This document shows, one piece after another, positions 1 through 64,000 of a stretch of DNA of 64,000 nucleotides. The stretch comes from an uncultured Verrucomicrobiales bacterium (GTDB lineage: Bacteria > Verrucomicrobiota > Verrucomicrobiia > Verrucomicrobiales > Akkermansiaceae). A program made the translations under genes and the position numbers. Location of the stretch: NCBI GenBank assembly GCA_937928735.1, contig CALFVF010000002.1, positions 1 through 64,000 of the forward strand, read 5' to 3'. The notes under the pieces were generated by a model. That model was not told the origin of the DNA, did no database searches, and worked only from the letters and a program-made list of their open reading frames with translations. Positions within the stretch are counted from its first letter, which is position 1; each line of letters opens with the position of its first letter.

Positions 1-93
1 CTTCAGTTTGTCCAAGAGGAAATCAACCATCGACCAAGGAAAATACTGGGCTATCAGAGTCCATCCCAAAAAGCATCGAATATAGCAGCGTGA
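1..93 (+). mobile_element. C-terminal end of an IS30-family transposase (cut by window edge)
   Basis: The first 30 codons are open and end in TGA at 91-93. They read LQFVQEEINHRPRKILGYQ and continue to NIAA. The pattern EINxRPRKxLGYxxP is the characteristic C-terminal end of the DDE integrase-like domain of IS30-family transposases, where it is followed by a short tail. The start and catalytic residues lie outside the window, so intactness cannot be judged. The insertion sequence should end within a few tens of bases after 93, probably in the AT-rich stretch before 150, but the inverted repeat cannot be defined without the other end. Confidence 0.75.
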
Positions 94-284
94 AGGATCA
101 AATGTAGTTAGAATTTATTCGTTAACAGTTTGAATTTGCATTATTTAAAGATAACGGAAGTTATATTTAGAGTTGTTGCTTGTTTGAAAGGTGGTTTTTT
201 TGATAGATATAGAAATGTGTAAGTAAATCTTGTAAAGAGATTGTTTTTAGCAATACTCATATATTATATAAACCCTCAATAAGT

Positions 285-1247
285 ATGAAATACAAATTAA
301 CAAGTGCTTTAGGCCTATTTTTATTAACTAACGTTTCACTCGCAGGTACTGCGATTACTGGCATCATTTCCGATTTTGATGGTTTTTTTCGCTCTGAATT
401 AGGGGCGTTAAACCCTGGCAGTGACCGGCCTAATACAGCACATGATTTATTAGCTTTTGCAGTGGATACGGGTCCAGGAGGAGCACGACAGTTTTTTTCG
501 ACAAGTGTAGATGACAGTATACTTACCGCGAATGGTGTGACATTCAATGCTGGTAGGTATGAGGCATTCACTCCTATCCTTGCGGAATCTACACTAGCAG
601 GGCAAGGTTCATTAGATGACGGTGATGCAGGAGCTTTTGCTGGATCTATATTTGGATCTCCTACGCCAGGTACTGCGCCAGGATTATTTGACGTGACTCC
701 TTTTCTCACAGATGGTGTGCGTGGATTAGGGTTGTCGACTTTTGCGAATAACGTAGGGGGTACTTTTGATTTTACTCTCTCTGGAGTAGATGCCAGTACA
801 CTGGGAGATGGAATTCCTGATTTAATTTATTTTAACCAAGCTGCGCCATCGTCTGCTGAAATTACGTTTGAGTTTTTTGATGCGGCTGGTTTGAGCCTCG
901 GAACACACTCAGTCGCTGAAAACCTAGGGGGAACGATTGCTAGAATTCAGAACGACCGGTTTAACCAGGGAACGCAATCTGCGAGTGCAGGTCAGACAGC
1001 TTCAAATCAAAATGTGGAAGGCTTTAGCGTAGAGTTTTCTGACTTTGCAGGTCTAACACAAGCTGACTTGGCCAATGCCGTACAATTATCTGTTGTATTA
1101 CCAAATGCGGCAGACCCACCTTTTATAGCCTTTAATTCAGATGCGTTTACGGCGACTGCCATACCAGAACCGACAAGTACAGGACTATGTATCATTGGTG
1201 GCATGGTGGCTTGCTTGCGACGTCGGAGAAGTGATGGAGTGCAGTAA
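285..1247 (+). CDS. PEP-CTERM sorting domain protein
   Basis: This is a 320-residue exported protein of unknown function. It has a signal peptide (about residues 1-21, ending SLAGT) and a C-terminal sorting tag made of an IPEPTS motif, a short hydrophobic helix and an RRRR cluster. In PEP-CTERM proteins this tripartite tail is recognised by an exosortase, which cleaves the protein at the cell envelope; such proteins are usually linked to exopolysaccharide and biofilm. The body is rich in Gly, Ala, Thr and Phe with few Cys, as expected of a secreted beta-rich protein, and no enzyme motif was seen. The upstream 190 bases are very AT-rich and contain the insertion-sequence boundary. No exosortase gene is in the window. 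The gene converges with the polymerase gene, with only 12 bases between them. Confidence 0.85.
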   Translation: MKYKLTSALGLFLLTNVSLAGTAITGIISDFDGFFRSELGALNPGSDRPNTAHDLLAFAVDTGPGGARQFFSTSVDDSILTANGVTFNAGRYEAFTPILAESTLAGQGSLDDGDAGAFAGSIFGSPTPGTAPGLFDVTPFLTDGVRGLGLSTFANNVGGTFDFTLSGVDASTLGDGIPDLIYFNQAAPSSAEITFEFFDAAGLSLGTHSVAENLGGTIARIQNDRFNQGTQSASAGQTASNQNVEGFSVEFSDFAGLTQADLANAVQLSVVLPNAADPPFIAFNSDAFTATAIPEPTSTGLCIIGGMVACLRRRRSDGVQ

Positions 1248-1259
1248 ATTCCTTGTTCT

Positions 1260-2498
1260 TTAAGCTTCGATATCTGTGTTAGGAATATGGTGAAAGGCGA
1301 TTTTAGCCTCGAGAGATTGCATCGCGTCATGGGCACTGCCTAGGTAGAGAGCGTTTTTTCCAAACTTCTTGTTAATGGCATCCATGCTTTGGTTCAGCCG
1401 TGCGCGACGTTCTTGCCCTTGGTTTTGCTCAAAGAGCGATGGTGTAAACTGTGTGTCTCGGCAGAGTTTATGGAGTATGAGGTTAATGCGCTTCACGGGC
1501 TCTTTAGGATAAGGGCGCTGCTGCCAGAGAGCTTGAATGTGGTGGGAGAAGAAAAGGGTGTCATTGGTCTCGATAAACTCAAAAGCACCTGACCACTTTT
1601 TACCGTTTTGAAAACTCAGCTGAAGGTCGAGCATTGCAGCGTAGAGCCCCTCATGGCGCAGGCGTAGAGCGGCTTTTTGCATGAGGCGGTGCAGAATCGC
1701 TTCGGCCTTATCTGGTGGTCGCATATCTGGTGCGAGTACGTGGCCGTGGCTAAGAGATTGTTTCTGGCGATTCGTAGGTGCTTCTTCTAGGCATTCTCCT
1801 TTGAGTTTGTACCAGAGACGGTCTCCTTGCACACCTCCCCAGGCAGAGCGTAATATTTCCTTAGGAGCATGGCAGAGTTGCTTGGTTGTGTGAATACCCA
1901 GAGAGTGAAGGCGCAGAGCTCGGTTCTTACCAATACCGTGCAAATCAGTGAGGGGGAGAGGATAGAGAATGTCGGGCAACTCATGGTCATGAATAACGAG
2001 AAATCCATCTGGCTTAGACATCTTCGAGGCTGTTTTTGCGAGCCAGCCATTTGGTGCGACTCCAATCGAGCAGCGTATAGCGGAACTAAAGGTGTCTTCG
2101 AGGCGAGTCTTAATCGTGCTTGCAACTTGCTGGAGATGACTCTCTGAGCGGCAATTCTCTGGAAGCCAGCAGACCATTTCATCAATAGAGAGTACGTGAT
2201 CGACGTGTAAGCAGGATTCCACAACAGCGATGATTTGGTGGTGTAGCTCCACATAGCGGGGAGGCTGTGCTGGCAGAATGATGATACCTGGGCATAGCAG
2301 GCGCGCCTCAGAAACACGCGTGCCCGTTTTCACACCGTGAGCCTTAGCCTCATAGCTACTGGCAATGCAGCAGGTGCTCTCTGCGAGCATAGGGGCGACA
2401 GCCACGGCTTTCCCTCGTAGAGAGGGATCGAAGTGCTGTTCTGCCGAAGCAAAAAAACTATCCATATCTAGGAAAAGGGCACGAAGAGGATGAGGCAT
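1260..2498 (-). CDS. Y-family DNA polymerase (DinB/UmuC-like)
   Basis: This is a translesion DNA polymerase of 412 residues. The catalytic motifs are present: LFLDMDSFFASAE (Asp11) at the N-terminus and SIDE (Asp106, Glu107), which together bind the two catalytic metals. The motif CSIGVAPNGWLAKTASKMSKP and a helix-hairpin-helix (DLHGIGKNRALRLHSLGI) follow in normal order. The residues after SIDE are MVCWLP rather than the usual A(Y/F)LD, so this is a divergent branch rather than canonical DinB. A little-finger domain follows. It is a lone gene with no RecA, LexA or DnaE2 partner in sight, and no LexA box was recognised. The product is expected to copy past damaged template bases with low fidelity. 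Confidence 0.85.
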   Translation of the reverse strand: MPHPLRALFLDMDSFFASAEQHFDPSLRGKAVAVAPMLAESTCCIASSYEAKAHGVKTGTRVSEARLLCPGIIILPAQPPRYVELHHQIIAVVESCLHVDHVLSIDEMVCWLPENCRSESHLQQVASTIKTRLEDTFSSAIRCSIGVAPNGWLAKTASKMSKPDGFLVIHDHELPDILYPLPLTDLHGIGKNRALRLHSLGIHTTKQLCHAPKEILRSAWGGVQGDRLWYKLKGECLEEAPTNRQKQSLSHGHVLAPDMRPPDKAEAILHRLMQKAALRLRHEGLYAAMLDLQLSFQNGKKWSGAFEFIETNDTLFFSHHIQALWQQRPYPKEPVKRINLILHKLCRDTQFTPSLFEQNQGQERRARLNQSMDAINKKFGKNALYLGSAHDAMQSLEAKIAFHHIPNTDIEA

Positions 2499-2703
2499 GG
2501 GTCGTTGGAAATCGTGGTGAGGTCGCGGTACTTAGGGTGACGGAAAGGAAACGAAAAGACAAGGCTATTTGTTCAAATGAACACTATTCTTCAGTTCACG
2601 CTACGCCCGGTTGTTTTACAGAGCTGTTACACACAAACCACCAAGAGCAGGTAAGGTCTTACCAATGAGTCATAAAATGCTCACAACCTAACACACAAAT
2701 AGT

Positions 2704-3855
2704 ATGAAAATAAAACCAATGATACAATGTTTCGTGATGGCAAGCGTTCTCAGTTCCAATGCCTTTGCAGAAAGAGCGGCGAAACCCAAAGACCCAAGAG
2801 AGAAAGAAGTTAAAGTGCAAATAGCCATATTGTTAGACACCAGTAATAGTATGAATGGGCTCATTGAACAGACAAAGACCCAGCTCTGGCGCACAGTGAA
2901 TACGTTTATCACCGCGCGCAAAGACGGAGTGACTCCCTTTGTGGAAGTCGCACTCTATGAATACGGGAATGATGGGCTCGCCATGACGTCTAACTATGTG
3001 CGCCAAGTAGTACCTTTATCACGGAATTTAGACAGTATTAGTGAGCAGCTATTTGCGCTGCGTACCAATGGAGGCAGTGAGTTCTGTGGGGTAGCGATTG
3101 AGAATGCGACCAATCAGTTAGAATGGGATGGCTCTAAAGATGTCTACAAAGCTATCTTTATTGCAGGGAATGAACCTTTCACACAAGGGCCAGTGGATCC
3201 AATGGTGATTTGTAAGAATGCGTACGAGAAAGACATCGTGGTGAATACCATTCACTGTGGTGATCATCAGACAGGCGTGAGCCAAGGCTGGAAGAGTGGT
3301 GCCTCCTTAGCGGCTGGGAATTATCTGGTGATTAACGCGGATAAGAAAATCCGTCATATAGAATGCCCTCAAGACGTAAGAATTTCGGAATTAAATACCG
3401 AACTCAATAAAACCTATATCCCTTATGGAGTGAGAGGGCGAAAGAATCAGTTATTACAGCGCCAGGAAGACCAGAATGCTCTAAAACATAAAATCGCTGG
3501 TGCGGATGTTCAGCGTGCGATTACCAAGGCCTCCGTCAATTACTTGAATACGAGCTGGGATCTTGTTGATGCTTCAGCGCAGGATGGTTTTAAACTCGAA
3601 GAAGTGGCGAAAGAAACTCTTCCCAAGAAGCTACAGGATATGGATGTTACTCAGCGTAGAGACTACGTGAAGCAGCAGGGCGAGCGCCGTGCAGAGCTGC
3701 AGAAACAAATTCTAAAACTCAATCAAGAACGCGCTACTTATGAAGCCGCAGAAAGAAAGCGCCTCGCTGAAGATGGGGAAGACACTCTTGATGAAGCGAT
3801 GATCGCCACTGTCAGAGAGCAGGCGAAGGTGAAAGGATATCACTTTACGAAGTAA
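2704..3855 (+). CDS. secreted von Willebrand factor A (VWA) domain protein
   Basis: A 383-residue exported protein with a signal peptide ending SNAFA|ER around residue 22. A VWA domain follows, with an intact MIDAS motif DTSNS at residues 45-49, so it can probably bind a divalent metal and a protein ligand. After the VWA fold comes a charged, helical C-terminal half rich in Glu, Lys, Arg and Gln (about residues 240-383) that looks like a coiled coil. It sits 49 bases upstream of a two-component system on the same strand and may share its transcript. The ligand and role are unknown. Family knowledge supports protein binding, not an enzymatic function. Confidence 0.8.
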   Translation: MKIKPMIQCFVMASVLSSNAFAERAAKPKDPREKEVKVQIAILLDTSNSMNGLIEQTKTQLWRTVNTFITARKDGVTPFVEVALYEYGNDGLAMTSNYVRQVVPLSRNLDSISEQLFALRTNGGSEFCGVAIENATNQLEWDGSKDVYKAIFIAGNEPFTQGPVDPMVICKNAYEKDIVVNTIHCGDHQTGVSQGWKSGASLAAGNYLVINADKKIRHIECPQDVRISELNTELNKTYIPYGVRGRKNQLLQRQEDQNALKHKIAGADVQRAITKASVNYLNTSWDLVDASAQDGFKLEEVAKETLPKKLQDMDVTQRRDYVKQQGERRAELQKQILKLNQERATYEAAERKRLAEDGEDTLDEAMIATVREQAKVKGYHFTK

Positions 3856-3904
3856 TCTACATTTGTCAGTTTCTTAGGATCTTATGAGAAACCCATAACA
3901 CGAT

Positions 3905-4603
3905 ATGACTGTGAAAGTACCCCAAATATTGGTGGTCGAAGATGATGCTTCGATTCGCTGCGGTATCGTCGATGCACTCAGCTTCTCAGGCTATGAGGTG
4001 ATTGAGGGGCGCGATGGTGCTGAGGGGATGCAGCTTGCCGATAGTGCGAGCTATGACTTACTACTGCTCGATCTAGTGATGCCCGTGCACACAGGTTTTG
4101 AGATTCTAGAGATGCTGGCAAAACGCCGACCTGGCCAGCCCGTGATTATTCTCTCTGCTCGTGGAGAGGAGGCTGACCGGGTGCACGGGCTAACAATGGG
4201 CGCGGATGATTATATCGTGAAGCCATTTAGCGTTCGTGAGCTATTAGCGCGAGTGGATGCTGTGCTCAGACGCTCTGTAGAGAGAAAGGCACGGGAAGCG
4301 AGAGTGAAGATAGGAAACTGGATGTTAGATGGTTCGTTTCTTAAGAAAGAAGCGAAAGAGGTCGAGCTCTCTGGGCGAGAAGTTGATATTCTTCACTATC
4401 TTGTGCAGGCGAATGGGCGAGTGGTGAGTCGGGATGAGTTACTCAAGCGCGTCTGGAATATCCAGGCCAAACAGTTAGAAACAAGAACCGTGGACATGCA
4501 TATGGTGCGCCTGAGACAAAAACTAGATGACTCAGACCAGCTCATTTTACAGACAGTTCGAGGGAAAGGCTATCGACTGGGAGGGGAGAACTTCACATCA
4601 TGA
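3905..4603 (+). CDS. OmpR-type response regulator
   Basis: This 232-residue DNA-binding response regulator has a receiver domain at residues 1-120: acidic pair Asp13/Asp14, phosphoacceptor Asp56 in LLLLDLVMP, Ser84 in the switch position and Lys106 in the IVKPF motif. The C-terminal winged-helix domain (about 135-230) ends in the typical TVRGKGYRL strand. Its stop overlaps the start of the downstream histidine kinase by four bases (ATGA), so the two are translationally coupled and form one two-component pair. It should act as a phosphorylation-controlled transcription factor. Its target genes cannot be inferred from the window. Confidence 0.93.
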   Translation: MTVKVPQILVVEDDASIRCGIVDALSFSGYEVIEGRDGAEGMQLADSASYDLLLLDLVMPVHTGFEILEMLAKRRPGQPVIILSARGEEADRVHGLTMGADDYIVKPFSVRELLARVDAVLRRSVERKAREARVKIGNWMLDGSFLKKEAKEVELSGREVDILHYLVQANGRVVSRDELLKRVWNIQAKQLETRTVDMHMVRLRQKLDDSDQLILQTVRGKGYRLGGENFTS

Positions 4604-6225
4604 AAGTCTGGGGCTTATTGATTCTCTGTGGTGCATTGGTGCTAGGGGCACTCATGGGGCAAACGAAGAATTTGTTAGATATTGATAAGCAGAGAACCAA
4701 AATCGAGCTAGAAGCAGAGCGTCAAGAATCTGCACGTTTGGTTATCGCTCATATGGACTCCAAGGTGGTGGACTTCTTAGTGATGGAGAACCGGCGCACC
4801 CCAGATGAATTTCGTGCTCGAGTCGGGCAGAGTAGTGAGTATATAGAAGAGTACTTCGTCTCTGTGGGTGACGCACAAGTACCTATTCTAAAGACAACGG
4901 CACTGGACGAGCAAACTGGCAAAAAGCTTGATCAGCGAGCGGATGATGCCTGGATAAATCTCTCTAAGTTGAAACAGGAACAGCCCCAGCTGAAGCGTAA
5001 TGCTATCTATCAATCATTGACCAATAGTCTAGACACAGCACAACGCGCTAAGGAAGCCTCTCGCGCGATCGCAGATGCGGCGGCATTGGCCGAGAATACT
5101 CAGCGGCAAAGAGGTGAGTCATCTACTGTGATTGAGGTGAGTCCGCTGGTCTTTCAGTGGAAAGGGGAATCCCTCCAGCTTGTCCGCTCGGTCAATGAAA
5201 ATGGTGAGAAATCTCTGCAAGGAATGACGCTAAAACTGGAGTCTCTCACAGAGTCATTACTCTCCATTGCCACGCCAGTGATTGGTGGTGCGATACTTGA
5301 GCCGACAGAGTTTGCAGATTCCAAAGGAGCTGTGGGGAATAGTAAAGCCGTGAGACTCGCTATGACGACAATGCCTTTTGAATTCGTCTTGCCTCCACTT
5401 GACTGGAGTGAAATGGATACGACCTCAGGGGTGAAGAATTCTTTATGGATTTCTTGGGTGGCTATTCTTGTAGCCTTTACGGCAGTAGCGTTTTTAGTGA
5501 GAGGGATTATAGTACTTAGTGAGCGCCGTGCTTCTTTTGTCTCTGCTGTGACTCACGAGCTCAGAACGCCTCTAACAACATTTCGGATGTATTCAGAGAT
5601 GCTTGCTGAGGGCATGGTGGCTGATGAGAAGAAGCGCCATAAATACCTCTGGACGATGAAGTCTGAGGCCGACCGATTAGCACACTTAGTGGAGAATGTT
5701 TTGTCGTTTTCTCGCATAGAGCGTGGTAGCGCCCGCTCTATGCGGGAGGTCATCACATCAGAAGTACTGCTAGATAAAGTTACTCAGAGCATAGAGCCTA
5801 GGCTGAGTACAGCAGAGGTGCAAATAGAGGTTCATAATAAAGCTCAAGGTGAAGAACTAGATCTCGATGTCTCCGCAGTGGAGCAGATCGTGTTTAACCT
5901 CGTGGATAATGCCTGTAAGTATGGGATGCCAGAGGAGGGAGAGCATGAAATTGAATTAATGTTAGAGGTGAAGCAGTCGAGTGGGGTGAGATCACTCATA
6001 CTCGCCGTGAAGGATAGAGGGCGGGGCATTGCTGATTCGGATAAAAAGAAGATTTTCCAACCTTTCAATAAATCCGCCCAAGATGCCGCGAATGATCAGC
6101 CAGGTGTGGGGCTGGGGCTAGCCTTATGTCGTAGAATGGCGCGCCAGATGAAGGGAGAACTCAGGGTGGAAGACCGCGAAGGAGGGGGAGTGGTCTTTAC
6201 CTTTGAGTTGATATTAGATCTCTAG
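4600..6225 (+). CDS. membrane sensor histidine kinase
   Basis: This 541-residue kinase pairs with the upstream regulator. It has an N-terminal membrane helix (about residues 3-20), a long extracytoplasmic sensor region (20-280) with coiled-coil character, a second membrane helix (about 283-304), and then the kinase core. The H-box VTHELRTPL carries the phosphoacceptor His near residue 319. The N-box NLVDNACKYG, the G1 box DRGRGI and the G2 box GVGLGLAL follow in order, so it looks catalytically complete. No HAMP or PAS domain was recognised. The sensor region resembles nothing I know, so the signal is unknown. It converges with folA, ten bases away. Confidence 0.92.
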   Translation: MKVWGLLILCGALVLGALMGQTKNLLDIDKQRTKIELEAERQESARLVIAHMDSKVVDFLVMENRRTPDEFRARVGQSSEYIEEYFVSVGDAQVPILKTTALDEQTGKKLDQRADDAWINLSKLKQEQPQLKRNAIYQSLTNSLDTAQRAKEASRAIADAAALAENTQRQRGESSTVIEVSPLVFQWKGESLQLVRSVNENGEKSLQGMTLKLESLTESLLSIATPVIGGAILEPTEFADSKGAVGNSKAVRLAMTTMPFEFVLPPLDWSEMDTTSGVKNSLWISWVAILVAFTAVAFLVRGIIVLSERRASFVSAVTHELRTPLTTFRMYSEMLAEGMVADEKKRHKYLWTMKSEADRLAHLVENVLSFSRIERGSARSMREVITSEVLLDKVTQSIEPRLSTAEVQIEVHNKAQGEELDLDVSAVEQIVFNLVDNACKYGMPEEGEHEIELMLEVKQSSGVRSLILAVKDRGRGIADSDKKKIFQPFNKSAQDAANDQPGVGLGLALCRRMARQMKGELRVEDREGGGVVFTFELILDL

Positions 6226-6235
6226 TGAGATGCCC

Positions 6236-6703
6236 TTAAACCTTGGTGTATTTGCGAAGTTCAAAGTCTTCGTACTTCTCAAGCACGCTGTGCTGAGAGA
6301 AGTGATGATGAAACTCAGGGAACTGAGTGTCTCCTTCGTAGCGCTCATAGACGTAGGAAACTATGAGTTCATCTAACAAAGGGAGAAAGAGTTTGTAAAT
6401 TTCAGCCCCTCCGATGATGTAGACATGAGTGTCGATGAGATCGAGAGTCTTGAGCTGCTCGGGACTGTGAATGGTATGTGCTCCCTCGGCACTCCAGCTG
6501 GTGTCTCTGGTCAGTACAATGCTCTGGCGCTTGGGCAGAGGAAAGCCAATCGAGTCCCATGTTTTTCGCCCCATGAGAATCGGGTGACCACTGGTGGTTT
6601 TCTTAAAGAGCTTGAGATCCTCTGGTAGGTGCCATGGTAAGTCATTCCCTTTGCCAATGATTCGGTCTGGCGTCATGGCAACAATGGCTGTGAGTTTCAT
6701 CAT
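6236..6703 (-). CDS. folA: dihydrofolate reductase
   Basis: This 155-residue enzyme reduces dihydrofolate to tetrahydrofolate with NADPH, feeding thymidylate, purine and methionine synthesis. Family motifs are visible: IIGKGNDLPWHLPEDLKLFK (substrate site with the catalytic acidic residue in PEDLK), GRKTWDSIG (NADPH site), IVLTR and VYIIGGAEIY. Length matches the chromosomal FolA family. It lies 21 bases downstream of trpS on the same strand and probably shares its message. A second Met follows the first directly, so the start could be one codon later. Confidence 0.95.
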   Translation of the reverse strand: MMKLTAIVAMTPDRIIGKGNDLPWHLPEDLKLFKKTTSGHPILMGRKTWDSIGFPLPKRQSIVLTRDTSWSAEGAHTIHSPEQLKTLDLIDTHVYIIGGAEIYKLFLPLLDELIVSYVYERYEGDTQFPEFHHHFSQHSVLEKYEDFELRKYTKV

Positions 6704-6724
6704 GGCGTGAATTCGATAGATGAT

Positions 6725-7693
6725 TTACCAGCTCAGTCCCATGGCGCGGCGTACACGGTCGAGTACCTTGCTAGATTCTTCTCGTGCTTTTTGAGCACCT
6801 TTGGCGAGGACTTCGTGAACGTAGTCGAGATTGTTTTCGAGTTCCTCACGCTTCGCACGTGCTTCTGAGAAATGCTCCCAGTAGAGATCAAAGACTTGCT
6901 GCTTAAAGTGACCGTAGCCAACACCTCCGGCCTCATGTTCTTGGATCATCGTTTGCACAGCAGCCTCATCGGCAAAGAGTTTATAGAGAGCGATGACTGT
7001 AGAACCTTCTGTGGGCTTTGGGTCTTCTAACTCGGCAGAGTCAGTGACGATTTTCATGAAGAGCTTGCGCGTTGGCTTCTGCGCGCCATAGAGAGGAATA
7101 GAGTTATTGTAGCTCTTTGACATTTTTTGCCCGTCAATACCAGGTACGGCTGCGGCATTCTCGCGAATTTGGACCTCAGGGATCACCAGTGAGCCCTCAC
7201 CGAAGCGCTCATTCACACTATTGGCAAGGTCTCGAGTGACCTCGACATGCTGTTTCTGGTCTTTGCCCACAGGGACGAGATTGGCATCATAGAGGAGGAT
7301 GTCAGCGGCCATTAGAGCTGGGTAGGCGAAAAGGGCGTGATTGGCGCTCAGTCCCTTGGCGACTTTGTCCTTATAGGAGTGGCAGCGCTGGAGAAGACCC
7401 ATGGGGCAGACTGTGGAGAGGAACCAAGCGAGTTCATTGACCTCTGGTATGGCACTCTGGCGAAATATCGTGGCTTTCTGCGGGTCGAGCCCGCAGGCGA
7501 GAAAGTCGATAGCGAGATCTTGGATGTTTTCTCTGAGTTGAGCTGCACTCTCCATGGAGGTCATGGCGTGGTAGTCCGCGAGGAAATAGAACGCATCACC
7601 CTGATCTTGGAGCTTCAGAGCTGGCTGCATAGCACCGAAGTAGTTTCCGATATGGAGTTTTCCGCTAGGCTGTAGTCCTGTAAGAATTCGCAT
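6725..7693 (-). CDS. trpS: tryptophanyl-tRNA synthetase
   Basis: This class I aminoacyl-tRNA synthetase of 322 residues charges tRNA-Trp. The HIGH signature appears as LHIGN near residue 17 after TGLQPSGK, and the KMSKS loop is intact (GQKMSKSYNNSIPL). Length is that of a standard bacterial TrpS. The ATG at 7693 opens directly into the conserved MRILTGLQPSG, which fixes the start. The gene is the first of an apparent trpS-folA pair and is divergent from rseP, so the 110-180 bases between them should hold both promoters. Confidence 0.97.
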   Translation of the reverse strand: MRILTGLQPSGKLHIGNYFGAMQPALKLQDQGDAFYFLADYHAMTSMESAAQLRENIQDLAIDFLACGLDPQKATIFRQSAIPEVNELAWFLSTVCPMGLLQRCHSYKDKVAKGLSANHALFAYPALMAADILLYDANLVPVGKDQKQHVEVTRDLANSVNERFGEGSLVIPEVQIRENAAAVPGIDGQKMSKSYNNSIPLYGAQKPTRKLFMKIVTDSAELEDPKPTEGSTVIALYKLFADEAAVQTMIQEHEAGGVGYGHFKQQVFDLYWEHFSEARAKREELENNLDYVHEVLAKGAQKAREESSKVLDRVRRAMGLSW

Positions 7694-7875
7694 ACGCGAA
7701 GTGTGGAGAGAGGAGGCGTGGCAGGTAAAGGGAAAAGCTGAGACTTGGAAGGAATTTTTGTGAGAGGTTTCAGAGGGTTGTCGAAGAAAGGTGGAGTGTA
7801 TAGTTGCGCTGCGAATTTGGAGATTTTCTCATGGACAAGACCCTTTTTAATGCGAGCTTATCAGGGATAAATACT

Positions 7876-9291
7876 ATGGAAATTCTAGTCACAATCGGCC
7901 AAATCCTCTTGGTCATTTTTATCTTTAACTTGATTATCTTTGTTCACGAGTTAGGGCATTTTTGGGCAGCGCGCTGGCGTGGACTCCAGGTGGATAAATT
8001 TCAAATCTGGTTCGGTAAGGCGATTTGGAGCAAGAAGATCAATGGTGTGGAGTGGGGGCTAGGGACGATTCCCTTTGGTGGTTTTGTGGCTCTCCCTCAG
8101 CTCGCTCCCATGGAGACAATTGAGGGTAGTGTGGAGCGCGAGGAGCCGCTACCTAAGGCGAAGCCGATGGATAAGATCATTGTGGCCTTTGCGGGGCCTC
8201 TGTTTAGTTTTTTACTCGCAGCTATTTGTGCCATAGGTGTCTGGAAGGGTGGTCGGCCTATTCTTGAGCAGAGCTCGACAGTCATCGGCTTTGTCCTGCC
8301 TGATTCCGCAGCGGATAAAGCGGGGCTGAAGGTCGGGGATGAGATTCTTAAAATTGCCAATAATGAGGTGACTTGTTTTGCGGGGAATTTTGAGACAGGG
8401 ATCAAGGAAAGCATTACTTTGAGTGAGGGCGATCGTATTGCTGTGACTGTGCAGCGTGAGGGTGAGCCAGAGCCCCTTGTGGTGGAATGTGGCTTTGAGG
8501 TAGCAGAAACAGGGTTCTTTGAGCGTAAAGGAACGCGTAAAATTGGTATCGCACCTGCGGAAAAAACAGTCGTTGACCGAGTGATGGCCAATAGCCCCGC
8601 AGAATTAGCAGGTCTCGAGAACGGGGATGAGATTATTCAAGTCAATGGACAGCGCTCAGGCAGTCCTTCCGCGCTCTTTCATACGGCTCAAGACGGGGAA
8701 CCTATGGAACTCCGGGTGCAGCGGGGAGACCAAAAACTCACTGTCGTGCTGACTCCCAATAAGCCAAAAGCCCCGAATGATGATGTGTATCGAACAGGGA
8801 TTCACTACAAACCTGATCCTGATGCACTGCGTCGTGGTGTGGAGTATCCGAGTCCCATGGAGACACTCGCCTCGTCGGCAAAAATGATGCAAACGACATT
8901 GGCAAAGCTAATTTCACCCAAATCGAGTATCAATGTAGGCCATCTTTCGAGCCCTCTAGGGATAGGACGCAGCTACTTTGATATGTTAAATTCTGAGCAC
9001 GGCTGGCGCTGGGTGATCTGGTTCACTGTGGTCTTTAATGTGAATCTGGCGATTCTTAATCTCTTGCCATTTCCTGTTCTCGATGGCGGTCATATCACAC
9101 TCGGCTTCTTAGAAATAATCCGTGGCAAAGGTATGGAAGGTCAGGGCGCGAATATTCTGGGGACAGTGCAGACGATGTTTGCGCTAGCACTGATGAGTCT
9201 GATGCTCTTTGTGCTCTCTAAGGATATTGCCGAACTTCCAGTCTTTGGTGGGCAGAAGAATGTTCCAATCGAGTTTGCTCCTGTGGAGTGA
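7876..9291 (+). CDS. rseP: site-2 membrane metalloprotease (RseP-like)
   Basis: This is an intramembrane zinc protease that cleaves membrane-anchored regulators such as anti-sigma factors. The zinc motif HELGH lies in the first membrane helix (IIFVHELGHFWAARW). Two PDZ domains follow (about residues 120-210 and 215-300), and the third zinc ligand lies in NLLPFPVLDGGH near the C-terminal helices. I chose the ATG at 7876 because it puts the first helix directly at the N-terminus, as in characterised RseP proteins. An in-frame ATG at 7831 and a TTG at 7804 would add 15 or 24 residues. From 7876 the product is 471 residues. No sigma or anti-sigma gene is adjacent. Confidence 0.92.
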   Translation: MEILVTIGQILLVIFIFNLIIFVHELGHFWAARWRGLQVDKFQIWFGKAIWSKKINGVEWGLGTIPFGGFVALPQLAPMETIEGSVEREEPLPKAKPMDKIIVAFAGPLFSFLLAAICAIGVWKGGRPILEQSSTVIGFVLPDSAADKAGLKVGDEILKIANNEVTCFAGNFETGIKESITLSEGDRIAVTVQREGEPEPLVVECGFEVAETGFFERKGTRKIGIAPAEKTVVDRVMANSPAELAGLENGDEIIQVNGQRSGSPSALFHTAQDGEPMELRVQRGDQKLTVVLTPNKPKAPNDDVYRTGIHYKPDPDALRRGVEYPSPMETLASSAKMMQTTLAKLISPKSSINVGHLSSPLGIGRSYFDMLNSEHGWRWVIWFTVVFNVNLAILNLLPFPVLDGGHITLGFLEIIRGKGMEGQGANILGTVQTMFALALMSLMLFVLSKDIAELPVFGGQKNVPIEFAPVE

Positions 9292-9413
9292 TTGTCTAGA
9301 GCGAGTTGAAGAGCCTTTCGTGACTGTTACTGGCTAGTGATCTAGTTGTATGAGTGTGAATGAAAGCTCACGCACTGACATGAGGGAAGAGATGAGGAGA
9401 GAGCTAAATGCAT

Positions 9414-9845
9414 TTACTTCCTCGCTGTGTTTAGAATCCACAGGCAGAGGCAGGCTCCAGAAAAGGCGCCTAGATGATCTGCGCACCAGTCATAGGGGTC
9501 GTTTCCCGTGCGTTGTGGGAAAAAGCTTTGATGGTATTCGTCTATGGCGCCGATGAGAGCTCCCATGCACCATGTAAAAAAGCGGATTCTCCAGTGGTTT
9601 GCTTGTGGGGCGTACAGAGCCCAGCAGCCAGAGAAGAGAGATCCTCCGATCCCGAAGTAGGTGAAGTGGAGTACCTTGTCGAGGTGAGGGATCTCGGGGC
9701 CATTTTCGGGAGGGGTTCCTTCTGAGAGAAACCAGAGGGCAGTAGCCCAAATCACCCAGAGAACTCCCCATATTAGGAAGTGTTTGGGTAAGAGAGAATG
9801 AAACTTCAGCGCACAGCTATCGAGTGTGTCACGGAGTGAAGTCAT
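9414..9845 (-). CDS. VanZ-like membrane protein
   Basis: A 143-residue integral membrane protein with about four hydrophobic segments. It shows the VanZ-family signatures DKVLHFTYFG and GAIDEYHQSFFPQRTGND followed by DWCADHLGA, which are the conserved polar patches of this family. VanZ itself gives low-level teicoplanin resistance by an unknown mechanism. Most chromosomal family members have no assigned role and resistance should not be assumed. It stands just downstream of the BrnA-like gene on the same strand (58 bases), but the pair is not obviously functional with it. Confidence 0.8.
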   Translation of the reverse strand: MTSLRDTLDSCALKFHSLLPKHFLIWGVLWVIWATALWFLSEGTPPENGPEIPHLDKVLHFTYFGIGGSLFSGCWALYAPQANHWRIRFFTWCMGALIGAIDEYHQSFFPQRTGNDPYDWCADHLGAFSGACLCLWILNTARK

Positions 9846-9903
9846 AAAAGGAGCGAAAGATCAATAAAGGGATCGATGGAGAGGGAATCGAGTGAGGGCT
9901 ACT

Positions 9904-10182
9904 TTACTGAGAAGACTTACGAGCTTCTTCTTCGAGTCTCTCAGAGAGCCATTGCTTCAGCATAGACTGGTAGTTGAGATAGCGGCTACGAGCAATACGC
10001 TTGATGCGTGAGAGCATCCGTGGGTCAAATCTCAAGGTGATCGTTGTCGATTCTTTGGCGTCTGGCTCGTGCATGGCATTGGCCATCAAGCGGGCATCGA
10101 GGGTGTGATTTGTCCAGAATTCTGCCTCAGCTTCTTCTGTCTCGAAGTCAGGGATCTCGTTCCAGTCTTTAATTTCAGTCAT
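9904..10182 (-). CDS. BrnA-like (CopG/ribbon-helix-helix) antitoxin
   Basis: This 92-residue protein looks like the antitoxin of a type II toxin-antitoxin pair. The C-terminal half reads STTITLRFDPRMLSRIKRIA and then YQSMLKQWLSERL, the strand-helix-helix pattern of CopG/BrnA DNA-binding antitoxins. The N-terminal half is acidic (IPDFETEEAEAEFWTNH), a feature of BrnA proteins that contact the toxin. It follows the BrnT-like gene after 14 bases, the toxin-first order typical of brnTA. It would be expected to neutralise the toxin and repress the operon. Identification is by pattern only. Confidence 0.75.
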   Translation of the reverse strand: MTEIKDWNEIPDFETEEAEAEFWTNHTLDARLMANAMHEPDAKESTTITLRFDPRMLSRIKRIARSRYLNYQSMLKQWLSERLEEEARKSSQ

Positions 10183-10196
10183 GATGTGAGAGTTGA

Positions 10197-10475
10197 TTAT
10201 TTGTGTTCAGCGTAGCGGCGATCGTAGAAGCGAGTCTCCGATTGAGACATTTCTCTAGCGGCAATGATGCGGGCTTTTTTACCATCACTACAGAAACTCA
10301 TGAAAAGGTAACGGTCTGAGATCGTGCGGCCGATCATGTAATAGCGTGTTTCCCCATCAGCGCGCTCATGATCTGGGAGAAATCTCACAGAAAATGGATC
10401 TTCGAGAACTTCTTCGAGCTCGCGAGGAGTGAATGATGTGAGGTCGACGGGTGTTTCAATGAGATCAAGTTCCAT
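10197..10475 (-). CDS. BrnT-like ribonuclease toxin (divergent)
   Basis: A 92-residue protein whose C-terminal half matches the BrnT toxin pattern: RYYMIGRTISDRYLFMSF, then ARIIAAREMSQSETRFY, corresponding to the family strand order and the conserved (I/R)ISAR...E..Y end. The N-terminal part, normally FEWDxxKAxxNxxKHG, is poorly conserved here (LTSFTPRELEEVLEDPF), so RNase activity is uncertain. BrnT toxins have a RelE-like fold and cut RNA. It lies about 100 bases downstream of lpxC-fabZ on the same strand and directly upstream of the antitoxin gene. Confidence 0.68.
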   Translation of the reverse strand: MELDLIETPVDLTSFTPRELEEVLEDPFSVRFLPDHERADGETRYYMIGRTISDRYLFMSFCSDGKKARIIAAREMSQSETRFYDRRYAEHK

Positions 10476-10572
10476 GTGTTCAACAGACTAAGTAGAATAC
10501 AAGCATAGCAGCCTTCCACTGCCCATGCTAAAATGTTGATTTGGCGAAATTGATAGTTCTCGGTGAGTGCCA

Positions 10573-11874
10573 CTAGGCGTCGAGGAGGGAGAATTTGAGG
10601 TTTCCTGAGGAAACGACCTCTCCATTCACGAGGCAGCGGCAGGTAGCCACACCGATATTTCGGCGGATTTTCGTGATCTCTGCTTCGATAAATAAGACAT
10701 CTCCGGGGAGGACTGGGCGGCGCCATTTGACATTATCCGCGGACATGAAGTAGCCGATTTTACCCTGATTCTCTGGGCGGCGCAGCATGAGTACAGAGGC
10801 GACTTGAGCCATGGCCTCGACTTGGAGAACTCCAGGCATGATCGGGTGATCTGGGAAGTGGCCCGGGAAGAAGGGCTCATTCATGGTGACGTTCTTAATA
10901 CCCGTGCACTTATTGTCTCCTTCGAAGTCAATGACTCGATCCACCAGTAAGAAAGGATAGCGGTGTGGGAGGATCTTCATGATATCATTGATATCGAGCA
11001 CAGCCTCGCCTTGGGGGATGGTGAGTGGTGGTACCTGTGAGCGCATGGAGGTGTATTCGCGCTTGATGCGTGCAGCCATCTGCGTGTTTGGCCCATGTCC
11101 TGGTGCCACACAGATGACGTGGCCCATAATCCGCTTACCACTAAGCATGAGATCTCCGATCACATCGAGTGCCTTGTGGCGTGCAAATTCATTCTGGAAG
11201 CGCACCGGCTCCTTACTCATGATTTCCTCACCACGAACAACCACAGCATTCTCTAGAGAGCCTCCTTTAATGAGTCCCTTATCAAGGAGGGGTTTGACAT
11301 CCTCATAGTAGACGAATGTACGTGCGGGAGCGATGTCTTTCTCGTAGAGCTCAGGGGTGACCTCTGAGCTAAAGTACTGGGTGAAGCGCCCCTCTGGGCC
11401 GACATTGGTGACAGAAACGCGGAATTTTGTGTCTGGTACTATAGTGATAATGGAGCCACTTGGAGTTTCGAGGTGGAGAGGCTCACGCACTTCCCAGACC
11501 TTGCGCGGGGCGTCTTGGGTCTCGATACCAGCTTGCTTGATGAGTTCCACATACGGGGCTGAGGAGCCATCGCCAATGGGTGGCTCATTCGCATCCATTT
11601 CTATAATGGCATTGTCCACATTCATGCCTGTGAGTGCGGAGATGACATGCTCCACGGTGTGGACTTTCACAGAGCCTTCTGCAAGAGTGGTGGCGCGCTC
11701 GACAGTTTGGACCTTGTCCACATCCGCATCGATAAAGGGCTGGTCATCTAAGTCGATACGGCGAAATTTGAACCCTGTATTGGTAGGGGCAGGTTTTATG
11801 GTTAGCGTCACTTTCTCGCCTGTATGAAGGGAAGATCCTTCCAGAGTGGCTGGGGAGGCGAGAGTTTGTTGCAT
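10573..11874 (-). CDS. lpxC-fabZ: bifunctional LpxC-FabZ fusion (lipid A deacetylase / 3-hydroxyacyl-ACP dehydratase)
   Basis: A fusion of two envelope lipid enzymes. Residues 1 to about 275 are LpxC, the zinc deacetylase that commits UDP-3-O-acyl-GlcNAc to lipid A synthesis; it shows [23 protein letters not shown] and [10 protein letters not shown] with the zinc and catalytic residues. Residues about 290-433 are FabZ, which dehydrates 3-hydroxyacyl-ACP, with [13 protein letters not shown] and the active-site helix [21 protein letters not shown] chose the ATG at 11874 because [13 protein letters not shown] matches the normal LpxC start; two upstream Mets (11886, 11910) are possible. Such fusions are known in Bacteroidetes, Chlamydiae-Verrucomicrobia and relatives. 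It implies a lipopolysaccharide-bearing outer membrane. Confidence 0.96.
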
Positions 11875-11973
11875 GTCATTAGGCATGCGCGAAGTGAAGA
11901 GCTCTCGCATAGAAGTTTCAAGAGATTAAATCTCTACTGGCTTTGAAAAGCGTAAAATTTATCTAGAATGGAC

Positions 11974-12008
11974 TTTACAAGGCAGCTTTTCTTAGTATTT
12001 TCCGCCCC
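11974..12008 (+). promoter_or_regulatory. predicted promoter of rpmJ with GC-rich discriminator
   Basis: A TTTACA box (11974-11979) and a TATTTT box (11996-12001) are separated by 16 bases, followed immediately by CCGCCCC (12002-12008). The rpsL promoter has the same arrangement. A GC-rich discriminator of this kind is associated with ppGpp (stringent) control in well-studied bacteria. Seen in sequence; function is inferred. Confidence 0.55.
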
Positions 12009-12029
12009 CACCATTAACCAATTTCTAGT

Positions 12030-12194
12030 ATGAAAGTTCTCTCTTCACTCGCATCCATGAAGCGCCGTCACGAAGACTGCCAAGTCGTTAAGCGTAACGG
12101 TACACTCTACGTGATCTGCAAGACGAATCCTAAGTTTAAGGCTCGTCAAGGTACCACACGCGGTACCAAACTCAGTAAAAAAGGAGTGAAGTAA
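12030..12194 (+). CDS. rpmJ: 50S ribosomal protein L36, zinc-free type
   Basis: A 54-residue protein starting [20 protein letters not shown] and continuing through [20 protein letters not shown]. This matches the alternative L36 paralog (YkgO-type) of enterobacteria. In the zinc-binding L36 form there is a CxxC pair, a third Cys and a His; here only Cys17 and Cys30 remain and the His position is Phe, so it should not bind zinc. A 13-residue basic tail ([13 protein letters not shown]) extends past the usual end. It is monocistronic, with its own promoter and a terminator about 110 bases after the stop. It is a component of the large ribosomal subunit. Confidence 0.93.
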
Positions 12195-12302
12195 TCACTG
12201 ATGGCAGCTCAATGCGGCTGCTATCATGGTTTCTTACCTCTGCGAATCAACGAATCTGTTCACTGTACGCTAGGAGATAGTGAACGGTTAAGATTCAAAT
12301 CA

Positions 12303-12339
12303 AGGCCTAACGTTCATTTAGCATGCGTTGGGCTTTTTT
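12303..12339 (+). terminator. intrinsic terminator after rpmJ
   Basis: GCCTAACG at 12305-12312 pairs with CGTTGGGC at 12326-12333 (8 pairs, one G-U), followed by six T residues. A second perfect hairpin, GTTCACT with AGTGAAC, lies just upstream between 12257 and 12287. Both sit between rpmJ and the convergent pseudokinase gene. Confidence 0.8.
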
Positions 12340-12377
12340 GGTTCTTGTTTTTATAGAATGGCGATGAGGATGAGGCG

Positions 12378-14261
12378 CTACGGAAGGTGGATTCTTTGCC
12401 GCAGTGTAAAGAGTTCCTGGATGTCTTCAGCCTTGAGTGCTCTGCGGTAGATGGCGATTGCTCGGATCTGACCTTGCATGACAGTTTGTGTGTCACTGTC
12501 TCGGTAGCCGCCAATGGTGAAATCGGGGAGTTGTTTCGCCATGGTCATTTTGTGACCGTGGGGTGCTGTGGCGACTTGGGTGCCATTCACGTAGAGACGA
12601 AGCGTTTCTTTCTCAAAGACACCGATGAGATGTACCCAGTGTGGGCGGTAGAAGGGAGTGTCTGAGCTATGAATGACTGTGGTGGATTGGCTCGAGGAGA
12701 CCTTGAATGTAGCGTGTCCAGAGGCATCATAGCCTAGGTAAAAGCCTCGTTTGTAGTCGGAAGAGTCTTCGCTGCAGCTAATAATCCCGCCTTGTGGCTG
12801 GGGCTTGGTGACAAGAGCGATGGCCTCCAGCGTGAATGCACTACGGGGCATTTGTCTGGCGAGTTCTGGATGAAGGAGTATGGGCTGATCACTCTGGAGG
12901 CTGAGAGTGTTCTCCTTAAACTTAGGCGGGTGGGTGAGCTGGAAGCGTGTTTTGGGATCTCGGTGGTAGTAGTTTTTCCCGAGAAAGTATTCGGGTGAGA
13001 AATGCCAGTGCGCATAGAGGCTGTCATACTGGCTAAACTGGCGAAGCAGTGTGTTTTCCTGGCGGATGCCCTGAGAGGTGGGATGAGGGGTGTCAATATT
13101 GTGTTTTGTAGAGGGTTTTGTAGAGGGGGTGGTGAGTTGGGTTGGTGTGGGTTCTCTCTCTGGATGAAGTTGTGAATGAGCTAGTTGTGATTTCCAGCTC
13201 AGAGCAAGGCAGATGGTGATGAGGATGACACAAATGAGAATAGGCGCTCTATGAGAATGGGAAGGAAAAGAAGGGGCCCTAGGTGTCTGGATTTGCTGTG
13301 TCTGGTTTTGCTGTGTCTGGTGGTGAAGACTTTTTGGTTGTAGGCGTAGTTGTGGCTCTGAGGGGGTGGTGATGAGTTGTGGTTTATTGTTACTATTGAG
13401 CTTGCTGAGAGTGGCGAGTATTTCTGTGACACTGGGGCTGCGGTGATGAGGGTTAGGCTCAAGGCATCGGTGCACCCATTCGCTGATGGCGGGTCGTGTG
13501 TCGCTGACATCACAGAGGAGAGGGAGGAGGTTTCGGCGGTTCTTTAGGATGATTTCTTCACGGCTTAGCTGAGCGTATGGGTGGCCTCCCGCAAGTAAGG
13601 TGTAGATGAGGTGCCCGAAGGCATAAATATCACTGAGGGCACTTTGTGCAGCGCCCTGCCAGAGTTCAGGTGCGATGAAAATAGGCTCGCTAGAGGGGAG
13701 GTCGTTCTGAGAGTGAGAGGTGGCACTAGTGGGCTGGCCGTGGAGAATAGTGCTGAGTTGATTCTGCCCAAAGTCTTGTATCTGGGCGTGCCAGCCACTA
13801 CTGGGGCGCTTTGTTAGTCGTATGGATTGGAGAGAGAGGGTGCTGTGGTAATGCTCTTTCTGGTGAGCGAAGCTGAGAGCTTCGAGAATCTGCCGAGCAA
13901 TACTTAGGGCTTCTGATTCAGAAAAGAGATGAGCCTCTCGGAGTAGGTGAAGTAGGCTTTTTGATTCACTGTATTCGTAGACGATATAGGCGCCATCTGT
14001 ATCCAGATTGGCATCCAGAATGGCACTAATATTAGGGTGGCTGAGAGTGGCTAATCTTTGAAAGAGTAGTTGAAGCTCATGGAGAGAGTCTCTCGAGAGA
14101 GCTGTCTCTGTGTTCTCTCTAGATGGGTTTCCATGGAGTCGCTTAAGAAGGACTGGGCGCTTGAGCCAGGTGTCTTCGGCATGGTAGAGGCCTCCAGTGC
14201 GATCTTTTTCAATGAGTCTAATAATGTCGTAGCGCTCTTGGGGATCCATGGGTGGATGCAA
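12378..14261 (-). CDS. membrane pseudokinase (Ser/Thr kinase fold) with C-terminal LamG-like domain
   Basis: A 627-residue protein with three parts. Residues 10-290 have a eukaryotic-type protein kinase fold: Lys40 in PVLLKRL and Asp163 in the DFG motif are present. The catalytic loop, however, reads HSTLSLQS (139-146) where HRDLKPxN is expected, so the catalytic Asp, the Lys and the metal-binding Asn are all replaced. The Gly-rich loop is also degenerate. A Gln/Pro-rich linker is followed by one membrane helix (339-356). The outside part ends in a concanavalin/LamG-like domain (about 440-625) with the pattern WVHLIGVFEKETLRLYVNGTQV. It resembles a receptor with an inactive kinase inside and a sugar- or protein-binding domain outside. 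Its partner is unknown. Confidence 0.85.
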   Translation of the reverse strand: MHPPMDPQERYDIIRLIEKDRTGGLYHAEDTWLKRPVLLKRLHGNPSRENTETALSRDSLHELQLLFQRLATLSHPNISAILDANLDTDGAYIVYEYSESKSLLHLLREAHLFSESEALSIARQILEALSFAHQKEHYHSTLSLQSIRLTKRPSSGWHAQIQDFGQNQLSTILHGQPTSATSHSQNDLPSSEPIFIAPELWQGAAQSALSDIYAFGHLIYTLLAGGHPYAQLSREEIILKNRRNLLPLLCDVSDTRPAISEWVHRCLEPNPHHRSPSVTEILATLSKLNSNNKPQLITTPSEPQLRLQPKSLHHQTQQNQTQQIQTPRAPSFPSHSHRAPILICVILITICLALSWKSQLAHSQLHPEREPTPTQLTTPSTKPSTKHNIDTPHPTSQGIRQENTLLRQFSQYDSLYAHWHFSPEYFLGKNYYHRDPKTRFQLTHPPKFKENTLSLQSDQPILLHPELARQMPRSAFTLEAIALVTKPQPQGGIISCSEDSSDYKRGFYLGYDASGHATFKVSSSQSTTVIHSSDTPFYRPHWVHLIGVFEKETLRLYVNGTQVATAPHGHKMTMAKQLPDFTIGGYRDSDTQTVMQGQIRAIAIYRRALKAEDIQELFTLRQRIHLP

Positions 14262-14404
14262 ACAGTTAGATGATGGTGCAGGCTAGATGGTGTCAGTGGG
14301 GTCTGGCGAGCTGTTAATTATGATTTTTTGTTAGGTTGTTTTAGAATTCATCTGAGTGATATATGATTCCGTTCTGGCCTGAATTCTGCTGACCAGTTAT
14401 CTCT

Positions 14405-15130
14405 ATGGGTATGCTTGGGACTATCAAAGCGATTCTGTTTGATTTAGATGAGACGCTCCTTGATCGGGATGCGACAATGCTGCGCTTTCTGAGGGGGCAG
14501 TATGCGCGCTTTGATCTAGAGGGCGTGGGTGAGGTCTTTTCTCAGGGAGTACTGAGCCATCAAGCTGGCGGTTATGCCGATAAGTTTCAGGCGTATCAGC
14601 TAGCCTGTGAAGAAGTAGGTTTTTCTCCCTCTGTGGCGAAGGCTCTTTATGAAGACTTTATTCTTAATTATGGGGATGATTCTGTGATGATTGCTGGTGT
14701 CAGAGAGGTATTGGAAGTGCTTAGTGGGCAGTATGCACTGGGTATGGTGACCAATGGGCGCAGCAGGAGTCAGAGAGGGAAAATCAAGGGCGCGAAGCTG
14801 GAGAGTTTCTTTTCAGTGATCAAGGTTTCGGGGGAGGAAGATGCCCAAAAACCAGATCCTGAGATCTTTCAAAGCTGTCTTGAGGCATTAGATTGTGAGC
14901 CTCAACAGGCGATCTTTGTGGGAGACCATCCCGTGAATGATATCGAAGGGCCCCACCAGATCGGTATGAAAACAGTCTGGGTGGAAACAGCTCGTTACCA
15001 AGAGGCTCCGAAGGCGGATGTCTGTGTGAGGCATATCAGTGAGATTCTATCCGCTGAGAATGCCTCGATACTCGGGCTCTCAGGGTGCTTGGCGCTCTCA
15101 AAAACGGAATGCTCTCGTAGTATCATCTGA
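14405..15130 (+). CDS. HAD-superfamily phosphatase
   Basis: A 241-residue haloacid dehalogenase-like hydrolase. Motif I is FDLDET (nucleophile Asp13, acid Asp15), motif II is VTNGRS, motif III includes the Lys in KPDPEIF, and motif IV is VGDHPVNDI. The helical cap lies between motifs I and II, which is the C1-cap layout of phosphoglycolate phosphatase/YjjG-type enzymes that act on small phosphate esters. The substrate cannot be set from sequence. It is divergent from the pseudokinase gene, with about 140 bases between the starts. Confidence 0.85.
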   Translation: MGMLGTIKAILFDLDETLLDRDATMLRFLRGQYARFDLEGVGEVFSQGVLSHQAGGYADKFQAYQLACEEVGFSPSVAKALYEDFILNYGDDSVMIAGVREVLEVLSGQYALGMVTNGRSRSQRGKIKGAKLESFFSVIKVSGEEDAQKPDPEIFQSCLEALDCEPQQAIFVGDHPVNDIEGPHQIGMKTVWVETARYQEAPKADVCVRHISEILSAENASILGLSGCLALSKTECSRSII

Positions 15131-15215
15131 TTCTGATGAGTTGAGAGGTAAGGAGGTAAACGCCTTCCTGATGGCTAAATTCATAACCTGCGGGTGTTGA
15201 TTCTTCTCATAGATT

Positions 15216-16673
15216 GTGCTAGAAGGTGATGTGAAAAATTATCATGTGTTTTTTGGAATATGGCTAATCACAGTTTTTAGCTCTTGTTCAAAAACCTACA
15301 GCCTTCAGGCACCTGATTTGAAGCACATCTATGAGGACGCGGCTAAGGGGAGTGGGGAGTCGAGAAATCCCGTTATAGTGATTCCAGGGATCTTGGGTTC
15401 TAGCCTCTACGATCAGGCTAATAAACAGACGGTCTGGGGGGCATTTGACCGTGATTTCCAAGGGCCGAAGTCACCCATGGCAGCACGCCAAATTGCCCTG
15501 CCTATGCAGAAAGAGCGCGCGATTGGGGAGCTTCGAGATGAAGTTATCTCACTCAGCGCGCTAGATCGACTTAGGTTTAAGCTCTTAGGCCTCTCGGTGG
15601 AGCCACGCGCCTACGCGCAGATTTTGGCAACACTCGGTGCAGGAGGTTACCGAGATGAGGGATTGGCCTCGGCGGGGGTGATTGATTATGGGGAGGATCA
15701 TTTTAACTGCTTCCAGTTTCACTACGACTGGCGGCGCTCTTGCGCAGAAAACGCGGCACGACTAGACGCATTCATTAAGGAGAAGAAGATCTATGTCCAG
15801 GAGCAGCGCCAGAAGCGATACGGTGGCACGCCGAAGCCTGTGAAATTCGATATCGTCGCCCACTCGATGGGTGGGTTAGTCGCTCGCTACTACCTGCGCT
15901 ATGGGAATCAAGGGGCGAGGGGGAATACAAGTACGCCGAAGCTGAACTGGGCGGGGGCGAGGTCTGTTGAGAAGTGTGTGCTCGTGGCGACACCCAATAG
16001 TGGCTCCATCGTCGCTGTGGAGGACCTCATCAAAGGAAAAAATTTCGCCCCGAAATGGCTGGAGCGCATCCCCTTCACTACCCTTCTGAATTATCCAGCA
16101 TCTATATTGGGAACCTACCCTTCTATCTACCAACTCATGCCCAGAACACGCCACAAGACATTTGTCAATCAAGCTGGCGAGCCGGTGAATCTCTATGACC
16201 CAGAACTCTGGAAGAGCCAGCACTGGGGCTTGCTAAATCCTCAAGAATCAGAGTCCCTAGCCTGGCTACTCCCCGAGTATTCCGTTAGTGAGCGGAAAGA
16301 AATCGCCTATGATCATATCGCGAAATGCCTCCAATCTGCTGAGTCATTTCACCGAGCTCTCGACATTCCAGCGAAGCCTCCGAAAGGTCTGTCTATGATC
16401 CTGATCGCGGGAGACTCTATCTATACCAAAGAGAGGATAAAAATGAACTTCGAGACAGGGGAGTATAGCTACGATTTCTACGCTCCAGGAGACGGGACAG
16501 TGCTGCGCAGTAGTGTGCTGGCAGATCAGAGAGCTGGTTCGGGCTATCGCCCAAAGCTAGACTCTCCGATAGATATTAAGCAGACACTATTCTTGCCTAG
16601 GGAGCATACTAATCTGACCAGTGACCCAGTGTTTGCCAATAATTTGCTCTATATACTACTGGAGAAACAATGA
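15216..16673 (+). CDS. LCAT-like lipoprotein lipase/acyltransferase
   Basis: A 485-residue alpha/beta hydrolase of the lecithin:cholesterol acyltransferase type. It starts at GTG 15216 (a second GTG lies at 15231). The N-terminus has a hydrophobic segment ending FSSC, a plausible lipobox, so it may be an outer-membrane or periplasmic lipoprotein. The oxyanion region is VIVIPGILGSSLYD. The nucleophile Ser lies in VAHSMGGLVARYY near residue 217, and a late REHTNLTSD probably supplies the His. Family members hydrolyse or transfer acyl chains of phospholipids. Its stop overlaps the next start by four bases, coupling it to the TPR protein. Confidence 0.8.
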   Translation: MLEGDVKNYHVFFGIWLITVFSSCSKTYSLQAPDLKHIYEDAAKGSGESRNPVIVIPGILGSSLYDQANKQTVWGAFDRDFQGPKSPMAARQIALPMQKERAIGELRDEVISLSALDRLRFKLLGLSVEPRAYAQILATLGAGGYRDEGLASAGVIDYGEDHFNCFQFHYDWRRSCAENAARLDAFIKEKKIYVQEQRQKRYGGTPKPVKFDIVAHSMGGLVARYYLRYGNQGARGNTSTPKLNWAGARSVEKCVLVATPNSGSIVAVEDLIKGKNFAPKWLERIPFTTLLNYPASILGTYPSIYQLMPRTRHKTFVNQAGEPVNLYDPELWKSQHWGLLNPQESESLAWLLPEYSVSERKEIAYDHIAKCLQSAESFHRALDIPAKPPKGLSMILIAGDSIYTKERIKMNFETGEYSYDFYAPGDGTVLRSSVLADQRAGSGYRPKLDSPIDIKQTLFLPREHTNLTSDPVFANNLLYILLEKQ

Positions 16674-16735
16674 GGAGAGGAAGCTCTCATGGAGTGAGAT
16701 GCCTCCCGGGTATTCAGAATCCACGATACTATTCT

Positions 16736-17386
16736 ATGACTCGAAAGCTTATTATCATCACCATTGGCGTACTGCTCGCAGGCTACACTTGGTATGTATT
16801 TTCTCTAGAAGATAGGGTGGTTGAAGACGTGAATAACACCGCACTCATCATTGACGAAGAAATTTCAGGTACTCTCTTTCAGAAGATGGGTGCCTCAGTG
16901 GCACTCGGAGTGTACCTCGCCTGTGTCTGTGTGATGTATGTGCTGCCTGCTATCTCGGAACAGATTTTAGGACTCTTTTATGCGAATCCACACCATATCG
17001 CTGAAGATGACGTGATGCGAGATGCCAGAGCCTTTGTCGCCCAAGGAGAGTTCGAGGGGGCACTAGCAGCCTACCGACATGCTGCGAGAGAAGAGCCTGA
17101 GAATCGCCTTCCGTGGGTGGAAATGGCGAAGATACAAATAGAACATTTTAAAGCACCAGAGGAAGCTACTGCCACCTATGCCGAGGCTCTTGAGAGTCGC
17201 GAGTGGCCTGCCACAGACGCGGCATATTTCATGTTCCGTATTTCCGAACTTCAGATAGAGGAGCTCGATGAAAAGGAAGCCGGCATCGCCGCTCTCGAGC
17301 AAGTCGTGGAACTCTTTCCGGGAACCCGACACGCTGCGAATGCGAACACTCGTCTAGAGGAGCTGGAGGGGTCAATCGACTCGTAA
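16736..17386 (+). CDS. membrane-anchored tetratricopeptide repeat protein
   Basis: This protein has two N-terminal membrane helices (LIIITIGVLLAGYTWYVF, and GVYLACVCVMYVLPAI) and then a soluble domain with TPR-like helices: ARAFVAQGEFEGALAAYRHA, then repeats around NRLPWVEMAKIQIE and AAYFMFRISELQIEE, ending near AANANTRLEELEG. TPR domains mediate protein contacts. I chose the ATG at 16736; an upstream ATG at 16670 overlaps the lipase stop and would add 22 residues (TGA/ATG overlap), which is also plausible. Length from 16736 is 216 residues. It probably shares an operon with the lipase. Confidence 0.75.
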   Translation: MTRKLIIITIGVLLAGYTWYVFSLEDRVVEDVNNTALIIDEEISGTLFQKMGASVALGVYLACVCVMYVLPAISEQILGLFYANPHHIAEDDVMRDARAFVAQGEFEGALAAYRHAAREEPENRLPWVEMAKIQIEHFKAPEEATATYAEALESREWPATDAAYFMFRISELQIEELDEKEAGIAALEQVVELFPGTRHAANANTRLEELEGSIDS

Positions 17387-17389
17387 GCT

Positions 17390-17701
17390 ATGATTTCTCG
17401 TGAACTAGATGTGGTGAAACCTAACGGGGAGAGAATTCCTCTTCAAATCAATATTTCTGCCCCAGTGTATGAAGAAGATTATGACGCTTATGGCTGCCAG
17501 GTATCGTTTATCGGGTGGCTGGAATCTCCTTCCTCCACCATTAAGGGGGAAGATTCTTATCAAAGTCTTCTTTTGGCGCTCCAGTTAGTTCATTCTATAC
17601 TCATGATGCAGCATAAGAATGGCGTACGGTACCGATGGCGGGGATTAGAGGATGAGTATGACTTGGCGATGTTTCTCGCTTTACCTCTGCCGAATGTATG
17701 A
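17390..17701 (+). CDS. small hypothetical protein (DUF6968-like)
   Basis: A 103-residue soluble protein starting three bases after the TPR gene. It reads as a beta-strand-rich N-half (ERIPLQINISAPVYEED, YGCQVSFIGWL) and then GEDSYQSLLLALQLVHSIL, a helix. This layout resembles the small domain family DUF6968, which is of unknown function; the assignment is by memory of the pattern and is tentative. No signal peptide or membrane helix is present. It appears to belong to the lipase-TPR transcription unit. Confidence 0.55.
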   Translation: MISRELDVVKPNGERIPLQINISAPVYEEDYDAYGCQVSFIGWLESPSSTIKGEDSYQSLLLALQLVHSILMMQHKNGVRYRWRGLEDEYDLAMFLALPLPNV

Positions 17702-17816
17702 TGTTCTAACATGGACATGATTGATGAGAGTATGGAGGCAGGTGTTGATTGTGTCTGTTTTTGAAAAGGAAATGATCAGAAACGTAATGAAGTAGTAAGC
17801 TGACTCGTTCAACGCT

Positions 17817-20141
17817 ATGACTGAGCCTTGGAAAACTCTGCTCCATATTTCTGAGAGCACGAAAATAAAGCTCATTGGCTTTTTTGCACGCGTACCCTGT
17901 GTGCTCTTAGCTCTCTGTGTGATCGCAGCCATTGGCATGGCGCAAGCATGGGGAAGGGGGAGTTTATCATCGGTGGGCTTGGGTGCTGTGATGTTGGCTC
18001 TATGTGGTTTGATTGGCTGGGTGCGGCCGAGGCTCTGGTGGCTTGCTCTGAGTCTGGGCTGTCTTGCGGGCTATTGGCATGTCACGAGTCTTGATCGGCA
18101 GAGGGTATTGAATGAGGGGATGGGAGACTTGGTGGAACTCAATGTCCTCTGCCTGGATGATTTTCACTTTGCAGGTGCTCGCAGCAGGGGTGTTGTGCGT
18201 GTGCTTGATGGCGAGTATTCTGGAGCAAAGCTTATGCTGTCTCTGAGGGGTGGAATTTCTACGGGAAGTGGTGTGGTAGAAAGGGTGGGTAGAGAGGCTG
18301 AGCTTGCTGAGTTAGTGCTCAGGAAAGGAAGCGAACTGAGAGTTATTGGGAACCTTTCTGGCATTGCGCCGCCGCGAAATCCTGGAGAATTTCATCAGAA
18401 AGAATGGCTGGAGAGGCAGGGTGTCTACGCACGGCTCTATGTGGAAGAATGGAGTAAGGAGGGAGATATTTGGTGGGGTGCTTTGGCGGGATGGCTCAGT
18501 CAGCTCAGAGTCAATGTAGAGGAGTCGATTACCGCGGGATTAGAGGAAGACGAGGCAGTGCTTCTGAGAGCTATTTTCTTAGGGGAGAAGCCAGAGATGC
18601 AAGATGGTGTGACAGAGGACTTTCGCCGCAGTGGCACCTTGCATGTGTTTGCGGTGAGTGGGCTGCATGTGATGATGGTGGGGACTGTTGTCTTTGTTCT
18701 TCTTCGGCTCTTGCAGCTTCCGCAGTGGGTGCAGGTGATCGGAGTAGTTGTTGTGATGTGGCTCTACGCAGGGATTACCGGGGCGAATCCACCTGCTGTG
18801 CGAGCAGCATTCATGGGGAGTTTATTGATCATAGCACTCCTCGTTCGGCGAAAGGTGGTGTTACTCAATAGTGTCTGTCTGTGTATGGCGGTTCTTTGCT
18901 TAGTCGATAGCTATCTCTTGTTTCAGCCAGGATTTCAGCTCTCCTTTGGGGTGGTCTTGGCCATAGTGCTCACTCACTCTTGGTGGTTGGCGCGGTTTGA
19001 GTTTATTCAAGTAAAAGAAGAGTACTTACCAAGGCAGCTATACTCAAAGACACAGAGCGCATGGCTAAAGGGGCGTGTGGTTTGTGCGAATTCTCTGGCA
19101 GTAGGTTTTTCGGCATGGGGAGGGTCTTCGGGATTGGTCTGGTGGCACTTTGGGGTGGTGTCTCCGATCGCTTTGCTTGTGGGACTACCAATGATGCTTC
19201 TAGTTTGGATGGTGATGTGCCTGAGTTGTCTGAGTGTGGTTTTTGGAGCCTTGATGCCGGGTGAGGCGACTTGGATCGCAGCGGTGAATGGGCCGCTGGC
19301 GAAGACTGTGCATTCTTTGGCCGCGTGGAGCGCGCGAGCACCTGGGGGTCATTTTGAAAAGCGACTTTGGGAGAAAGACCAACAAGTGGTGATCTATGAC
19401 GTCGGCCGAGGTGGAGAAGCTGCGTATCTGGGTATAGCGGGTGGTGTGCTGCTGGATACAGGGACGCACTCGTTTGCTAGTTCAATCATTGTACCTTCAA
19501 TTAAAGAGCGAGGAGGTCACCTAGATTCGCTCATTCTGACTCACGGAGATGCTGGGCATTCTGGAGGAGCACTGGCGGTGCTGGATCATTTCCGGCCTCG
19601 CCAGTGCTTAGCGCCAGATACGTTTTCGAGAAGTCCGAGCTACCAAGCGCTAAGAGAGCATGTAAAAGAGAGTTCCGTACACATGGCGACATGCTCAGTC
19701 GGAGATACTCTATTACTAGACGCAGAATCATGGATAGAGATCTTAGCTTCTGATGCTACAGGAGCGCTTGCAGATGACCGAGCTCTTGTTTTGCGGCTGC
19801 ACTGGAATGGTAGTACCATTTTGTTTGCAGGGGACATGGGGTTTCGGACTCTAAGTGAGCTTTGTGAAGAGGGGGTGGAGATGAGATCTGATGTTCTTGT
19901 GCTAGGCGCGCATATCAGTGACCCGCTGGACTGGCAGGTATTACTGAGAGAGGTTCAGCCTAAATTAATTCTGCTTGGGCAGCAGAGAGAGCGTATGTCG
20001 CCAAATCAGCGTAAACATCTTGCACTTTATAAGAAAAAAGCCGGGGCGACTGTACTTGAGCAGCGAGTAAGAGGTGCTGTCATCTTGAGTCAAAAGAATG
20101 GTAAGATACTCTATGAGACACTGCTGAAGGAGGATGAATGA
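17817..20141 (+). CDS. comEC: ComEC/Rec2 family DNA-uptake channel
   Basis: A 774-residue polytopic membrane protein needed for transport of transforming DNA across the inner membrane. It has N-terminal membrane helices, an OB-like region (about 95-190), the ComEC competence domain with the signature FRRSGTLHVFAVSGLHVMM, then many hydrophobic segments (270-500). The C-terminal part is a metallo-beta-lactamase-like domain with VVIYDVGRGGEA, LLDTGTHS and THGDAGHSGG. The last of these is a close variant of HxDxDHxGG. Other competence genes are not in the window, so activity in DNA uptake is inferred from family only. Confidence 0.88.
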   Translation: MTEPWKTLLHISESTKIKLIGFFARVPCVLLALCVIAAIGMAQAWGRGSLSSVGLGAVMLALCGLIGWVRPRLWWLALSLGCLAGYWHVTSLDRQRVLNEGMGDLVELNVLCLDDFHFAGARSRGVVRVLDGEYSGAKLMLSLRGGISTGSGVVERVGREAELAELVLRKGSELRVIGNLSGIAPPRNPGEFHQKEWLERQGVYARLYVEEWSKEGDIWWGALAGWLSQLRVNVEESITAGLEEDEAVLLRAIFLGEKPEMQDGVTEDFRRSGTLHVFAVSGLHVMMVGTVVFVLLRLLQLPQWVQVIGVVVVMWLYAGITGANPPAVRAAFMGSLLIIALLVRRKVVLLNSVCLCMAVLCLVDSYLLFQPGFQLSFGVVLAIVLTHSWWLARFEFIQVKEEYLPRQLYSKTQSAWLKGRVVCANSLAVGFSAWGGSSGLVWWHFGVVSPIALLVGLPMMLLVWMVMCLSCLSVVFGALMPGEATWIAAVNGPLAKTVHSLAAWSARAPGGHFEKRLWEKDQQVVIYDVGRGGEAAYLGIAGGVLLDTGTHSFASSIIVPSIKERGGHLDSLILTHGDAGHSGGALAVLDHFRPRQCLAPDTFSRSPSYQALREHVKESSVHMATCSVGDTLLLDAESWIEILASDATGALADDRALVLRLHWNGSTILFAGDMGFRTLSELCEEGVEMRSDVLVLGAHISDPLDWQVLLREVQPKLILLGQQRERMSPNQRKHLALYKKKAGATVLEQRVRGAVILSQKNGKILYETLLKEDE

Positions 20142-20180
20142 GAGGAATTAGAAAAAGGGAGAAAATTCACAAAAATGGAC

Positions 20181-20217
20181 TTGCCAGATCGTTTTTGCTG
20201 AGTATGTTCGCCGCCCC
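20181..20217 (+). promoter_or_regulatory. predicted promoter of the rpsL ribosomal operon
   Basis: TTGCCA (20181-20186) and TATGTT (20203-20208) are spaced by 16 bases, the same spacing as the rpmJ promoter, and are followed two bases later by CCGCCCC (20211-20217). Both promoters also share ATGGACTT just upstream of the -35 box. This probably starts the operon running from rpsL to rplX. Confidence 0.6.
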
Positions 20218-20351
20218 ACATCGTATCCCCAGCACACGGGAATACACTCAGGAATAACAAAATTATCGGGTGCACACCGGAAAAATGGCTCAACGAGAGA
20301 ATCTCGGCCGTTTCTGCTGCGCCCTGTATCAAACAAAATACAGCAGGAAAT
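20218..20351 (+). promoter_or_regulatory. 5' leader of the rpsL operon with two hairpins
   Basis: About 130 untranslated bases precede rpsL. They hold a hairpin CGAGA-GAA-TCTCG (20294-20306) and a second, CTGTAT with ATACAG (20324-20329 and 20338-20343), ending nine bases before the ATG. A leader this long with structure near the start could be an autoregulatory target for a ribosomal protein. No known S7 or S12 binding site was recognised. Confidence 0.4.
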
Positions 20352-20726
20352 ATGCCTACTATTAACCAACTCGTTCGCAAAGGACGCAAGTCTCCGGTAG
20401 AGAAATCTAAGTCTCCGGCGCTTTCTAATTGTCCTCAGCGCCGTGGCGTTTGTCTCCAGGTGATGACACGTACGCCCAAGAAGCCTAACTCAGCTCTTCG
20501 TAAAGTCGCCAAGGTGCGCTTGACGAACGGTCAGGAAGTCATCGCCTATATCGGTGGTGAAGGTCACAATCTCCAGGAGCACAGTATCGTGCTAGTTCGT
20601 GGTGGTAGAGTGAAGGATTTGCCAGGTGTTCGTTACCACGTTGTCCGTGGTGCACTTGATACCCTCGGAGTAGATGGTCGTAAGCAGTCCCGTTCTAAGT
20701 ACGGTGCTAAGCGTCCAAAGGCTTAG
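20352..20726 (+). CDS. rpsL: 30S ribosomal protein S12
   Basis: A 124-residue small-subunit protein near the decoding centre. The streptomycin-region loop [15 protein letters not shown] is present with both lysines, as in streptomycin-sensitive strains. The typical end [11 protein letters not shown] is intact. It starts [12 protein letters not shown], the standard start. It is the first gene of the merged str-S10-spc operon and has its own promoter and leader. Confidence 0.98.
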
Positions 20727-20771
20727 TGGTACGAATGAATCCAATTTTTTAATCTTTTATATTTTTATATT

Positions 20772-21245
20772 ATGGCACGCCGTAGAAAAGTTCGCACAAA
20801 AGTTGAAGTCCGTGACCCACGTTACGATTCAGCTCTCGTAGGTAAGTTGATTAGCAAGGTGATGAAGGACGGTAAGCGTTCTCTCTCTGAGCGTATCGTT
20901 TACGCTGCAATTGATAAAGCTAATGAAGGGGTGGATACAGTCGATCCTCTCGAAGTAATCACTCGTGCGATTGAGAATGCGAAGCCTCGCGTTGAGGTGA
21001 AGTCTCGCCGTGTGGGTGGAGCCACTTACCAGGTGCCTCTCGAGGTAGCTGCTGATCGCTCAGAGTCTCTCGCAATGCGCTGGATCGTGTCATTTGCTCG
21101 TAACAAGAAAGGTGTTCCAATGCACCAGGCTCTTGCTAACGAGATCAAAGATGCTGCCAACAATCAAGGTGGTGCAGTTCGCAAGCGCGATGACATGCAC
21201 AAGATGGCACAGGCAAACCGTGCCTTCGCTCACTTCCGTTGGTAA
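20772..21245 (+). CDS. rpsG: 30S ribosomal protein S7
   Basis: This 157-residue protein nucleates assembly of the 30S head. It starts MARRRKVRTKVEVRDPRY and has the conserved VEVKSRRVGGATYQVP segment and the end AHFRW. The gene follows rpsL after 45 bases. In other bacteria S7 represses the str operon translationally; the same may hold here but no site was identified. Confidence 0.98.
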   Translation: MARRRKVRTKVEVRDPRYDSALVGKLISKVMKDGKRSLSERIVYAAIDKANEGVDTVDPLEVITRAIENAKPRVEVKSRRVGGATYQVPLEVAADRSESLAMRWIVSFARNKKGVPMHQALANEIKDAANNQGGAVRKRDDMHKMAQANRAFAHFRW

Positions 21246-21302
21246 TTCAAACGTTTTTTCTGATTCCTTGTTCGCTGCTGTATAGCAACTAGCTCAAATT
21301 CC

Positions 21303-23444
21303 ATGTCCACTAGCTCACCAGATCGTCCCTACTCAATGGAGCGCACCCGTAATATCGGGATTGCGGCGCACATTGATGCAGGGAAGACGACTCTGACTGA
21401 GCGAGTCCTGTTTTACACAGGCATGATCCACAAGATCGGTGAGGTACATGATGGAGCAGCGACAACAGATCACATGGAGCAAGAGCGCGAGCGTGGTATT
21501 ACCATTACCTCTGCCGCTGTGACATGTGAGTGGGTGCAGAAGAAAGAAGAAGGTGTGACGAAGCTCTATGAAGAGCAGAAACAGTGTATCAACATTATTG
21601 ATACCCCGGGTCACGTCGACTTTACTGCTGAAGTAGAACGCTCCCTCCGTGTGCTGGATGGAGCGATTGTTGTATTTTGTGGGGTTGCTGGAGTGCAGCC
21701 ACAGACAGAGACCGTGTGGCGCCAAGCTTCTAAGTACAAAGTGCCTCGCATGGTGTTTGTCAACAAGATGGATCGCACGGGTGCTGACTTTCAAGCAGTA
21801 CTCACTGAGGTTCGCGAGAAACTAGGAGCGACAGCGGCAGCTGTTCTCTTGCCAATTGGTTCAGAGGATTTGCTCCGTGGTCAGATTGACGTAGTGAACC
21901 AGAAAGCCATTATCTATTCCGATGATGATAAGCTTGGTTCTGTCTTTTCCGTGGAAGATCTCAGCGGGGAACTGGTTGAGCAGGCGCAGCTAGCGCGTCA
22001 GGAGCTCATAGAGATCTTGGCGGAAGTGGACGATATTCTTGGTGAGAAATTCCTCATGGAGGAAGAGATCACTGCGAAAGACCTCAAAGAAGCGATTCGC
22101 CGTGCTACCATTGCCAATCTCTTTGTGCCAGTCTCTGGTGGCTCTGCCTTTAAGAACAAAGGCGTGCAGTACCTCGTGGATGCGGTGGTTGATTACTTAC
22201 CGAGTCCTCTCGATATTCCTGCTGCTGTAGGACAGCATCCTGATGATCTTGATCAGGAAGTGCTCGCCCCTGCCGATGACAGCGAGAAATTTTGCTCCTT
22301 AGCCTTTAAGCTGTGGGCGGATAAGTTTGTTGGAAAGCTCGTCTTCTTTAGAGTTTACTCAGGAGTCGTGTCCAAAGGTGACATGGTTTATAACCCGCGC
22401 ACTGGCAAAAAAGAGCGTGTGAGTCGCCTCATTCAGGTACAGGCGGACAAGCACGTGGATGTGGATAAAGTCTACGCTGGTGAGATCGCCGCTTTTGTCG
22501 GGGTGAAGAACGTCACCACAGGAGACACCATATGTGCTCAAAAATTTGATATTCTACTGGAGCGTCCTTCGTTTCCAGAACCTGTGATTGCGATGGCTGT
22601 GGAGCCTCGCACAACGGCCGACTCGGATAAAATGGCAACAGGGCTGACTCGTCTGATGGAGGAAGATCCCACATTTGTCGTGAAGACAGATCAAGACACA
22701 GGTCAGACAATCATTGCTGGCATGGGAGAGCTTCATCTAGAAGTGATCGTGGATCGTCTGCGTCGCGAGTTTAAGGTCGAGGCCAATGTCGGTAAGCCAC
22801 AGATTGCCTACCGTGAGACCATCACTGCTGCAGCTGAGGGGGAAGGCCTCTTGCAGAAGCAAACAGGTGGAAAAGGTCAGTATGCTAAGGTCAATGTTTC
22901 TGTTCGACCAAATGGCCAAGGCAAGGGTCTCACCATTGAGAATAAGATCGTTGGTGGCGCCATTCCTAAGGATTTCATCAATGCCGTTTATACAGGCATT
23001 AAGGAATCTATGACCAATGGAGTGGTCGCAGGCTACCCAGTGGTGGACGTTCACGTTGATATTGTTGACGGGGCAGCACATGATGTCGACTCCAATGAGA
23101 GTGCCTTTAAATTGGCCTCTATCTTTGCGATGAAAAAGGGCTTTCAAGAAGCCGAATCAATTTTGTTGGAACCTCTCATGGAAGTAGAGGTTATGACTCC
23201 TGATGAATATCAGGGAGATATTTTAGGCGACCTAAACCGTCGTCGAGGTCAGATTGCTGGCATGGAAAACAAAGGGGAAGTATGCATTTTAAAGGCAAAT
23301 GTCCCACTTGCGGAAATGTTTGGTTATATGACCGCTTTGAGGACCGTCTCATCGGGGCGGGCTTCATTCACAATGGAACCATCGAGTTTTGAACCCGTCC
23401 CTCCCAATGTCTTGGAAAAACTCCTCGGCGATCGCGGGTTTTAG
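21303..23444 (+). CDS. fusA: translation elongation factor G
   Basis: A 713-residue GTPase that drives ribosome translocation. The G1 loop [12 protein letters not shown], switch [19 protein letters not shown] and G4 NKMDR are all present, followed by the beta-barrel and the domain III-V regions ([38 protein letters not shown]). Length is normal with a short GERDVT-like loop. In many bacteria tuf follows fusA; here rpsJ follows directly after 38 bases and no EF-Tu gene is in the window. Confidence 0.98.
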
Positions 23445-23482
23445 GCCAACCACTAACTAATAAGAAACAACCAATCTTCAAT

Positions 23483-23788
23483 ATGAATCAGAAGATAAGA
23501 ATTAGACTCCGCGCATTCGATCATAGCGCTATCGACCGCTCTGCACAGGAGATCGTAGAAACTGCCAAACGCACAGGTGCGAAGGTGGCTGGACCGATCC
23601 CATTGCCGACCCGTACTGAAAAGTTCTCCGTGAACCGTTCAGTGAACCAAAACAAGAAATCTGCTGAGCAGTTTGAGATCCGCACACACAAGCGCCTTCT
23701 CGATATTGTTGACCCTACAGCACGTACGGTAGATGAGCTCAAGAAGCTCAATCTTCCAGCAGGTGTCGATATCTCTATTAAAATCTGA
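23483..23788 (+). CDS. rpsJ: 30S ribosomal protein S10
   Basis: A 101-residue S10, which is also NusE, a partner of NusB in antitermination. It starts [18 protein letters not shown] and carries the loop [18 protein letters not shown]; the usual end [11 protein letters not shown] appears here as [11 protein letters not shown]. First gene of the S10 part, joined to fusA with no promoter or terminator between them. The start has no visible Shine-Dalgarno sequence. Confidence 0.98.
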
Positions 23789-23810
23789 ACCCTAACCGAA
23801 ATTAAGTAAC

Positions 23811-24467
23811 ATGTCTTTAGGACTATTAGGTAAAAAAGTAGGTATGACTCGTGTGTTTGACAAAGAGCAGGGCTGCATGATTCCAGTGACCGTCGTTGAC
23901 GTGACTGGTAACGAATTTCTTCAGAAAAAGACCACTGAAACAGACGGCTACAGTGCTGTTCAGGTAGGTTTTGATGATCAGAAGGAGCAACGCGTGAATG
24001 CACCAACTAAGGGGCACTTCAAAAAGCACGGTGCTTCCACAAAGAAGATGATCCAGGAGTTCCGCTTCGGGTCTGACGAAGAAATCCCAAACACAGAAGA
24101 AGCTCACCCAGGTGCGGCTCTTTTCCAAGACGGCCAGTGGGTTGATGTCATTGGTACGACCAAGGGTAAGGGTTTCCAAGGTGTAGTAAAGCGCTACAAC
24201 TTCGCAGGTCAGCCTGACTCACACGGTCACATGATGCACCGCCGCCCAGGTGGTATTGGTGCTGGTACATGGCCGGGTCGTGTTTGGAAGAACAAGAAGA
24301 TGCCAGGTCGTCACGGTGAGTACTCACGTACTGTGCAAAATCTCAAGATCGTTCAGGTTCGCCCTGAAGATAACGTAGTTCTCGTTTCTGGTGCTGTACC
24401 AGGTCGTAAGGACTCCTACGTTGTCATCCGCCCAGCTATCAAGAAGCCAGCTCCAGCAGCTGAATAA
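23811..24467 (+). CDS. rplC: 50S ribosomal protein L3
   Basis: A 218-residue early-assembly protein of the 50S subunit. The start SLGLLGKKVGMTRVFD and the signatures GTTKGKGFQGVVKRYNFAGQ and GRVWKNKKMPGRHGEY are characteristic. The C-terminal extension is Ala/Pro-rich (KKPAPAAE). The glutamine methylated by PrmB in other bacteria lies in the GQPDSHG region. It lies 22 bases after rpsJ. Confidence 0.98.
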   Translation: MSLGLLGKKVGMTRVFDKEQGCMIPVTVVDVTGNEFLQKKTTETDGYSAVQVGFDDQKEQRVNAPTKGHFKKHGASTKKMIQEFRFGSDEEIPNTEEAHPGAALFQDGQWVDVIGTTKGKGFQGVVKRYNFAGQPDSHGHMMHRRPGGIGAGTWPGRVWKNKKMPGRHGEYSRTVQNLKIVQVRPEDNVVLVSGAVPGRKDSYVVIRPAIKKPAPAAE

Positions 24468-24496
24468 TCTCAAAGCGAAAACAGAAAGGAACTATT

Positions 24497-25108
24497 ATGT
24501 CCGCAAAGACGCTTTCCATTGAAGAAGCCAAATCTGCAAGCATCACTCTACTCGAAGATGCGCAAAAAGGCAAACAAGCCGTTCACGACGTGATCACAGC
24601 TTACCGCGCTAATCGCCGTACAGGTTCTGCCAGTACAAAGACACGTGGTGAGGTGAAGTGCACGAACAAGAAAATGTACCGCCAGAAGGGTACTGGTAAC
24701 GCTCGTCACGGTGACCGTGGTGCCCCGATTTTTGTCGGTGGTGGTGTTGCTTTTGGCCCACGTCCTCGTTCTTACAACAAGACCATTAACAAGAATACTC
24801 GTAAGTTAGCACTTCGCCGCGTTCTCAGTGATATCATTGAAGCAGGTAAGGTCTCTCTCGTGGATTCTTGGAAGCTAGAAGACGGTAAGACCAAGACCGC
24901 TATCTCTGCGATCAAAGCGATCACAGATGCTAAGAAGGTGCTTGTGATTGGTGCTGAGTTCGATGATCCATCATGCCTCGCAGCTCGTAACCTCAAGACA
25001 GTGGTTATGATGAGTGCGGATGAAGTCAATATCGAGCAGATGCTTCATGCGAATCACATTATCATCACCAAAGACGCTCTGGCGATCATCGCCAAACGTT
25101 CTGCTTAA
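24497..25108 (+). CDS. rplD: 50S ribosomal protein L4
   Basis: A 203-residue protein lining the exit tunnel. Conserved parts are [35 protein letters not shown] and [15 protein letters not shown]4 in Escherichia coli also represses the S10 operon by attenuation; no corresponding leader lies upstream here because rpsJ has no separate promoter. The start has a fair Shine-Dalgarno sequence (AAAGGAA, eight bases upstream), unlike most genes of the operon. Confidence 0.98.
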
Positions 25109-25129
25109 TTCGCAACCACACTGAATACG

Positions 25130-25414
25130 ATGAAAGACATTTATCAAGTTATCGACTCTGTCCTACTTACTGAAAAGGCAACTATCCTCAATGAAACAAA
25201 CAATGAGGTTGTCTTTAAGGTGAATAGAAATGCGAATAAATTGGAAATCAAGCGCGCCATTGAGAAGCTTTTTGGAAAGAAAGTAGACTCAGTTCGCACT
25301 TGTAACTACTCGGGTAAGGCAAAACGCCAACGTCGTAGTGACGCTGGTCGCACTGCTCATTGGAAGAAAGCTATCGTGCGCCTCAAAGAGGGTGAAAGCC
25401 TCGATATCGCATAA
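25130..25414 (+). CDS. rplW: 50S ribosomal protein L23
   Basis: A 94-residue protein at the tunnel exit, where it forms part of the docking site for trigger factor and SRP. It shows LLTEKATILNETNNEVVFKVN and the core KLEIKRAIEKLFGKKVDSVRT. It has the basic loop and the end IVRLKEGESLDI. It lies 21 bases after rplD. Confidence 0.97.
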   Translation: MKDIYQVIDSVLLTEKATILNETNNEVVFKVNRNANKLEIKRAIEKLFGKKVDSVRTCNYSGKAKRQRRSDAGRTAHWKKAIVRLKEGESLDIA

Positions 25415-25460
25415 GCTAACGCTGCAAAACGAAACATTTAATCGAAAGGAATAGCGAAAT

Positions 25461-26303
25461 ATGCCATTAAAAACTTTTAGGCCTGTCACGCCGTCTAACC
25501 GCTACAAGGTGCTGCCGGACTTTCAGGAGATTACAACAGACAAGCCAGAGAAGAGCCTTCTACGCCCACTTAAGAAATCAGGTGGTCGTAACAACAGAGG
25601 TCGCATCACATGCCGTCACCGTGGTGGTGGACACAAGCGTAAGTACCGTATCATTGACTTCAAACGCCGTAAGTTTGATATCGAGGGCACAGTCGCCACT
25701 GTAGAATATGATCCGAACCGTACTTGCCGTATTGCTCTTATTGAGTACAAAGACGGTGAGAAAGCCTACATCCTCGCTCCTGCGGGAATCAAGGTAGGGG
25801 ACAAGATCGTTTCTAGCGAAACAGCTGCACCTAGCATTGGGAATGCGACACCACTCTCTAATGTGCCACTCGGTACAAGTATCCACAACATTGAGCTGAC
25901 ACCTGGATCAGGTGGCAAGATCGCTCGTTCTGCGGGTCAGTTCGCAGTGCTCTCAAACCGTGAAGACGGAGTGGCTCTTGTGAAGATGCCTTCTGGTGAG
26001 ATTCGTAAGTTCAATGATCGCTGCCTCTGTACCATTGGTCAGGTCGGTAATCGTGATCACATGAATGAAGTTTCTGCTAAGGCCGGCCGCACACGCTGGA
26101 AGGGTATTCGCCCAACAGTACGTGGTATGTGTATGAACCCTGTGGATCACCCGAATGGTGGTGGTGAGGGTAAATCAAAGTCTGGTGGTGGACGCCAACA
26201 CTTGAAGTCACCATGGGGTCACGTCAAGGGTCAGAAGACACGCCAGAAACACAAGGGTAGCGACAAGTTTATTGTCCAGCGCCGCAAGACTAAGAACGCT
26301 TAA
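25461..26303 (+). CDS. rplB: 50S ribosomal protein L2
   Basis: This 280-residue protein is needed for subunit joining and the peptidyl-transferase centre. It begins [17 protein letters not shown] and shows [20 protein letters not shown], and near the C-terminus the invariant [16 protein letters not shown] as [16 protein letters not shown]. In the C-terminal loop the position that is usually His in PxDHPHGG is Asn here. The start has AAAGGAA ten bases upstream. Confidence 0.98.
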
Positions 26304-26320
26304 TTTTAATCTACGAACAC

Positions 26321-26590
26321 ATGCCTAGATCACTAAAAAAAGGTCCATTCGTGGATCAGAAGTTACTGGATAAAATCGACGCCGCTGTAGAGGCTGGCAA
26401 CAAGAAGCCAATTAAAACTTGGAGTCGCCGCTCAATGATCACACCAGATTTTGTGGGCCTCAACTTCAATGTTCACAACGGAAAAACCTTTGTTGCTGTC
26501 TATGTGACAGAGAACATGGTGGGTCACAAGCTTGGTGAATTTTCACCAACTCGTATCTTCAAGACTCACGGAACTGTCGGTAAGAAGTAA
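26321..26590 (+). CDS. rpsS: 30S ribosomal protein S19
   Basis: An 89-residue head protein that contacts S13 and the A-site region. It starts [12 protein letters not shown] and has the hallmark [17 protein letters not shown] and the C-terminal [18 protein letters not shown]. Its usual neighbour rplV is displaced by an inserted gene that starts six bases after the rpsS stop. Confidence 0.98.
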
Positions 26591-26596
26591 TCTCTG

Positions 26597-27328
26597 ATGA
26601 AACTGGCTGCTTTGACAACAATCATGACACTCTCTGGGGTGCTCGTTGTCAGTGGCCAGGCTCAACATTCTGAATTATCACAGCAGGCGCTGATGCGCCA
26701 AATTCAAGTTCTTGAGGAGAAAAACTCAGAACTTATAGAAACAAACAAACAGATCACCAAGAGTCTCGGACTTGCTCGAAAGAACAGTGAAGAGGCTCGA
26801 AGTGAACTGGAGCAAATGCGCAAGGCAAATCAGGCGCTCGGGATTTATCCGAATCTGGATAATAACGACCGCCTGGTACAGGTAGTAGCAGACAGAGAGG
26901 TTCTTGAAAGACAGTTGAGCACGCTTCGCTCAAGTGCAATAGAGTTCACTTCCATAGTCCGCGATTACCTCAAAAGTGCACTGGTGGCCGATCCTGATTC
27001 GAGGGTAAAGGTAGAAACTTCACTGAGAAGTCTTGACCTCGCTCTTGGATTAAGGCAAAAGCCGCAGCCCAGTCGAGATGTAGGTACTCTTCAGAGTGCA
27101 AACATTGTGAGTATAGACAGCCAATCTGGTCTGCTTGTACTAAACGCTGGCGCCACTGCTGACTTTAGGGTCGGCATGACATTTTTAATCTTTCGGGAGA
27201 ACCAGAAGATTGGAGAAGCCATCATAGCAGGGGTCAGACCAGACATTTCTGGAGCTCTCGTGCAAACGCTCGAAGACAACCAAGTTGGTGTTCGCCTAGG
27301 CGACACCGCATCGATTAAGATTCAATAA
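26597..27328 (+). CDS. exported coiled-coil protein inserted in the S10 operon
   Basis: This 243-residue protein is not a ribosomal protein. It has a signal peptide (MKLAALTTIMTLSGVLVVSG, cut near QAQ), then a long coiled coil (about residues 25-120: repeated Glu, Leu, Gln, Lys pattern such as RQIQVLEEKNSELIE). The C-terminal domain (about 165-243) is beta-rich, with VGMTFLIFRENQKIGEAII followed by GALVQTL and RLGDTASI, which resembles the small strand-rich modules of some periplasmic or flagellar proteins. It begins six bases after rpsS and ends 29 bases before rplV, so it must be on the ribosomal transcript. Its codon use is less biased than that of the ribosomal genes around it. Function unknown. 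Confidence 0.85.
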   Translation: MKLAALTTIMTLSGVLVVSGQAQHSELSQQALMRQIQVLEEKNSELIETNKQITKSLGLARKNSEEARSELEQMRKANQALGIYPNLDNNDRLVQVVADREVLERQLSTLRSSAIEFTSIVRDYLKSALVADPDSRVKVETSLRSLDLALGLRQKPQPSRDVGTLQSANIVSIDSQSGLLVLNAGATADFRVGMTFLIFRENQKIGEAIIAGVRPDISGALVQTLEDNQVGVRLGDTASIKIQ

Positions 27329-27357
27329 TATCACCTAACACTCACCTGATTAAAACG

Positions 27358-27699
27358 ATGGAAGTAAAGTCCACCTACAAATTCGCACGCATCTCAGCGA
27401 AGAAAGCGCGTGATGTTGCTCGTGAAGTCCAAGGTCTCCCTGTCTCTGCAGCGCTAGACACTCTGACCTACTCACCTAAGAAAGCAGCCGCTTTGATTGG
27501 CAAGACACTGAAAAGTGCGATTGCTAACGCAGAGAATAATTTTGAACTCGACGCTGACGACATGATCGTCAAAGAAGCAGTGATTGGCGAAGGGCCTACT
27601 TTTAAGCGTTTTAAGCCTCGTGCTCGTGGTTCAGCAGGTGCTATTCGCAAGCGCACAAGTCACATTTTCATTACCCTCGCTCTCAAGGAGGAGGCCTAA
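27358..27699 (+). CDS. rplV: 50S ribosomal protein L22
   Basis: A 113-residue protein whose beta-hairpin lines the exit tunnel and forms part of the macrolide-binding region. It shows FARISAKKARDVAREVQGL and the loop FKRFKPRARGSAGAIRKRTSHIFI, where the hairpin tip is intact. It follows the inserted gene after 29 bases and keeps the usual order to rpsC. Confidence 0.97.
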   Translation: MEVKSTYKFARISAKKARDVAREVQGLPVSAALDTLTYSPKKAAALIGKTLKSAIANAENNFELDADDMIVKEAVIGEGPTFKRFKPRARGSAGAIRKRTSHIFITLALKEEA

Positions 27700-27729
27700 C
27701 CACACAACTAACTATTATCCGACAAAATT

Positions 27730-28470
27730 ATGGGTAGAAAAATTAATCCAATCGGGTTTCGTCTAGCAGTCAATAAGGACTGGCGTTCCAAGTGGTATGC
27801 CTCCGGTAGCGACTACACCACGAAACTCCACGAAGACCTTCAGATTCGTAAATACATCAAAGGTCGTCTTCAATTTGCAGCACTATCACGCGTCACCATC
27901 GAGCGTGCATGGAATAGCGTTCGAGTCACATTGCACACATCACGCCCAGGTTTGGTGATTGGTCGCCGTGGCTCAGAAATTGAAAAGATGTCCAATGACA
28001 TTGGCAGCTTCTGCCGTGGTGCACAGGTGAAGGTGGATATTGTAGAAATTCGTAAGCCAGAACTCGACGCACAACTTGTGGCAGAGAATATCGCCGTTCA
28101 GCTTGAGCGTCGTATTGCTTTCCGCCGTGCGATGAAACGCTCTATACAGACAGCCATGGACTTCGGTGCAGATGGTATCCGTGTACGCTGCTCTGGTCGT
28201 CTTGGTGGTGCTGATATTGCACGTGCAGAATGGTATGCAGAGGGTAAAGTACCTCTCCAGACATTGCGTGTGCCTATCGACTACGGATTTGCAGAAGCTT
28301 CGACAGTCTACGGCATCATCGGTGTCAAAGTCTGGATCAATAAGAAGGAAGAGAAAATTCAAGCAGGTGGCAACAACCGCGGAGGTCGCGGTGGCCGTGG
28401 CGGACGCGGACGCGGTGAGCGTGGTGCTGGCCGTGGAGAAGGTCGCCCAGCCCCTAAGGCAAACGCCTAA
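27730..28470 (+). CDS. rpsC: 30S ribosomal protein S3 with Arg/Gly-rich tail
   Basis: A 246-residue protein at the mRNA entry channel. It starts [18 protein letters not shown] and has the KH domain ([19 protein letters not shown]) and C-terminal domain ([21 protein letters not shown]). The last 35 residues are a basic, disordered tail with repeated RGG units ([19 protein letters not shown]). Such tails are common in RNA-binding proteins and are longer than in E. coli S3. Confidence 0.98.
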
Positions 28471-28493
28471 TTTGTAATCTATAACTGAATCAA

Positions 28494-28499
28494 TAGGAG
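28494..28499 (+). promoter_or_regulatory. strong Shine-Dalgarno of rplP
   Basis: The bases AGGAGG lie nine bases upstream of the ATG at 28509. This is the only textbook Shine-Dalgarno in the ribosomal operon; most neighbours (rpsJ, rplC, rpsS, rpsQ, rplN) have A-rich leaders without one. Confidence 0.75.
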
Positions 28500-28508
28500 G
28501 ATCATATT

Positions 28509-28925
28509 ATGCCTTTGATGCCAAAAAGAACAAAGTTTCGTAAGAGTCACCGTGGTAACCGCGGTGGAGACGCTCAGCGCGGAACAGATGTAAGTTTCGG
28601 AGACTTCGGTCTCCAGTCCCTCGGTCGCGCTTGGATGTCCAACCGCCAGATTGAGGCCTGCCGTATTTCCATTAACCGTTACCTCAAGCGTAAAGGTAAG
28701 GTCTGGATTCGTATCTTTCCTCACAAGTCAGTGACTGGTCGCCCGCCAGAAACTCGTATGGGTAAGGGTAAGGGTGCTGTTGACCGTTGGGTAGCAGTGA
28801 TCCGTCCAGGAACTATGATCTTTGAAGTTGCTGGTGTTCCTGAAGCAGATGCTCGTGAAGCGTTACGTCTTGCTTCCAATAAGCTTGGTTTCCGCACCCG
28901 ATTTGTCGAGCGCCGCAAGCTGTAA
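28509..28925 (+). CDS. rplP: 50S ribosomal protein L16
   Basis: A 138-residue protein near the A-site tRNA. It starts [17 protein letters not shown] and has [23 protein letters not shown], the [22 protein letters not shown] loop and [15 protein letters not shown]. Two Met codons at the start lie three codons apart; the first is used because the Shine-Dalgarno fits it. Confidence 0.98.
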
Positions 28926-28959
28926 TCATCAAAACTGAACTCAGTAGAATACTTAACGC

Positions 28960-29160
28960 ATGACTAAAATTAGCGACATTCGCGAACTCAGCCTGGATGA
29001 ACTCAGTGCTCGCCTTCGTGATCTTAAACAGGAAGGACTGAACCTTCGTATCCAGCAGTCTACAGGGCAGCTTGAAAACTCAGCACGTATCCGCCAGGTA
29101 CGCCGTGAGATTGCCCAGGTAAACACTATTGCACGTGAGAAGGCCAAGGCCGCTCAGTAA
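28960..29160 (+). CDS. rpmC: 50S ribosomal protein L29
   Basis: A 66-residue helical hairpin protein at the tunnel exit. It starts MTKISDIRELSLDELSARL and contains LNLRIQQSTGQLENSARIRQVRREIAQ, split in two helices as in the family. It lies between rplP and rpsQ in the standard order. Length is normal. Confidence 0.97.
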   Translation: MTKISDIRELSLDELSARLRDLKQEGLNLRIQQSTGQLENSARIRQVRREIAQVNTIAREKAKAAQ

Positions 29161-29181
29161 CGAATTAAACAAAAATTATCA

Positions 29182-29448
29182 ATGAGCGAAAATACTCAAT
29201 CTAAACAAGGTCTTCGCAAGACTCGCGTTGGTGTTGTTGTGTCTACTGGCATGAACAAGACTATCGTGGTATCTTATGTGAACCGTGTTCCACACCCACG
29301 TTTCGGTAAAATCGTTAAGCGCACGAAGAAGTTCTATGCGCATGATGAAAACAGCGAAGCTCAGGTAGGTGACAAGGTTCGTATCGTCGAGACTCGCCCT
29401 ATCTCTAAGCTGAAATGCTGGAACCTTGAGAAGGTTCTTTCTCACTAA
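29182..29448 (+). CDS. rpsQ: 30S ribosomal protein S17
   Basis: An 88-residue OB-fold protein of the 30S subunit. It shows GLRKTRVGVVVSTGMNKTIV, RVPHPRFGKIVKRTKKFYAHDE and the VGDKVRIVETRPISKLKCW signature. The order rplP-rpmC-rpsQ is conserved. It is followed after 29 bases by rplN. Confidence 0.97.
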   Translation: MSENTQSKQGLRKTRVGVVVSTGMNKTIVVSYVNRVPHPRFGKIVKRTKKFYAHDENSEAQVGDKVRIVETRPISKLKCWNLEKVLSH

Positions 29449-29477
29449 TATTAACCATTCACATTTGATTTAAGACT

Positions 29478-29843
29478 ATGATCCAGATGGAATCTAAAGT
29501 TGCGATCGCCGATAACACAGGCGCTCGTACAGCAAAAATGATTGGTGTCCTTGGAACTCGTTCTAAGGTAGCGAATGTTGGTGATATCATCACTGCTCAC
29601 GTTCGTGATGCTATTCCGACATCTTCTGTGAAAAAGGGTGCTGTAGTGAAAGCTGTTGTTGTACGTACAGCAGCGCCAGTTCGCCGCGCGGACGGCTCTA
29701 TTTTACGCTTTGACACGAATGCTATTGTCATTATTGACAAAGACAACAACCCGAAAGGGACTCGTATCTTCGGCCCTGTTGCTCGTGAACTTCGCGAGAA
29801 GAACTTCATGAAGATCGTCTCACTTGCTCCTGAGGTTCTCTAA
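29478..29843 (+). CDS. rplN: 50S ribosomal protein L14
   Basis: A 121-residue intersubunit-bridge protein. It starts [19 protein letters not shown] and has the typical [37 protein letters not shown]. First gene of the spc portion; it is not separated from the S10 portion by a promoter or terminator that I can see. Confidence 0.98.
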
Positions 29844-29884
29844 ACCTGGAGTGATTCACTAAGAATAACGATTCATAATTCGTA

Positions 29885-30118
29885 ATGAGCAAAATCAAAA
29901 CACATGTAACCAAAGGTGACCAAGTTATCGTCATTTCTGGTGGACATAAAGGCAAGAAGGGAACCGTTCTTTCAGTCAACGCGGCAAAAGGCCAAGTGAT
30001 TGTAGAGGGTGTTCGCAAGATGAAGAAGGCTCTTAGCCGATCTGAAGAAAATCCAGACGGTGGCATTGCTGAGCTAGATGGCCCGATTCACATTTCTAAT
30101 GTGAAGAAAGTCAGCTAA
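29885..30118 (+). CDS. rplX: 50S ribosomal protein L24
   Basis: A 77-residue assembly-initiator protein with a KOW motif: [23 protein letters not shown]. It ends KKVS. It is the last gene of the operon; rplE, rpsN and the rest of the spc operon do not follow, and a strong terminator stands 50 bases after the stop. The rest of the spc genes must be elsewhere. Confidence 0.97.
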
Positions 30119-30167
30119 GCTCTTAGAGACTTTTATCGACTTCACTTTGTCGACCTACCAATTTATT

Positions 30168-30194
30168 AAGGCGCTCGTTTGAGCGCCTTTTTTG
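30168..30194 (+). terminator. intrinsic terminator of the ribosomal operon
   Basis: AAGGCGCTC (30168-30176) and GAGCGCCTT (30181-30189) are perfect inverted repeats around a four-base loop GTTT, followed by a run of T to 30194. It closes the rpsL-rplX operon. Confidence 0.93.
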
Positions 30195-30259
30195 TGTCCT
30201 AAACTGTTCTCTCTGACCACTCTCCGCCTCAGCTTTTAGGAGTCGCTAAGACGGATTTT

Positions 30260-30286
30260 ATACCAACTCAAAAAACTATCTGGTAT
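30260..30286 (+). repeat. 27-bp palindromic repeat, copy A
   Basis: Starts ATACCAACTC and ends TCTGGTAT with an A-rich centre; arms ATACCA and TGGTAT are complementary, extending to TTATACCA and TGGTATAA with the flanks. Differs from copy C at one position. It faces copy B in inverted orientation. Confidence 0.85.
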
Positions 30287-30391
30287 AATTCGCTAGATCT
30301 TTGACGAGATACCATCGTTGTCACCCACCCGCAGATGCTCGCATCACCGATGGGTTCCGCCTTGATCTCCCACCAAATCTCTTCGCCCTTT

Positions 30392-30418
30392 CTACCAGTT
30401 AGTTTTCCTCATTGGTAT
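30392..30418 (-). repeat. 27-bp palindromic repeat, copy B
   Basis: Read on the minus strand it is ATACCAATGAGG followed by AAAACTAACTGGTA and one changed end base. It is the same 27-bp repeat as copies A, C and D, but in the opposite orientation to A, and closest to copy D in the ATGAG centre. Confidence 0.85.
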
Positions 30419-30442
30419 TATACAGTGCGAGATAGAGTTTTC

Positions 30443-30943
30443 TTAGAGTAGTTTTTGCAATGACTGTGGGATGGGCTGATCGTGTTTCTTGAGTGTCAAC
30501 TCCATGCGCTTAGCGAGTGCTGGCAGTGACCAGACTCGATCTTTACGTGGAATGATGTCTTTGCCCTTTTCGTCGATGAAGCGAATCACCTGATAGTTCC
30601 AGGCTGGTTCATTGAACTGCTTGAGAATTTTGCGATCTTCTCCTCCGGTGTTGTTGATGACTAGGAGAGGGACAAAAGCTTCTTCGATGGCTTTGACCAT
30701 ATCTGGCTGACTCATGACATCCTGACCGAATGTCACACAGCCTGCTCATCCAGGGACTTCTTGGAAGAAGAGGAAAATGGGTTTCCCTGATGATTTGGAG
30801 TCTGCTAGGGCTTTGGTGTAGTCTCTGCCCCAGCTCACTGGGCCGACTTCTTTTGTTGATTTATCAATCGGTCTTGCATGGCAATTTGTGGCCAGAGCCG
30901 AGAAAAAGGCGAGGGAGCTGAGTGTAAACTGACGACGTTTCAT
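30443..30943 (-). CDS. predicted selenoprotein: exported thioredoxin-like protein with in-frame UGA
   Basis: The frame from ATG 30943 to the stop at 30443 is continuous apart from one TGA (30746-30748). If read as selenocysteine the product is 166 residues with Sec66 in VPG-Sec-AGC, a UxxC in place of the thioredoxin CxxC. The N-terminus (MKRRQFTLSSLAFFSALA, cut near CHA) looks like a signal peptide, possibly Tat-type because of the RR pair. Flanks are IFLFFQEVPG upstream and VTFGQDVMSQPDM downstream, followed by FNEPAWNYQVIRFIDEKGKDI. These are the conserved parts of a thioredoxin-like family with VPGCxxC that I recall from Planctomycetes and Verrucomicrobia. A SECIS-like hairpin begins ten bases after the TGA. 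Alternatives are a nonsense mutation or read error. It is divergent from pyrE. Confidence 0.75.
30715..30735 (-). promoter_or_regulatory. SECIS-like hairpin for the UGA codon
   Basis: On the minus strand TGACATTC (30735-30728) pairs with GGATGTCA (30722-30715), giving eight pairs (one G-U), with the apical loop GGTCA. Two further wobble pairs may extend the base. The loop starts 18 bases after the TGA. Bacterial SECIS elements lie directly downstream of the UGA with a loop usually 16-37 bases away and a GGU in the apical loop, which this fits. Structure is seen; binding by SelB is inferred. Confidence 0.65.
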
Positions 30944-31030
30944 AGGTGTAGGAGGTCGTGGTGAAAAAAGTTATTCCCTGAGCTTTGATTCGTGCTTTTC
31001 ACGCATGGGGAATCGTGAAATTCTCCTGCC

Positions 31031-31600
31031 ATGGCCATCAATGATCGCGAGCAACTCAAGGAAATGTTACTAGAGAAATCTGTCCGTACAGGTGAATTCA
31101 CTCTGGCATCAGGAAAGACATCAGACCTCTATATTGACTGCCGAGTGACAGCCATGGATGCTGTGGGCGCAAGTCTAGTTGGACGCGTTGGCTGGCAAGC
31201 TGTGAGTGAGTATTTAGAGGCAAATGAACTCGAGGTTGATTCTATCGGTGGAATGACGATGGGAGCCGATCCTATCTCACTGAGTGTAGGGATGACATCA
31301 GCCAATGAGTGCACGGAGAATGCGCTGCGTGTTTTCACTGTGCGTAAGGAGCCGAAGGGACATGGAGCTGGGAAGCAGATTGAGGGGAATTTCGCGCAGG
31401 GAGATGTGATTGTGATTGTCGATGATGTGATTACGACAGGTGGCTCGACGTTGAAGGCCATTGATGTGGTCGAGAAGGCAGGGGGGAAAGTGAAGTTTGC
31501 CCTCGTGCTTGTGGATCGTGAAGAAGGAGGACGCCAAGCGATCGAGGCTCGCGGGATTCCTGTAGTCGCTCTATTTTCACGAACTGAGCTCATTGGTTAG
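31031..31600 (+). CDS. pyrE: orotate phosphoribosyltransferase
   Basis: A 189-residue enzyme joining orotate to PRPP to make orotidine 5'-phosphate in pyrimidine synthesis. The PRPP-binding loop VIVDDVITTGGSTLKAI is intact, as is the flexible loop with RKEPKGHG. The N-terminal ASGKTSDLYIDCR is the orotate site region. Length is normal. It stands alone, divergent from the candidate selenoprotein gene. Confidence 0.95.
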   Translation: MAINDREQLKEMLLEKSVRTGEFTLASGKTSDLYIDCRVTAMDAVGASLVGRVGWQAVSEYLEANELEVDSIGGMTMGADPISLSVGMTSANECTENALRVFTVRKEPKGHGAGKQIEGNFAQGDVIVIVDDVITTGGSTLKAIDVVEKAGGKVKFALVLVDREEGGRQAIEARGIPVVALFSRTELIG

Positions 31601-31697
31601 AGGTTCGTTAGGGGCTGGCGAGGAAATAGTTGGATTTGAACGTGTTTTTGAGACTATCGTTTGACACGCTGAGCACTCTGGGGACAGTGTGGTCACT

Positions 31698-33032
31698 ATG
31701 AACGAACATCTTGAGGATCTTTTTGCGTTTCTGCGTTTCCCTTCTATTTCCACAGCGTCTGAGCACGCAGGGGATGTGCGTGATTGTGGAAACTGGATTT
31801 TAGCGAAGCTAGAATCTATGGGCTTGCAGGCGACCCTGCATGAGACGGCCAAACACCCGATTATCGTTGCCAAAAATGAGCACCAGAAAGGGAAGAAGAC
31901 AGTGCTTATCTATAGTCACTATGATGTCCAGCCTGTCGACCCTCTTGAGCTCTGGGATCATCCACCGTTTGACCCAGTATTAAAAGACGGGCGTATTTGG
32001 GCTCGGGGAGCGACGGATAATAAGGGGCAGATGCTCGCCCATTTGTTAGGTGTTGAGGAGACTCTGCGTCGAGACGGAGAGCTGCCAGTGAATCTGATTT
32101 TTCTCTTTGAGGGAGAAGAAGAAATTGGCTCGCCAAATCTAGTGCCTTTTATTGAGAAGCATAAGGATCTACTCGCCTGTGATGTGATCGCTGTTTCTGA
32201 TACAGGGATGGTGGCTCGTGGCGTGCCAACGATGGGCTATGGGCTACGCGGGATTAGCTGCTGTGAAGTGACTCTGAGAGGGCCTTCTGGCGATCTTCAC
32301 TCCGGTGTTTATGGAGGTGCGGTGGCGAATCCTGCGACTGCCGTGGCGCGCCTAGTGGCTTCTCTACATGATAGTGTGGGTAATATCGCGATAGAGGGAT
32401 TTTATGATGATGTGCGCCCATTAGAGAGCTGGGAGCGTGAGATGTGGGCACAGGTGCCCGGCGTAAGTGACGAGGATATTATGCGTGTGACTGGTGCTCC
32501 TGCAGCCTACGGGGAGCCTGGCTACAGCTCTGCTGAGCGCCTATGGGCGAGGCCGACTGCCGAGGTTAATGGTCTGGCTGGTGGATACCAAGGCGAGGGC
32601 TCAAAGACTGTGTTGCCAGCAGAGGCGATGGCGAAGTTTTCCTTCCGCCTAGTACCAGACCAAGATCCCGCTGATATTGCCAAAAAAGTAGAAGCGCATT
32701 TAAAGAAGCATGTCCCGGCAGGAGTGACTCTGGAGATAGAAGTCGGCCACGACGGTAAGCCCTACGTGTGCGATCCGCATTCGAAGTACGGGAAGGCAGG
32801 GCAGGAGGCGCTGAAACAAGCATTTGGTAAAGAGCCCGTATTGATCCGTGAGGGTGGCAGTATCCCAATCATTAAAGACATGCAGGATGTCCTTGGGTCA
32901 GATACAATTTTGTTAGGACTAGCGCTACCGGACTGTCAGATCCATGCTCCCAATGAGAACTTCTGGGTGGAGAACTTTGAGGCGGGGATTAAGATGAATC
33001 AAGTGCTCCTCAAAGAGCTCGCGAAGGCATAG
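31698..33032 (+). CDS. M20-family metallopeptidase (CNDP/DapE-like dipeptidase)
   Basis: A zinc peptidase of 444 residues from the ATG at 31698 (a GTG at 31689 would add three). The metal sites are visible: YSHYDVQPVDPLELWDHPPF near residue 73, the catalytic Glu and ligand in FEGEEEIGSPNL near 137, and GGSIPIIKDM toward the end. The layout with an inserted dimerisation domain (residues 190-310) matches cytosolic non-specific dipeptidase-like M20 enzymes, which split dipeptides. No signal peptide. It could be a cytosolic peptide-scavenging enzyme. Exact substrate is unclear. Confidence 0.9.
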   Translation: MNEHLEDLFAFLRFPSISTASEHAGDVRDCGNWILAKLESMGLQATLHETAKHPIIVAKNEHQKGKKTVLIYSHYDVQPVDPLELWDHPPFDPVLKDGRIWARGATDNKGQMLAHLLGVEETLRRDGELPVNLIFLFEGEEEIGSPNLVPFIEKHKDLLACDVIAVSDTGMVARGVPTMGYGLRGISCCEVTLRGPSGDLHSGVYGGAVANPATAVARLVASLHDSVGNIAIEGFYDDVRPLESWEREMWAQVPGVSDEDIMRVTGAPAAYGEPGYSSAERLWARPTAEVNGLAGGYQGEGSKTVLPAEAMAKFSFRLVPDQDPADIAKKVEAHLKKHVPAGVTLEIEVGHDGKPYVCDPHSKYGKAGQEALKQAFGKEPVLIREGGSIPIIKDMQDVLGSDTILLGLALPDCQIHAPNENFWVENFEAGIKMNQVLLKELAKA

Positions 33033-33049
33033 TTTTTTATAGAAATAGT

Positions 33050-33277
33050 ATGATAGTGATTATTCAATTTATTGGGGGAGTCGTTTTCTTAGCTTTAGCC
33101 TTTTTTTGTCTTAAATGGCCTGAAAAATGTAAATGGATGCCTATCTATAAAATGGGCGAAAATATAATGCATGAAAAGTTCGGATTACTTATGGTTCGGT
33201 TATCTGCTGTGCCAGGGTGTTTAATGTTAGCAGCTGTTTTATTTGGTTTCAGTCTTGGATTCATAAAAGCTGCCTAA
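33050..33277 (+). CDS. small membrane protein of unknown function
   Basis: A 75-residue protein with two hydrophobic helices (IIQFIGGVVFLALAFFCL and LSAVPGCLMLAAVLFGFSLGFI) joined by a basic cytosolic-looking loop (KWPEKCKWMPIYKMGENIMHEKF). It starts 17 bases after the M20 peptidase. The region is more AT-rich than its neighbours. No family was recognised. Confidence 0.65.
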   Translation: MIVIIQFIGGVVFLALAFFCLKWPEKCKWMPIYKMGENIMHEKFGLLMVRLSAVPGCLMLAAVLFGFSLGFIKAA

Positions 33278-33323
33278 GTAATCAAAATTATTCTGAGTGT
33301 TAGGCGCAGTTGTATGGTTGGGC

Positions 33324-33369
33324 GAAATCGATCGCAGAAATCGATCGAAGAAATCGATCGCAGAAATCG
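33324..33369 (+). repeat. tandem 13-bp repeat
   Basis: Three and a half units of GAAATCGATCGCA (with one C-to-A change in unit two) run from 33324 to 33369: 33324-33336, 33337-33349, 33350-33362 and a partial 33363-33369. It lies just upstream of the adenosyltransferase gene. Each unit contains ATCGATCG. Too short for CRISPR and with no spacers. Confidence 0.9.
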
Positions 33370-33391
33370 TTAAGAATAAGTTAGAAACATT

Positions 33392-33931
33392 ATGAGTATT
33401 TCGACAGGAAGAGGAGATGAGGGGCAGACAGATTTATTGTTTTCTCGGCGCGTAGCAAAGACACACCCCAGAGTGATTGCCTGCGGGGAAGTGGATGAGT
33501 TAAACACCTGGTTAGGTGTCGTGCGAGCGTCTGCGCCACCAGCTGCACTCTTAGAGGTGCTAGATGGGATGCAGCAGCGTCTCGTTGGCCTCATGGGGGA
33601 ACTTGCCACACAGCAGGCTGACAGAGAGCTCTATGCCGAGAAGGGCTACCGCCAGATTCTCGGCGAAGATGTCCAGTGGCTAGAGGCCATTATTCAGGAA
33701 GCGGAGTGTGAGAAGGGGATTCGATTCCGTGGCTGGGCTCGCCCCGGGGAAGCAGGTGTGATGGGGGCGGCATGGCTCGATATAGCGCGGAGTGTCTGCC
33801 GCAGAGCAGAGCGCTCGACCTGGATGATAGAGGCTGAGGAGGCCGAGGGGCTTAAGTACCCACGCTTATTTCTTAATCGCCTCTCTGACGCACTCTGGCT
33901 TCTTGCGCGAGATGGTGAGCGAGTCGAGTAG
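33392..33931 (+). CDS. ATP:cob(I)alamin adenosyltransferase, PduO type
   Basis: A 179-residue enzyme that attaches the adenosyl group of ATP to cobalamin. It starts MSISTGRGDEGQTDLLFSRR, with the TGxGDxGxT ATP-binding pattern, and has the C-terminal ARSVCRRAERSTWM and LNRLSDALWLLAR motifs of the PduO family. It implies a supply of cobalamin or use of B12-dependent enzymes, none of which are in the window. The tandem repeat upstream may be regulatory. No cobalamin riboswitch was seen. Confidence 0.88.
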   Translation: MSISTGRGDEGQTDLLFSRRVAKTHPRVIACGEVDELNTWLGVVRASAPPAALLEVLDGMQQRLVGLMGELATQQADRELYAEKGYRQILGEDVQWLEAIIQEAECEKGIRFRGWARPGEAGVMGAAWLDIARSVCRRAERSTWMIEAEEAEGLKYPRLFLNRLSDALWLLARDGERVE

Positions 33932-33986
33932 TCTGCTCGCAGCCTACGCTTGCCAGAGCGTGGAATTCATTGCACCCTAGGGAAGA

Positions 33987-34697
33987 ATGATAGGATCCTT
34001 TATGAAACTTCGCACGTGGATAAGTACTTTACTCATTGCTCTCTTTGGGCTGATTGCCGTGCATGTGTACTTGAGCTGGCAGGTACGTGATTTAAGCGCC
34101 ATTTCCGGGCGTGTAGAAATATTAATGGCAGCAGAAGAGGAGTCCCAAGGCTCCCTCGACACTCTTGATATCCTAGAAGAGGCACGTAAGGCAAAGCGAG
34201 AGCAGACGAAACTCACGGTCTCAGAGCGTGATGTGAATGTGTATTTGGCTCAGAAACTTGTCGGAGAGCAAATTGGACCACTAGGCTCAGTCGCTCAGAT
34301 CAAGGGGGTCTGGGTTGATTTTCAGCCAGATCAGATTGAGGTGATTATTGAGCGTCGCATTGATGTATCAGAGGTCGCGGAGACAGTTCAGGGAGAGAAG
34401 ACAAATAGCTCAAGTATCAAGCCCTTTGATCATACGGTGTCGATTGTTCTTAAGGTAGTTTCTGAGAAAACAGCGAAGGGGCAGCGAATCGAAACACTGA
34501 TCAAGTCAGCCACATTTGGCCAATCACCAGCCCCTGGGTTTTATGCACGTCTGGTGGAGCATGGTTTTACGCAGATCCTTCAGGCACTCGCTGAGGAGCG
34601 GGAAGCTTGTTACGAAGAAATGGCAGAGATCCATGTCACGGAGGGAGCGATTGAGTTTAACCCCATTCGTGATACGGTCATTGTGAAAGCTCAGTAA
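33987..34697 (+). CDS. membrane-anchored protein of unknown function
   Basis: A 236-residue protein with one N-terminal membrane helix (residues about 7-30, TWISTLLIALFGLIAVHVYL) and a periplasmic domain. The domain alternates acidic helices (EEARKAKREQTKLTVS) and strands (VDFQPDQIEVIIERRI), ending IEFNPIRDTVIVKAQ. An ATG at 34002 is an alternative start, with AGGA upstream. It ends one base before the next gene starts, so they are probably coupled. No family recognised. Confidence 0.7.
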   Translation: MIGSFMKLRTWISTLLIALFGLIAVHVYLSWQVRDLSAISGRVEILMAAEEESQGSLDTLDILEEARKAKREQTKLTVSERDVNVYLAQKLVGEQIGPLGSVAQIKGVWVDFQPDQIEVIIERRIDVSEVAETVQGEKTNSSSIKPFDHTVSIVLKVVSEKTAKGQRIETLIKSATFGQSPAPGFYARLVEHGFTQILQALAEEREACYEEMAEIHVTEGAIEFNPIRDTVIVKAQ

Positions 34698-34698
34698 T

Positions 34699-36141
34699 AT
34701 GAAATGTCTCAGCGGCTTGTTATTGTTCTGTCTATGCTCTGCTCTGGGAGTCGGTACGAGCAGGGCACAGCTTGCTGTTGCGCAAAATACAGCGAACGGA
34801 CAAAATACAGAAACTCTTGAGACTCCAGCGGACAATAGTGGTGCTACGAATCCGAATAATGTAGCCCAACCAAACACTAACTACACCGTTAGTGGCTCAA
34901 AGATTTTCACAGTCTATGGAGAGCGCTTAGAGATCCGCTCTGCCATAGCCTCTCTTGCAGATGATATCGTGAGGGATATTGAGAAACTGCTGAGTCAGCC
35001 GCAGAAAGCAGGGCGCTTCCCTGTGATTATCACCCTGCACGGCCAAGTTGGTGAAGTCATCACCCATAGTGGCATTCGCCAGCAACTACAGCAAATCGGA
35101 GATCGCTACCTCCTCCAGCTGCACGTCCACCTTGGCAAAGGGTTTCGCCGTGAGGAACTCAGCTATGAATGTCTAGAGCTCCTTTTACATAGGAAAGCCC
35201 TAGAATCTCTCGATTCAATACCAGAGGATATCGTTCTCAGAGCACCACCATGGCTGGTACAGGGCCTCATAGAGGCTAGTCTATGGAAAGAGGGGAAAGC
35301 AGGCAGAGAGAAATACGAAACCTTGAGAAATAGCCCGCAGCTATTTGGCGCTGAGAGACTCCTCAATCTCGAGAAATCAGACCTAAACCAGCTAAGAGGC
35401 CCCTCTAGAGCCTTATTTGAAGCCTCCGCAGGAGCAATGGTACTGGGTCTACTCGAGCAGAAAGGAGGTGTCGACCAAGTCATCAAGCTGCTTGCAGAAG
35501 TGTCACGCTTTGAAGGAGAAACGCAGGATTTATTGTACCAGTATTTTCCAACACTCAATACAGGCGCCCAAGGCATAGAAAAATGGTGGAATCTCCAAGT
35601 CGCCAATATGGCACTGCCAAAGCTGACGGATGTCTACGACATATCAGAAACAGAAACACAGCTCCAAGACATACTCTACCTCTATATTCGAGATGAACTC
35701 GGCCAGCTAAAGCGCAAATCCCTCAGCGAGTATAAGTCATTGATAGCGATGGAGCCGAGGGACAGATTAGAGGCCATGGAGAGCGTGAAAACAGAGTTGA
35801 TACGGCTCAACTACCGCTGCTTCCCGCTGCATCGCCCAATCATCGCCGAATATTTAGCTCTCATCAGTGCTTGGCAACAGGGCGAAGACACAGACAGCAG
35901 TACGAGATTAGACCGATTAAAGAAGGAGCGAGAGCTCATGGGTATAGCCGCTGCGCGATCCAGAGACTACCTAGACTGGTATATTATTTCCAATGCCCGC
36001 GAGGTGAAGGGGGACTTTAGGAACTACCAGAACTTCAAACAACAAATCGAGAAAGAGAGAGAAATCCTCAAGGATGAATTAATCGACCCCTACCTCGATC
36101 AGATGCAGATGATCTGGCAGCAGCGTAAGTCTCAGAGGTAG
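34699..36141 (+). CDS. secreted protein with a degenerate peptidase-MA-like region
   Basis: A 480-residue exported protein. The signal peptide ends about residue 23 (SALGVGTSRAQ). The next 40 residues are low-complexity Asn/Thr/Pro. A segment around residues 155-200 (YECLELLLHRKAL, then RAPPWLVQGLIEASLWKEG) has the layout of peptidase-MA proteins, but the HExxH zinc motif is absent, so it would be inactive. The C-terminal half is helical, with no known motif. It follows the membrane-anchored gene by one base and likely works with it. Assignment is tentative. Confidence 0.6.
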   Translation: MKCLSGLLLFCLCSALGVGTSRAQLAVAQNTANGQNTETLETPADNSGATNPNNVAQPNTNYTVSGSKIFTVYGERLEIRSAIASLADDIVRDIEKLLSQPQKAGRFPVIITLHGQVGEVITHSGIRQQLQQIGDRYLLQLHVHLGKGFRREELSYECLELLLHRKALESLDSIPEDIVLRAPPWLVQGLIEASLWKEGKAGREKYETLRNSPQLFGAERLLNLEKSDLNQLRGPSRALFEASAGAMVLGLLEQKGGVDQVIKLLAEVSRFEGETQDLLYQYFPTLNTGAQGIEKWWNLQVANMALPKLTDVYDISETETQLQDILYLYIRDELGQLKRKSLSEYKSLIAMEPRDRLEAMESVKTELIRLNYRCFPLHRPIIAEYLALISAWQQGEDTDSSTRLDRLKKERELMGIAAARSRDYLDWYIISNAREVKGDFRNYQNFKQQIEKEREILKDELIDPYLDQMQMIWQQRKSQR

Positions 36142-36345
36142 AGTTTTTCATTAACCCTTTATTCTAGAATGCTTTGTAGATTATAGAGCATAGAGAATGA
36201 AGAGGGTTAAATCGAAAACGTGGTGAGAATAGGAAGAGAGAAAACAGATGAGAAATTCTGCCAAAATGGAAAAAATGAAAAAGAGATCTTGCCTTATTTA
36301 GGAGACGCGTTATATCTCCGCCGCCTTCGGGCAAACCAAGCAAGG

Positions 36346-36422
<77 letters not shown>

Positions 36423-36426
36423 CTAT

Positions 36427-36462
36427 AAACCGCCGTTTCTTCGGAAATAGGCGGTTTTTCTT
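36427..36462 (+). terminator. intrinsic terminator after tRNA-Pro
   Basis: AAACCGCC (36427-36434) pairs with GGCGGTTT (36450-36457), eight perfect pairs, then a run of T residues. It ends the tRNA transcript. Confidence 0.9.
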
Positions 36463-36498
36463 TTTGAATGATCGTGCTCTCAACTTAGTATTGAGGAT

Positions 36499-36861
36499 AT
36501 GCCGCAATATTCAGTGAGACATTGTATCGAGTGGTTTCTTAGGGAAGAGACGAAGCTGGCTCATTTGTATGAGGAACGTATCACATTATGGTCTGCAGAA
36601 TCGATCCATAGAGCTATTGAGAGAGCTGAGTCAGAGGCACAGCGGTATTGTGAGCAGAATCATCACAAAGCTGTCTTAGATCTATTTCAAGCTTATTGGT
36701 TACCCGAAGAAGTTCCTAAGATCCTAAATGGGCATGAAGTGTTTTCCCTACTCAGAGACAGTGATTTGGAGCCTGATGATTATCTAGACGCGCACTTTGA
36801 CACGGAACATGAGCACCAAACAGAAAACGATGTTCTAAATGAACCAGACGTCAATGTATGA
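36499..36861 (+). CDS. small protein of unknown function (DUF4288-like pattern)
   Basis: A 120-residue protein with the arrangement YSVRHCIEWFL, LYEERITLWSAESIHRAIERAE, QRYC. The strand, EER(I/V), then A-x-S-x-x-x-A-x-x-x-A helix pattern is reminiscent of the DUF4288 family, of unknown function; this is a tentative likeness. The last 30 residues are acidic and His-rich. Its stop overlaps the start of a 34-residue exported frame by one base (ATGA). No signal peptide. Confidence 0.6.
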   Translation: MPQYSVRHCIEWFLREETKLAHLYEERITLWSAESIHRAIERAESEAQRYCEQNHHKAVLDLFQAYWLPEEVPKILNGHEVFSLLRDSDLEPDDYLDAHFDTEHEHQTENDVLNEPDVNV

Positions 36862-36962
36862 ACAAAATAGTTCTTCTATCATGCCTCTTATGTTTTGTTT
36901 CTGGTTTGTACGCCTTTGAGAGCGATCATGTACAAGGTAAACTTGTGTTTGAGGGAATATAG
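36858..36962 (+). CDS. 34-residue secreted microprotein or remnant
   Basis: A frame of 34 codons, MNKIVLLSCLLCFVSGLYAF to KLVFEGI, starts with an ATG overlapping the previous stop and ends at TAG 36960-36962. The first 20 residues are a convincing signal peptide (or a lipobox-like LLSC), so the mature part would be only about 14 residues. It may be a real coupled microprotein or the remnant of a longer secreted protein whose 3' end was lost. No similar gene is seen downstream. Confidence 0.4.
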   Translation: MNKIVLLSCLLCFVSGLYAFESDHVQGKLVFEGI

Positions 36963-37317
36963 AAAAACCGCCTAACTTTGATCACGCACAAATGATGGTT
37001 TCACTTGTACGTGATGTGCATATGATCAAATTCAGCTTGTTAGGTTCGTTTGAGATGAAATTAATAGGGATTGAAGAATGATTATGCGTAAAAAATATGA
37101 ATTAAGCTTATATTCATAGCTTTCGAGAGTGCTCGTTAGTATTCTGACCAGTTAGAAAATCATCTTATCGTCATTTCGATTTCTCAATGAGATAAAAATT
37201 CCGTGAAGATCTTTTCTTCTTCGGGAGTAAGTGGGTATGAAGGCATCTTTCGCCATATGGGGGCTTGGGTAGTGCTTTCTAGTGTGTGCTTAACTCTTGT
37301 TAGGGGATGCGTGTGTA
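36963..37317. other. 355-base gap with an inverted repeat
   Basis: Between the 34-codon frame and the metalloprotease gene lies an AT-rich stretch. It contains an inverted repeat: CCTAAC TTTGATCA (36971-36984) and TGATCAAA (37023-37030), GTTAGG (37039-37044), with a second nested arm GCAC/GTGC. It may form a long hairpin of about 75 bases. No promoter or coding frame was convincing. Confidence 0.45.
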
Positions 37318-40300
37318 CTATTCGACAGCATAGAAGAACCTTCTATGATTCTCGGCGCGAGTGGGATCTGTGAAGAGGAAGGGTGTTCCGGTGCCTGTGA
37401 TTGTTTCTTCCAGCGTCCAATCGACTAAATTCGGTGAGGTGTAGATGCGGTAGATAAGCTGCTGCTCAGTGTTAAACTGAAAGGTGACGTCTCTTGAGTT
37501 AGAGTTGACGGCTAGATTCGTCACTGTTGGAGGGACTAGTGGGGTGGCGAGAGCTGTGATGATGCTATTTCCATTTTGGCCAGCAGTGTAGGCAGCAGAG
37601 ACTTCTTCTGGAGTGAGTGCTCTGGTCAATACAGCGAGGTCATCTATCTGGCCGTCAAACTCACGGTTCACACAGCAGGTGTCATCCCCAATGGTGAAGC
37701 CATCTGTGGGCTGGGTGAAGTCAGCGCGCCCGGCGGTTGTGGTTCCCGCCAGGACTCCATTTATATAGGCGCGGCCAATAGAGCTTGTGCCTGAGCTCTC
37801 CCAAGTTTGGACGACATGATACCAGCCACCATTGGCGACGAGAGAGTCTGGAGCTGTGTCGATGGCGGAGCTGGTGCCTGCGGGATTAGCAAATCGAATG
37901 TCTGCTCGCCCGTCTTCGAGGTTAACTCCCCAGTTTCCGGGATGCTCTCGGCCTGTGTAGATCCCTCTAAAGCCACCATCAGTATTAGGATTCACCCAGA
38001 CACTGATGGTGAATTCACGAGCACTACTAGGGATAGGGCTTGCCGCTAGGAGAGAGGCATTACCCGATAAGCTGAGACTCGCCTGTCCTATTCTCTGGCC
38101 TGTACTTGTCCAGCCTATGGTGCCTTGGTTTTGTGTTGCGTCAGCACTGCCACCTAGTGATCCAAGATTGGCAGCAGTGGAGCCCGTGCCTTCATCAAAG
38201 GGGTAGTAGGCGACTAGGTCTGGAACGATGGGAGTACTTGAAGCATTTCTTGGGTCAGAACGATAGAGGACTTCTAGTGCATCGTCGAATCTATCATTGT
38301 CAGAGTCTGCGAGTGTTAGGTCTGTGTCGTAGCGAAAGACTTCATCGCCGTCTGATAGGGTGTCTCCATCTGTGTCTGCTAGGGTGGGGTTTCCTCCGCG
38401 CTGGAATTCTAGCAGATCTGTGAGGCCGTCGGCGTCATTATCTGTCTGAGTGTTAGCTGTTGTGAGGTCTCCGAAAAACTGAACCTCAAAAACATCAAAA
38501 ATACCATCTGCGTCTGCGTCTCTAGTGGAGTCGCCGACTCGAGTGATGATGAGACGTGTGAAATTCGCGGAGAAACCTAGATTCTCAATATTGACCGTGA
38601 GGTCTCCATCGATGACTGGGACATCACGGAGTGTATAGTTTCTATATTCTGCTGGGGATTGTAGCTCCGTGGTGAGAGTTGTCTTATTTTCTGCAGTGAT
38701 ACGAATAGGGGCTGTATTCTCTGTTCGATCACCCACGGTGAAAAGAATGTTATAAAATCCAGTGGCTAATCGATGGCTGAAGATAGTGTCAGAACGTAGT
38801 CTGATATGATCGCGGTTGATGTTGTTAGTTCCTGGTGCCACCCCTCTGTCTCGCGTTTCTACAGGATTTTCGCCCTCACTCACAAAGCTGATTTCGCCAA
38901 ATGTTCGCTCCGAAATTACCTCATGGTCATTGTCAAAAACAACAGAGCCTGCTGGCCCAAGATCGTACAAATATCGTGCTTGGCTGAGATCCACAATGCT
39001 TGGTGCAGACACAGTGATATAGACTGCTCCCCAGTCAGTCTGCCCAGTACTGTCACAGACATTGTAGTGGAAGAAATCCGTTCCATTGAAATCAGCGGGT
39101 GGTGTGTAGGTGATTTCATTTCGTCCGCCAGGGCCTGTGCCTTCTGAGAGGGAGATCGTGCCTCCTTGATGACTGACTGTGTCGCGGAGATGTGCATCAA
39201 GAACATGGTTATTGGCATCATAGTCATTGGCAATGACGTCAATTGTGATCGCGCTACCTTGACTGATTGCCGTATCACGGTGGCCGTAGGGGGGGATATT
39301 GGCAGGGTTACTCACTAGATCGCCGAACTGGAGTCTATTTTGGCGAGCTGAAAATACAGTGTTGGCCTCATCAGTAGCTAGTCGGCCGATGTTTTGTGAA
39401 CCATCGCCGCTCATCACACTAATTAGGGTGTGCGAGCCATTTGCCGAGTCTCCATCTCTCCGAGGTCTGGCCTCATAGAATGAATTAGGTGGTGGTGTCG
39501 ATGGGTCAAAAGTGTATTGATTAATCGGAGCTTCATTGAGGTGACGTAAGTTCCAAGAATGACCGAATTCGTGAACAAGAGTGCCATTGGCCCAACTCGT
39601 CGCACCTCTGCCACCAGAAGTCGCATAGCGATTGCTAGTACCTACACTATTGACATAAGCGAGACCTGAGGGAGCAGAGAAGACATGATAGACGGCAAGA
39701 TCATGCGTGGTGCCGATTCTCCCCTTAGAAGGATCACTGGCATCAATGAGTGGATTACTATTCCAGTGATCGCGGAAGGCATTTAAGCTACTCAGCGCTC
39801 CCGAGCTACCACCTGTGGCAGTCACTGACTCCCTGAGTGGGTCAGTGCTCTCATCGGTGCGGATAATCACAGTACCAAGTCTGTGCTTGATACCTGCAGC
39901 TCGTAGATAACGTGCATCCAAGTTTGTGATGACTGAGGCTGCAGAGGCTTGTGCGGTAGCGAGGTTTCCTTGGTAGCTCCCCGCAGTTGTACTGAGGAAA
40001 GCTCGTGAGCCTATTTCGACTCCTATCTCGTATTCTCTGACTTCCATCACACGAGTTGGTGGCAGTGTCGCTGTGGATGTGTTTACAGAACTGGCTAAGC
40101 CCGCTGAGCTCTTTGAAGTATCTAGTTCGAGAGGACTTTCAGTGATTGCCGTCGTGAGTGCGGCTGGTAATTCTGTGGATTCGGCGAGATGGGGTGATCG
40201 AGATGCTTGATCACTCTCATCACTGAGCTCCCCAATAAAGATATGATGGCGCTTTCTATCACCGTTTATTGGTTGTAGCTGAATTGACTCTGCATTCGGG

Positions 40301-40695
40301 CGAATAATAGAAGCCATCAGACCCTCTTCATAGAGAATAGCACTGACGATGAAGTCAGGGTGCTCAGTGACTGTTCCCAGATAAGAACAGTCTGAACAGA
40401 GCTCAATCTGGCTTAATCTACCAGTAGCGTCAGTGGCAAAAAACCGAGTGTTTTGGCCAAACACACTGTGCTTCTCTAGCTCCAAGGTCATGGTTTGCCC
40501 TTCAAGCTCCACCGCCACACTTAATGACTGGGGAAGTCCTTCAGGGAGGCTCAAGCTAGTTTGGGCAGAGAAAGCTGTTGTGTGGTCATGACCTAGGTGG
40601 ACACCACAATCACAAATGGCAGGCACTTCTGCCATCGAGCTATTTGCGTAGGTAGCGAGGCAGACGAAGGCTGAGAGCGCTTGGCGTATGTTCAT
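37318..40695 (-). CDS. giant secreted metalloprotease with cadherin-like, TSP3-repeat and LamG domains
   Basis: A 1125-residue exported protein. The signal peptide ends near residue 22 (SSMAE). A propeptide-like region follows, then a reprolysin-type metzincin domain (about 225-480). The zinc site is HEFGHSWNLRH (about 372-382), which is HExxHxxNxxH with Asn where Gly is usual. A cadherin/Ig-like domain (about 490-580: IDVIANDYDANN to YTPPADFNGTDFF) comes next, then calcium-binding type-3 thrombospondin-like repeats (DTDGDTLSDGDEV, DSDNDRFDDALEV) near 760-830, a LamG domain (870-1050) and a C-terminal strand-rich tail. It lies alone on the minus strand and probably digests extracellular protein. 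Confidence 0.9.
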   Translation of the reverse strand: MNIRQALSAFVCLATYANSSMAEVPAICDCGVHLGHDHTTAFSAQTSLSLPEGLPQSLSVAVELEGQTMTLELEKHSVFGQNTRFFATDATGRLSQIELCSDCSYLGTVTEHPDFIVSAILYEEGLMASIIRPNAESIQLQPINGDRKRHHIFIGELSDESDQASRSPHLAESTELPAALTTAITESPLELDTSKSSAGLASSVNTSTATLPPTRVMEVREYEIGVEIGSRAFLSTTAGSYQGNLATAQASAASVITNLDARYLRAAGIKHRLGTVIIRTDESTDPLRESVTATGGSSGALSSLNAFRDHWNSNPLIDASDPSKGRIGTTHDLAVYHVFSAPSGLAYVNSVGTSNRYATSGGRGATSWANGTLVHEFGHSWNLRHLNEAPINQYTFDPSTPPPNSFYEARPRRDGDSANGSHTLISVMSGDGSQNIGRLATDEANTVFSARQNRLQFGDLVSNPANIPPYGHRDTAISQGSAITIDVIANDYDANNHVLDAHLRDTVSHQGGTISLSEGTGPGGRNEITYTPPADFNGTDFFHYNVCDSTGQTDWGAVYITVSAPSIVDLSQARYLYDLGPAGSVVFDNDHEVISERTFGEISFVSEGENPVETRDRGVAPGTNNINRDHIRLRSDTIFSHRLATGFYNILFTVGDRTENTAPIRITAENKTTLTTELQSPAEYRNYTLRDVPVIDGDLTVNIENLGFSANFTRLIITRVGDSTRDADADGIFDVFEVQFFGDLTTANTQTDNDADGLTDLLEFQRGGNPTLADTDGDTLSDGDEVFRYDTDLTLADSDNDRFDDALEVLYRSDPRNASSTPIVPDLVAYYPFDEGTGSTAANLGSLGGSADATQNQGTIGWTSTGQRIGQASLSLSGNASLLAASPIPSSAREFTISVWVNPNTDGGFRGIYTGREHPGNWGVNLEDGRADIRFANPAGTSSAIDTAPDSLVANGGWYHVVQTWESSGTSSIGRAYINGVLAGTTTAGRADFTQPTDGFTIGDDTCCVNREFDGQIDDLAVLTRALTPEEVSAAYTAGQNGNSIITALATPLVPPTVTNLAVNSNSRDVTFQFNTEQQLIYRIYTSPNLVDWTLEETITGTGTPFLFTDPTRAENHRRFFYAVE

Positions 40696-40873
40696 GATTG
40701 AGCGAAGATTGGAAAAACTGAAAGAGGCGATTTATTGTGAGAATGTTGTTAATACTCTCAATGCACAATGTTAATATATTGTTTTTCTAAGATAGATCTT
40801 GTGGGGTGAATTAATTAATCATAGTATAGAATGTTATGAGACAAATATGTCGAGTGAGTAATCAAAAACTAGA

Positions 40874-41407
40874 ATGAATCGGATCATAAAAACAGGGGTG
40901 ATGTTTGTCGCGTTATGGAGCGGGGTCTTCGCAGAGCCTGCACCGTTTACGAGAACGAGACTAGAAAAGCGTGTTTTACTGGGGGTTGAAAATATCGTGA
41001 TTGCAGAGATTGCAGGCCCTATGAAGAGAATGTTGGAAGTGGAAGATGGCGTGCTCGCCTATGAAGAGGATGCCACAAAAGACGAGAACTTCAGATATGT
41101 CTGGAAGGCTTACCAAGGTTCTTTCAGTAAGGTGTATTACAATAGTAGAGTGAATGATTATCAGCTGGAACCCGATCAGAGGGATTTTAGAATCTTTGTT
41201 CGCTTAGTGCAAAGCCCTGGCAAAGATATACGTTTGGGTGACAAAATGACAGGAGGTGGTTTTGTCGTTCTAGAGTACGATAGAAATTTAAAAGGTTTTC
41301 GAGTTCTCTCACGTCCAGGGCCTGAGAGAGAGGCGAGGATGAAAGACATTATTCAAGAAAGGCTGGAGGTGGAGAAACAGTTATTGGAGAGTTTTTATGC
41401 TGAATAA
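40874..41407 (+). CDS. secreted protein of unknown function
   Basis: A 177-residue protein with a signal peptide (MNRIIKTGVMFVALWSGVFA|EP). The mature part shows alternating strands (VWKAYQGSFSKVYYNSR, FRIFVRLVQSPGKDIRLGD, GGGFVVLEYDR) and ends in a long charged helix (MKDIIQERLEVEKQLLESF). No Cys in the mature chain and no family recognised. It is divergent from the metalloprotease gene, 178 bases apart. Confidence 0.65.
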   Translation: MNRIIKTGVMFVALWSGVFAEPAPFTRTRLEKRVLLGVENIVIAEIAGPMKRMLEVEDGVLAYEEDATKDENFRYVWKAYQGSFSKVYYNSRVNDYQLEPDQRDFRIFVRLVQSPGKDIRLGDKMTGGGFVVLEYDRNLKGFRVLSRPGPEREARMKDIIQERLEVEKQLLESFYAE

Positions 41408-41729
41408 GATACGCTGTGATCTTGGTCTATATTGAGAAAATCGCTAATCAGTATAGTAATGATTCTTTCTGAGGAAAAGGAACTACAACCCTAGAAATGG
41501 ATCTCACTACACGTAGATGAGTCAGCACGGTGACTGGTTCTACTTTTTAAGAGTTCTTGTTCTTAGCAGGGGAAGTTTTCCTTATACTTGGGAGCGCTGA
41601 GAGTGCTATGAATCGAGATTTTGCTCCGATGTGCTTGACCTTTAGGGGGAAAGTATTCAGCGTAAGCCCGCGCGGGCGGAAAATCTACCGTAACTACACC
41701 GCGTTACTATTTAAATCACATTAAGGTTT
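41408..41729. other. 322-base gap upstream of ilvC
   Basis: No gene seen. It should contain the ilvC promoter. A perfect 12-bp palindrome GCCCGCGCGGGC lies at 41666-41677, 54 bases before the ilvC ATG, which could be an operator or the base of an RNA hairpin. A possible -35 TTGACC (41636-41641) lacks a well-spaced -10 box. No leader peptide with branched-chain codons was found. Confidence 0.45.
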
Positions 41730-42779
41730 ATGGCTGCAAAAACATATTCAATGAAGGAGTGTAATATTAACTCCATTCGCCGTAAGAAGCTCGCTGTTAT
41801 TGGCTTCGGTTCTCAAGGACACGCTCACGCTCTCAATCTCAAGGAAAGCGGATGCGATGTCACTATCGGACTCTACAAGAAGTCAAAGTCACGTGCTGTA
41901 GCCTCTAAGCTAGGTTTCACAGTAAAGGACACAGCAGAGGCTGTGAAAGACTGCGATGTGATTATGGTAGCTCTTCCAGATACTGCGACTCCTGATATTT
42001 ACGAAGCTGACATTGCTCCACATTTACGCCCAGGCCAGACTTTAGTGTTCTGCCACGGTTTCTGTGTGCACTTCGGCTTCATTACTGTTCCTGAAGATGT
42101 GAATGTCATCATGGTGGCTCCTAAAGGCCCTGGTCATACTGTACGTTCTCAGTATGTAGCAGGTAAAGGTGTGCCGACTCTTGTGGCTGTTCACCAAGAC
42201 GCTGATGGCAAGGCACTGAAGGTGGCTCTTGGTTGGGCGAAGGGTATTGGTGGCGCACGTGCTGGTGTGATTGAGACAAATTTCCGTGAGGAGACAGTGA
42301 CTGACCTCTTTGGTGAGCAAGTTGTTCTCTGTGGTGGTGCTTCCGCTCTTGTAAAGGCTGGTTTTGAAGTTCTTGTCGAAGCTGGTTACGCTCCTGAGAT
42401 GGCTTACTTCGAGTGCTTGCATGAGCTGAAGCTCATTGTTGACCTCATGGTCGAGTCAGGTATCGCTGGTATGCGCTTCTCAATTTCTGAGACTGCTGAG
42501 TACGGTGATGTGACAGTGGGGCCTAAGATCATCACACCTGCTGTGAAGAAGAAGATGGCTGCACAGCTGAAGCGTATTGAAAAGGGTCAATTTGCGAAGG
42601 AGTGGATGGCTGAGTACAAGAATGGCTGTAAGAACTTTGATGAGATCCGTAAAGAAGAAGCCGCGCATCCTATCGAAGAAGTCGGTGCTAAGCTACGCTC
42701 TACAATGAGCTGGGTGAAGAAAAATAAGAAAGTGGGCAAAGGTGTCTCACAGGCTTCCTTCGCCTCGACCTCTAGCTAA
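41730..42779 (+). CDS. ilvC: ketol-acid reductoisomerase
   Basis: This 349-residue class I enzyme makes dihydroxy acids in valine and isoleucine synthesis, using NADPH and Mg2+. The Rossmann motif GFGSQGHAHALNLKESG is intact, and the next loop (IGLYKKSKSRAVA) carries Lys and Ser residues that suit NADPH. The catalytic region has PKGPGHTVRSQY, DLFGEQVVLCGG, ECLHELKLIVDLM and the substrate site SISETAEYGD. It is single, with its own terminator. The acetohydroxyacid synthase genes ilvB/N are not adjacent. Confidence 0.97.
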   Translation: MAAKTYSMKECNINSIRRKKLAVIGFGSQGHAHALNLKESGCDVTIGLYKKSKSRAVASKLGFTVKDTAEAVKDCDVIMVALPDTATPDIYEADIAPHLRPGQTLVFCHGFCVHFGFITVPEDVNVIMVAPKGPGHTVRSQYVAGKGVPTLVAVHQDADGKALKVALGWAKGIGGARAGVIETNFREETVTDLFGEQVVLCGGASALVKAGFEVLVEAGYAPEMAYFECLHELKLIVDLMVESGIAGMRFSISETAEYGDVTVGPKIITPAVKKKMAAQLKRIEKGQFAKEWMAEYKNGCKNFDEIRKEEAAHPIEEVGAKLRSTMSWVKKNKKVGKGVSQASFASTSS

Positions 42780-42801
42780 GCTGAGAGACTAAGATTTCTA
42801 A

Positions 42802-42835
42802 AAGTCCGTCTGTGTGATACAGGCGGGCTTTTTTT
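42802..42835 (+). terminator. intrinsic terminator after ilvC
   Basis: AAGTCCGTCTGT (42802-42813) pairs with ACAGGCGGGCTT (42819-42830) with G-U wobbles and a five-base loop, then a T run to 42835. It ends ilvC and faces the minus-strand esterase gene. Confidence 0.85.
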
Positions 42836-42868
42836 GGTATAAGATAGAGGGAGAATGTGAGCCGGTGA

Positions 42869-43723
42869 TTATTTTAAGACAGTGAGCTGGAGCCACTGTT
42901 TGCTGAGCTTAGGCCAAGTTTCTGCGGCGCGACTGCCTGGGCGCATACCATAGCCGTGTCTCCCATAGGGTAAGATGTGAAGCTCAAATGGGACTTTATT
43001 TGTTCTGAGAGCTGAGCTCATCACAAGACTGCTATTCGCATACTTATCATCTGCGGCGACAAAGAGAAACATCGGAGGTGTATCGGGATGAATCTGTAAC
43101 TCTGGACTGAGTGTATTCTGGGCTCCTTCGTCTAGATAAGCAGGGTAGATGAGTAGGCTGAAGTCTGGCCTAGCGGATTGTGTATCCCAGGCGTCATTGG
43201 GTGGATAGAGAGTGAGATTGTGCTGAGTGCTAGCTCGGGCACTAAGGCTACCACCAGCAGAAAACCCCATGATACCAATTTTATCTGGATGAATGCCTCT
43301 ATGTTTTGATGTCGCCCGTACATAGCGAATTGCTCGTTGGGCGTCTTGGAGTGCGCCTTTCCTGTTATCTGGGACACGGTATTGTAGAACAAAGGCTGTG
43401 TAGCCGAGCTCACTGAACCATTCGGCGACTTCGTAGCCTTCTTTATCGACCGCTAGGATGCTGTATCCGCCACCTGGGCAGATAATAATGGCTGCTCCAT
43501 TCTTGTTCTCAGGCTTTGGTTCATAAATAGTTAAGGTGGGATCTGTGACTTTTGCGATGCGTGTTGTATCACCCTTGCGGTTTGGGGAAATGATCGGTGA
43601 AGATTTCGGGTCTTTTTCGCCAGGGACTGCTTGTGGCCAGAGAGAGATGACTTCGCGATCGAGCGAAGACGCTGAAGAAATGAAGTATGTGGAGAATAGT
43701 AGAAGTAAGAAGAGTTTTTTCAT
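42869..43723 (-). CDS. secreted alpha/beta-hydrolase esterase
   Basis: A 284-residue exported hydrolase of the acetyl-xylan/feruloyl-esterase-like (BD-FAE) type. It has a signal peptide (MKKLFLLLLFSTYFISSASS), the oxyanion segment ICPGGGYSILAVDKEG, the nucleophile motif GFSAGG and the late His in PYGRHGYGM, with an Asp in FLFVAADDKY between them. Family members remove acyl groups from polysaccharides. That fits an organism with many secreted enzymes. It converges with ilvC. Confidence 0.85.
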   Translation of the reverse strand: MKKLFLLLLFSTYFISSASSLDREVISLWPQAVPGEKDPKSSPIISPNRKGDTTRIAKVTDPTLTIYEPKPENKNGAAIIICPGGGYSILAVDKEGYEVAEWFSELGYTAFVLQYRVPDNRKGALQDAQRAIRYVRATSKHRGIHPDKIGIMGFSAGGSLSARASTQHNLTLYPPNDAWDTQSARPDFSLLIYPAYLDEGAQNTLSPELQIHPDTPPMFLFVAADDKYANSSLVMSSALRTNKVPFELHILPYGRHGYGMRPGSRAAETWPKLSKQWLQLTVLK

Positions 43724-43997
43724 AATGATTGGTGAGAGGGGTTGGGATGTTTTTATATCAAAAGTAGACGATAATATTACATTTGTTGCATTTTAAAAAA
43801 ATCTAACTTTCTATTGTAAGAATAAATGGAGTCATTGTATTGTAAATATTCGTATAAAATTATGATGATTATAGCTATAAGTTGTTGTTTAATGGATATA
43901 ATGTTTTTTCATTGAAATGAATTCATTGTCAGGTGACCGTGTGTGGATCGGGTAAATTTTCCCGCCCCAAATCGTTAACCAAAAAACAATACATACA

Positions 43998-45380
43998 ATG
44001 AACATAACAAAAATATTATGGAAAGCTGTCTGCTGTAGCACGATGTGCAGCATGCTGCCAGCGGTGACTGTAGATCCTGGGGTGGATGGGGTGCTGAGCC
44101 AAGCTGAATTTGATAGCGCGCAGAATGCAGCTGGCGTGAACGGGCGAGTGGTGTTCCGCAGAGACATGAGGACAAGTCAGGCTATCTCTGTGAATGTTAG
44201 GGGTCTGACGATGGTTGGGAATAAGCCAGGGGGTGGTCGAGTTAGAATTGTTAGGGATAGTGTGAATGCCACTGTTGGTCGCGCAGATGATTCGCGTGAC
44301 CTGAATCGTGTTCCTGCGGATCGGGTCGATCCAGCAGCTCGGGGTGCCTCCTTATTCAGGATTAATGAGAGTAATATATCTTTCACGAATTTTCACTTTA
44401 GGGCCCAGCATACGCCAGTTCTTGATCGAAATATCGCGCACGATAGTGGCGAGTCTGCTAATGCAGCAATAGGAATAGATCAAGCGATTCGAGTTCTCGG
44501 GCAACACAATAACCTCAGTGTGACTAATTGCACGATTGATCGTCTCAATGTTGGTGTTTGGTATCGCCGAGGCAATCTGCCCGACGGGTTAGAAATGAAA
44601 GACATCGACGCGACCGTGGCAAAAGGAATCCTAAACTGTGTCGAAAGCCCAACGACTCCCGTACCACGGCAGAGTCTCAATAACCCGATGATACTCGATG
44701 ATATGGTTGCGAACTATCGACTGGTAAGAAATAGAAACTTTGTGTCTGTGGCGATGGTTGATCTGGATTATGGAAACTATCAGTACACGAGTAGTATTAA
44801 TTCAGATAATATTCCCGTTATTGACTGTAATGAGAGCAGAATCAATAACTGCCGTGCTTTAGGAATGGCTTCGTGGGGCATTGGGATTAACCGAGTGCGC
44901 AATATGAGGATTACTGGGTGTAACTTCACAGTCGGGAATTTCAAAGATGTATTTGTTAATGCATTTCACATCGAAGCGGCTGCTAATAATATCGTAGTGG
45001 CTGATACTGTGATGAGAGTGAACCGTGTCAATGGTGATGTGATTCGCAATGGCACATCTATTTTCTCAGGCATTGGAGGACGTTCACAGCATCCACCATT
45101 TGATATCTTCTTTGAAAATTGCCGTTACCGAGGAGCTCCGGATGCGATTCTTATTGGCATCTACCGTGATTGGACTTTCCGAGGTCGCCAGGATATTCGT
45201 GTGGACGAATCTGAGCTACGCAGTGTTTCTCGATCTGGTTTACGCTCTGGTATCGCGCGCTTAAATTTCTTTGGTCGCGGGATTAATGATTTTAGAGATT
45301 TTCCTGCTGGCAGGTTTCTAACAGGTGATCGGTCGATTCGGCAAGTTGTCGATGAATTTAATGAATCGAGAGGACGCTAA
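43998..45380 (+). CDS. secreted right-handed parallel beta-helix protein
   Basis: A 460-residue protein with a signal peptide (MNITKILWKAVCCSTMCSMLPA). The body has repeated short strands typical of a beta-helix: LSVTNCTIDRLNVGVWYRR, then SRINNCRALGMASWGIGINRV and MRITGCNFTVGNFKDVFVN. In the family this fold carries pectate lyase and similar polysaccharide-degrading or binding activities, but no catalytic motif could be assigned. Upstream is AT-rich DNA (43790-43960) and a CCGCCCC box at 43962. A terminator-like hairpin and a palindromic repeat follow the stop. Confidence 0.75.
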   Translation: MNITKILWKAVCCSTMCSMLPAVTVDPGVDGVLSQAEFDSAQNAAGVNGRVVFRRDMRTSQAISVNVRGLTMVGNKPGGGRVRIVRDSVNATVGRADDSRDLNRVPADRVDPAARGASLFRINESNISFTNFHFRAQHTPVLDRNIAHDSGESANAAIGIDQAIRVLGQHNNLSVTNCTIDRLNVGVWYRRGNLPDGLEMKDIDATVAKGILNCVESPTTPVPRQSLNNPMILDDMVANYRLVRNRNFVSVAMVDLDYGNYQYTSSINSDNIPVIDCNESRINNCRALGMASWGIGINRVRNMRITGCNFTVGNFKDVFVNAFHIEAAANNIVVADTVMRVNRVNGDVIRNGTSIFSGIGGRSQHPPFDIFFENCRYRGAPDAILIGIYRDWTFRGRQDIRVDESELRSVSRSGLRSGIARLNFFGRGINDFRDFPAGRFLTGDRSIRQVVDEFNESRGR

Positions 45381-45389
45381 GTGGGGGGT

Positions 45390-45416
45390 ATACCAACTCA
45401 AAAAACTAACTGGTAT
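45390..45416 (+). repeat. 27-bp palindromic repeat, copy C
   Basis: Starts ATACCAACTC and ends AACTGGTAT, with a run of A between. Arms ATACCA/TGGTAT complement each other. It lies ten bases after the stop of the beta-helix gene and differs from copy A by one base. Confidence 0.85.
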
Positions 45417-45418
45417 TA

Positions 45419-45462
45419 TTTGAATTTGCGCGGCGAATTGTAGCGTAAATTCAAAAGTCTTT
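45419..45462. terminator. hairpin between the beta-helix gene and fabH (possible bidirectional terminator)
   Basis: TTTGAATTTGCGC (45419-45431) pairs with GCGTAAATTCAAA (45443-45455) over 13 positions with one G-U wobble, around an 11-base loop. A run of T follows at 45459-45465. It may terminate the plus-strand gene; on the minus strand the stem is AT-rich and weaker as a terminator. Confidence 0.65.
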
Positions 45463-45502
45463 TTTCAGTGAAAATAATTGTGCTAAACACGAGTTTGGTT
45501 AC

Positions 45503-46504
45503 TTACCAACGAATGGCTGTGGCAGCCCATGTTAGGCCTGCGCCAAAGACTACCAGAACGATGTGGTCTCCCTGTTTGAATGCGCCAGATCTATGCGCTT
45601 CATCAAGAGCTATTGCGACAGCTGCTGCTGAGGTATTGCCGTATTTATCCAAGTTTACAAAGACTTTTTCCCGTGAGATGTCGAGTCTGTTGACTATGGC
45701 GTCGATAATTCTGAGATTAGCTTGGTGAGGTATGACACACGCGATATCTTCTGTGGTGAGACCTGCGCGCGCGATGACAGTTTCGGAAGCATTGCGCATT
45801 GCTGTGACGGCTTGCTTAAAGACCTCTCTGCCCTGCATAGTGAGGGCGGCGAGGTTCTCACCAACATTGGCGCTCGTTGTCGGGCAGGCAGTGCCTCCAC
45901 CCGGGATGTTTAAAATAGAAGTCTGGGCGCCGTCTGTTCCCATTTCTGTAGAAAGAATGGCTCCTTCGCCTTCTTCTGATTTGGTGAGAATGGCAGCTCC
46001 TGCGCCGTCGCCAAAGAGGACACAAGTGTTTCTGTCTTCCCAGTTGACAAAGGAGGAGAGCTTTTCGGCACCAATAATAAGAGCATTCTTGTAGGCGCCA
46101 TCTGAGATCATTCTCTTCGCCAGCTTAAGGGCATAGAGAAAGCCTGAGCAGGCAGCAGAGATATCAAAGGCGACAGCCCCAGTAGCTCCGAGATTATGCT
46201 GCACATAGCAGGCGGTGGCTGGAGTCAGGGTGTCGGGGGTGATGGTGGCGACAATAATAAGCTCGATATCACTGCCTGAGAGTTTCGCCTGCTTAAGAGC
46301 GTTTTGAGCGGCTTTGGTGGCGAGATGTGAGGTGAACTCGTCTTTTGCGGCGATTCTTCTCTCTTTAATCCCTGTTCTGCTAACAATCCACTCATCATTG
46401 GTGTCGACAAGCTTCTCGAGGTCAGCGTTGGTCATGATCGTTTCGGGAACATAGCTCCCAGTCCCTGCGATCTTGACGGGTATTTCAGAGGAAGATTGGC
46501 TCAT
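45503..46504 (-). CDS. fabH: beta-ketoacyl-ACP synthase III
   Basis: This enzyme begins fatty acid synthesis by joining acetyl-CoA to malonyl-ACP. The nucleophile Cys119 lies in DISAACSGF; the His in CVIPHQANLRIID and the Asn in GNTSAAAVAIALDEA complete the triad. From the ATG at 46504 the product is 333 residues; a TTG at 46543 would add 13 and would overlap metF, which is unlikely. It is downstream of metF on the same strand. No classic Shine-Dalgarno precedes the ATG. Confidence 0.96.
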   Translation of the reverse strand: MSQSSSEIPVKIAGTGSYVPETIMTNADLEKLVDTNDEWIVSRTGIKERRIAAKDEFTSHLATKAAQNALKQAKLSGSDIELIIVATITPDTLTPATACYVQHNLGATGAVAFDISAACSGFLYALKLAKRMISDGAYKNALIIGAEKLSSFVNWEDRNTCVLFGDGAGAAILTKSEEGEGAILSTEMGTDGAQTSILNIPGGGTACPTTSANVGENLAALTMQGREVFKQAVTAMRNASETVIARAGLTTEDIACVIPHQANLRIIDAIVNRLDISREKVFVNLDKYGNTSAAAVAIALDEAHRSGAFKQGDHIVLVVFGAGLTWAATAIRW

Positions 46505-46539
46505 TTGATTGTAAGAAGTAGGTGGAGAAGCTCTGAGGG

Positions 46540-47448
46540 TCAAGAGGAGGTTTTGGCGAGTCCGAGACTAGCGTAGATTTCCCGAGTGGCCTTACTTTTA
46601 TTGAGTGTGTAGAAGTGAATGCCATCGACATTTTGTTCCAGTAACTCGGAGCATTGCTGCGCGGCGTAGTGGATACCCACTTGCTCGACGAGCTCTGGGT
46701 TGTTCTCAGCGCGCTGGAGGGCTTTGAGGAGCTTTGCTGGGAAGCGAGAGCCTTCGGCAAGCTCGGCCATTCTGGCCATGCTTTTGATGGAAGACACGGG
46801 CATAATACCCGCGATGATGGGAACGTGAATACCAGCGAGACTACAGCGATCACGGTAGTCAAAGAAGTCATGATTATCAAAGAAGAGCTGGGTGCAGATG
46901 TAGTCAGCACCCGCGTCCACTTTCGCCTTCATGTAGTCCATTTCTTTCATGCGATTCTGCGTCTGTGGGTGGCCCTCGGGGAAGCCTGCGACTCCTATGC
47001 CAAAGCCTCGTGAGTCAGGGTGCTCACCTGAGTCATTAAATTCGCGAATAAAGGTGACGAGATCAGCGGCGAATTGGAAGGCGTCTTTACTGCGGTCGTA
47101 GTCGGGCTGTGTTCTTGGTGGGTCACCACGTAGAGCGAGAATATTGTGGACTCCTGCTTGAGCGTATCTCTGGAGGATCTGCCAGATTTCTTCTTTTGAG
47201 TGGCCAATGCAGGTTAGGTGGGGAATTGGGGGGATGGATGTGGTAGATTTTATTTTCACCACCAAGTCGTGTGTCACTTCTCGAGTCGTCCCGCCAGCTC
47301 CGTAGGTAACACTCACAAATGTTGGGTCATAGGGCTCGAGCTCTGAGATTGCTGCATAGAGTGCTTCTCCGGCTTCGAGAGTGCGCGGAGGAAAGAATTC
47401 AAAGGAGAGTGAAGGACCTTCGCGGTTGAGAATATCATCAATGTGCAT
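46540..47448 (-). CDS. metF: methylenetetrahydrofolate reductase
   Basis: This flavoprotein reduces 5,10-methylene-THF to 5-methyl-THF for methionine synthesis. Features seen: LSFEFFPPRT near the start, FVSVTYGAGGTTREVTHDLV, HLTCIGHSKEE, ILALRGDPP, GFPEGHP, DYICTQLFFDNHDF and GIHFYTLN. The ATG at 47448 gives 302 residues, the usual length. A frame reaching 47562 is open but its first 38 residues are not family-like. The gene ends 36 bases before the fabH start. Confidence 0.95.
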   Translation of the reverse strand: MHIDDILNREGPSLSFEFFPPRTLEAGEALYAAISELEPYDPTFVSVTYGAGGTTREVTHDLVVKIKSTTSIPPIPHLTCIGHSKEEIWQILQRYAQAGVHNILALRGDPPRTQPDYDRSKDAFQFAADLVTFIREFNDSGEHPDSRGFGIGVAGFPEGHPQTQNRMKEMDYMKAKVDAGADYICTQLFFDNHDFFDYRDRCSLAGIHVPIIAGIMPVSSIKSMARMAELAEGSRFPAKLLKALQRAENNPELVEQVGIHYAAQQCSELLEQNVDGIHFYTLNKSKATREIYASLGLAKTSS

Positions 47449-47649
47449 AGCAATGTGTCGGTGTGATGGAGATTTCTCGCCTTTTCTGTGGAAAATGCAA
47501 GCTTGCGTGCAACCTTTGGGCTTGTTTGAGGTTAGATCCACAAAGAGATTCAAATGGTGCACTCTGACTTAGCCTTCTTTTTCTCTTATCTTCACTTTCT
47601 CATTTCACCCATTTAACCTTAATTTCTCTCTCCATAACCCCGCCTATTT

Positions 47650-48711
47650 ATGATGAAAAAGATGTCTAATTCCACCACAGAGCTGAACGATAGAGCGAGT
47701 ATCTTCCAGCTGGATTTGCAAACATTTAGGTTGTGCATTATCGCGGTATTGGGCTGCTTTACCGAGCTAGCGTACGCCCAAGATCAGGCGATGACGGTGA
47801 GTAAAGAGGGAGATCAGAAAGAGAGAGGGGATAAAAACGTAAAAAAGGGGTGGGATTTTAAAAGCGAGCGAGCGAGTGTGAAAATGAAGCATCATTATGG
47901 TGCAGAAAGAATGCGCGGATTATTTTCCCTTCTCGATACAGATGACTCAGGGAAGCTTGATTTTGGCGAATTCTCGAAAGCTCCAAAACTAGTTGGCCTC
48001 AAGGAGCCACAGCAAGTAGCACTCTTTAAAAAATTAGATGATAATGCCGATGAGCGCTTAGAGATGAAAGAGCTTCACCCTCACTCAATGTCTCGATCCC
48101 TTCGTCTGGCAGATCAAAATGGGGATGGTCAGTTAAGCTATGCGGAGTATCAGAATTCGTCTTGTGCACTAGGGGGGAGTGAGGTGGAAAAAAAGGCGCA
48201 TTTTAAGAAGTTAGACTTGGACCAAGATGGCATTCTCTCGAGTAGCGAATTCGGGAAAGGTTCGCGGCGTGGGCACCACGAGAGCGGGCACTATGAAGAC
48301 AGGTTTAGAGCGGCGGATACGGACCAATCAGGGGGGCTTCTGCTTGAGGAATTCAAGGCGATACCGAAGCTCTCACAAGTGCCAGACAAGCACCTAGAGT
48401 CCATCTTTCGTAAAATTGACCAAAACAAAGACGCCGTGCTGACCTTAGATGAATTTAAAAGCAGGAGAAAGAGGCAGGATCGTGGCCGAATCCTCCAGCT
48501 GTGGCAGCGTATTGAGCAGAGCGGGGCACTTGCTGATGACAAACTTGAGCGCGCAGAACTCACCGAGCTCAAGCTGCCAGAGATGATTGTGGAGAGAATG
48601 TTTTCGCGCCTAGATCAGAACGGTGACGGTGTGATCCAGAGCAGTGAAAAGCCAAGTCTCAGAAAGTATCCTGAGAAGCAGAGAGACAAGAGAAAGAAGG
48701 GGGAACTTTAA
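47650..48711 (+). CDS. secreted protein with about seven EF-hand calcium-binding loops
   Basis: A 353-residue protein with an N-terminal extension and a hydrophobic signal segment ending ELAYAQ near residue 44. The mature part holds EF-hand loops: DTDDSGKLDFGE, DDNADERLEMKE, DQNGDGQLSYAE, DLDQDGILSSSE, DTDQSGGLLLEE, DQNKDAVLTLDE and DQNGDGVIQSSE. The last ones, and the first, keep the acidic ligands at positions 1, 3, 5 and 12; DDNADERLEMKE is degenerate. Bacterial proteins of this kind may bind Ca2+ in the envelope, but their function is unknown. No close neighbours on the same strand. Confidence 0.85.
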   Translation: MMKKMSNSTTELNDRASIFQLDLQTFRLCIIAVLGCFTELAYAQDQAMTVSKEGDQKERGDKNVKKGWDFKSERASVKMKHHYGAERMRGLFSLLDTDDSGKLDFGEFSKAPKLVGLKEPQQVALFKKLDDNADERLEMKELHPHSMSRSLRLADQNGDGQLSYAEYQNSSCALGGSEVEKKAHFKKLDLDQDGILSSSEFGKGSRRGHHESGHYEDRFRAADTDQSGGLLLEEFKAIPKLSQVPDKHLESIFRKIDQNKDAVLTLDEFKSRRKRQDRGRILQLWQRIEQSGALADDKLERAELTELKLPEMIVERMFSRLDQNGDGVIQSSEKPSLRKYPEKQRDKRKKGEL

Positions 48712-48841
48712 TCACGATTCTTGATCTCAAATCGTATGTTTTACTGGGTTCTCTGTTTGACTAGCTAATGATATGCCATAGCAGCTAGCCTTGCGGCGGC
48801 TACTTTGGTGTTTCTTTGGAGTCATATCCCCAGTAAACTCA

Positions 48842-48867
48842 AAAAAATGATAGCTAGATCATTTTTT
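48842..48867. terminator. AT-rich palindrome between convergent genes (possible bidirectional terminator)
   Basis: AAAAAATGAT and ATCATTTTTT form ten perfect pairs around AGCTAG. The low GC content makes it weaker than normal terminators, but it lies between the convergent EF-hand and topB genes and ends in T on both strands. Confidence 0.55.
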
Positions 48868-48889
48868 AGCTCATACATACTGCTCTGCG

Positions 48890-51484
48890 CTACGAGTCTG
48901 CATTTGGTTTCTTAGCAGCCTTCTTTGCGGCTTTTTTGGCCGTTTTTCTTGCTGTTTTCTTTGTGGTCTTTTTCTTTGCCTCGCGGGGAGGGAACTCGAA
49001 AGTGGGTCTATCCGCCTTGAAGTCGTAGAGTAAGAAGGCGCTAAATTTTCGCTTGGTTCGGTTAGAAACGAAGTTGTCGAGCTTCGGGGTCTTCCCGCCT
49101 TGGAACATGGCGACGGCGTGCTCTTTGGTGATCTCTTGCTGGAGGAGCATTTTACTGATTTTTAGGCCAGCAGGTGCTTTTTTCGTGACGATGGAGGGGA
49201 CGCGGTAGGACTTCTCTAGCTCGTAGATTTTGTGCTCTTTGTCCTCGTGTTGCATAGTGCCGATGACTTTCTCATCGGTGAGTTCTTCATCATCGTCTTC
49301 ATCACGCTCAAAGACAAAGGCGACTTTGAGCTTCGCATCTAGCTCGAGGCCGGCATCAAATGGCTTATTGAAGCGCGACTTAAATCCAGTGAGTGGGCCG
49401 ACAAATTTTTTGCTGAAGAGTTCGTGGGCTTCTTTCTCAGAGAGGAGTCTACCTGCGATGTGTTTTTTGGTCTTCCAGCCGCATTCTTCCTGAGTGCACT
49501 CGTAGGTTGCGTCGGTTTGCTTCATCGGAGAGGACTGGCACTTCGGACAAGGGGCGTTAAGTTCTGGGAAGACTTTATTCTTAAGAATTTCGGTCTGAGT
49601 TTTCGCGCGCTCCACCATATCTTTGGTGAAATCAATGATGTCACGCATGAACTCGGGGCGGCCCAACTTGCCCTGTTCCATCTGGCGTAGTTTATACTCC
49701 CAGTCTCCAGTCATGCTGGCAGAGGCTAAGTCATCACAGCCGATTTCGTGAATAATGCTGATGAGATTAAGCCCTGTGGCTGTGACATGCATTTCACGAC
49801 CATCTCGCAGGACGTATTTCTGGCGAAGAAGGGCTTCGATAATAGACGCTCGCGTGGCTGGGGTGCCCAGTCCGCGCTCAGACATGGCTTCGCGTAGTTC
49901 TTCATCTGTGACGAGCTTGCCGGCACCTTCCATGGCTGAGAGTAGTGTCGCCTCATTGTAGCGGGCAGGGGGCTTCGTCTCGTCGTGGTGGACGGCGATG
50001 TAGTCGACTTTGGCCTGTTCGCCATCGGTGACACCGACGAGTTCATCTTTACCAGAAGCGACTCCTGGGCGGCGCCCATAGACAGCTAAGTAGCCGGGCG
50101 TGACAAGTACCTTACCTGTGGTGAGGAAGTGGTCTGTGGGATCACTGGTGTGGGTGATGGTGGTGATTCTGCGGGTGTTCTCAAACACTGCGGGAGGGTA
50201 GAATATGCCAATGAAGCGCTTGCAAACCAGATCGAAAAGCTTGGCCTCTTCTTCGGAGAGTTTTACAAATCGCCCTGTCGGTATGATTGCGTGGTGGTCG
50301 CTGATTTTTGAGTTATTAAAGACTCGCTTGGTGGGAATGATGGCGCATTCTTTATTCGAGTCATCGAGGATGGCACTGGCGAATTCAGAGAGTGGGCCAG
50401 CATCATTTTTGATCGAACCCATTGTCCCATAGACGGTCTTGACGTAATCCTCAGGCAGATAGCGCGAGTCAGTTCTCGGGTAAGTGAGCATTTTGTGGCG
50501 CTCATAGAGTGCCTGGGCGAGCTGTAGTGTTCGGCGAGCGGAGAAACCAAATCGACTCGAAGCTTCTCTCTGCAGTGTCGTGAGGTCGTAGAGCTGTGGG
50601 CAGGCTTGTTTGGTGGGTTTTTTCTCGTCAGTCACGGTCCCCACTTTACCCTCGCAGCGCTTTTGAATCGTTTCGGCCTGCTCGGGCTCCCAGATTCTCT
50701 CTGGGCGTCCGTGTGGTCTGGCTTCGTCTTTTTTCCAGTTCGTGTCGATCCATCGCCCCATATAGCCACCTGCTGACACGGCGAAGTCTGCGTGGACTTC
50801 GGTGTAGGCGGTGGGCTCAAAGCTGCGAATTTCGAGCTCTCTCTTCGCCAGAATGGCCAGAGTGGGTGTCTGCACGCGCCCGGCTGAGGAGATATTAAAA
50901 CCTCCATGTCTTGAGCGGAAGCAGGTGAGGGCACGAGTGGCATTGAGGCCGACGAGCCAGTCTGACTCGGAGCGGCATTTTGCAGCGGCTGCTAGATCAA
51001 GCATCTCGCTGTCATCGCGTAAGCTATCCCAGGCATTGAGAATGGCCTGGTTGGTCATGGACTGCATCCAGAGGCGCTTGACTTCTTTGTTAATCGCGCC
51101 GAGCTCGAGGATGTACTTGAAAATGAGCTCTCCTTCTCGCCCCGCATCGCAAGCATTGACGAGGGTGGTGACGTCTTTTCTGCGTGCTAGCTTGAGCACG
51201 AGTTTGAGTCTGCTCTCCGATTGTTCGATGGGCTGGAGCTGGAATGAGCTGGGAATGGCAGGGAGGACATCAAACTTCCATGGGAGGTTCTTGCCATTGG
51301 GGCCAGTAGGCATCTTGAGTTCGACGAGGTGACCGACTGCTGAGGTGATGATGTGGGTGTCATTCTCGAAGTAGGTGTTTCTGTCTTTACCCTTTTTCTC
51401 AAATTTGCCCAGTTTCTTAGCTAGCGCACGAGACAGATCTGTGGCTACGGAGGGCTTTTCGGCAATGATGAGCGATTTAGACAT
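48890..51484 (-). CDS. topB: DNA topoisomerase III with lysine-rich tail
   Basis: This is a type IA topoisomerase of 864 residues from the ATG at 51484 (an upstream frame to 51514 is open but not family-like). The TOPRIM domain is [11 protein letters not shown] and [12 protein letters not shown] (about residue 105). The active-site Tyr lies in [29 protein letters not shown] and [12 protein letters not shown] with [10 protein letters not shown] (a zinc ribbon) follow, then one or two Topo III C-terminal repeats. The last 25 residues are very basic ([18 protein letters not shown]), like histone H1/Hc1 tails. It relaxes or decatenates DNA. Confidence 0.95.
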
Positions 51485-51514
51485 TGGAATGGGGATTACG
51501 CTTCCATGAGGCAT

Positions 51515-51850
51515 TTGGAAAGTTATTTTTTTAAGATCTGCTCATTATGGCGAAGATAAGAGCGACTTAGAGAGCTTTCTTTGAGCTTGAATTTGGGGCG
51601 ATGAGATGGAGTTTTGTTCTTTCTGGCGGCAGGCTGGAGCATTTTTTCTGCCAGAGGAGCTCATACCAATGAGAAAAACTAACTGGTATCAGAATGGATG
51701 TGGACTAGGTCTCTCAAGGCTCAGTGGGTGATAGAAATGTCATTGCAGCCTCAGTGAGCTCTTTTCTCTAAGTTGTGCGATGTCTAAATACGCGGTTGAT
51801 TTTCAAGGGTGCTGGCTACAGTATACCCCTAGGATAAAAAATTAGGGTGT
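51515..51850. other. 336-base gap before the TonB operon
   Basis: No gene seen. It holds palindromic repeat copy D (51663-51689) and a hairpin TCTGGC/GCCAGA (51622-51627 and 51650-51655). An imperfect inverted repeat TACCCCTA/TAGGGT (51824-51831 and 51843-51848) lies directly before the start and could be an operator of the TonB gene. Confidence 0.5.
51663..51689 (+). repeat. 27-bp palindromic repeat, copy D
   Basis: Reads ATACCAATGAG followed by AAAAACTAACTGGTAT. Arms ATACCA and TGGTAT are complementary. Closest to copy B. It lies between topB and the TonB operon, both starting away from it. Confidence 0.85.
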
Positions 51851-53104
51851 ATGAGGGTCATGAGTAGAAAGAAACAACATTGGATCAAGGGGAGCTGCGT
51901 GCTACTCGCCATTGTGTTTCACCTTGTGCTTTTCGTTGTTTTATTTGGATCCAATGTTTTAGCTCTATTTAGCCCTTCAAATTCTGAAGGTACTAGAAAC
52001 AGTGAATCTGATGAACTCAGCCAGGCAATCATTGTGGAGCTAGAGGATATGGTGATTGCGGAGTTGCTAGAGCAGACTCTCGAAGAGCCTGCGGAGGAAC
52101 CAGAGCCTCCGACGCCACCCAAACCTAAGCGATTTCTAAAGACCTCAGATCGCCAACTGACGGGTGTACCTGAGAAGGACACAAGTGCCTTTGGGGAGAG
52201 AAACACGATAGCGGCGAGTAATGCTGAGGCGACTGCGGACGCGCCAGCGGTAGCCGCTCAAGCTGGAGAAAAAGCGCGCTTCCAGGGTGACTTAAGAACC
52301 ATAGAAGGAGTCTATGCGGATGGGCAGATAGGATCATTAGCCTCGAGGAGTGAGGCGGGAGGGTCTTCGGCGGCGAGTGTGTTGTCATCTCGACCCTTTG
52401 AAGAGCAGGTGAAGCCTGAGCCCCTAGTCAAACCAGAGCCCGAGCAGACAGAGAAGGAACCAGATCGCTCCCCAGAGGTCGAAGAGCCTAAACCTGATGA
52501 GAACTCTCAGCTACGTGAGCAAGAAGAGAGTGAGCTCAAGCAAGATGTGAATCCTTTCCAGAGTGCGAACCAGTCAAAGACGACTGAGCAAAAAGCCACG
52601 CCCTCACCTCTCGAGGAGCCCGGCGAGAGCCAACCGCCTGAAGTGGAGAAAAAGAAGCTGCCGACCGCAAAGCAGGGTAAAGCAAAATCTGAGGAGCAGA
52701 AATCTGACGCCCCTAGATCGAAGGGCTTTGAGTCTGGAGGGCGCACCACGAAGCTCTTAGGCTCGATTTCGCGCCGCTCCTCAGTGAGTTCACAGGATGT
52801 CGTGGCGAGTCCACTCGGGCGCTATCAGGCTGCGGTGAGTCAGGCGATCGAGCGTGAGTGGATGGCAAACTGCACGAAGTACCGAGAGTTTATTAATCCA
52901 GGGGTGATTACGATTCGATTCTATGTGGATGGGCAGGGGGATGTGCACAAGGCGAGATTTATGGACATCGTTGAAGGTAGCGAGATCCAGAAGGGCTTCA
53001 CACTACAATCTGTGAAAAAAGCCAAGATCCCCTCGATGCCCGCGCAGGTGAAAGAGGATCAAGACGGCGAGCTACTGGAGCTCATTTATAATTTTATATT
53101 TTAA
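51851..53104 (+). CDS. TonB/TolA-like energy transducer
   Basis: A 417-residue inner-membrane protein. A membrane helix (about residues 14-36) is followed by a long disordered stretch rich in Pro, Glu, Lys and Ser (40-290), such as EEPEPPTPPKPKRF, then a C-terminal globular domain (about 320-417) with VSQAIEREWMAN, ITIRFYVDGQGDVHKARFMDI, the strand-helix layout of TonB_C/TolA_C. The transducer spans the periplasm and links ExbB/D energy to outer-membrane receptors or maintenance of the envelope. It is followed by exbB and exbD in the same operon. TolB and Pal are not adjacent. Confidence 0.82.
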   Translation: MRVMSRKKQHWIKGSCVLLAIVFHLVLFVVLFGSNVLALFSPSNSEGTRNSESDELSQAIIVELEDMVIAELLEQTLEEPAEEPEPPTPPKPKRFLKTSDRQLTGVPEKDTSAFGERNTIAASNAEATADAPAVAAQAGEKARFQGDLRTIEGVYADGQIGSLASRSEAGGSSAASVLSSRPFEEQVKPEPLVKPEPEQTEKEPDRSPEVEEPKPDENSQLREQEESELKQDVNPFQSANQSKTTEQKATPSPLEEPGESQPPEVEKKKLPTAKQGKAKSEEQKSDAPRSKGFESGGRTTKLLGSISRRSSVSSQDVVASPLGRYQAAVSQAIEREWMANCTKYREFINPGVITIRFYVDGQGDVHKARFMDIVEGSEIQKGFTLQSVKKAKIPSMPAQVKEDQDGELLELIYNFIF

Positions 53105-53130
53105 CGAAGCAATTAAACAAGGTGATAGGA

Positions 53131-53820
53131 ATGAATGGAATAACAATAGCAGAAGTGGTGGGTGCTGAAGTGGTGGACTCGGAGAATCTGAGTTGGTGGG
53201 CAGCGACGCAGGACTTCATGCAAAAGGGGGGTGTGTTTCTCTACATCTTACTTGTATGCTCGGTCATCGCCCTTGCTGTCATTCTCTACAAAAGTCTCCA
53301 GCTGAAGCGAGCAGGCATCATCCCAAGAGAGCTGGAGGAGGGGGTGGAGACCTACGCGAGTGAGCCGGTGGCTAAGAATGCGGAGTATATCACCCATAGC
53401 CTCCGAAGTAGTGAGACAGCTCTCTCGCGACTCATTCAGGTCGCCCTCACACATCAGCAAGATTCCACGGATGAGGTCCAAGAGGCGGTGCAGGCGAATG
53501 CTCGTGAGGAGGTGGTGAAAATGCACTCTGGTATTCCAGTGCTTGAGGTGATGATTACCATTTGCCCACTCTTAGGGCTACTGGGAACAGCGAGTGGTCT
53601 AGTCACAGTGTTCTCAGAAGCTGGAGAGAATGCCGACTATGATGCCATGAAGGTGGGAATCGCTAGAGCACTGGGGACGACAATCGCGGGGATTGCAGTG
53701 GCTGTTCCCGCGGTGATTGCACACAGTTTTTTCTGTCGAAAGGTGGAGACGATGTCAGCTCGACTCGAGGTGTTACTGGGTAAATTCGTCACGGCATGCC
53801 GGGTGAGTCATTCTAAGTAA
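53131..53820 (+). CDS. ExbB/TolQ-type proton channel
   Basis: A MotA/TolQ/ExbB-type membrane protein with three membrane segments: FLYILLVCSVIALAVILY, and two in the C-half (MITICPLLGLLGTASGLVTVF and TIAGIAVAVPAVIAHSFF). The conserved Thr and Pro residues of the channel helices are there. The ATG at 53131 is preferred over a GTG at 53122, because AAGGTG precedes it. From there it has 229 residues. It drives the TonB-like protein with the proton gradient. Confidence 0.88.
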   Translation: MNGITIAEVVGAEVVDSENLSWWAATQDFMQKGGVFLYILLVCSVIALAVILYKSLQLKRAGIIPRELEEGVETYASEPVAKNAEYITHSLRSSETALSRLIQVALTHQQDSTDEVQEAVQANAREEVVKMHSGIPVLEVMITICPLLGLLGTASGLVTVFSEAGENADYDAMKVGIARALGTTIAGIAVAVPAVIAHSFFCRKVETMSARLEVLLGKFVTACRVSHSK

Positions 53821-53841
53821 AAACTGGCTGAGAGCGAAGGT

Positions 53842-54267
53842 ATGAGATTTTACAGACCAAAACGCACCCTGCCAGCGGTGCCTATTGTAGCCTTGATTGA
53901 TATTTTAGCGATTTTGCTGATTTTTATCACCCTAACCACCCAAGAGCGTAAAAAGAGAACCGTGCTGCCGATCACATTTCCTGTGGTGGAGGCCGTGGCG
54001 ACAGACCAAGTCGTGGAGACGCGCTCGATTCTAGCAGTGGCTGCCGATGGGCGTATCACTCTCGATGCTTTACTTGTGCCTGATGGTCTTTTGGTGGATT
54101 ACCTTAAAGCGATGAAAAATATCCACCCTGATCGCAAGCTCGAAATGGAGGCGGATCAGGATGTTTCCTTTAAACAACTGATCTCTGTCTGGGATGCATT
54201 GACCAAAGCGGGCTTTAAAGCTAAGCTGCCGACTCGGGTGAATAACGCCAAGACCACAAATTCATGA
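53842..54267 (+). CDS. ExbD/TolR-type protein
   Basis: A 141-residue protein with one membrane helix (VPIVALIDILAILLIFITL) carrying the essential Asp20 in the LID motif. The periplasmic domain (from residue 45) shows VAADGRITLDALLV and RKLEMEADQDVSFKQLISVWDALTKAGF, the ExbD/TolR fold. It completes the motor with ExbB. Its stop overlaps the def start by four bases, so def is coupled. Confidence 0.88.
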   Translation: MRFYRPKRTLPAVPIVALIDILAILLIFITLTTQERKKRTVLPITFPVVEAVATDQVVETRSILAVAADGRITLDALLVPDGLLVDYLKAMKNIHPDRKLEMEADQDVSFKQLISVWDALTKAGFKAKLPTRVNNAKTTNS

Positions 54268-54818
54268 TATTAGAGATTGTTCAATACGGAGACCCAGTTC
54301 TGCGCAAAAAGTGCCGTAAGGTGGGTGAAGTCACTGCAGAGCTCAGAGAGCTCGTAAAGAATATGGAGGCAACCATGCACGATGCGGAAGGCATAGGCCT
54401 TGCTGCCCCACAAGTCGGTGTCGATATCGCACTGGCCATCGTGGATGTCTCTCATGATGCGGATGCTGCGAGCTATTTGAGAGTGAACGGGGAAGATGTC
54501 TCACTGGAGTCTCTGATGCCTTTGGTGTTTCTTAATCCATCATTGGAATTTGGCAAAAAAAAGGAACTTCAGACAGAAGGGTGTCTTTCCATTGAAGACC
54601 TCAGAGCGAAAGTGAACCGCCCCGTGGACGTCAAGGCGACTCTGGAAACCCTAGAAGGAGAAACGATCGTGCTGGAATGTGATGGCCTGCTCGCACGCGC
54701 CATTCAGCATGAGACAGATCACCTCAATGGTGTCTTATTCACAGATCGACTTACCACCGTCGCTAAATCATCCGCACAGCGTAAGCTCAAGCGCCTAGTG
54801 AATACTCGGCGTTACTAG
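54264..54818 (+). CDS. def: peptide deformylase
   Basis: A 184-residue metalloenzyme that removes the formyl group from new proteins. All three motifs are intact: GIGLAAPQVG, EGCLSIEDL and QHETDHLNGVLF (HExxH with metal ligands). It has a loop insertion (VSHDADAASYLRVNG) relative to E. coli Def. It is coupled to exbD by a four-base overlap and precedes rluA by 12 bases. Confidence 0.96.
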   Translation: MILEIVQYGDPVLRKKCRKVGEVTAELRELVKNMEATMHDAEGIGLAAPQVGVDIALAIVDVSHDADAASYLRVNGEDVSLESLMPLVFLNPSLEFGKKKELQTEGCLSIEDLRAKVNRPVDVKATLETLEGETIVLECDGLLARAIQHETDHLNGVLFTDRLTTVAKSSAQRKLKRLVNTRRY

Positions 54819-54830
54819 CGAATTTTGCCA

Positions 54831-55646
54831 ATGACATGGAGCGGGGCTAAACCAGTGGTAGGAGCAGTGATTTCTGTGAACCCTGAGTTCACAGTGATTG
54901 ATGAGTCTGAGGACTGGATTGTGGTATCGAAGCCAGCTCCTCTAATCGTCCATCCTAGTGGCAAGAAACATGAGCCAACTTTATTGTGTGGGCTGAAGGC
55001 TCTCTTACTCTATGAGATGGTGAATGGCGCTCAACTCTCTATTTTGAATCGACTCGACCGAGAGACAAGTGGCCTTGTTGTTGTTTCTAAAAATAAATCA
55101 ACAGCGCGGAAGTTCGGCAGGGCAATGGAGCGGCGTGAGATTCAGAAACAATACCATGCTCTGGTGCGTGGCCGCCCAGAGTGGAAAGAAATAACTGTGG
55201 ACGCCCCCATTTTACGTAAAGGTGAGGTGTTAGAATCTCCTATCTGGGTGAAACAGACAGTACATCCCGCAGGTAAATCCTGTGTGACTCATTTTCGAGT
55301 GATGAATACGTTTGAAATCAAAGGAGAAACTATTTCCAAGCTAGAAATTACGCCGCAAACAGGGAGAATGCACCAAATCAGAGTGCACGCTGCCTACCTA
55401 GGCTACCCCATAGTGGGGGATAAGATCTATGGATTCAGTGAGCAGTGCTATCTTGATTTCATAGTAGACGGTTGGACAGAGGATTTGGCCAAGAAGTTGT
55501 GGCTGCCTCGGCATGCTCTCCACGCTTCTGCCATGACCATTGAGAATGGTGAGCAGAGATGGAACTGGCAATGTAGCTTGAGTGGGGACTTAGAGAACTT
55601 TATTGGTAAAGATTGTGGAGAATGCAGCGAGAACGAACAAGTATGA
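54831..55646 (+). CDS. RluA-family pseudouridine synthase
   Basis: A 271-residue RNA-modifying enzyme from the ATG at 54831 (a TTG at 54825 would add two residues). The catalytic Asp is in LNRLDRETSGLVVVSKN; the N-terminal VVSKPAPLIVHPSG and the GRMHQIRVHAAYLGYPIVGDKIYG block are typical. No S4 domain is seen before it. The target may be rRNA or tRNA, not assignable. It overlaps the next gene by four bases. Confidence 0.92.
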   Translation: MTWSGAKPVVGAVISVNPEFTVIDESEDWIVVSKPAPLIVHPSGKKHEPTLLCGLKALLLYEMVNGAQLSILNRLDRETSGLVVVSKNKSTARKFGRAMERREIQKQYHALVRGRPEWKEITVDAPILRKGEVLESPIWVKQTVHPAGKSCVTHFRVMNTFEIKGETISKLEITPQTGRMHQIRVHAAYLGYPIVGDKIYGFSEQCYLDFIVDGWTEDLAKKLWLPRHALHASAMTIENGEQRWNWQCSLSGDLENFIGKDCGECSENEQV

Positions 55647-56401
55647 TAGCACTAGATGAAATAATCGGTTTTTTGGATGAAGAACTCAGTATTGCCTCAG
55701 TTCCTGATTATCCAGGAGCATGGAATGGTCTTCAGCTTGAGAATAACGGAGAAGTCAGAAAGATCGCTACTGCTGTGGATGCTTCCCTGCCCGTCATTGA
55801 AAAAGCGATAGCAGCTCAAGCAGAGCTCTTAATTGTCCACCACGGCATGTTCTGGCAAGGGGTGCAGCAAATTGTCAATAGCCAGTATAAGAAGCTAAAG
55901 GTAGCAATGGATGCGAATCTGGCGATTTATAGCGCGCACATTCCTTTGGATGTCCATCCCGTTCTCGGCAATAATGCGTGTTTAGTCAGAGAAATAGAAC
56001 TGGAGGGAGTGAGGAGCTATCATTCGTGGAAAGGAATAGAGCTGGGTTTAGCGGGTACTGTGAACTGTGATTATGATGAGTTGTTGAGAAGAATAAAACA
56101 AGCCGTGGGTAGTGACATTCACCATTGTCCTGGGAAGGTATCTCATGACCCAGGTAAAATCGGCGTGATTACAGGAGGGGCTGGCTCAGAGATTCAGGCG
56201 ATGCACGCACAAGGGATTGAAACATTCATAACAGGCGAGGGGCCGCACTGGAGCTACAGCTTAGCAGAAGAGCTGGGCGTTAATTTAATTTATGCGGGTC
56301 ACTACGCGTCAGAGACTTTTGGCGTACGCGAATTGGGTGGTTTTCTTCACAAAAAATATCAAATAGAGGTAGAATTTATCGATCATCCAACAGGACTCTA
56401 A
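55643..56401 (+). CDS. Nif3-like dinuclear metal protein
   Basis: A 252-residue member of the Nif3/NGG1p-interacting family, which forms a hexameric toroid with two metal ions per subunit. The motif VHHGMFWQG and the late GEGPHWSYSLAEELGVNLIYAGHYASET are the metal-ligand regions. Start at ATG 55643, overlapping the rluA stop. The function of the family is debated (GTP cyclohydrolase-like or general metal chaperone). It ends the operon. Confidence 0.92.
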   Translation: MIALDEIIGFLDEELSIASVPDYPGAWNGLQLENNGEVRKIATAVDASLPVIEKAIAAQAELLIVHHGMFWQGVQQIVNSQYKKLKVAMDANLAIYSAHIPLDVHPVLGNNACLVREIELEGVRSYHSWKGIELGLAGTVNCDYDELLRRIKQAVGSDIHHCPGKVSHDPGKIGVITGGAGSEIQAMHAQGIETFITGEGPHWSYSLAEELGVNLIYAGHYASETFGVRELGGFLHKKYQIEVEFIDHPTGL

Positions 56402-56520
56402 AGAGAGATAGGGGGAGTTTTTGGGCTTAAAACAAGCTCAGAGCATAAAAAATATGAATAAAGGGGCAAAAAAAGCTTGTTCCATTAGACGGAGAGGTTA
56501 CAACCAAAGAAGCAGATCAA

Positions 56521-56594
56521 GCGGGTATAGCTTAATGGTAAAGCTCCAGCCTTCCAAGCTGATTATGAGGGTTCGATTCCCTCTACCCGCTCCA
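56521..56594 (+). tRNA. tRNA-Gly (UCC anticodon)
   Basis: A 74-base cloverleaf. Acceptor GCGGGTA pairs with TACCCGC; the anticodon loop is CTTCCAA with TCC. The T-arm has GGTTCGATTCC and the gene ends with discriminator T and encoded CCA. It lies in a gap downstream of the Nif3 gene. Confidence 0.95.
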
Positions 56595-56630
56595 TCTTCG
56601 ACTATTGAAAATTGTTCACAGAATTAGATT

Positions 56631-57269
56631 ATGAAAAAAACCATTATGCTTGTATTAGCTGCTAGTTCTATAGCGGCTACTTCTATATACGGAGCTGACT
56701 GTCAGAAGTTATCCTCTGATGTCACTCAAGAAATTATTCAGTCGCCTGAGAATGTACTCGCTTTAGTGAGTCAGTATGTCTCTGCTAATGAAGGTTGTGG
56801 CTGCGAGGTTGTAAAGGCAGCCATTGTCGCGACCGAGGCGAGTAAGCAACTTGTTGCGCAGATCGTGCAGGTAGCCATTGAGGGGGCGCCAAAGGAGATG
56901 AATGTTATCGCTACATGTGCGATAGCGGTTGCTCCTGATGCCTACAAGGAAGTGCAGGCCGTTTATGCAGCAGCGGCGTCTGCGCAAGGCACTAGTTACA
57001 GTGTGAGCGAAAAAGGCGGTAAGAGTGGTCTTGGCAAGGGTGGTGATGTAGGCGAAGTAGCTACAGCAGCGAATCCACTTGAGTTCCCAGTGTCATCCGG
57101 AGTGTCTGGAGTAGGCGGTGGAGTTCAAGGTGGCGGTGCGCCAGGTAGCGGTAATCCTGTAGGTCCAGCACCAGGTACTCTTGGTAGTACATCAATCATT
57201 CCTACTGGGTTGCCTGTGATTCAGCCACCAGTTGTTACACCACCAAGTATCACAAATGTCGGTTCTTAA
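56631..57269 (+). CDS. secreted protein in the EPS export locus
   Basis: A 212-residue protein with a signal peptide (MKKTIMLVLAASSIAATSIYG|AD). An Ala/Val-rich helical region (about residues 28-125) contains Cys24, the GCGCEVV pair and a later Cys (VIATCAIAV). The C-terminal third is disordered, rich in Gly and Pro. Similar small proteins are found upstream of beta-barrel/BY-kinase/Wza clusters in Verrucomicrobiota (family knowledge, not searched). It lies 50 bases before the barrel gene. Confidence 0.7.
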   Translation: MKKTIMLVLAASSIAATSIYGADCQKLSSDVTQEIIQSPENVLALVSQYVSANEGCGCEVVKAAIVATEASKQLVAQIVQVAIEGAPKEMNVIATCAIAVAPDAYKEVQAVYAAAASAQGTSYSVSEKGGKSGLGKGGDVGEVATAANPLEFPVSSGVSGVGGGVQGGGAPGSGNPVGPAPGTLGSTSIIPTGLPVIQPPVVTPPSITNVGS

Positions 57270-57319
57270 TTAAGACGCCTTGGCTATGTGTCTACATGGC
57301 TGAACTTTAAAAATAATAG

Positions 57320-58525
57320 ATGCAAATTTATATGAAAAACCTTTCTTTGTTAGCTGTATATTGTGCTAGCGCAACAGCATTGTCCGCTCAAGGGCTATTC
57401 AATATTACGCCCAATGACGAAGCGCAGACAAGTATTCCACTAAAGTGGACTGCAGGTGTTAATTTTGGGTATGATGATAACCTCAATCCAGGTGAAGACA
57501 ATGAAGAGTCATCTGCCTCAGTCACCGCTTTTGTAGGAGCTTCGCTAGTTAATGTTGATGCGCAAACGACATGGGATGCCTATGCAAACTTTGGTTACAC
57601 AACCTATTTTGATGATCCAGGTGATGGTATATCAGATGATGTGTACAACATTAGTGGTGGATTTAATCTACTTCACCGTGTAAACGAGAGACTTCGTTTC
57701 CAGAGCCGTAACCGTATTACTTATGGACTGGAGCCAGATTATAGTTTTGGACTGTCTGCTTCACGTCGTTTGGATGAGTACTTCACATTTAACACAGACA
57801 ATTCTATAGGTTATCGTTGGACAGAGCGTTTTGGTACTATCACAGGTGTAACGTACGAGATTCTAGATTTCGACAATCGTAACAATGACCGTGACACTCT
57901 TGGTTTCTACAACCAGTTCCGCTACCAAGCATCACCGCAAACTGTCTTAACTGGAACGTATCGCTTCACCACGACAGACAATCCAAATGGTCGTGACAGT
58001 GATAATCACTTTATAACGGCAGGTGCAGAACATCGTATTAGCCCTACATCCATTGTTACTCTTAACGTAGGTGCTCAAATTCGTAATGTTGATGACGGTG
58101 GTGAAAACACTTCAAACCCATTTGTTGAAGCAGCTTACAGATCACGCGTCAGTCAGCAGTTTAGTCACAGACTATTTGTTCGCTACAGTGTAGAGGATTT
58201 TGACACCTTTGATGGAAATGGTGGTTTCTTTGATAACAATGAAGCTTTCCGCGTAGGCTATGCAGCAGACTACACAGTCTCTCAGCAGTTGACATTACAT
58301 GGTGGTATTAACTACATTAATAATTCTTTTGAGGACAGTAGTGTTCCAGGAGTTTCTGATGCAGATAGTGATATTATCAATGCCTTTATTGGTTTTTCAT
58401 ATGAGGTTCATCAAGGTTTGTTCCTAACTGGATCATACAACCATACAACATCTGATTCTGATGATTTTGATGTTCGTGATTTCGAGAGAAACAGATTTGA
58501 GCTAGGAGTTCGCGCTAACTTCTAA
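57320..58525 (+). CDS. outer-membrane beta-barrel protein (BBP2-like)
   Basis: A 401-residue outer-membrane barrel protein. The signal peptide ends at SALSAQG near residue 25. The mature part has many alternating aromatic strands (TAGVNFGYDDNLNPG, WDAYANFGYTTYF, FRVGYAADYTVSQQLTLHGGINYI) and the final strand ends in FELGVRANF, with terminal Phe as outer-membrane barrels require. It resembles the putative beta-barrel porin 2 family associated with polysaccharide export. An ATG at 57332 gives a shorter start. A terminator follows. Confidence 0.85.
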   Translation: MQIYMKNLSLLAVYCASATALSAQGLFNITPNDEAQTSIPLKWTAGVNFGYDDNLNPGEDNEESSASVTAFVGASLVNVDAQTTWDAYANFGYTTYFDDPGDGISDDVYNISGGFNLLHRVNERLRFQSRNRITYGLEPDYSFGLSASRRLDEYFTFNTDNSIGYRWTERFGTITGVTYEILDFDNRNNDRDTLGFYNQFRYQASPQTVLTGTYRFTTTDNPNGRDSDNHFITAGAEHRISPTSIVTLNVGAQIRNVDDGGENTSNPFVEAAYRSRVSQQFSHRLFVRYSVEDFDTFDGNGGFFDNNEAFRVGYAADYTVSQQLTLHGGINYINNSFEDSSVPGVSDADSDIINAFIGFSYEVHQGLFLTGSYNHTTSDSDDFDVRDFERNRFELGVRANF

Positions 58526-58551
58526 TTCGATAAAATAATTCTGAACAATTT

Positions 58552-58589
58552 GACCGTCAGGGGTGTCCAACATCTTTGACGGTCTTTTT
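58552..58589 (+). terminator. intrinsic terminator after the beta-barrel gene
   Basis: GACCGTCA (58552-58559) pairs perfectly with TGACGGTC (58577-58584) and five T residues follow. It separates the barrel gene from the kinase gene. Confidence 0.9.
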
Positions 58590-58647
58590 AGTTTGCAGAA
58601 CGTGATAAAAATTAGATATAGTCCATCTCTCTCAAAGTACTTTCAGA

Positions 58648-60807
58648 ATGCAAAATAACACATTTCAGAGTTCAGAAGCAAATCTTCATGCTATTGATTA
58701 CCTCCAGGTAGTGAAAAATCGCTACGGAATCATTTTAATCACATTTATACTTTCCACTCTAGTCGCTTTGGTTGTGGCTTCGGTGAAGGCCAAAAAATAT
58801 GAGAGCACGGCAGTGATTCAGGTGAAGCCCAATGGTGTGGATATGGATGCCCACAGGGCTTCTTCAGCGAATTTCATACAGTCCCAGCAGTTTTTTGAAA
58901 CGGAGTATGAGGTGATTAAATCAGAAAAAACACTGAGTCTAGCAGCTAAAATTGGTAAATTTGAAAGTCTCTGGAATCAACCAATTGAAGATATTGTTGA
59001 GATTTTTAGCCAAGCGATAGAAGTGCGAAACACTAGGGGAACGCACCTCGTTGAGATCACAATGACCTACACGGATGCTGGAGATGCCAAGTTGATGGCA
59101 GATGCTGTCTGTAAAGCATATGATCAACGTCGCAAAGCACTTGGCGATGCTCGTTATGACAAAGCAAAATCCCGCTATAAAGCGCGCCTGCGAGAAGCTT
59201 CAGATCATGTTGAGGAGCTCAGAAAGAAAAAGGCAAATTTAGCGAAGGCAATCGGTGAGCCAGAGGGGGGGGCTAATTTCCGCAGTGCAGAGGAGGAAGC
59301 GTACAGAAGGCTTTCTGAAGAAGTAATGCAATTGGATACGGAGTTGAAGACCTTAACTCTCTCTGTGGAGCGTCTTAATGATTTAAACGATGAACAACTC
59401 ATACCCAGTGTGATTGCTCTGGAGCTCAGAGGTGAAAGTGAACTTGTGAGTCTTCGTAACGAGCAACTCTCTGGACTGTTAGTGACAAAGAAATCGCATC
59501 TTGCTTCCGGTTTAGGGGCGAAACACCCAGAAGTTGCGATGGTGGAATCTTCGATCACAGAGTTACAAAATGACTTAGCGGTACGTTGTAAAGAAGTAAG
59601 AAAATCGCTTCAAAATCGCTTAATCAATTTAACAGAACTCTATAATGAGCAAAAAGAAAAGCTGGCAGCTTCTAGTGTGGATCGCCTCGATGCGGCGCGT
59701 TCTCAAGCAGAGCTTGATACAGCAAAACAAGAGTACTTTGATGCGCACAAAATTCTAATGGATATGCAAAATGTACAGATCGAGGAAGATACGACGTACA
59801 TACTTCGATCAGAGCCACTTGAGGTACATGAAGAGCCCAAGAAGGCGAAGAGTCATTCTAGCCCAAGAGTAGAAATCTACATGGGAGTTGGAGCATTATT
59901 TGGTTTACTCATGGGCGTGGGTATCGCCTTTGGTTTAGAGCTGATGGACACATCTGTGAAGTCACTCGAAGATGTTGAGAGATTCCTAAAGGTGCCCGTA
60001 CTTGCTGTGATACCACAAGATGTAGGTGTATTACATAAGCAGAGTGGTGCTAGTCCAGATGCGGAAGCGTATCGAATACTGAGAACCAATATCGAATTTA
60101 ACCGTAAGAACCCTGACGATAATTGCATTACAGTAGTATCAGGTGGTGCAGGGGAGGGTAAGTCAACAACGATGGTGAACCTAGCCTACATTTGTGCTCA
60201 AGGTGGTTATTCAACTTTGATGATCGATGCTGACTTGAGAAGACCAAGAATGCACACATTCTTTGATATTAATAACTCTGTTGGCTTAACGAATTATCTA
60301 ACTACTGACTTAGTTCTAGAAGACGTGATTTTACAGACACCTGTCGACAATTTATTTTTCATGCCTTCAGGGATTTTACCAGCGGATGCTGCAGGGATTT
60401 TGAACTCACGCAGAATGTCTGAGTTGATTCAAGATGTGAAACAGCGCTTTGATCTCGTGTTGATTGATTCGCCTCCGATACTTGGGGTGAGTGATGCTTC
60501 GGTGCTCGCAAGTGAAGTTGATTTAACAATGATTGTTGTTCAACACCGTAAACTGCCACGGGAGATGTTAGTGCGTGTGAAAGATGCTGTTGAGAATGTG
60601 GGAGGGCATGTCTTAGGTGTGGTTCTTAATAATGTCGATGTACGTAGTGACAATCAGTATCAGTATTATACGAGTTATTACACTTACTACTCACCAACGT
60701 CAGCACCTGTGAGTGCTTCTCAGGCGGTTCAAGCTAGGGACTTAGGCTCGAAAGAGAAAGAAAAGACAGCGAGTGCTAGTGCCTCGAAAAACGAAGACTT
60801 ATTCTAA
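58648..60807 (+). CDS. Wzc-like bacterial tyrosine autokinase and chain-length regulator
   Basis: A 719-residue inner-membrane protein controlling polysaccharide assembly. Two membrane helices (near residues 30-50 and 412-432) flank a Wzz-type periplasmic domain with coiled coil. The C-terminal BY-kinase has Walker A SGGAGEGKSTT (about 497-508), Walker A' LMIDADLRRPR (about 524) and Walker B LIDSPP. The Tyr-rich cluster (about 669-682) has eight Tyr in QYQYYTSYYTYY. Cycles of phosphorylation there are thought to switch the complex. It precedes the Wza-like gene by 59 bases. Confidence 0.93.
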   Translation: MQNNTFQSSEANLHAIDYLQVVKNRYGIILITFILSTLVALVVASVKAKKYESTAVIQVKPNGVDMDAHRASSANFIQSQQFFETEYEVIKSEKTLSLAAKIGKFESLWNQPIEDIVEIFSQAIEVRNTRGTHLVEITMTYTDAGDAKLMADAVCKAYDQRRKALGDARYDKAKSRYKARLREASDHVEELRKKKANLAKAIGEPEGGANFRSAEEEAYRRLSEEVMQLDTELKTLTLSVERLNDLNDEQLIPSVIALELRGESELVSLRNEQLSGLLVTKKSHLASGLGAKHPEVAMVESSITELQNDLAVRCKEVRKSLQNRLINLTELYNEQKEKLAASSVDRLDAARSQAELDTAKQEYFDAHKILMDMQNVQIEEDTTYILRSEPLEVHEEPKKAKSHSSPRVEIYMGVGALFGLLMGVGIAFGLELMDTSVKSLEDVERFLKVPVLAVIPQDVGVLHKQSGASPDAEAYRILRTNIEFNRKNPDDNCITVVSGGAGEGKSTTMVNLAYICAQGGYSTLMIDADLRRPRMHTFFDINNSVGLTNYLTTDLVLEDVILQTPVDNLFFMPSGILPADAAGILNSRRMSELIQDVKQRFDLVLIDSPPILGVSDASVLASEVDLTMIVVQHRKLPREMLVRVKDAVENVGGHVLGVVLNNVDVRSDNQYQYYTSYYTYYSPTSAPVSASQAVQARDLGSKEKEKTASASASKNEDLF

Positions 60808-60866
60808 CGTTCACTCTGTAGTGATGAAGTAACTAGAGCTACGCTCAATAAATAACTGAGAAAACA

Positions 60867-61451
60867 ATGAAACAAAGACTTATAAGAATTTTGTGCCTGA
60901 TGTTGGCGTTCACCAGCTTCGCCAATGCGGCATCTATTATCAATAGTAATGAAACAATTACGGTGACGATTAAAGGTGTGCCTCAAATGGAACAGATTAA
61001 GATCTCTGCTGAGTACGTGATTGATGCTAGAGGTTATTTGTTTATGCCTTTTATTGAGGGTGGGATTAAAGCGTCTGGTTTGGACAGTTCAGCATTGGCG
61101 CGTAAAATTGAATCCGCGTATCGTAATGCTGAAATTTATACAACTCCGACCATTACGATCATTACCCGTAGGGATGTCGCTGAAGCTGAAACTATTGCAA
61201 AAATTGTGACAGTAGGTGGTAAAGTGGGAAGGCCTGGGCCCGTACCATATCGTGAGAATATGACCTTGTATCAGGCTGTACTTGCTGCGGGAGATGCGAA
61301 TGAATTTGGTGCGATGAACCGAGTTGAATTATTTCGCAATGGCAAACGCTACGTTTATAATTTGAAACGGGTCGATTCCGAGCATAAAAACTTAAAGGTC
61401 TATCCAAATGATACGATTACTGTGCCCCAAACTAACTGGCGTGGACAATAG
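60867..61451 (+). CDS. Wza-like polysaccharide export protein
   Basis: A 194-residue exported protein with a signal peptide (MKQRLIRILCLMLAFTSFANA|AS). Residues 28-110 are a poly-export domain (ITVTIKGVPQMEQIKISAEYV, GYLFMPFIEGGIKASGL), and residues 118-190 form a SLBB domain (VTVGGKVGRPGPVPYRENMTLYQAVLAAGD). It is shorter than E. coli Wza, with one SLBB instead of two. It completes the export line with the kinase. Confidence 0.88.
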   Translation: MKQRLIRILCLMLAFTSFANAASIINSNETITVTIKGVPQMEQIKISAEYVIDARGYLFMPFIEGGIKASGLDSSALARKIESAYRNAEIYTTPTITIITRRDVAEAETIAKIVTVGGKVGRPGPVPYRENMTLYQAVLAAGDANEFGAMNRVELFRNGKRYVYNLKRVDSEHKNLKVYPNDTITVPQTNWRGQ

Positions 61452-61517
61452 AGCATAAAAATATCATTTTTAGGTTGTCAGCAAACGTATTCATCAGTAG
61501 TTTGCTCACGCAGCTGA

Positions 61518-61600
61518 GCTGGGGTGGCGGAATTGGTAGACGCGCTAGATTTAGGCTCTAGTGGGCATAGCCCGTGCAAGTTCGATTCTTGTTCCCAGTA
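61518..61600 (+). tRNA. tRNA-Leu (UAG anticodon)
   Basis: An 83-base class II tRNA with a long variable arm (GTGGGCATAGCCCGTG). The anticodon loop TTTAGGC has TAG. The T-arm is GCAAG TTCGATT CTTGT. The acceptor is GCTGGGG with TCCCAGT, so the first and last pairs are G-U. The discriminator A is followed by CTT, so CCA is not encoded, unlike the other two tRNAs here. Confidence 0.9.
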
Positions 61601-61654
61601 CTTTAGCTGCACGCTTTCGAGACTTTCCAGGGTTCTTGGATTACTCACAGTTGT

Positions 61655-62410
61655 ATGTTTTCTTTTTTACGCCAGAGAAAAATCGCCAAGGATGTAGCCT
61701 CTGGCTTGGTGTTTGGTTGGAGAGGAGGTGGTGAGAGTAGTGTTTCTTGGCTTGTTGCTATTATTTCAATCATTCTGCTGATAGCCGCGTTGTTTTCTTT
61801 TGTGTCGATTGATCATCGTTCGCGTGCTCAGGTATTGAATCACTCTAGTCAAGTGACGTTGCTACCCATGCAACATCCTTTATATAAAAAGGCCGAGAGA
61901 GTGTCTCCCTTTGCGCTACAGCCGAACACTATAGATCAAGAGTCGTCTTTTGAACGCGTTCGAGAGCTGTTTCATAAGGAGCTCGACCGTGTCGAGGAGC
62001 CAGCCGCTCTGTGGAGGGATCTTCCTAAAGTAGAGGTGAAGCCAACCCTTCCCACAGTCTATCAAAGAGGAAGTTTATTTATCGTAGAGTCGAAGTGGGA
62101 AATGAAGAAGCCATCTACACCTTCCTTAAAACAGGTGAGTGCCTATCTTCGTGGAGATTCACTTCTGGCCCCTCGGATCCGCGATGCTTCCCTAAATTAT
62201 ACACAGAATCTTAGCCCTGAATGGTATGGCGTGGATCTACGCTGGATTATTGGGCTGGATACGAAGGGAGGAGTTGAGCACTGTATGTTACTGGATCGAA
62301 TGTCTGGTGAGGATTCACGCCAAATTGAGCAATGGCTGAGAAGATTAAGGTTTCACGCTGGCGAGAGAGAACTTGGCCAAATTATTGTAAGACTAGAGGC
62401 TGAATTATGA
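61655..62410 (+). CDS. membrane-anchored protein of unknown function
   Basis: A 251-residue protein with one hydrophobic helix (residues about 31-53, VSWLVAIISIILLIAALFSFV), preceded by a basic N-terminus. The periplasmic part (60-251) has VYQRGSLFIVESKWEM, EWYGVDLRWIIGLDTKGGVEHCMLL and EQWLRRLRFHAG in the order of a small strand-helix domain; it vaguely recalls TonB-like C-domains, but without a recognisable motif. It overlaps the next gene by four bases (ATGA). Confidence 0.7.
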   Translation: MFSFLRQRKIAKDVASGLVFGWRGGGESSVSWLVAIISIILLIAALFSFVSIDHRSRAQVLNHSSQVTLLPMQHPLYKKAERVSPFALQPNTIDQESSFERVRELFHKELDRVEEPAALWRDLPKVEVKPTLPTVYQRGSLFIVESKWEMKKPSTPSLKQVSAYLRGDSLLAPRIRDASLNYTQNLSPEWYGVDLRWIIGLDTKGGVEHCMLLDRMSGEDSRQIEQWLRRLRFHAGERELGQIIVRLEAEL

Positions 62411-62643
62411 TCGAATTGTCTATAGAGGAGCTCTTATTAACTATCGTAGGAGTCAGTTTGTTTTTTATAGGCCTTCTTACACTAGTTGGATATGTAAGAG
62501 AATTTAGAGGGGGGGACTTTGTCACGAAGCGTGTGGTTCGCTGTTGCTTATGCGGAGGTGCTTATTGTGGTGGGGGTAGTTTGCCTAAGTGTAACTCTTG
62601 CCAGCGAGCGAATAGGAGAGGAGCTTCGAAACGATTAGGTTAA
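62407..62643 (+). CDS. small membrane protein with zinc-ribbon-like cysteines
   Basis: A 78-residue protein. One helix (about residues 8-28, LLLTIVGVSLFFIGLLTLVGY) precedes a basic Cys-rich tail with CCLCGG and CNSC, which could bind one zinc ion. It is coupled to the previous gene by a four-base overlap, so they probably act together. No family was recognised. Confidence 0.65.
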   Translation: MIELSIEELLLTIVGVSLFFIGLLTLVGYVREFRGGDFVTKRVVRCCLCGGAYCGGGSLPKCNSCQRANRRGASKRLG

Positions 62644-62705
62644 TTCCCTAGGAATTGTTTCATTTGTGTTTATGGTGGCGCATAGCTGGTAGTTGTATTT
62701 AAGAG

Positions 62706-63689
62706 ATGAAGAAGGGAGTTTTGCTGAGTGTAGAAGATTTAACTGTACGTTTTCATACGCGTAGTGGTGTTGTCCACGCTGTAGAAGGTGCTTCATTTGA
62801 TTTGAATAGAGGGGAGGTTTTGGGCATTGTGGGAGAGTCTGGCTCTGGAAAATCAGTGATGTGTTACTCACTACTAGGTTTAATTCCTAAGCCTCCCGGT
62901 AGAATTCATTCGGGCAGTGCAGATTTTTGTGGGACTGACCTTTTAAAGGCGAAAGAATGGGTGCTTAGGCATGTTAGGGGACTGCGTATAGCGATGATTT
63001 TCCAAGACCCAATGACTGCTCTTAATCCCTTTTTGCCGATTTCTGAGCAGCTGATGGAACCACTGAGAATCCACAAAAGAATGAAGCGTAAGGCTGCATT
63101 TAATTTAGCTTTAGAGGCTCTGGAGGAAGTAGGAATTCCGGATGCAAAAGAGAGAATCCATAGTTTTCCTCATGAGTTTTCTGGCGGAATGAGACAACGA
63201 GTTGTGATTGCAATGGCTCTTATCACCAGACCGGACATTCTTATTTGTGATGAGCCAACAACAGCCTTAGATGTTTCTGTGCAAAAAATGATTCTTGATC
63301 TCATTAAAGAGCGCCAACAAGAGCTAGGAACGGCTGTTATCATGATTACGCATGATTTGGGTGTGGTGAGAGAGATTTGTGATCGTGTTAATGTGATGTA
63401 CGCTGGGCGTATTGTAGAGAGTGCAACGATGTCGCGTTTATTTCACTCTCCGCAACATGCCTACACAAGAGCTCTGATGAAGAGTATTCCAGCAGTACAT
63501 CGACGTGGGGAGCGACTTTTTACGATCCCGGGCTTACCTCCAGATATGACAAACCCACCTAAGGGGTGTGCATTTCACTCACGAAATACATTGGGTGATT
63601 CATCCTTGTGCCTACAAGAGGATGCGCCCGAGTTGAGTCAAGTCCATGAAGGGCATTGGGTTCAGCACTGCCCTGGTTGTTTAGCTTAG
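62706..63689 (+). CDS. oligopeptide/dipeptide ABC transporter ATP-binding protein
   Basis: This 327-residue ATPase is of the OppD/DppD type, powering peptide uptake. Walker A is GESGSGKS (about residue 43), the signature is FSGGMRQR (about 158), Walker B is ILICDEPTTALD, and the H-loop lies in VIMITHDLG. The C-terminal oligopeptide domain shows FTIPGLPPDMTNPPKGCAFHSR and CLQEDAPEL, with two cysteines that in some family members ligate an Fe-S cluster. The permease and binding-protein genes are not in the window and may lie beyond 64000. Confidence 0.92.
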   Translation: MKKGVLLSVEDLTVRFHTRSGVVHAVEGASFDLNRGEVLGIVGESGSGKSVMCYSLLGLIPKPPGRIHSGSADFCGTDLLKAKEWVLRHVRGLRIAMIFQDPMTALNPFLPISEQLMEPLRIHKRMKRKAAFNLALEALEEVGIPDAKERIHSFPHEFSGGMRQRVVIAMALITRPDILICDEPTTALDVSVQKMILDLIKERQQELGTAVIMITHDLGVVREICDRVNVMYAGRIVESATMSRLFHSPQHAYTRALMKSIPAVHRRGERLFTIPGLPPDMTNPPKGCAFHSRNTLGDSSLCLQEDAPELSQVHEGHWVQHCPGCLA

Positions 63690-63799
63690 AGTTAATTTTG
63701 AGGGCGAGCCTTGGGATGATAGAGAATGGGAAGTGAGTAGAGGGCTTGACTCAATGGTGTCTGAGGACTCTGAACTTGCCGAGCAGGCTGGGGTTTGCT

Positions 63800-64000
63800 A
63801 TGTCTAGGACTATTATGAAAGTATCTGGATCAATTTATATTATGACCGTTCTTTTGATGGGTAGCCATTTGATTGCAGCTCCCTTCAATCTTGAAGATGA
63901 GGGGGAAGATTTTGTGAAGGATTTGCTGAAGGCTATACCTGAGAGAGCGGATGGGCTAAGTTCATCCAAGGCGCGCAAGGCTATATTTAAGGAACTTCAG
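63800..64000 (+). CDS. start of a secreted protein (runs off the window)
   Basis: An open frame begins with ATG at 63800 and has no stop to the end. The first 67 residues include MSRTIMKVSGSIYIMTVLLM, a likely signal peptide cut near IAAP, followed by FNLEDEGEDFVKDLLKAIPE and then SSSKARKAIFKEL. An ATG at 63815 gives a tighter signal peptide. The role cannot be stated from the fragment. It is on the same strand as the ABC gene, about 110 bases later. Confidence 0.6.
   Translation, partial: MSRTIMKVSGSIYIMTVLLMGSHLIAAPFNLEDEGEDFVKDLLKAIPERADGLSSSKARKAIFKELQ

Follow-up and report, generated by a model that had tools for sequence, protein, structure and literature searches.

The selenoprotein family closest to the gene described here has already been named. 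Table 1 of a 2026 review (PMC13188914) lists a 'VPGUxxT family thioredoxin-like protein (hypothetical protein OS_HP5)' with the family model NF041383 and the motif VPGU, and its entry for OS_HP5 cites Zhang and Gladyshev 2007. OS_HP5 is also named in a passage of PMC9312934, which gives neither a domain nor a motif for it, while passages of PMC2398784 show OS_HP1 and OS_HP2 only, and the passages of PMC4807772 that deal with selenoproteins contain nothing on the VPGUxxT family. No account of the family in Verrucomicrobiota was found in the searched literature, which omits most subscription journals.

The gene lies in a stretch of 64,000 nucleotides (the window) from the genome of an uncultured Verrucomicrobiales bacterium. 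A sequence-only reading of the window had proposed that the gene represents a new lineage of Sec-containing proteins; that proposal fails for the family as a whole, since it is already catalogued as NF041383, OS_HP5 or VPGUxxT, and the Sec form is present in 26 genomes of a sample of the order. As far as comparative genomics can tell, the predicted product is a real selenoprotein of an already known family, and the added detail is a short, single-domain UxxC form that scores below the NF041383 cut-off, together with its spread in Verrucomicrobiales. No new mechanism is opened by the finding; it unites two apparent gene fragments as one predicted selenoprotein and shows that Verrucomicrobiales have a family in which Sec and Cys are exchanged.

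The gene (30443-30943, minus strand), which has homologs in support, runs from ATG to TAA and would encode an exported thioredoxin-like selenoprotein of 166 residues. Translation confirmed that its frame contains one in-frame TGA, as had been claimed, at codon 66 (30746-30748, minus strand) in the context FFQEVPG-U-AGC, and that the frame 3' of the TGA is intact to the TAA. The VPG-U-AGC motif places the predicted selenocysteine three residues before Cys69 (30737-30739, minus strand), which is taken, from its conservation in homologs, to be the partner of Sec in the UxxC pair. Under genetic code table 11 the gene is split into two frames, as had been expected, namely an ORF of 65 aa (30943-30746) and an ORF of 97 aa with a GTG start (30736-30443). 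In the read-through product, a match to Thioredoxin_7 (Pfam PF13899; residues 38-96, 30656-30832, minus strand) spans the TGA with a score of 35 bits against a cut-off of 27, in agreement with the earlier impression of a coherent, exported-looking thioredoxin-like protein on both sides of it; a thioredoxin-like domain with an active-site pair is present as far as sequence can tell. A putative N-terminal export signal was recognized by eye at approximately residues 1-23 (30875-30943, minus strand) and includes a Tat-like RRQF motif; relatives have hydrophobic N-termini, many of them lipoprotein-like.

Of the family models, NCBIfam NF041383 ('VPGUxxT family thioredoxin-like (seleno)protein, type 2'; E 7e-59, 199.8 bits) matches the product best, and the two share the VPGU motif in a thioredoxin-like domain and the specification of Sec by an in-frame UGA. 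The match covers only positions 1-134 of the 287 in the profile. Lacking the C-terminal half, the protein does not reach the curated cut-off of 275 bits; it is therefore a short homolog and not a member by NCBI's rule, and model-based annotation may miss the short form. Two-domain homologs pass the model, as exemplified by a Cys form (L180, 354.5 bits) and a Sec form (L186, 325.2 bits). The thioredoxin half of both proteins (L180:1501-2346 and L186:1501-2298) is fused to a partly MsrA-like domain with a CFWTGE motif, and the C-terminal part of two-domain homologs matches only positions 2 to approximately 39 of PF01625 (MsrA), below the cut-off in all three cases tested. The window protein stops short of this MsrA-like part, and a search run without a positive control did not find the second domain encoded on its own in the same genome. 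The name of NF041383 implies Thr at the third position after Sec (+3), whereas the window protein has Cys (UxxC, not UxxT). Members over the cut-off with Cys at +3 include L180 (VPGCAGC) and the full-length Sec protein L186 (VPGUGPC); because L186 is of the UxxC type, Thr at this position is not required in NF041383. A sample of the phylum contained matches to NF041383 at E<=1e-15 in 11 of 387 genomes, with 9 above the cut-off.

Other described systems were compared likewise. The Olavius algarvensis Delta 4 symbiont has an OS_HP5-like protein (L158) that is also short and single-domain, shares the position of Sec, extends for 105 residues from there to the stop codon versus 101 in the window protein, and has a similar NF041383 score (197.7 bits), but it differs in having the motif VPGUPGV, with no Cys at +3, and the loop sequence GGCC rather than GGTC in the hairpin region discussed below. 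NF041382 (VPGUxxT type 1) is matched by the thioredoxin half of the window protein more weakly than the type 2 model (122.1 bits; cut-off 350, profile length 349). Among known structures, the best profile match in the PDB (E 3e-4) covers the CxxC half and is to 3f9u, an exported protein related to cytochrome c biogenesis, and matches to the C-terminal domain of DsbD were weak (best E 0.056). Relative to Thioredoxin_7 proteins and DsbD, the first Cys is replaced by Sec in the window protein; the DsbD domain is part of a membrane protein, whereas the window protein stands alone and is only weakly similar beyond the active-site half.

Homologs of the gene were sought in 288 genomes of the order, of which 144 gave matches at E<=1e-3; 59 of the listed matches were strong (E<1e-24) and the others weak. 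The loci examined were these 59 and one fragment, 60 in all, and 58 of them are readable at position 66, two (L087 and L088) having no residue aligned there. Codon 66 is TGA in 26 readable loci (from 26 genomes) and TGC or TGT in 32, so that every one of the 58 has either Sec or Cys; this is the pattern expected if TGA stands for the first Cys of a CxxC motif, as had been suggested, and with 26 of 58 loci sharing TGA at the same codon its occurrence there exceeds chance. Positions 66 and 69 are both invariant (with Sec scored as Cys) in an alignment of 50 of the readable loci (A1). A wider set was assembled from the order loci, 80 loci from named genomes and 11 family-model matches, giving 149 loci that were reduced to 107 distinct homologs (32 Sec, 75 Cys); the named-genome loci are the best 80 of 477 relatives, and the sample is therefore skewed to close relatives. 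Nothing was found in favour of decoding of TGA as some other amino acid under a recoded genetic code, or of chance read-through. Either is extremely improbable: the Sec machinery is present, and TGA terminates 8 of the 46 non-overlapping ATG-initiated ORFs of at least 150 aa in the window (25 end in TAA and 13 in TAG), which makes it a normal stop codon there.

Genes of Sec incorporation were surveyed in 60 genomes of the order, with stricter filters for the tRNA scan. Of the genomes with TGA at codon 66, 23 of 26 have selB, compared to 3 of 32 Cys genomes (Fisher p 6e-10), and 23 of 26 have tRNA-Sec, compared to 2 of 32 (Fisher p 7e-11), both p-values being uncorrected for relatedness. Both genes are also present in a genome that has only a fragment of the homolog (G235) and in one that has no homolog (G233). 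Among the TGA genomes, tRNA-Sec is present in each one without selB (G104, G039 and that of the window, G000), and selB in each one without tRNA-Sec (G285, G101 and G208); the two absences never coincide, a pattern such as random gaps in draft assemblies would produce. Among the Cys genomes, G224 and G167 have selB and tRNA-Sec and G068 has selB alone; thus, Cys forms coexist with Sec machinery too.

The genome to which the window belongs is a draft of 40 contigs, 93.9% complete, and the set of sel genes for which the sequence-only reading had looked to it was recovered in part: tRNA-Sec (59.8 bits against a cut-off of 47, anticodon TCA), selA (493.8 bits) and selD (372.7 bits) were found, and selB was not. 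The selD gene (L048:1441-2526) contains an in-frame TGA in the context CGG-U-ASK, and SelD is therefore probably a selenoprotein itself. The selB family model gave no match over its cut-off in this draft assembly, and a query with the SelB of a congener did not find the gene either. Nine places were listed for selB with the family model, and the reading of ORFs covered all but one on contig C12 (19.5 bits); as judged from their ORFs, the matches are EF-Tu, IF-2, CysN, LepA and EF-G and a small GTPase-like protein. All five of the other congeners sampled have selB, and its absence from the assembly is therefore likely to be a gap in an incomplete draft. Placement of the missing gene by synteny was rejected, as the neighbours of selB vary over the five congeners (one run is common to G163 and G261, and one gene to G143 and G233); without conserved neighbours, the position of the gap cannot be located.

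The SECIS elements of bacteria have loops that carry G-G-U approximately 11 nucleotides past the UGA. The window gene is comparable to other bacterial selenoprotein genes in having a hairpin just past the UGA, with a loop motif that tracks Sec. Folding predicted a SECIS-like hairpin (30714-30736, minus strand) with a stem of 9 bp and the loop GGUCA, beginning 9 nucleotides past the TGA, and stretches around it have more stable folds than shuffled sequences (z -2.45 to -2.78). Rfam gave no credible SECIS match. At the place of the loop, GGTC is found in 23 of 26 Sec loci of the order versus 1 of 32 Cys loci, and among the distinct homologs in 26 of 32 Sec versus 6 of 75 Cys forms (p 1e-13, uncorrected for relatedness; the rows are related, and p-values for the hairpin therefore overstate the evidence). 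The looser motif GGYC is present in all 32 Sec and in 34 of the 75 Cys homologs. Nested pairs around the loop average 5.3 of 6 in Sec forms (26 rows) versus 4.3 in Cys forms (31 rows, one duplicate being omitted). When stem energy was compared with that of synonymous recodings, 8 of 26 Sec rows and 3 of 32 Cys rows reached p<=0.05, which makes the Sec stems weakly special by a test that is blunted because the codon pool was drawn from those very rows. No GGTC was found in the 60 nucleotides downstream of the TGA of selD in the same genome, and the loop motif is therefore not a general feature of this genome. One stem pair (20-27) appears compensatory in the GGGTCC class, whose 13 Sec rows comprise six C-G, six T-A and one unpaired; all of the T-A rows belong to a single clade of seven, however, so that the change may be a single event, and covariation at this pair was rejected as evidence. 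The covariation of pair 20-27 in rows of the GGYC class is mixed.

These comparisons also bear on the suspicion that the TGA is a nonsense mutation in a pseudogene, or a sequencing error for TGC or TGT, to which the draft state of the assembly and the failure to find selB in it lend some colour. It is very improbable given that 25 other genomes, with tRNA-Sec or selB, have TGA at the same codon, that the GGTC loop is found in those TGA genomes as well as in the window gene, and that the frame past the TGA is unbroken. On the comparative evidence, the gene product is very probably a selenoprotein in which UGA 66 is read as Sec.

The history of the Sec codon was examined on a tree of 105 rows, from which two truncated Cys homologs (L073 and L086) were omitted; the tree was built from few columns, and of its 102 inner branches 43 are open. 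The Sec/Cys label requires at least 11 changes on this tree, compared to an average of 27.6 for shuffled labels, with only 2 changes forced by well-supported branches; as read from the tree, Sec and Cys have been interchanged more than once in the family. Sec is unevenly distributed between the short forms (20 Sec, 8 Cys) and the long forms (12 Sec, 65 Cys) of the 105 rows, an association with p 1e-7 before correction for relatedness. In a phylogeny-aware test with five pairs on well-supported branches, Sec went in the same direction in an average of 0.6 of the five pairs and showed no difference in 4.4, and common ancestry may therefore account for the association. The link between the short form and Sec is unsupported once relatedness is allowed for, and it is improbable that Sec is tied to loss of the C-terminal, partly MsrA-like domain, with a stand-alone UxxC selenothioredoxin replacing a two-domain Cys form. 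The Sec and Cys relatives within a single order constitute natural pairs in which to ask what benefit selenium brings to an exported thioredoxin.

The window protein is most likely an exported selenol/thiol oxidoreductase of the thioredoxin fold. In the proposed mechanism, UGA 66 would be decoded as selenocysteine by tRNA-Sec, which SelB, expected from its presence in relatives, would deliver by binding the GGUC-loop hairpin downstream of the UGA. The product would then be exported to the cell envelope by a presumed route, and there Sec66 may attack a putative oxidised substrate, Cys69 may resolve the adduct to give a Sec-S-Cys bridge, and a DsbD-type membrane donor may reduce the bridge, if electrons flow in that direction. 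The explanation as a whole, from decoding through the hairpin to chemistry in a single-domain exported protein, is considered probable; the thiol/selenol chemistry (attack by Sec66, resolution by Cys69 and a DsbD-type donor) is, taken separately, slightly favoured. The same selenoprotein might instead use Sec66 alone, as a peroxidase or a monothiol reductase, with a secondary part for Cys69, as the published family name VPGUxxT would allow and as two Sec relatives that lack the second Cys (UPGV) would suggest, VPGUPGV being found in the Olavius algarvensis Delta 4 symbiont and a Desulfobacterales record. Such a function is rather unlikely for the window protein, considering that 30 of 32 Sec homologs and 74 of 75 Cys homologs carry Cys at +3 and that this residue does not vary in the 50-row alignment.

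The surroundings of the gene were also inspected. A run of ribosomal protein genes ends with rplX (29885-30118), and beyond it are the selenoprotein gene, on the opposite strand, and a pyrE-like ORF (31031-31600), as identified by eye. Within the run, between genes recognized by eye as rpsS and rplV, is an ORF of 243 aa (26597-27328, plus strand) with an exported, coiled-coil look, for which Pfam gave no match over the cut-off. Directly 3' of the selenoprotein gene, an element of approximately 160 bp with imperfect terminal inverted repeats occupies positions 30256-30422 of the window. About 40 copies in the same genome are 87-98% identical to this one (40 of 137 candidates were scored), and a single strand of the element has a more stable fold than shuffled sequences (z -4.0). 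There was no match to the element in Rfam, and a repeat-finding program reported no inverted repeat in it; in character it is MITE- or REP-like. Another copy (G000:C8:5466-5626) is separated from the 5' end of the tRNA-Sec gene by 7 bp.
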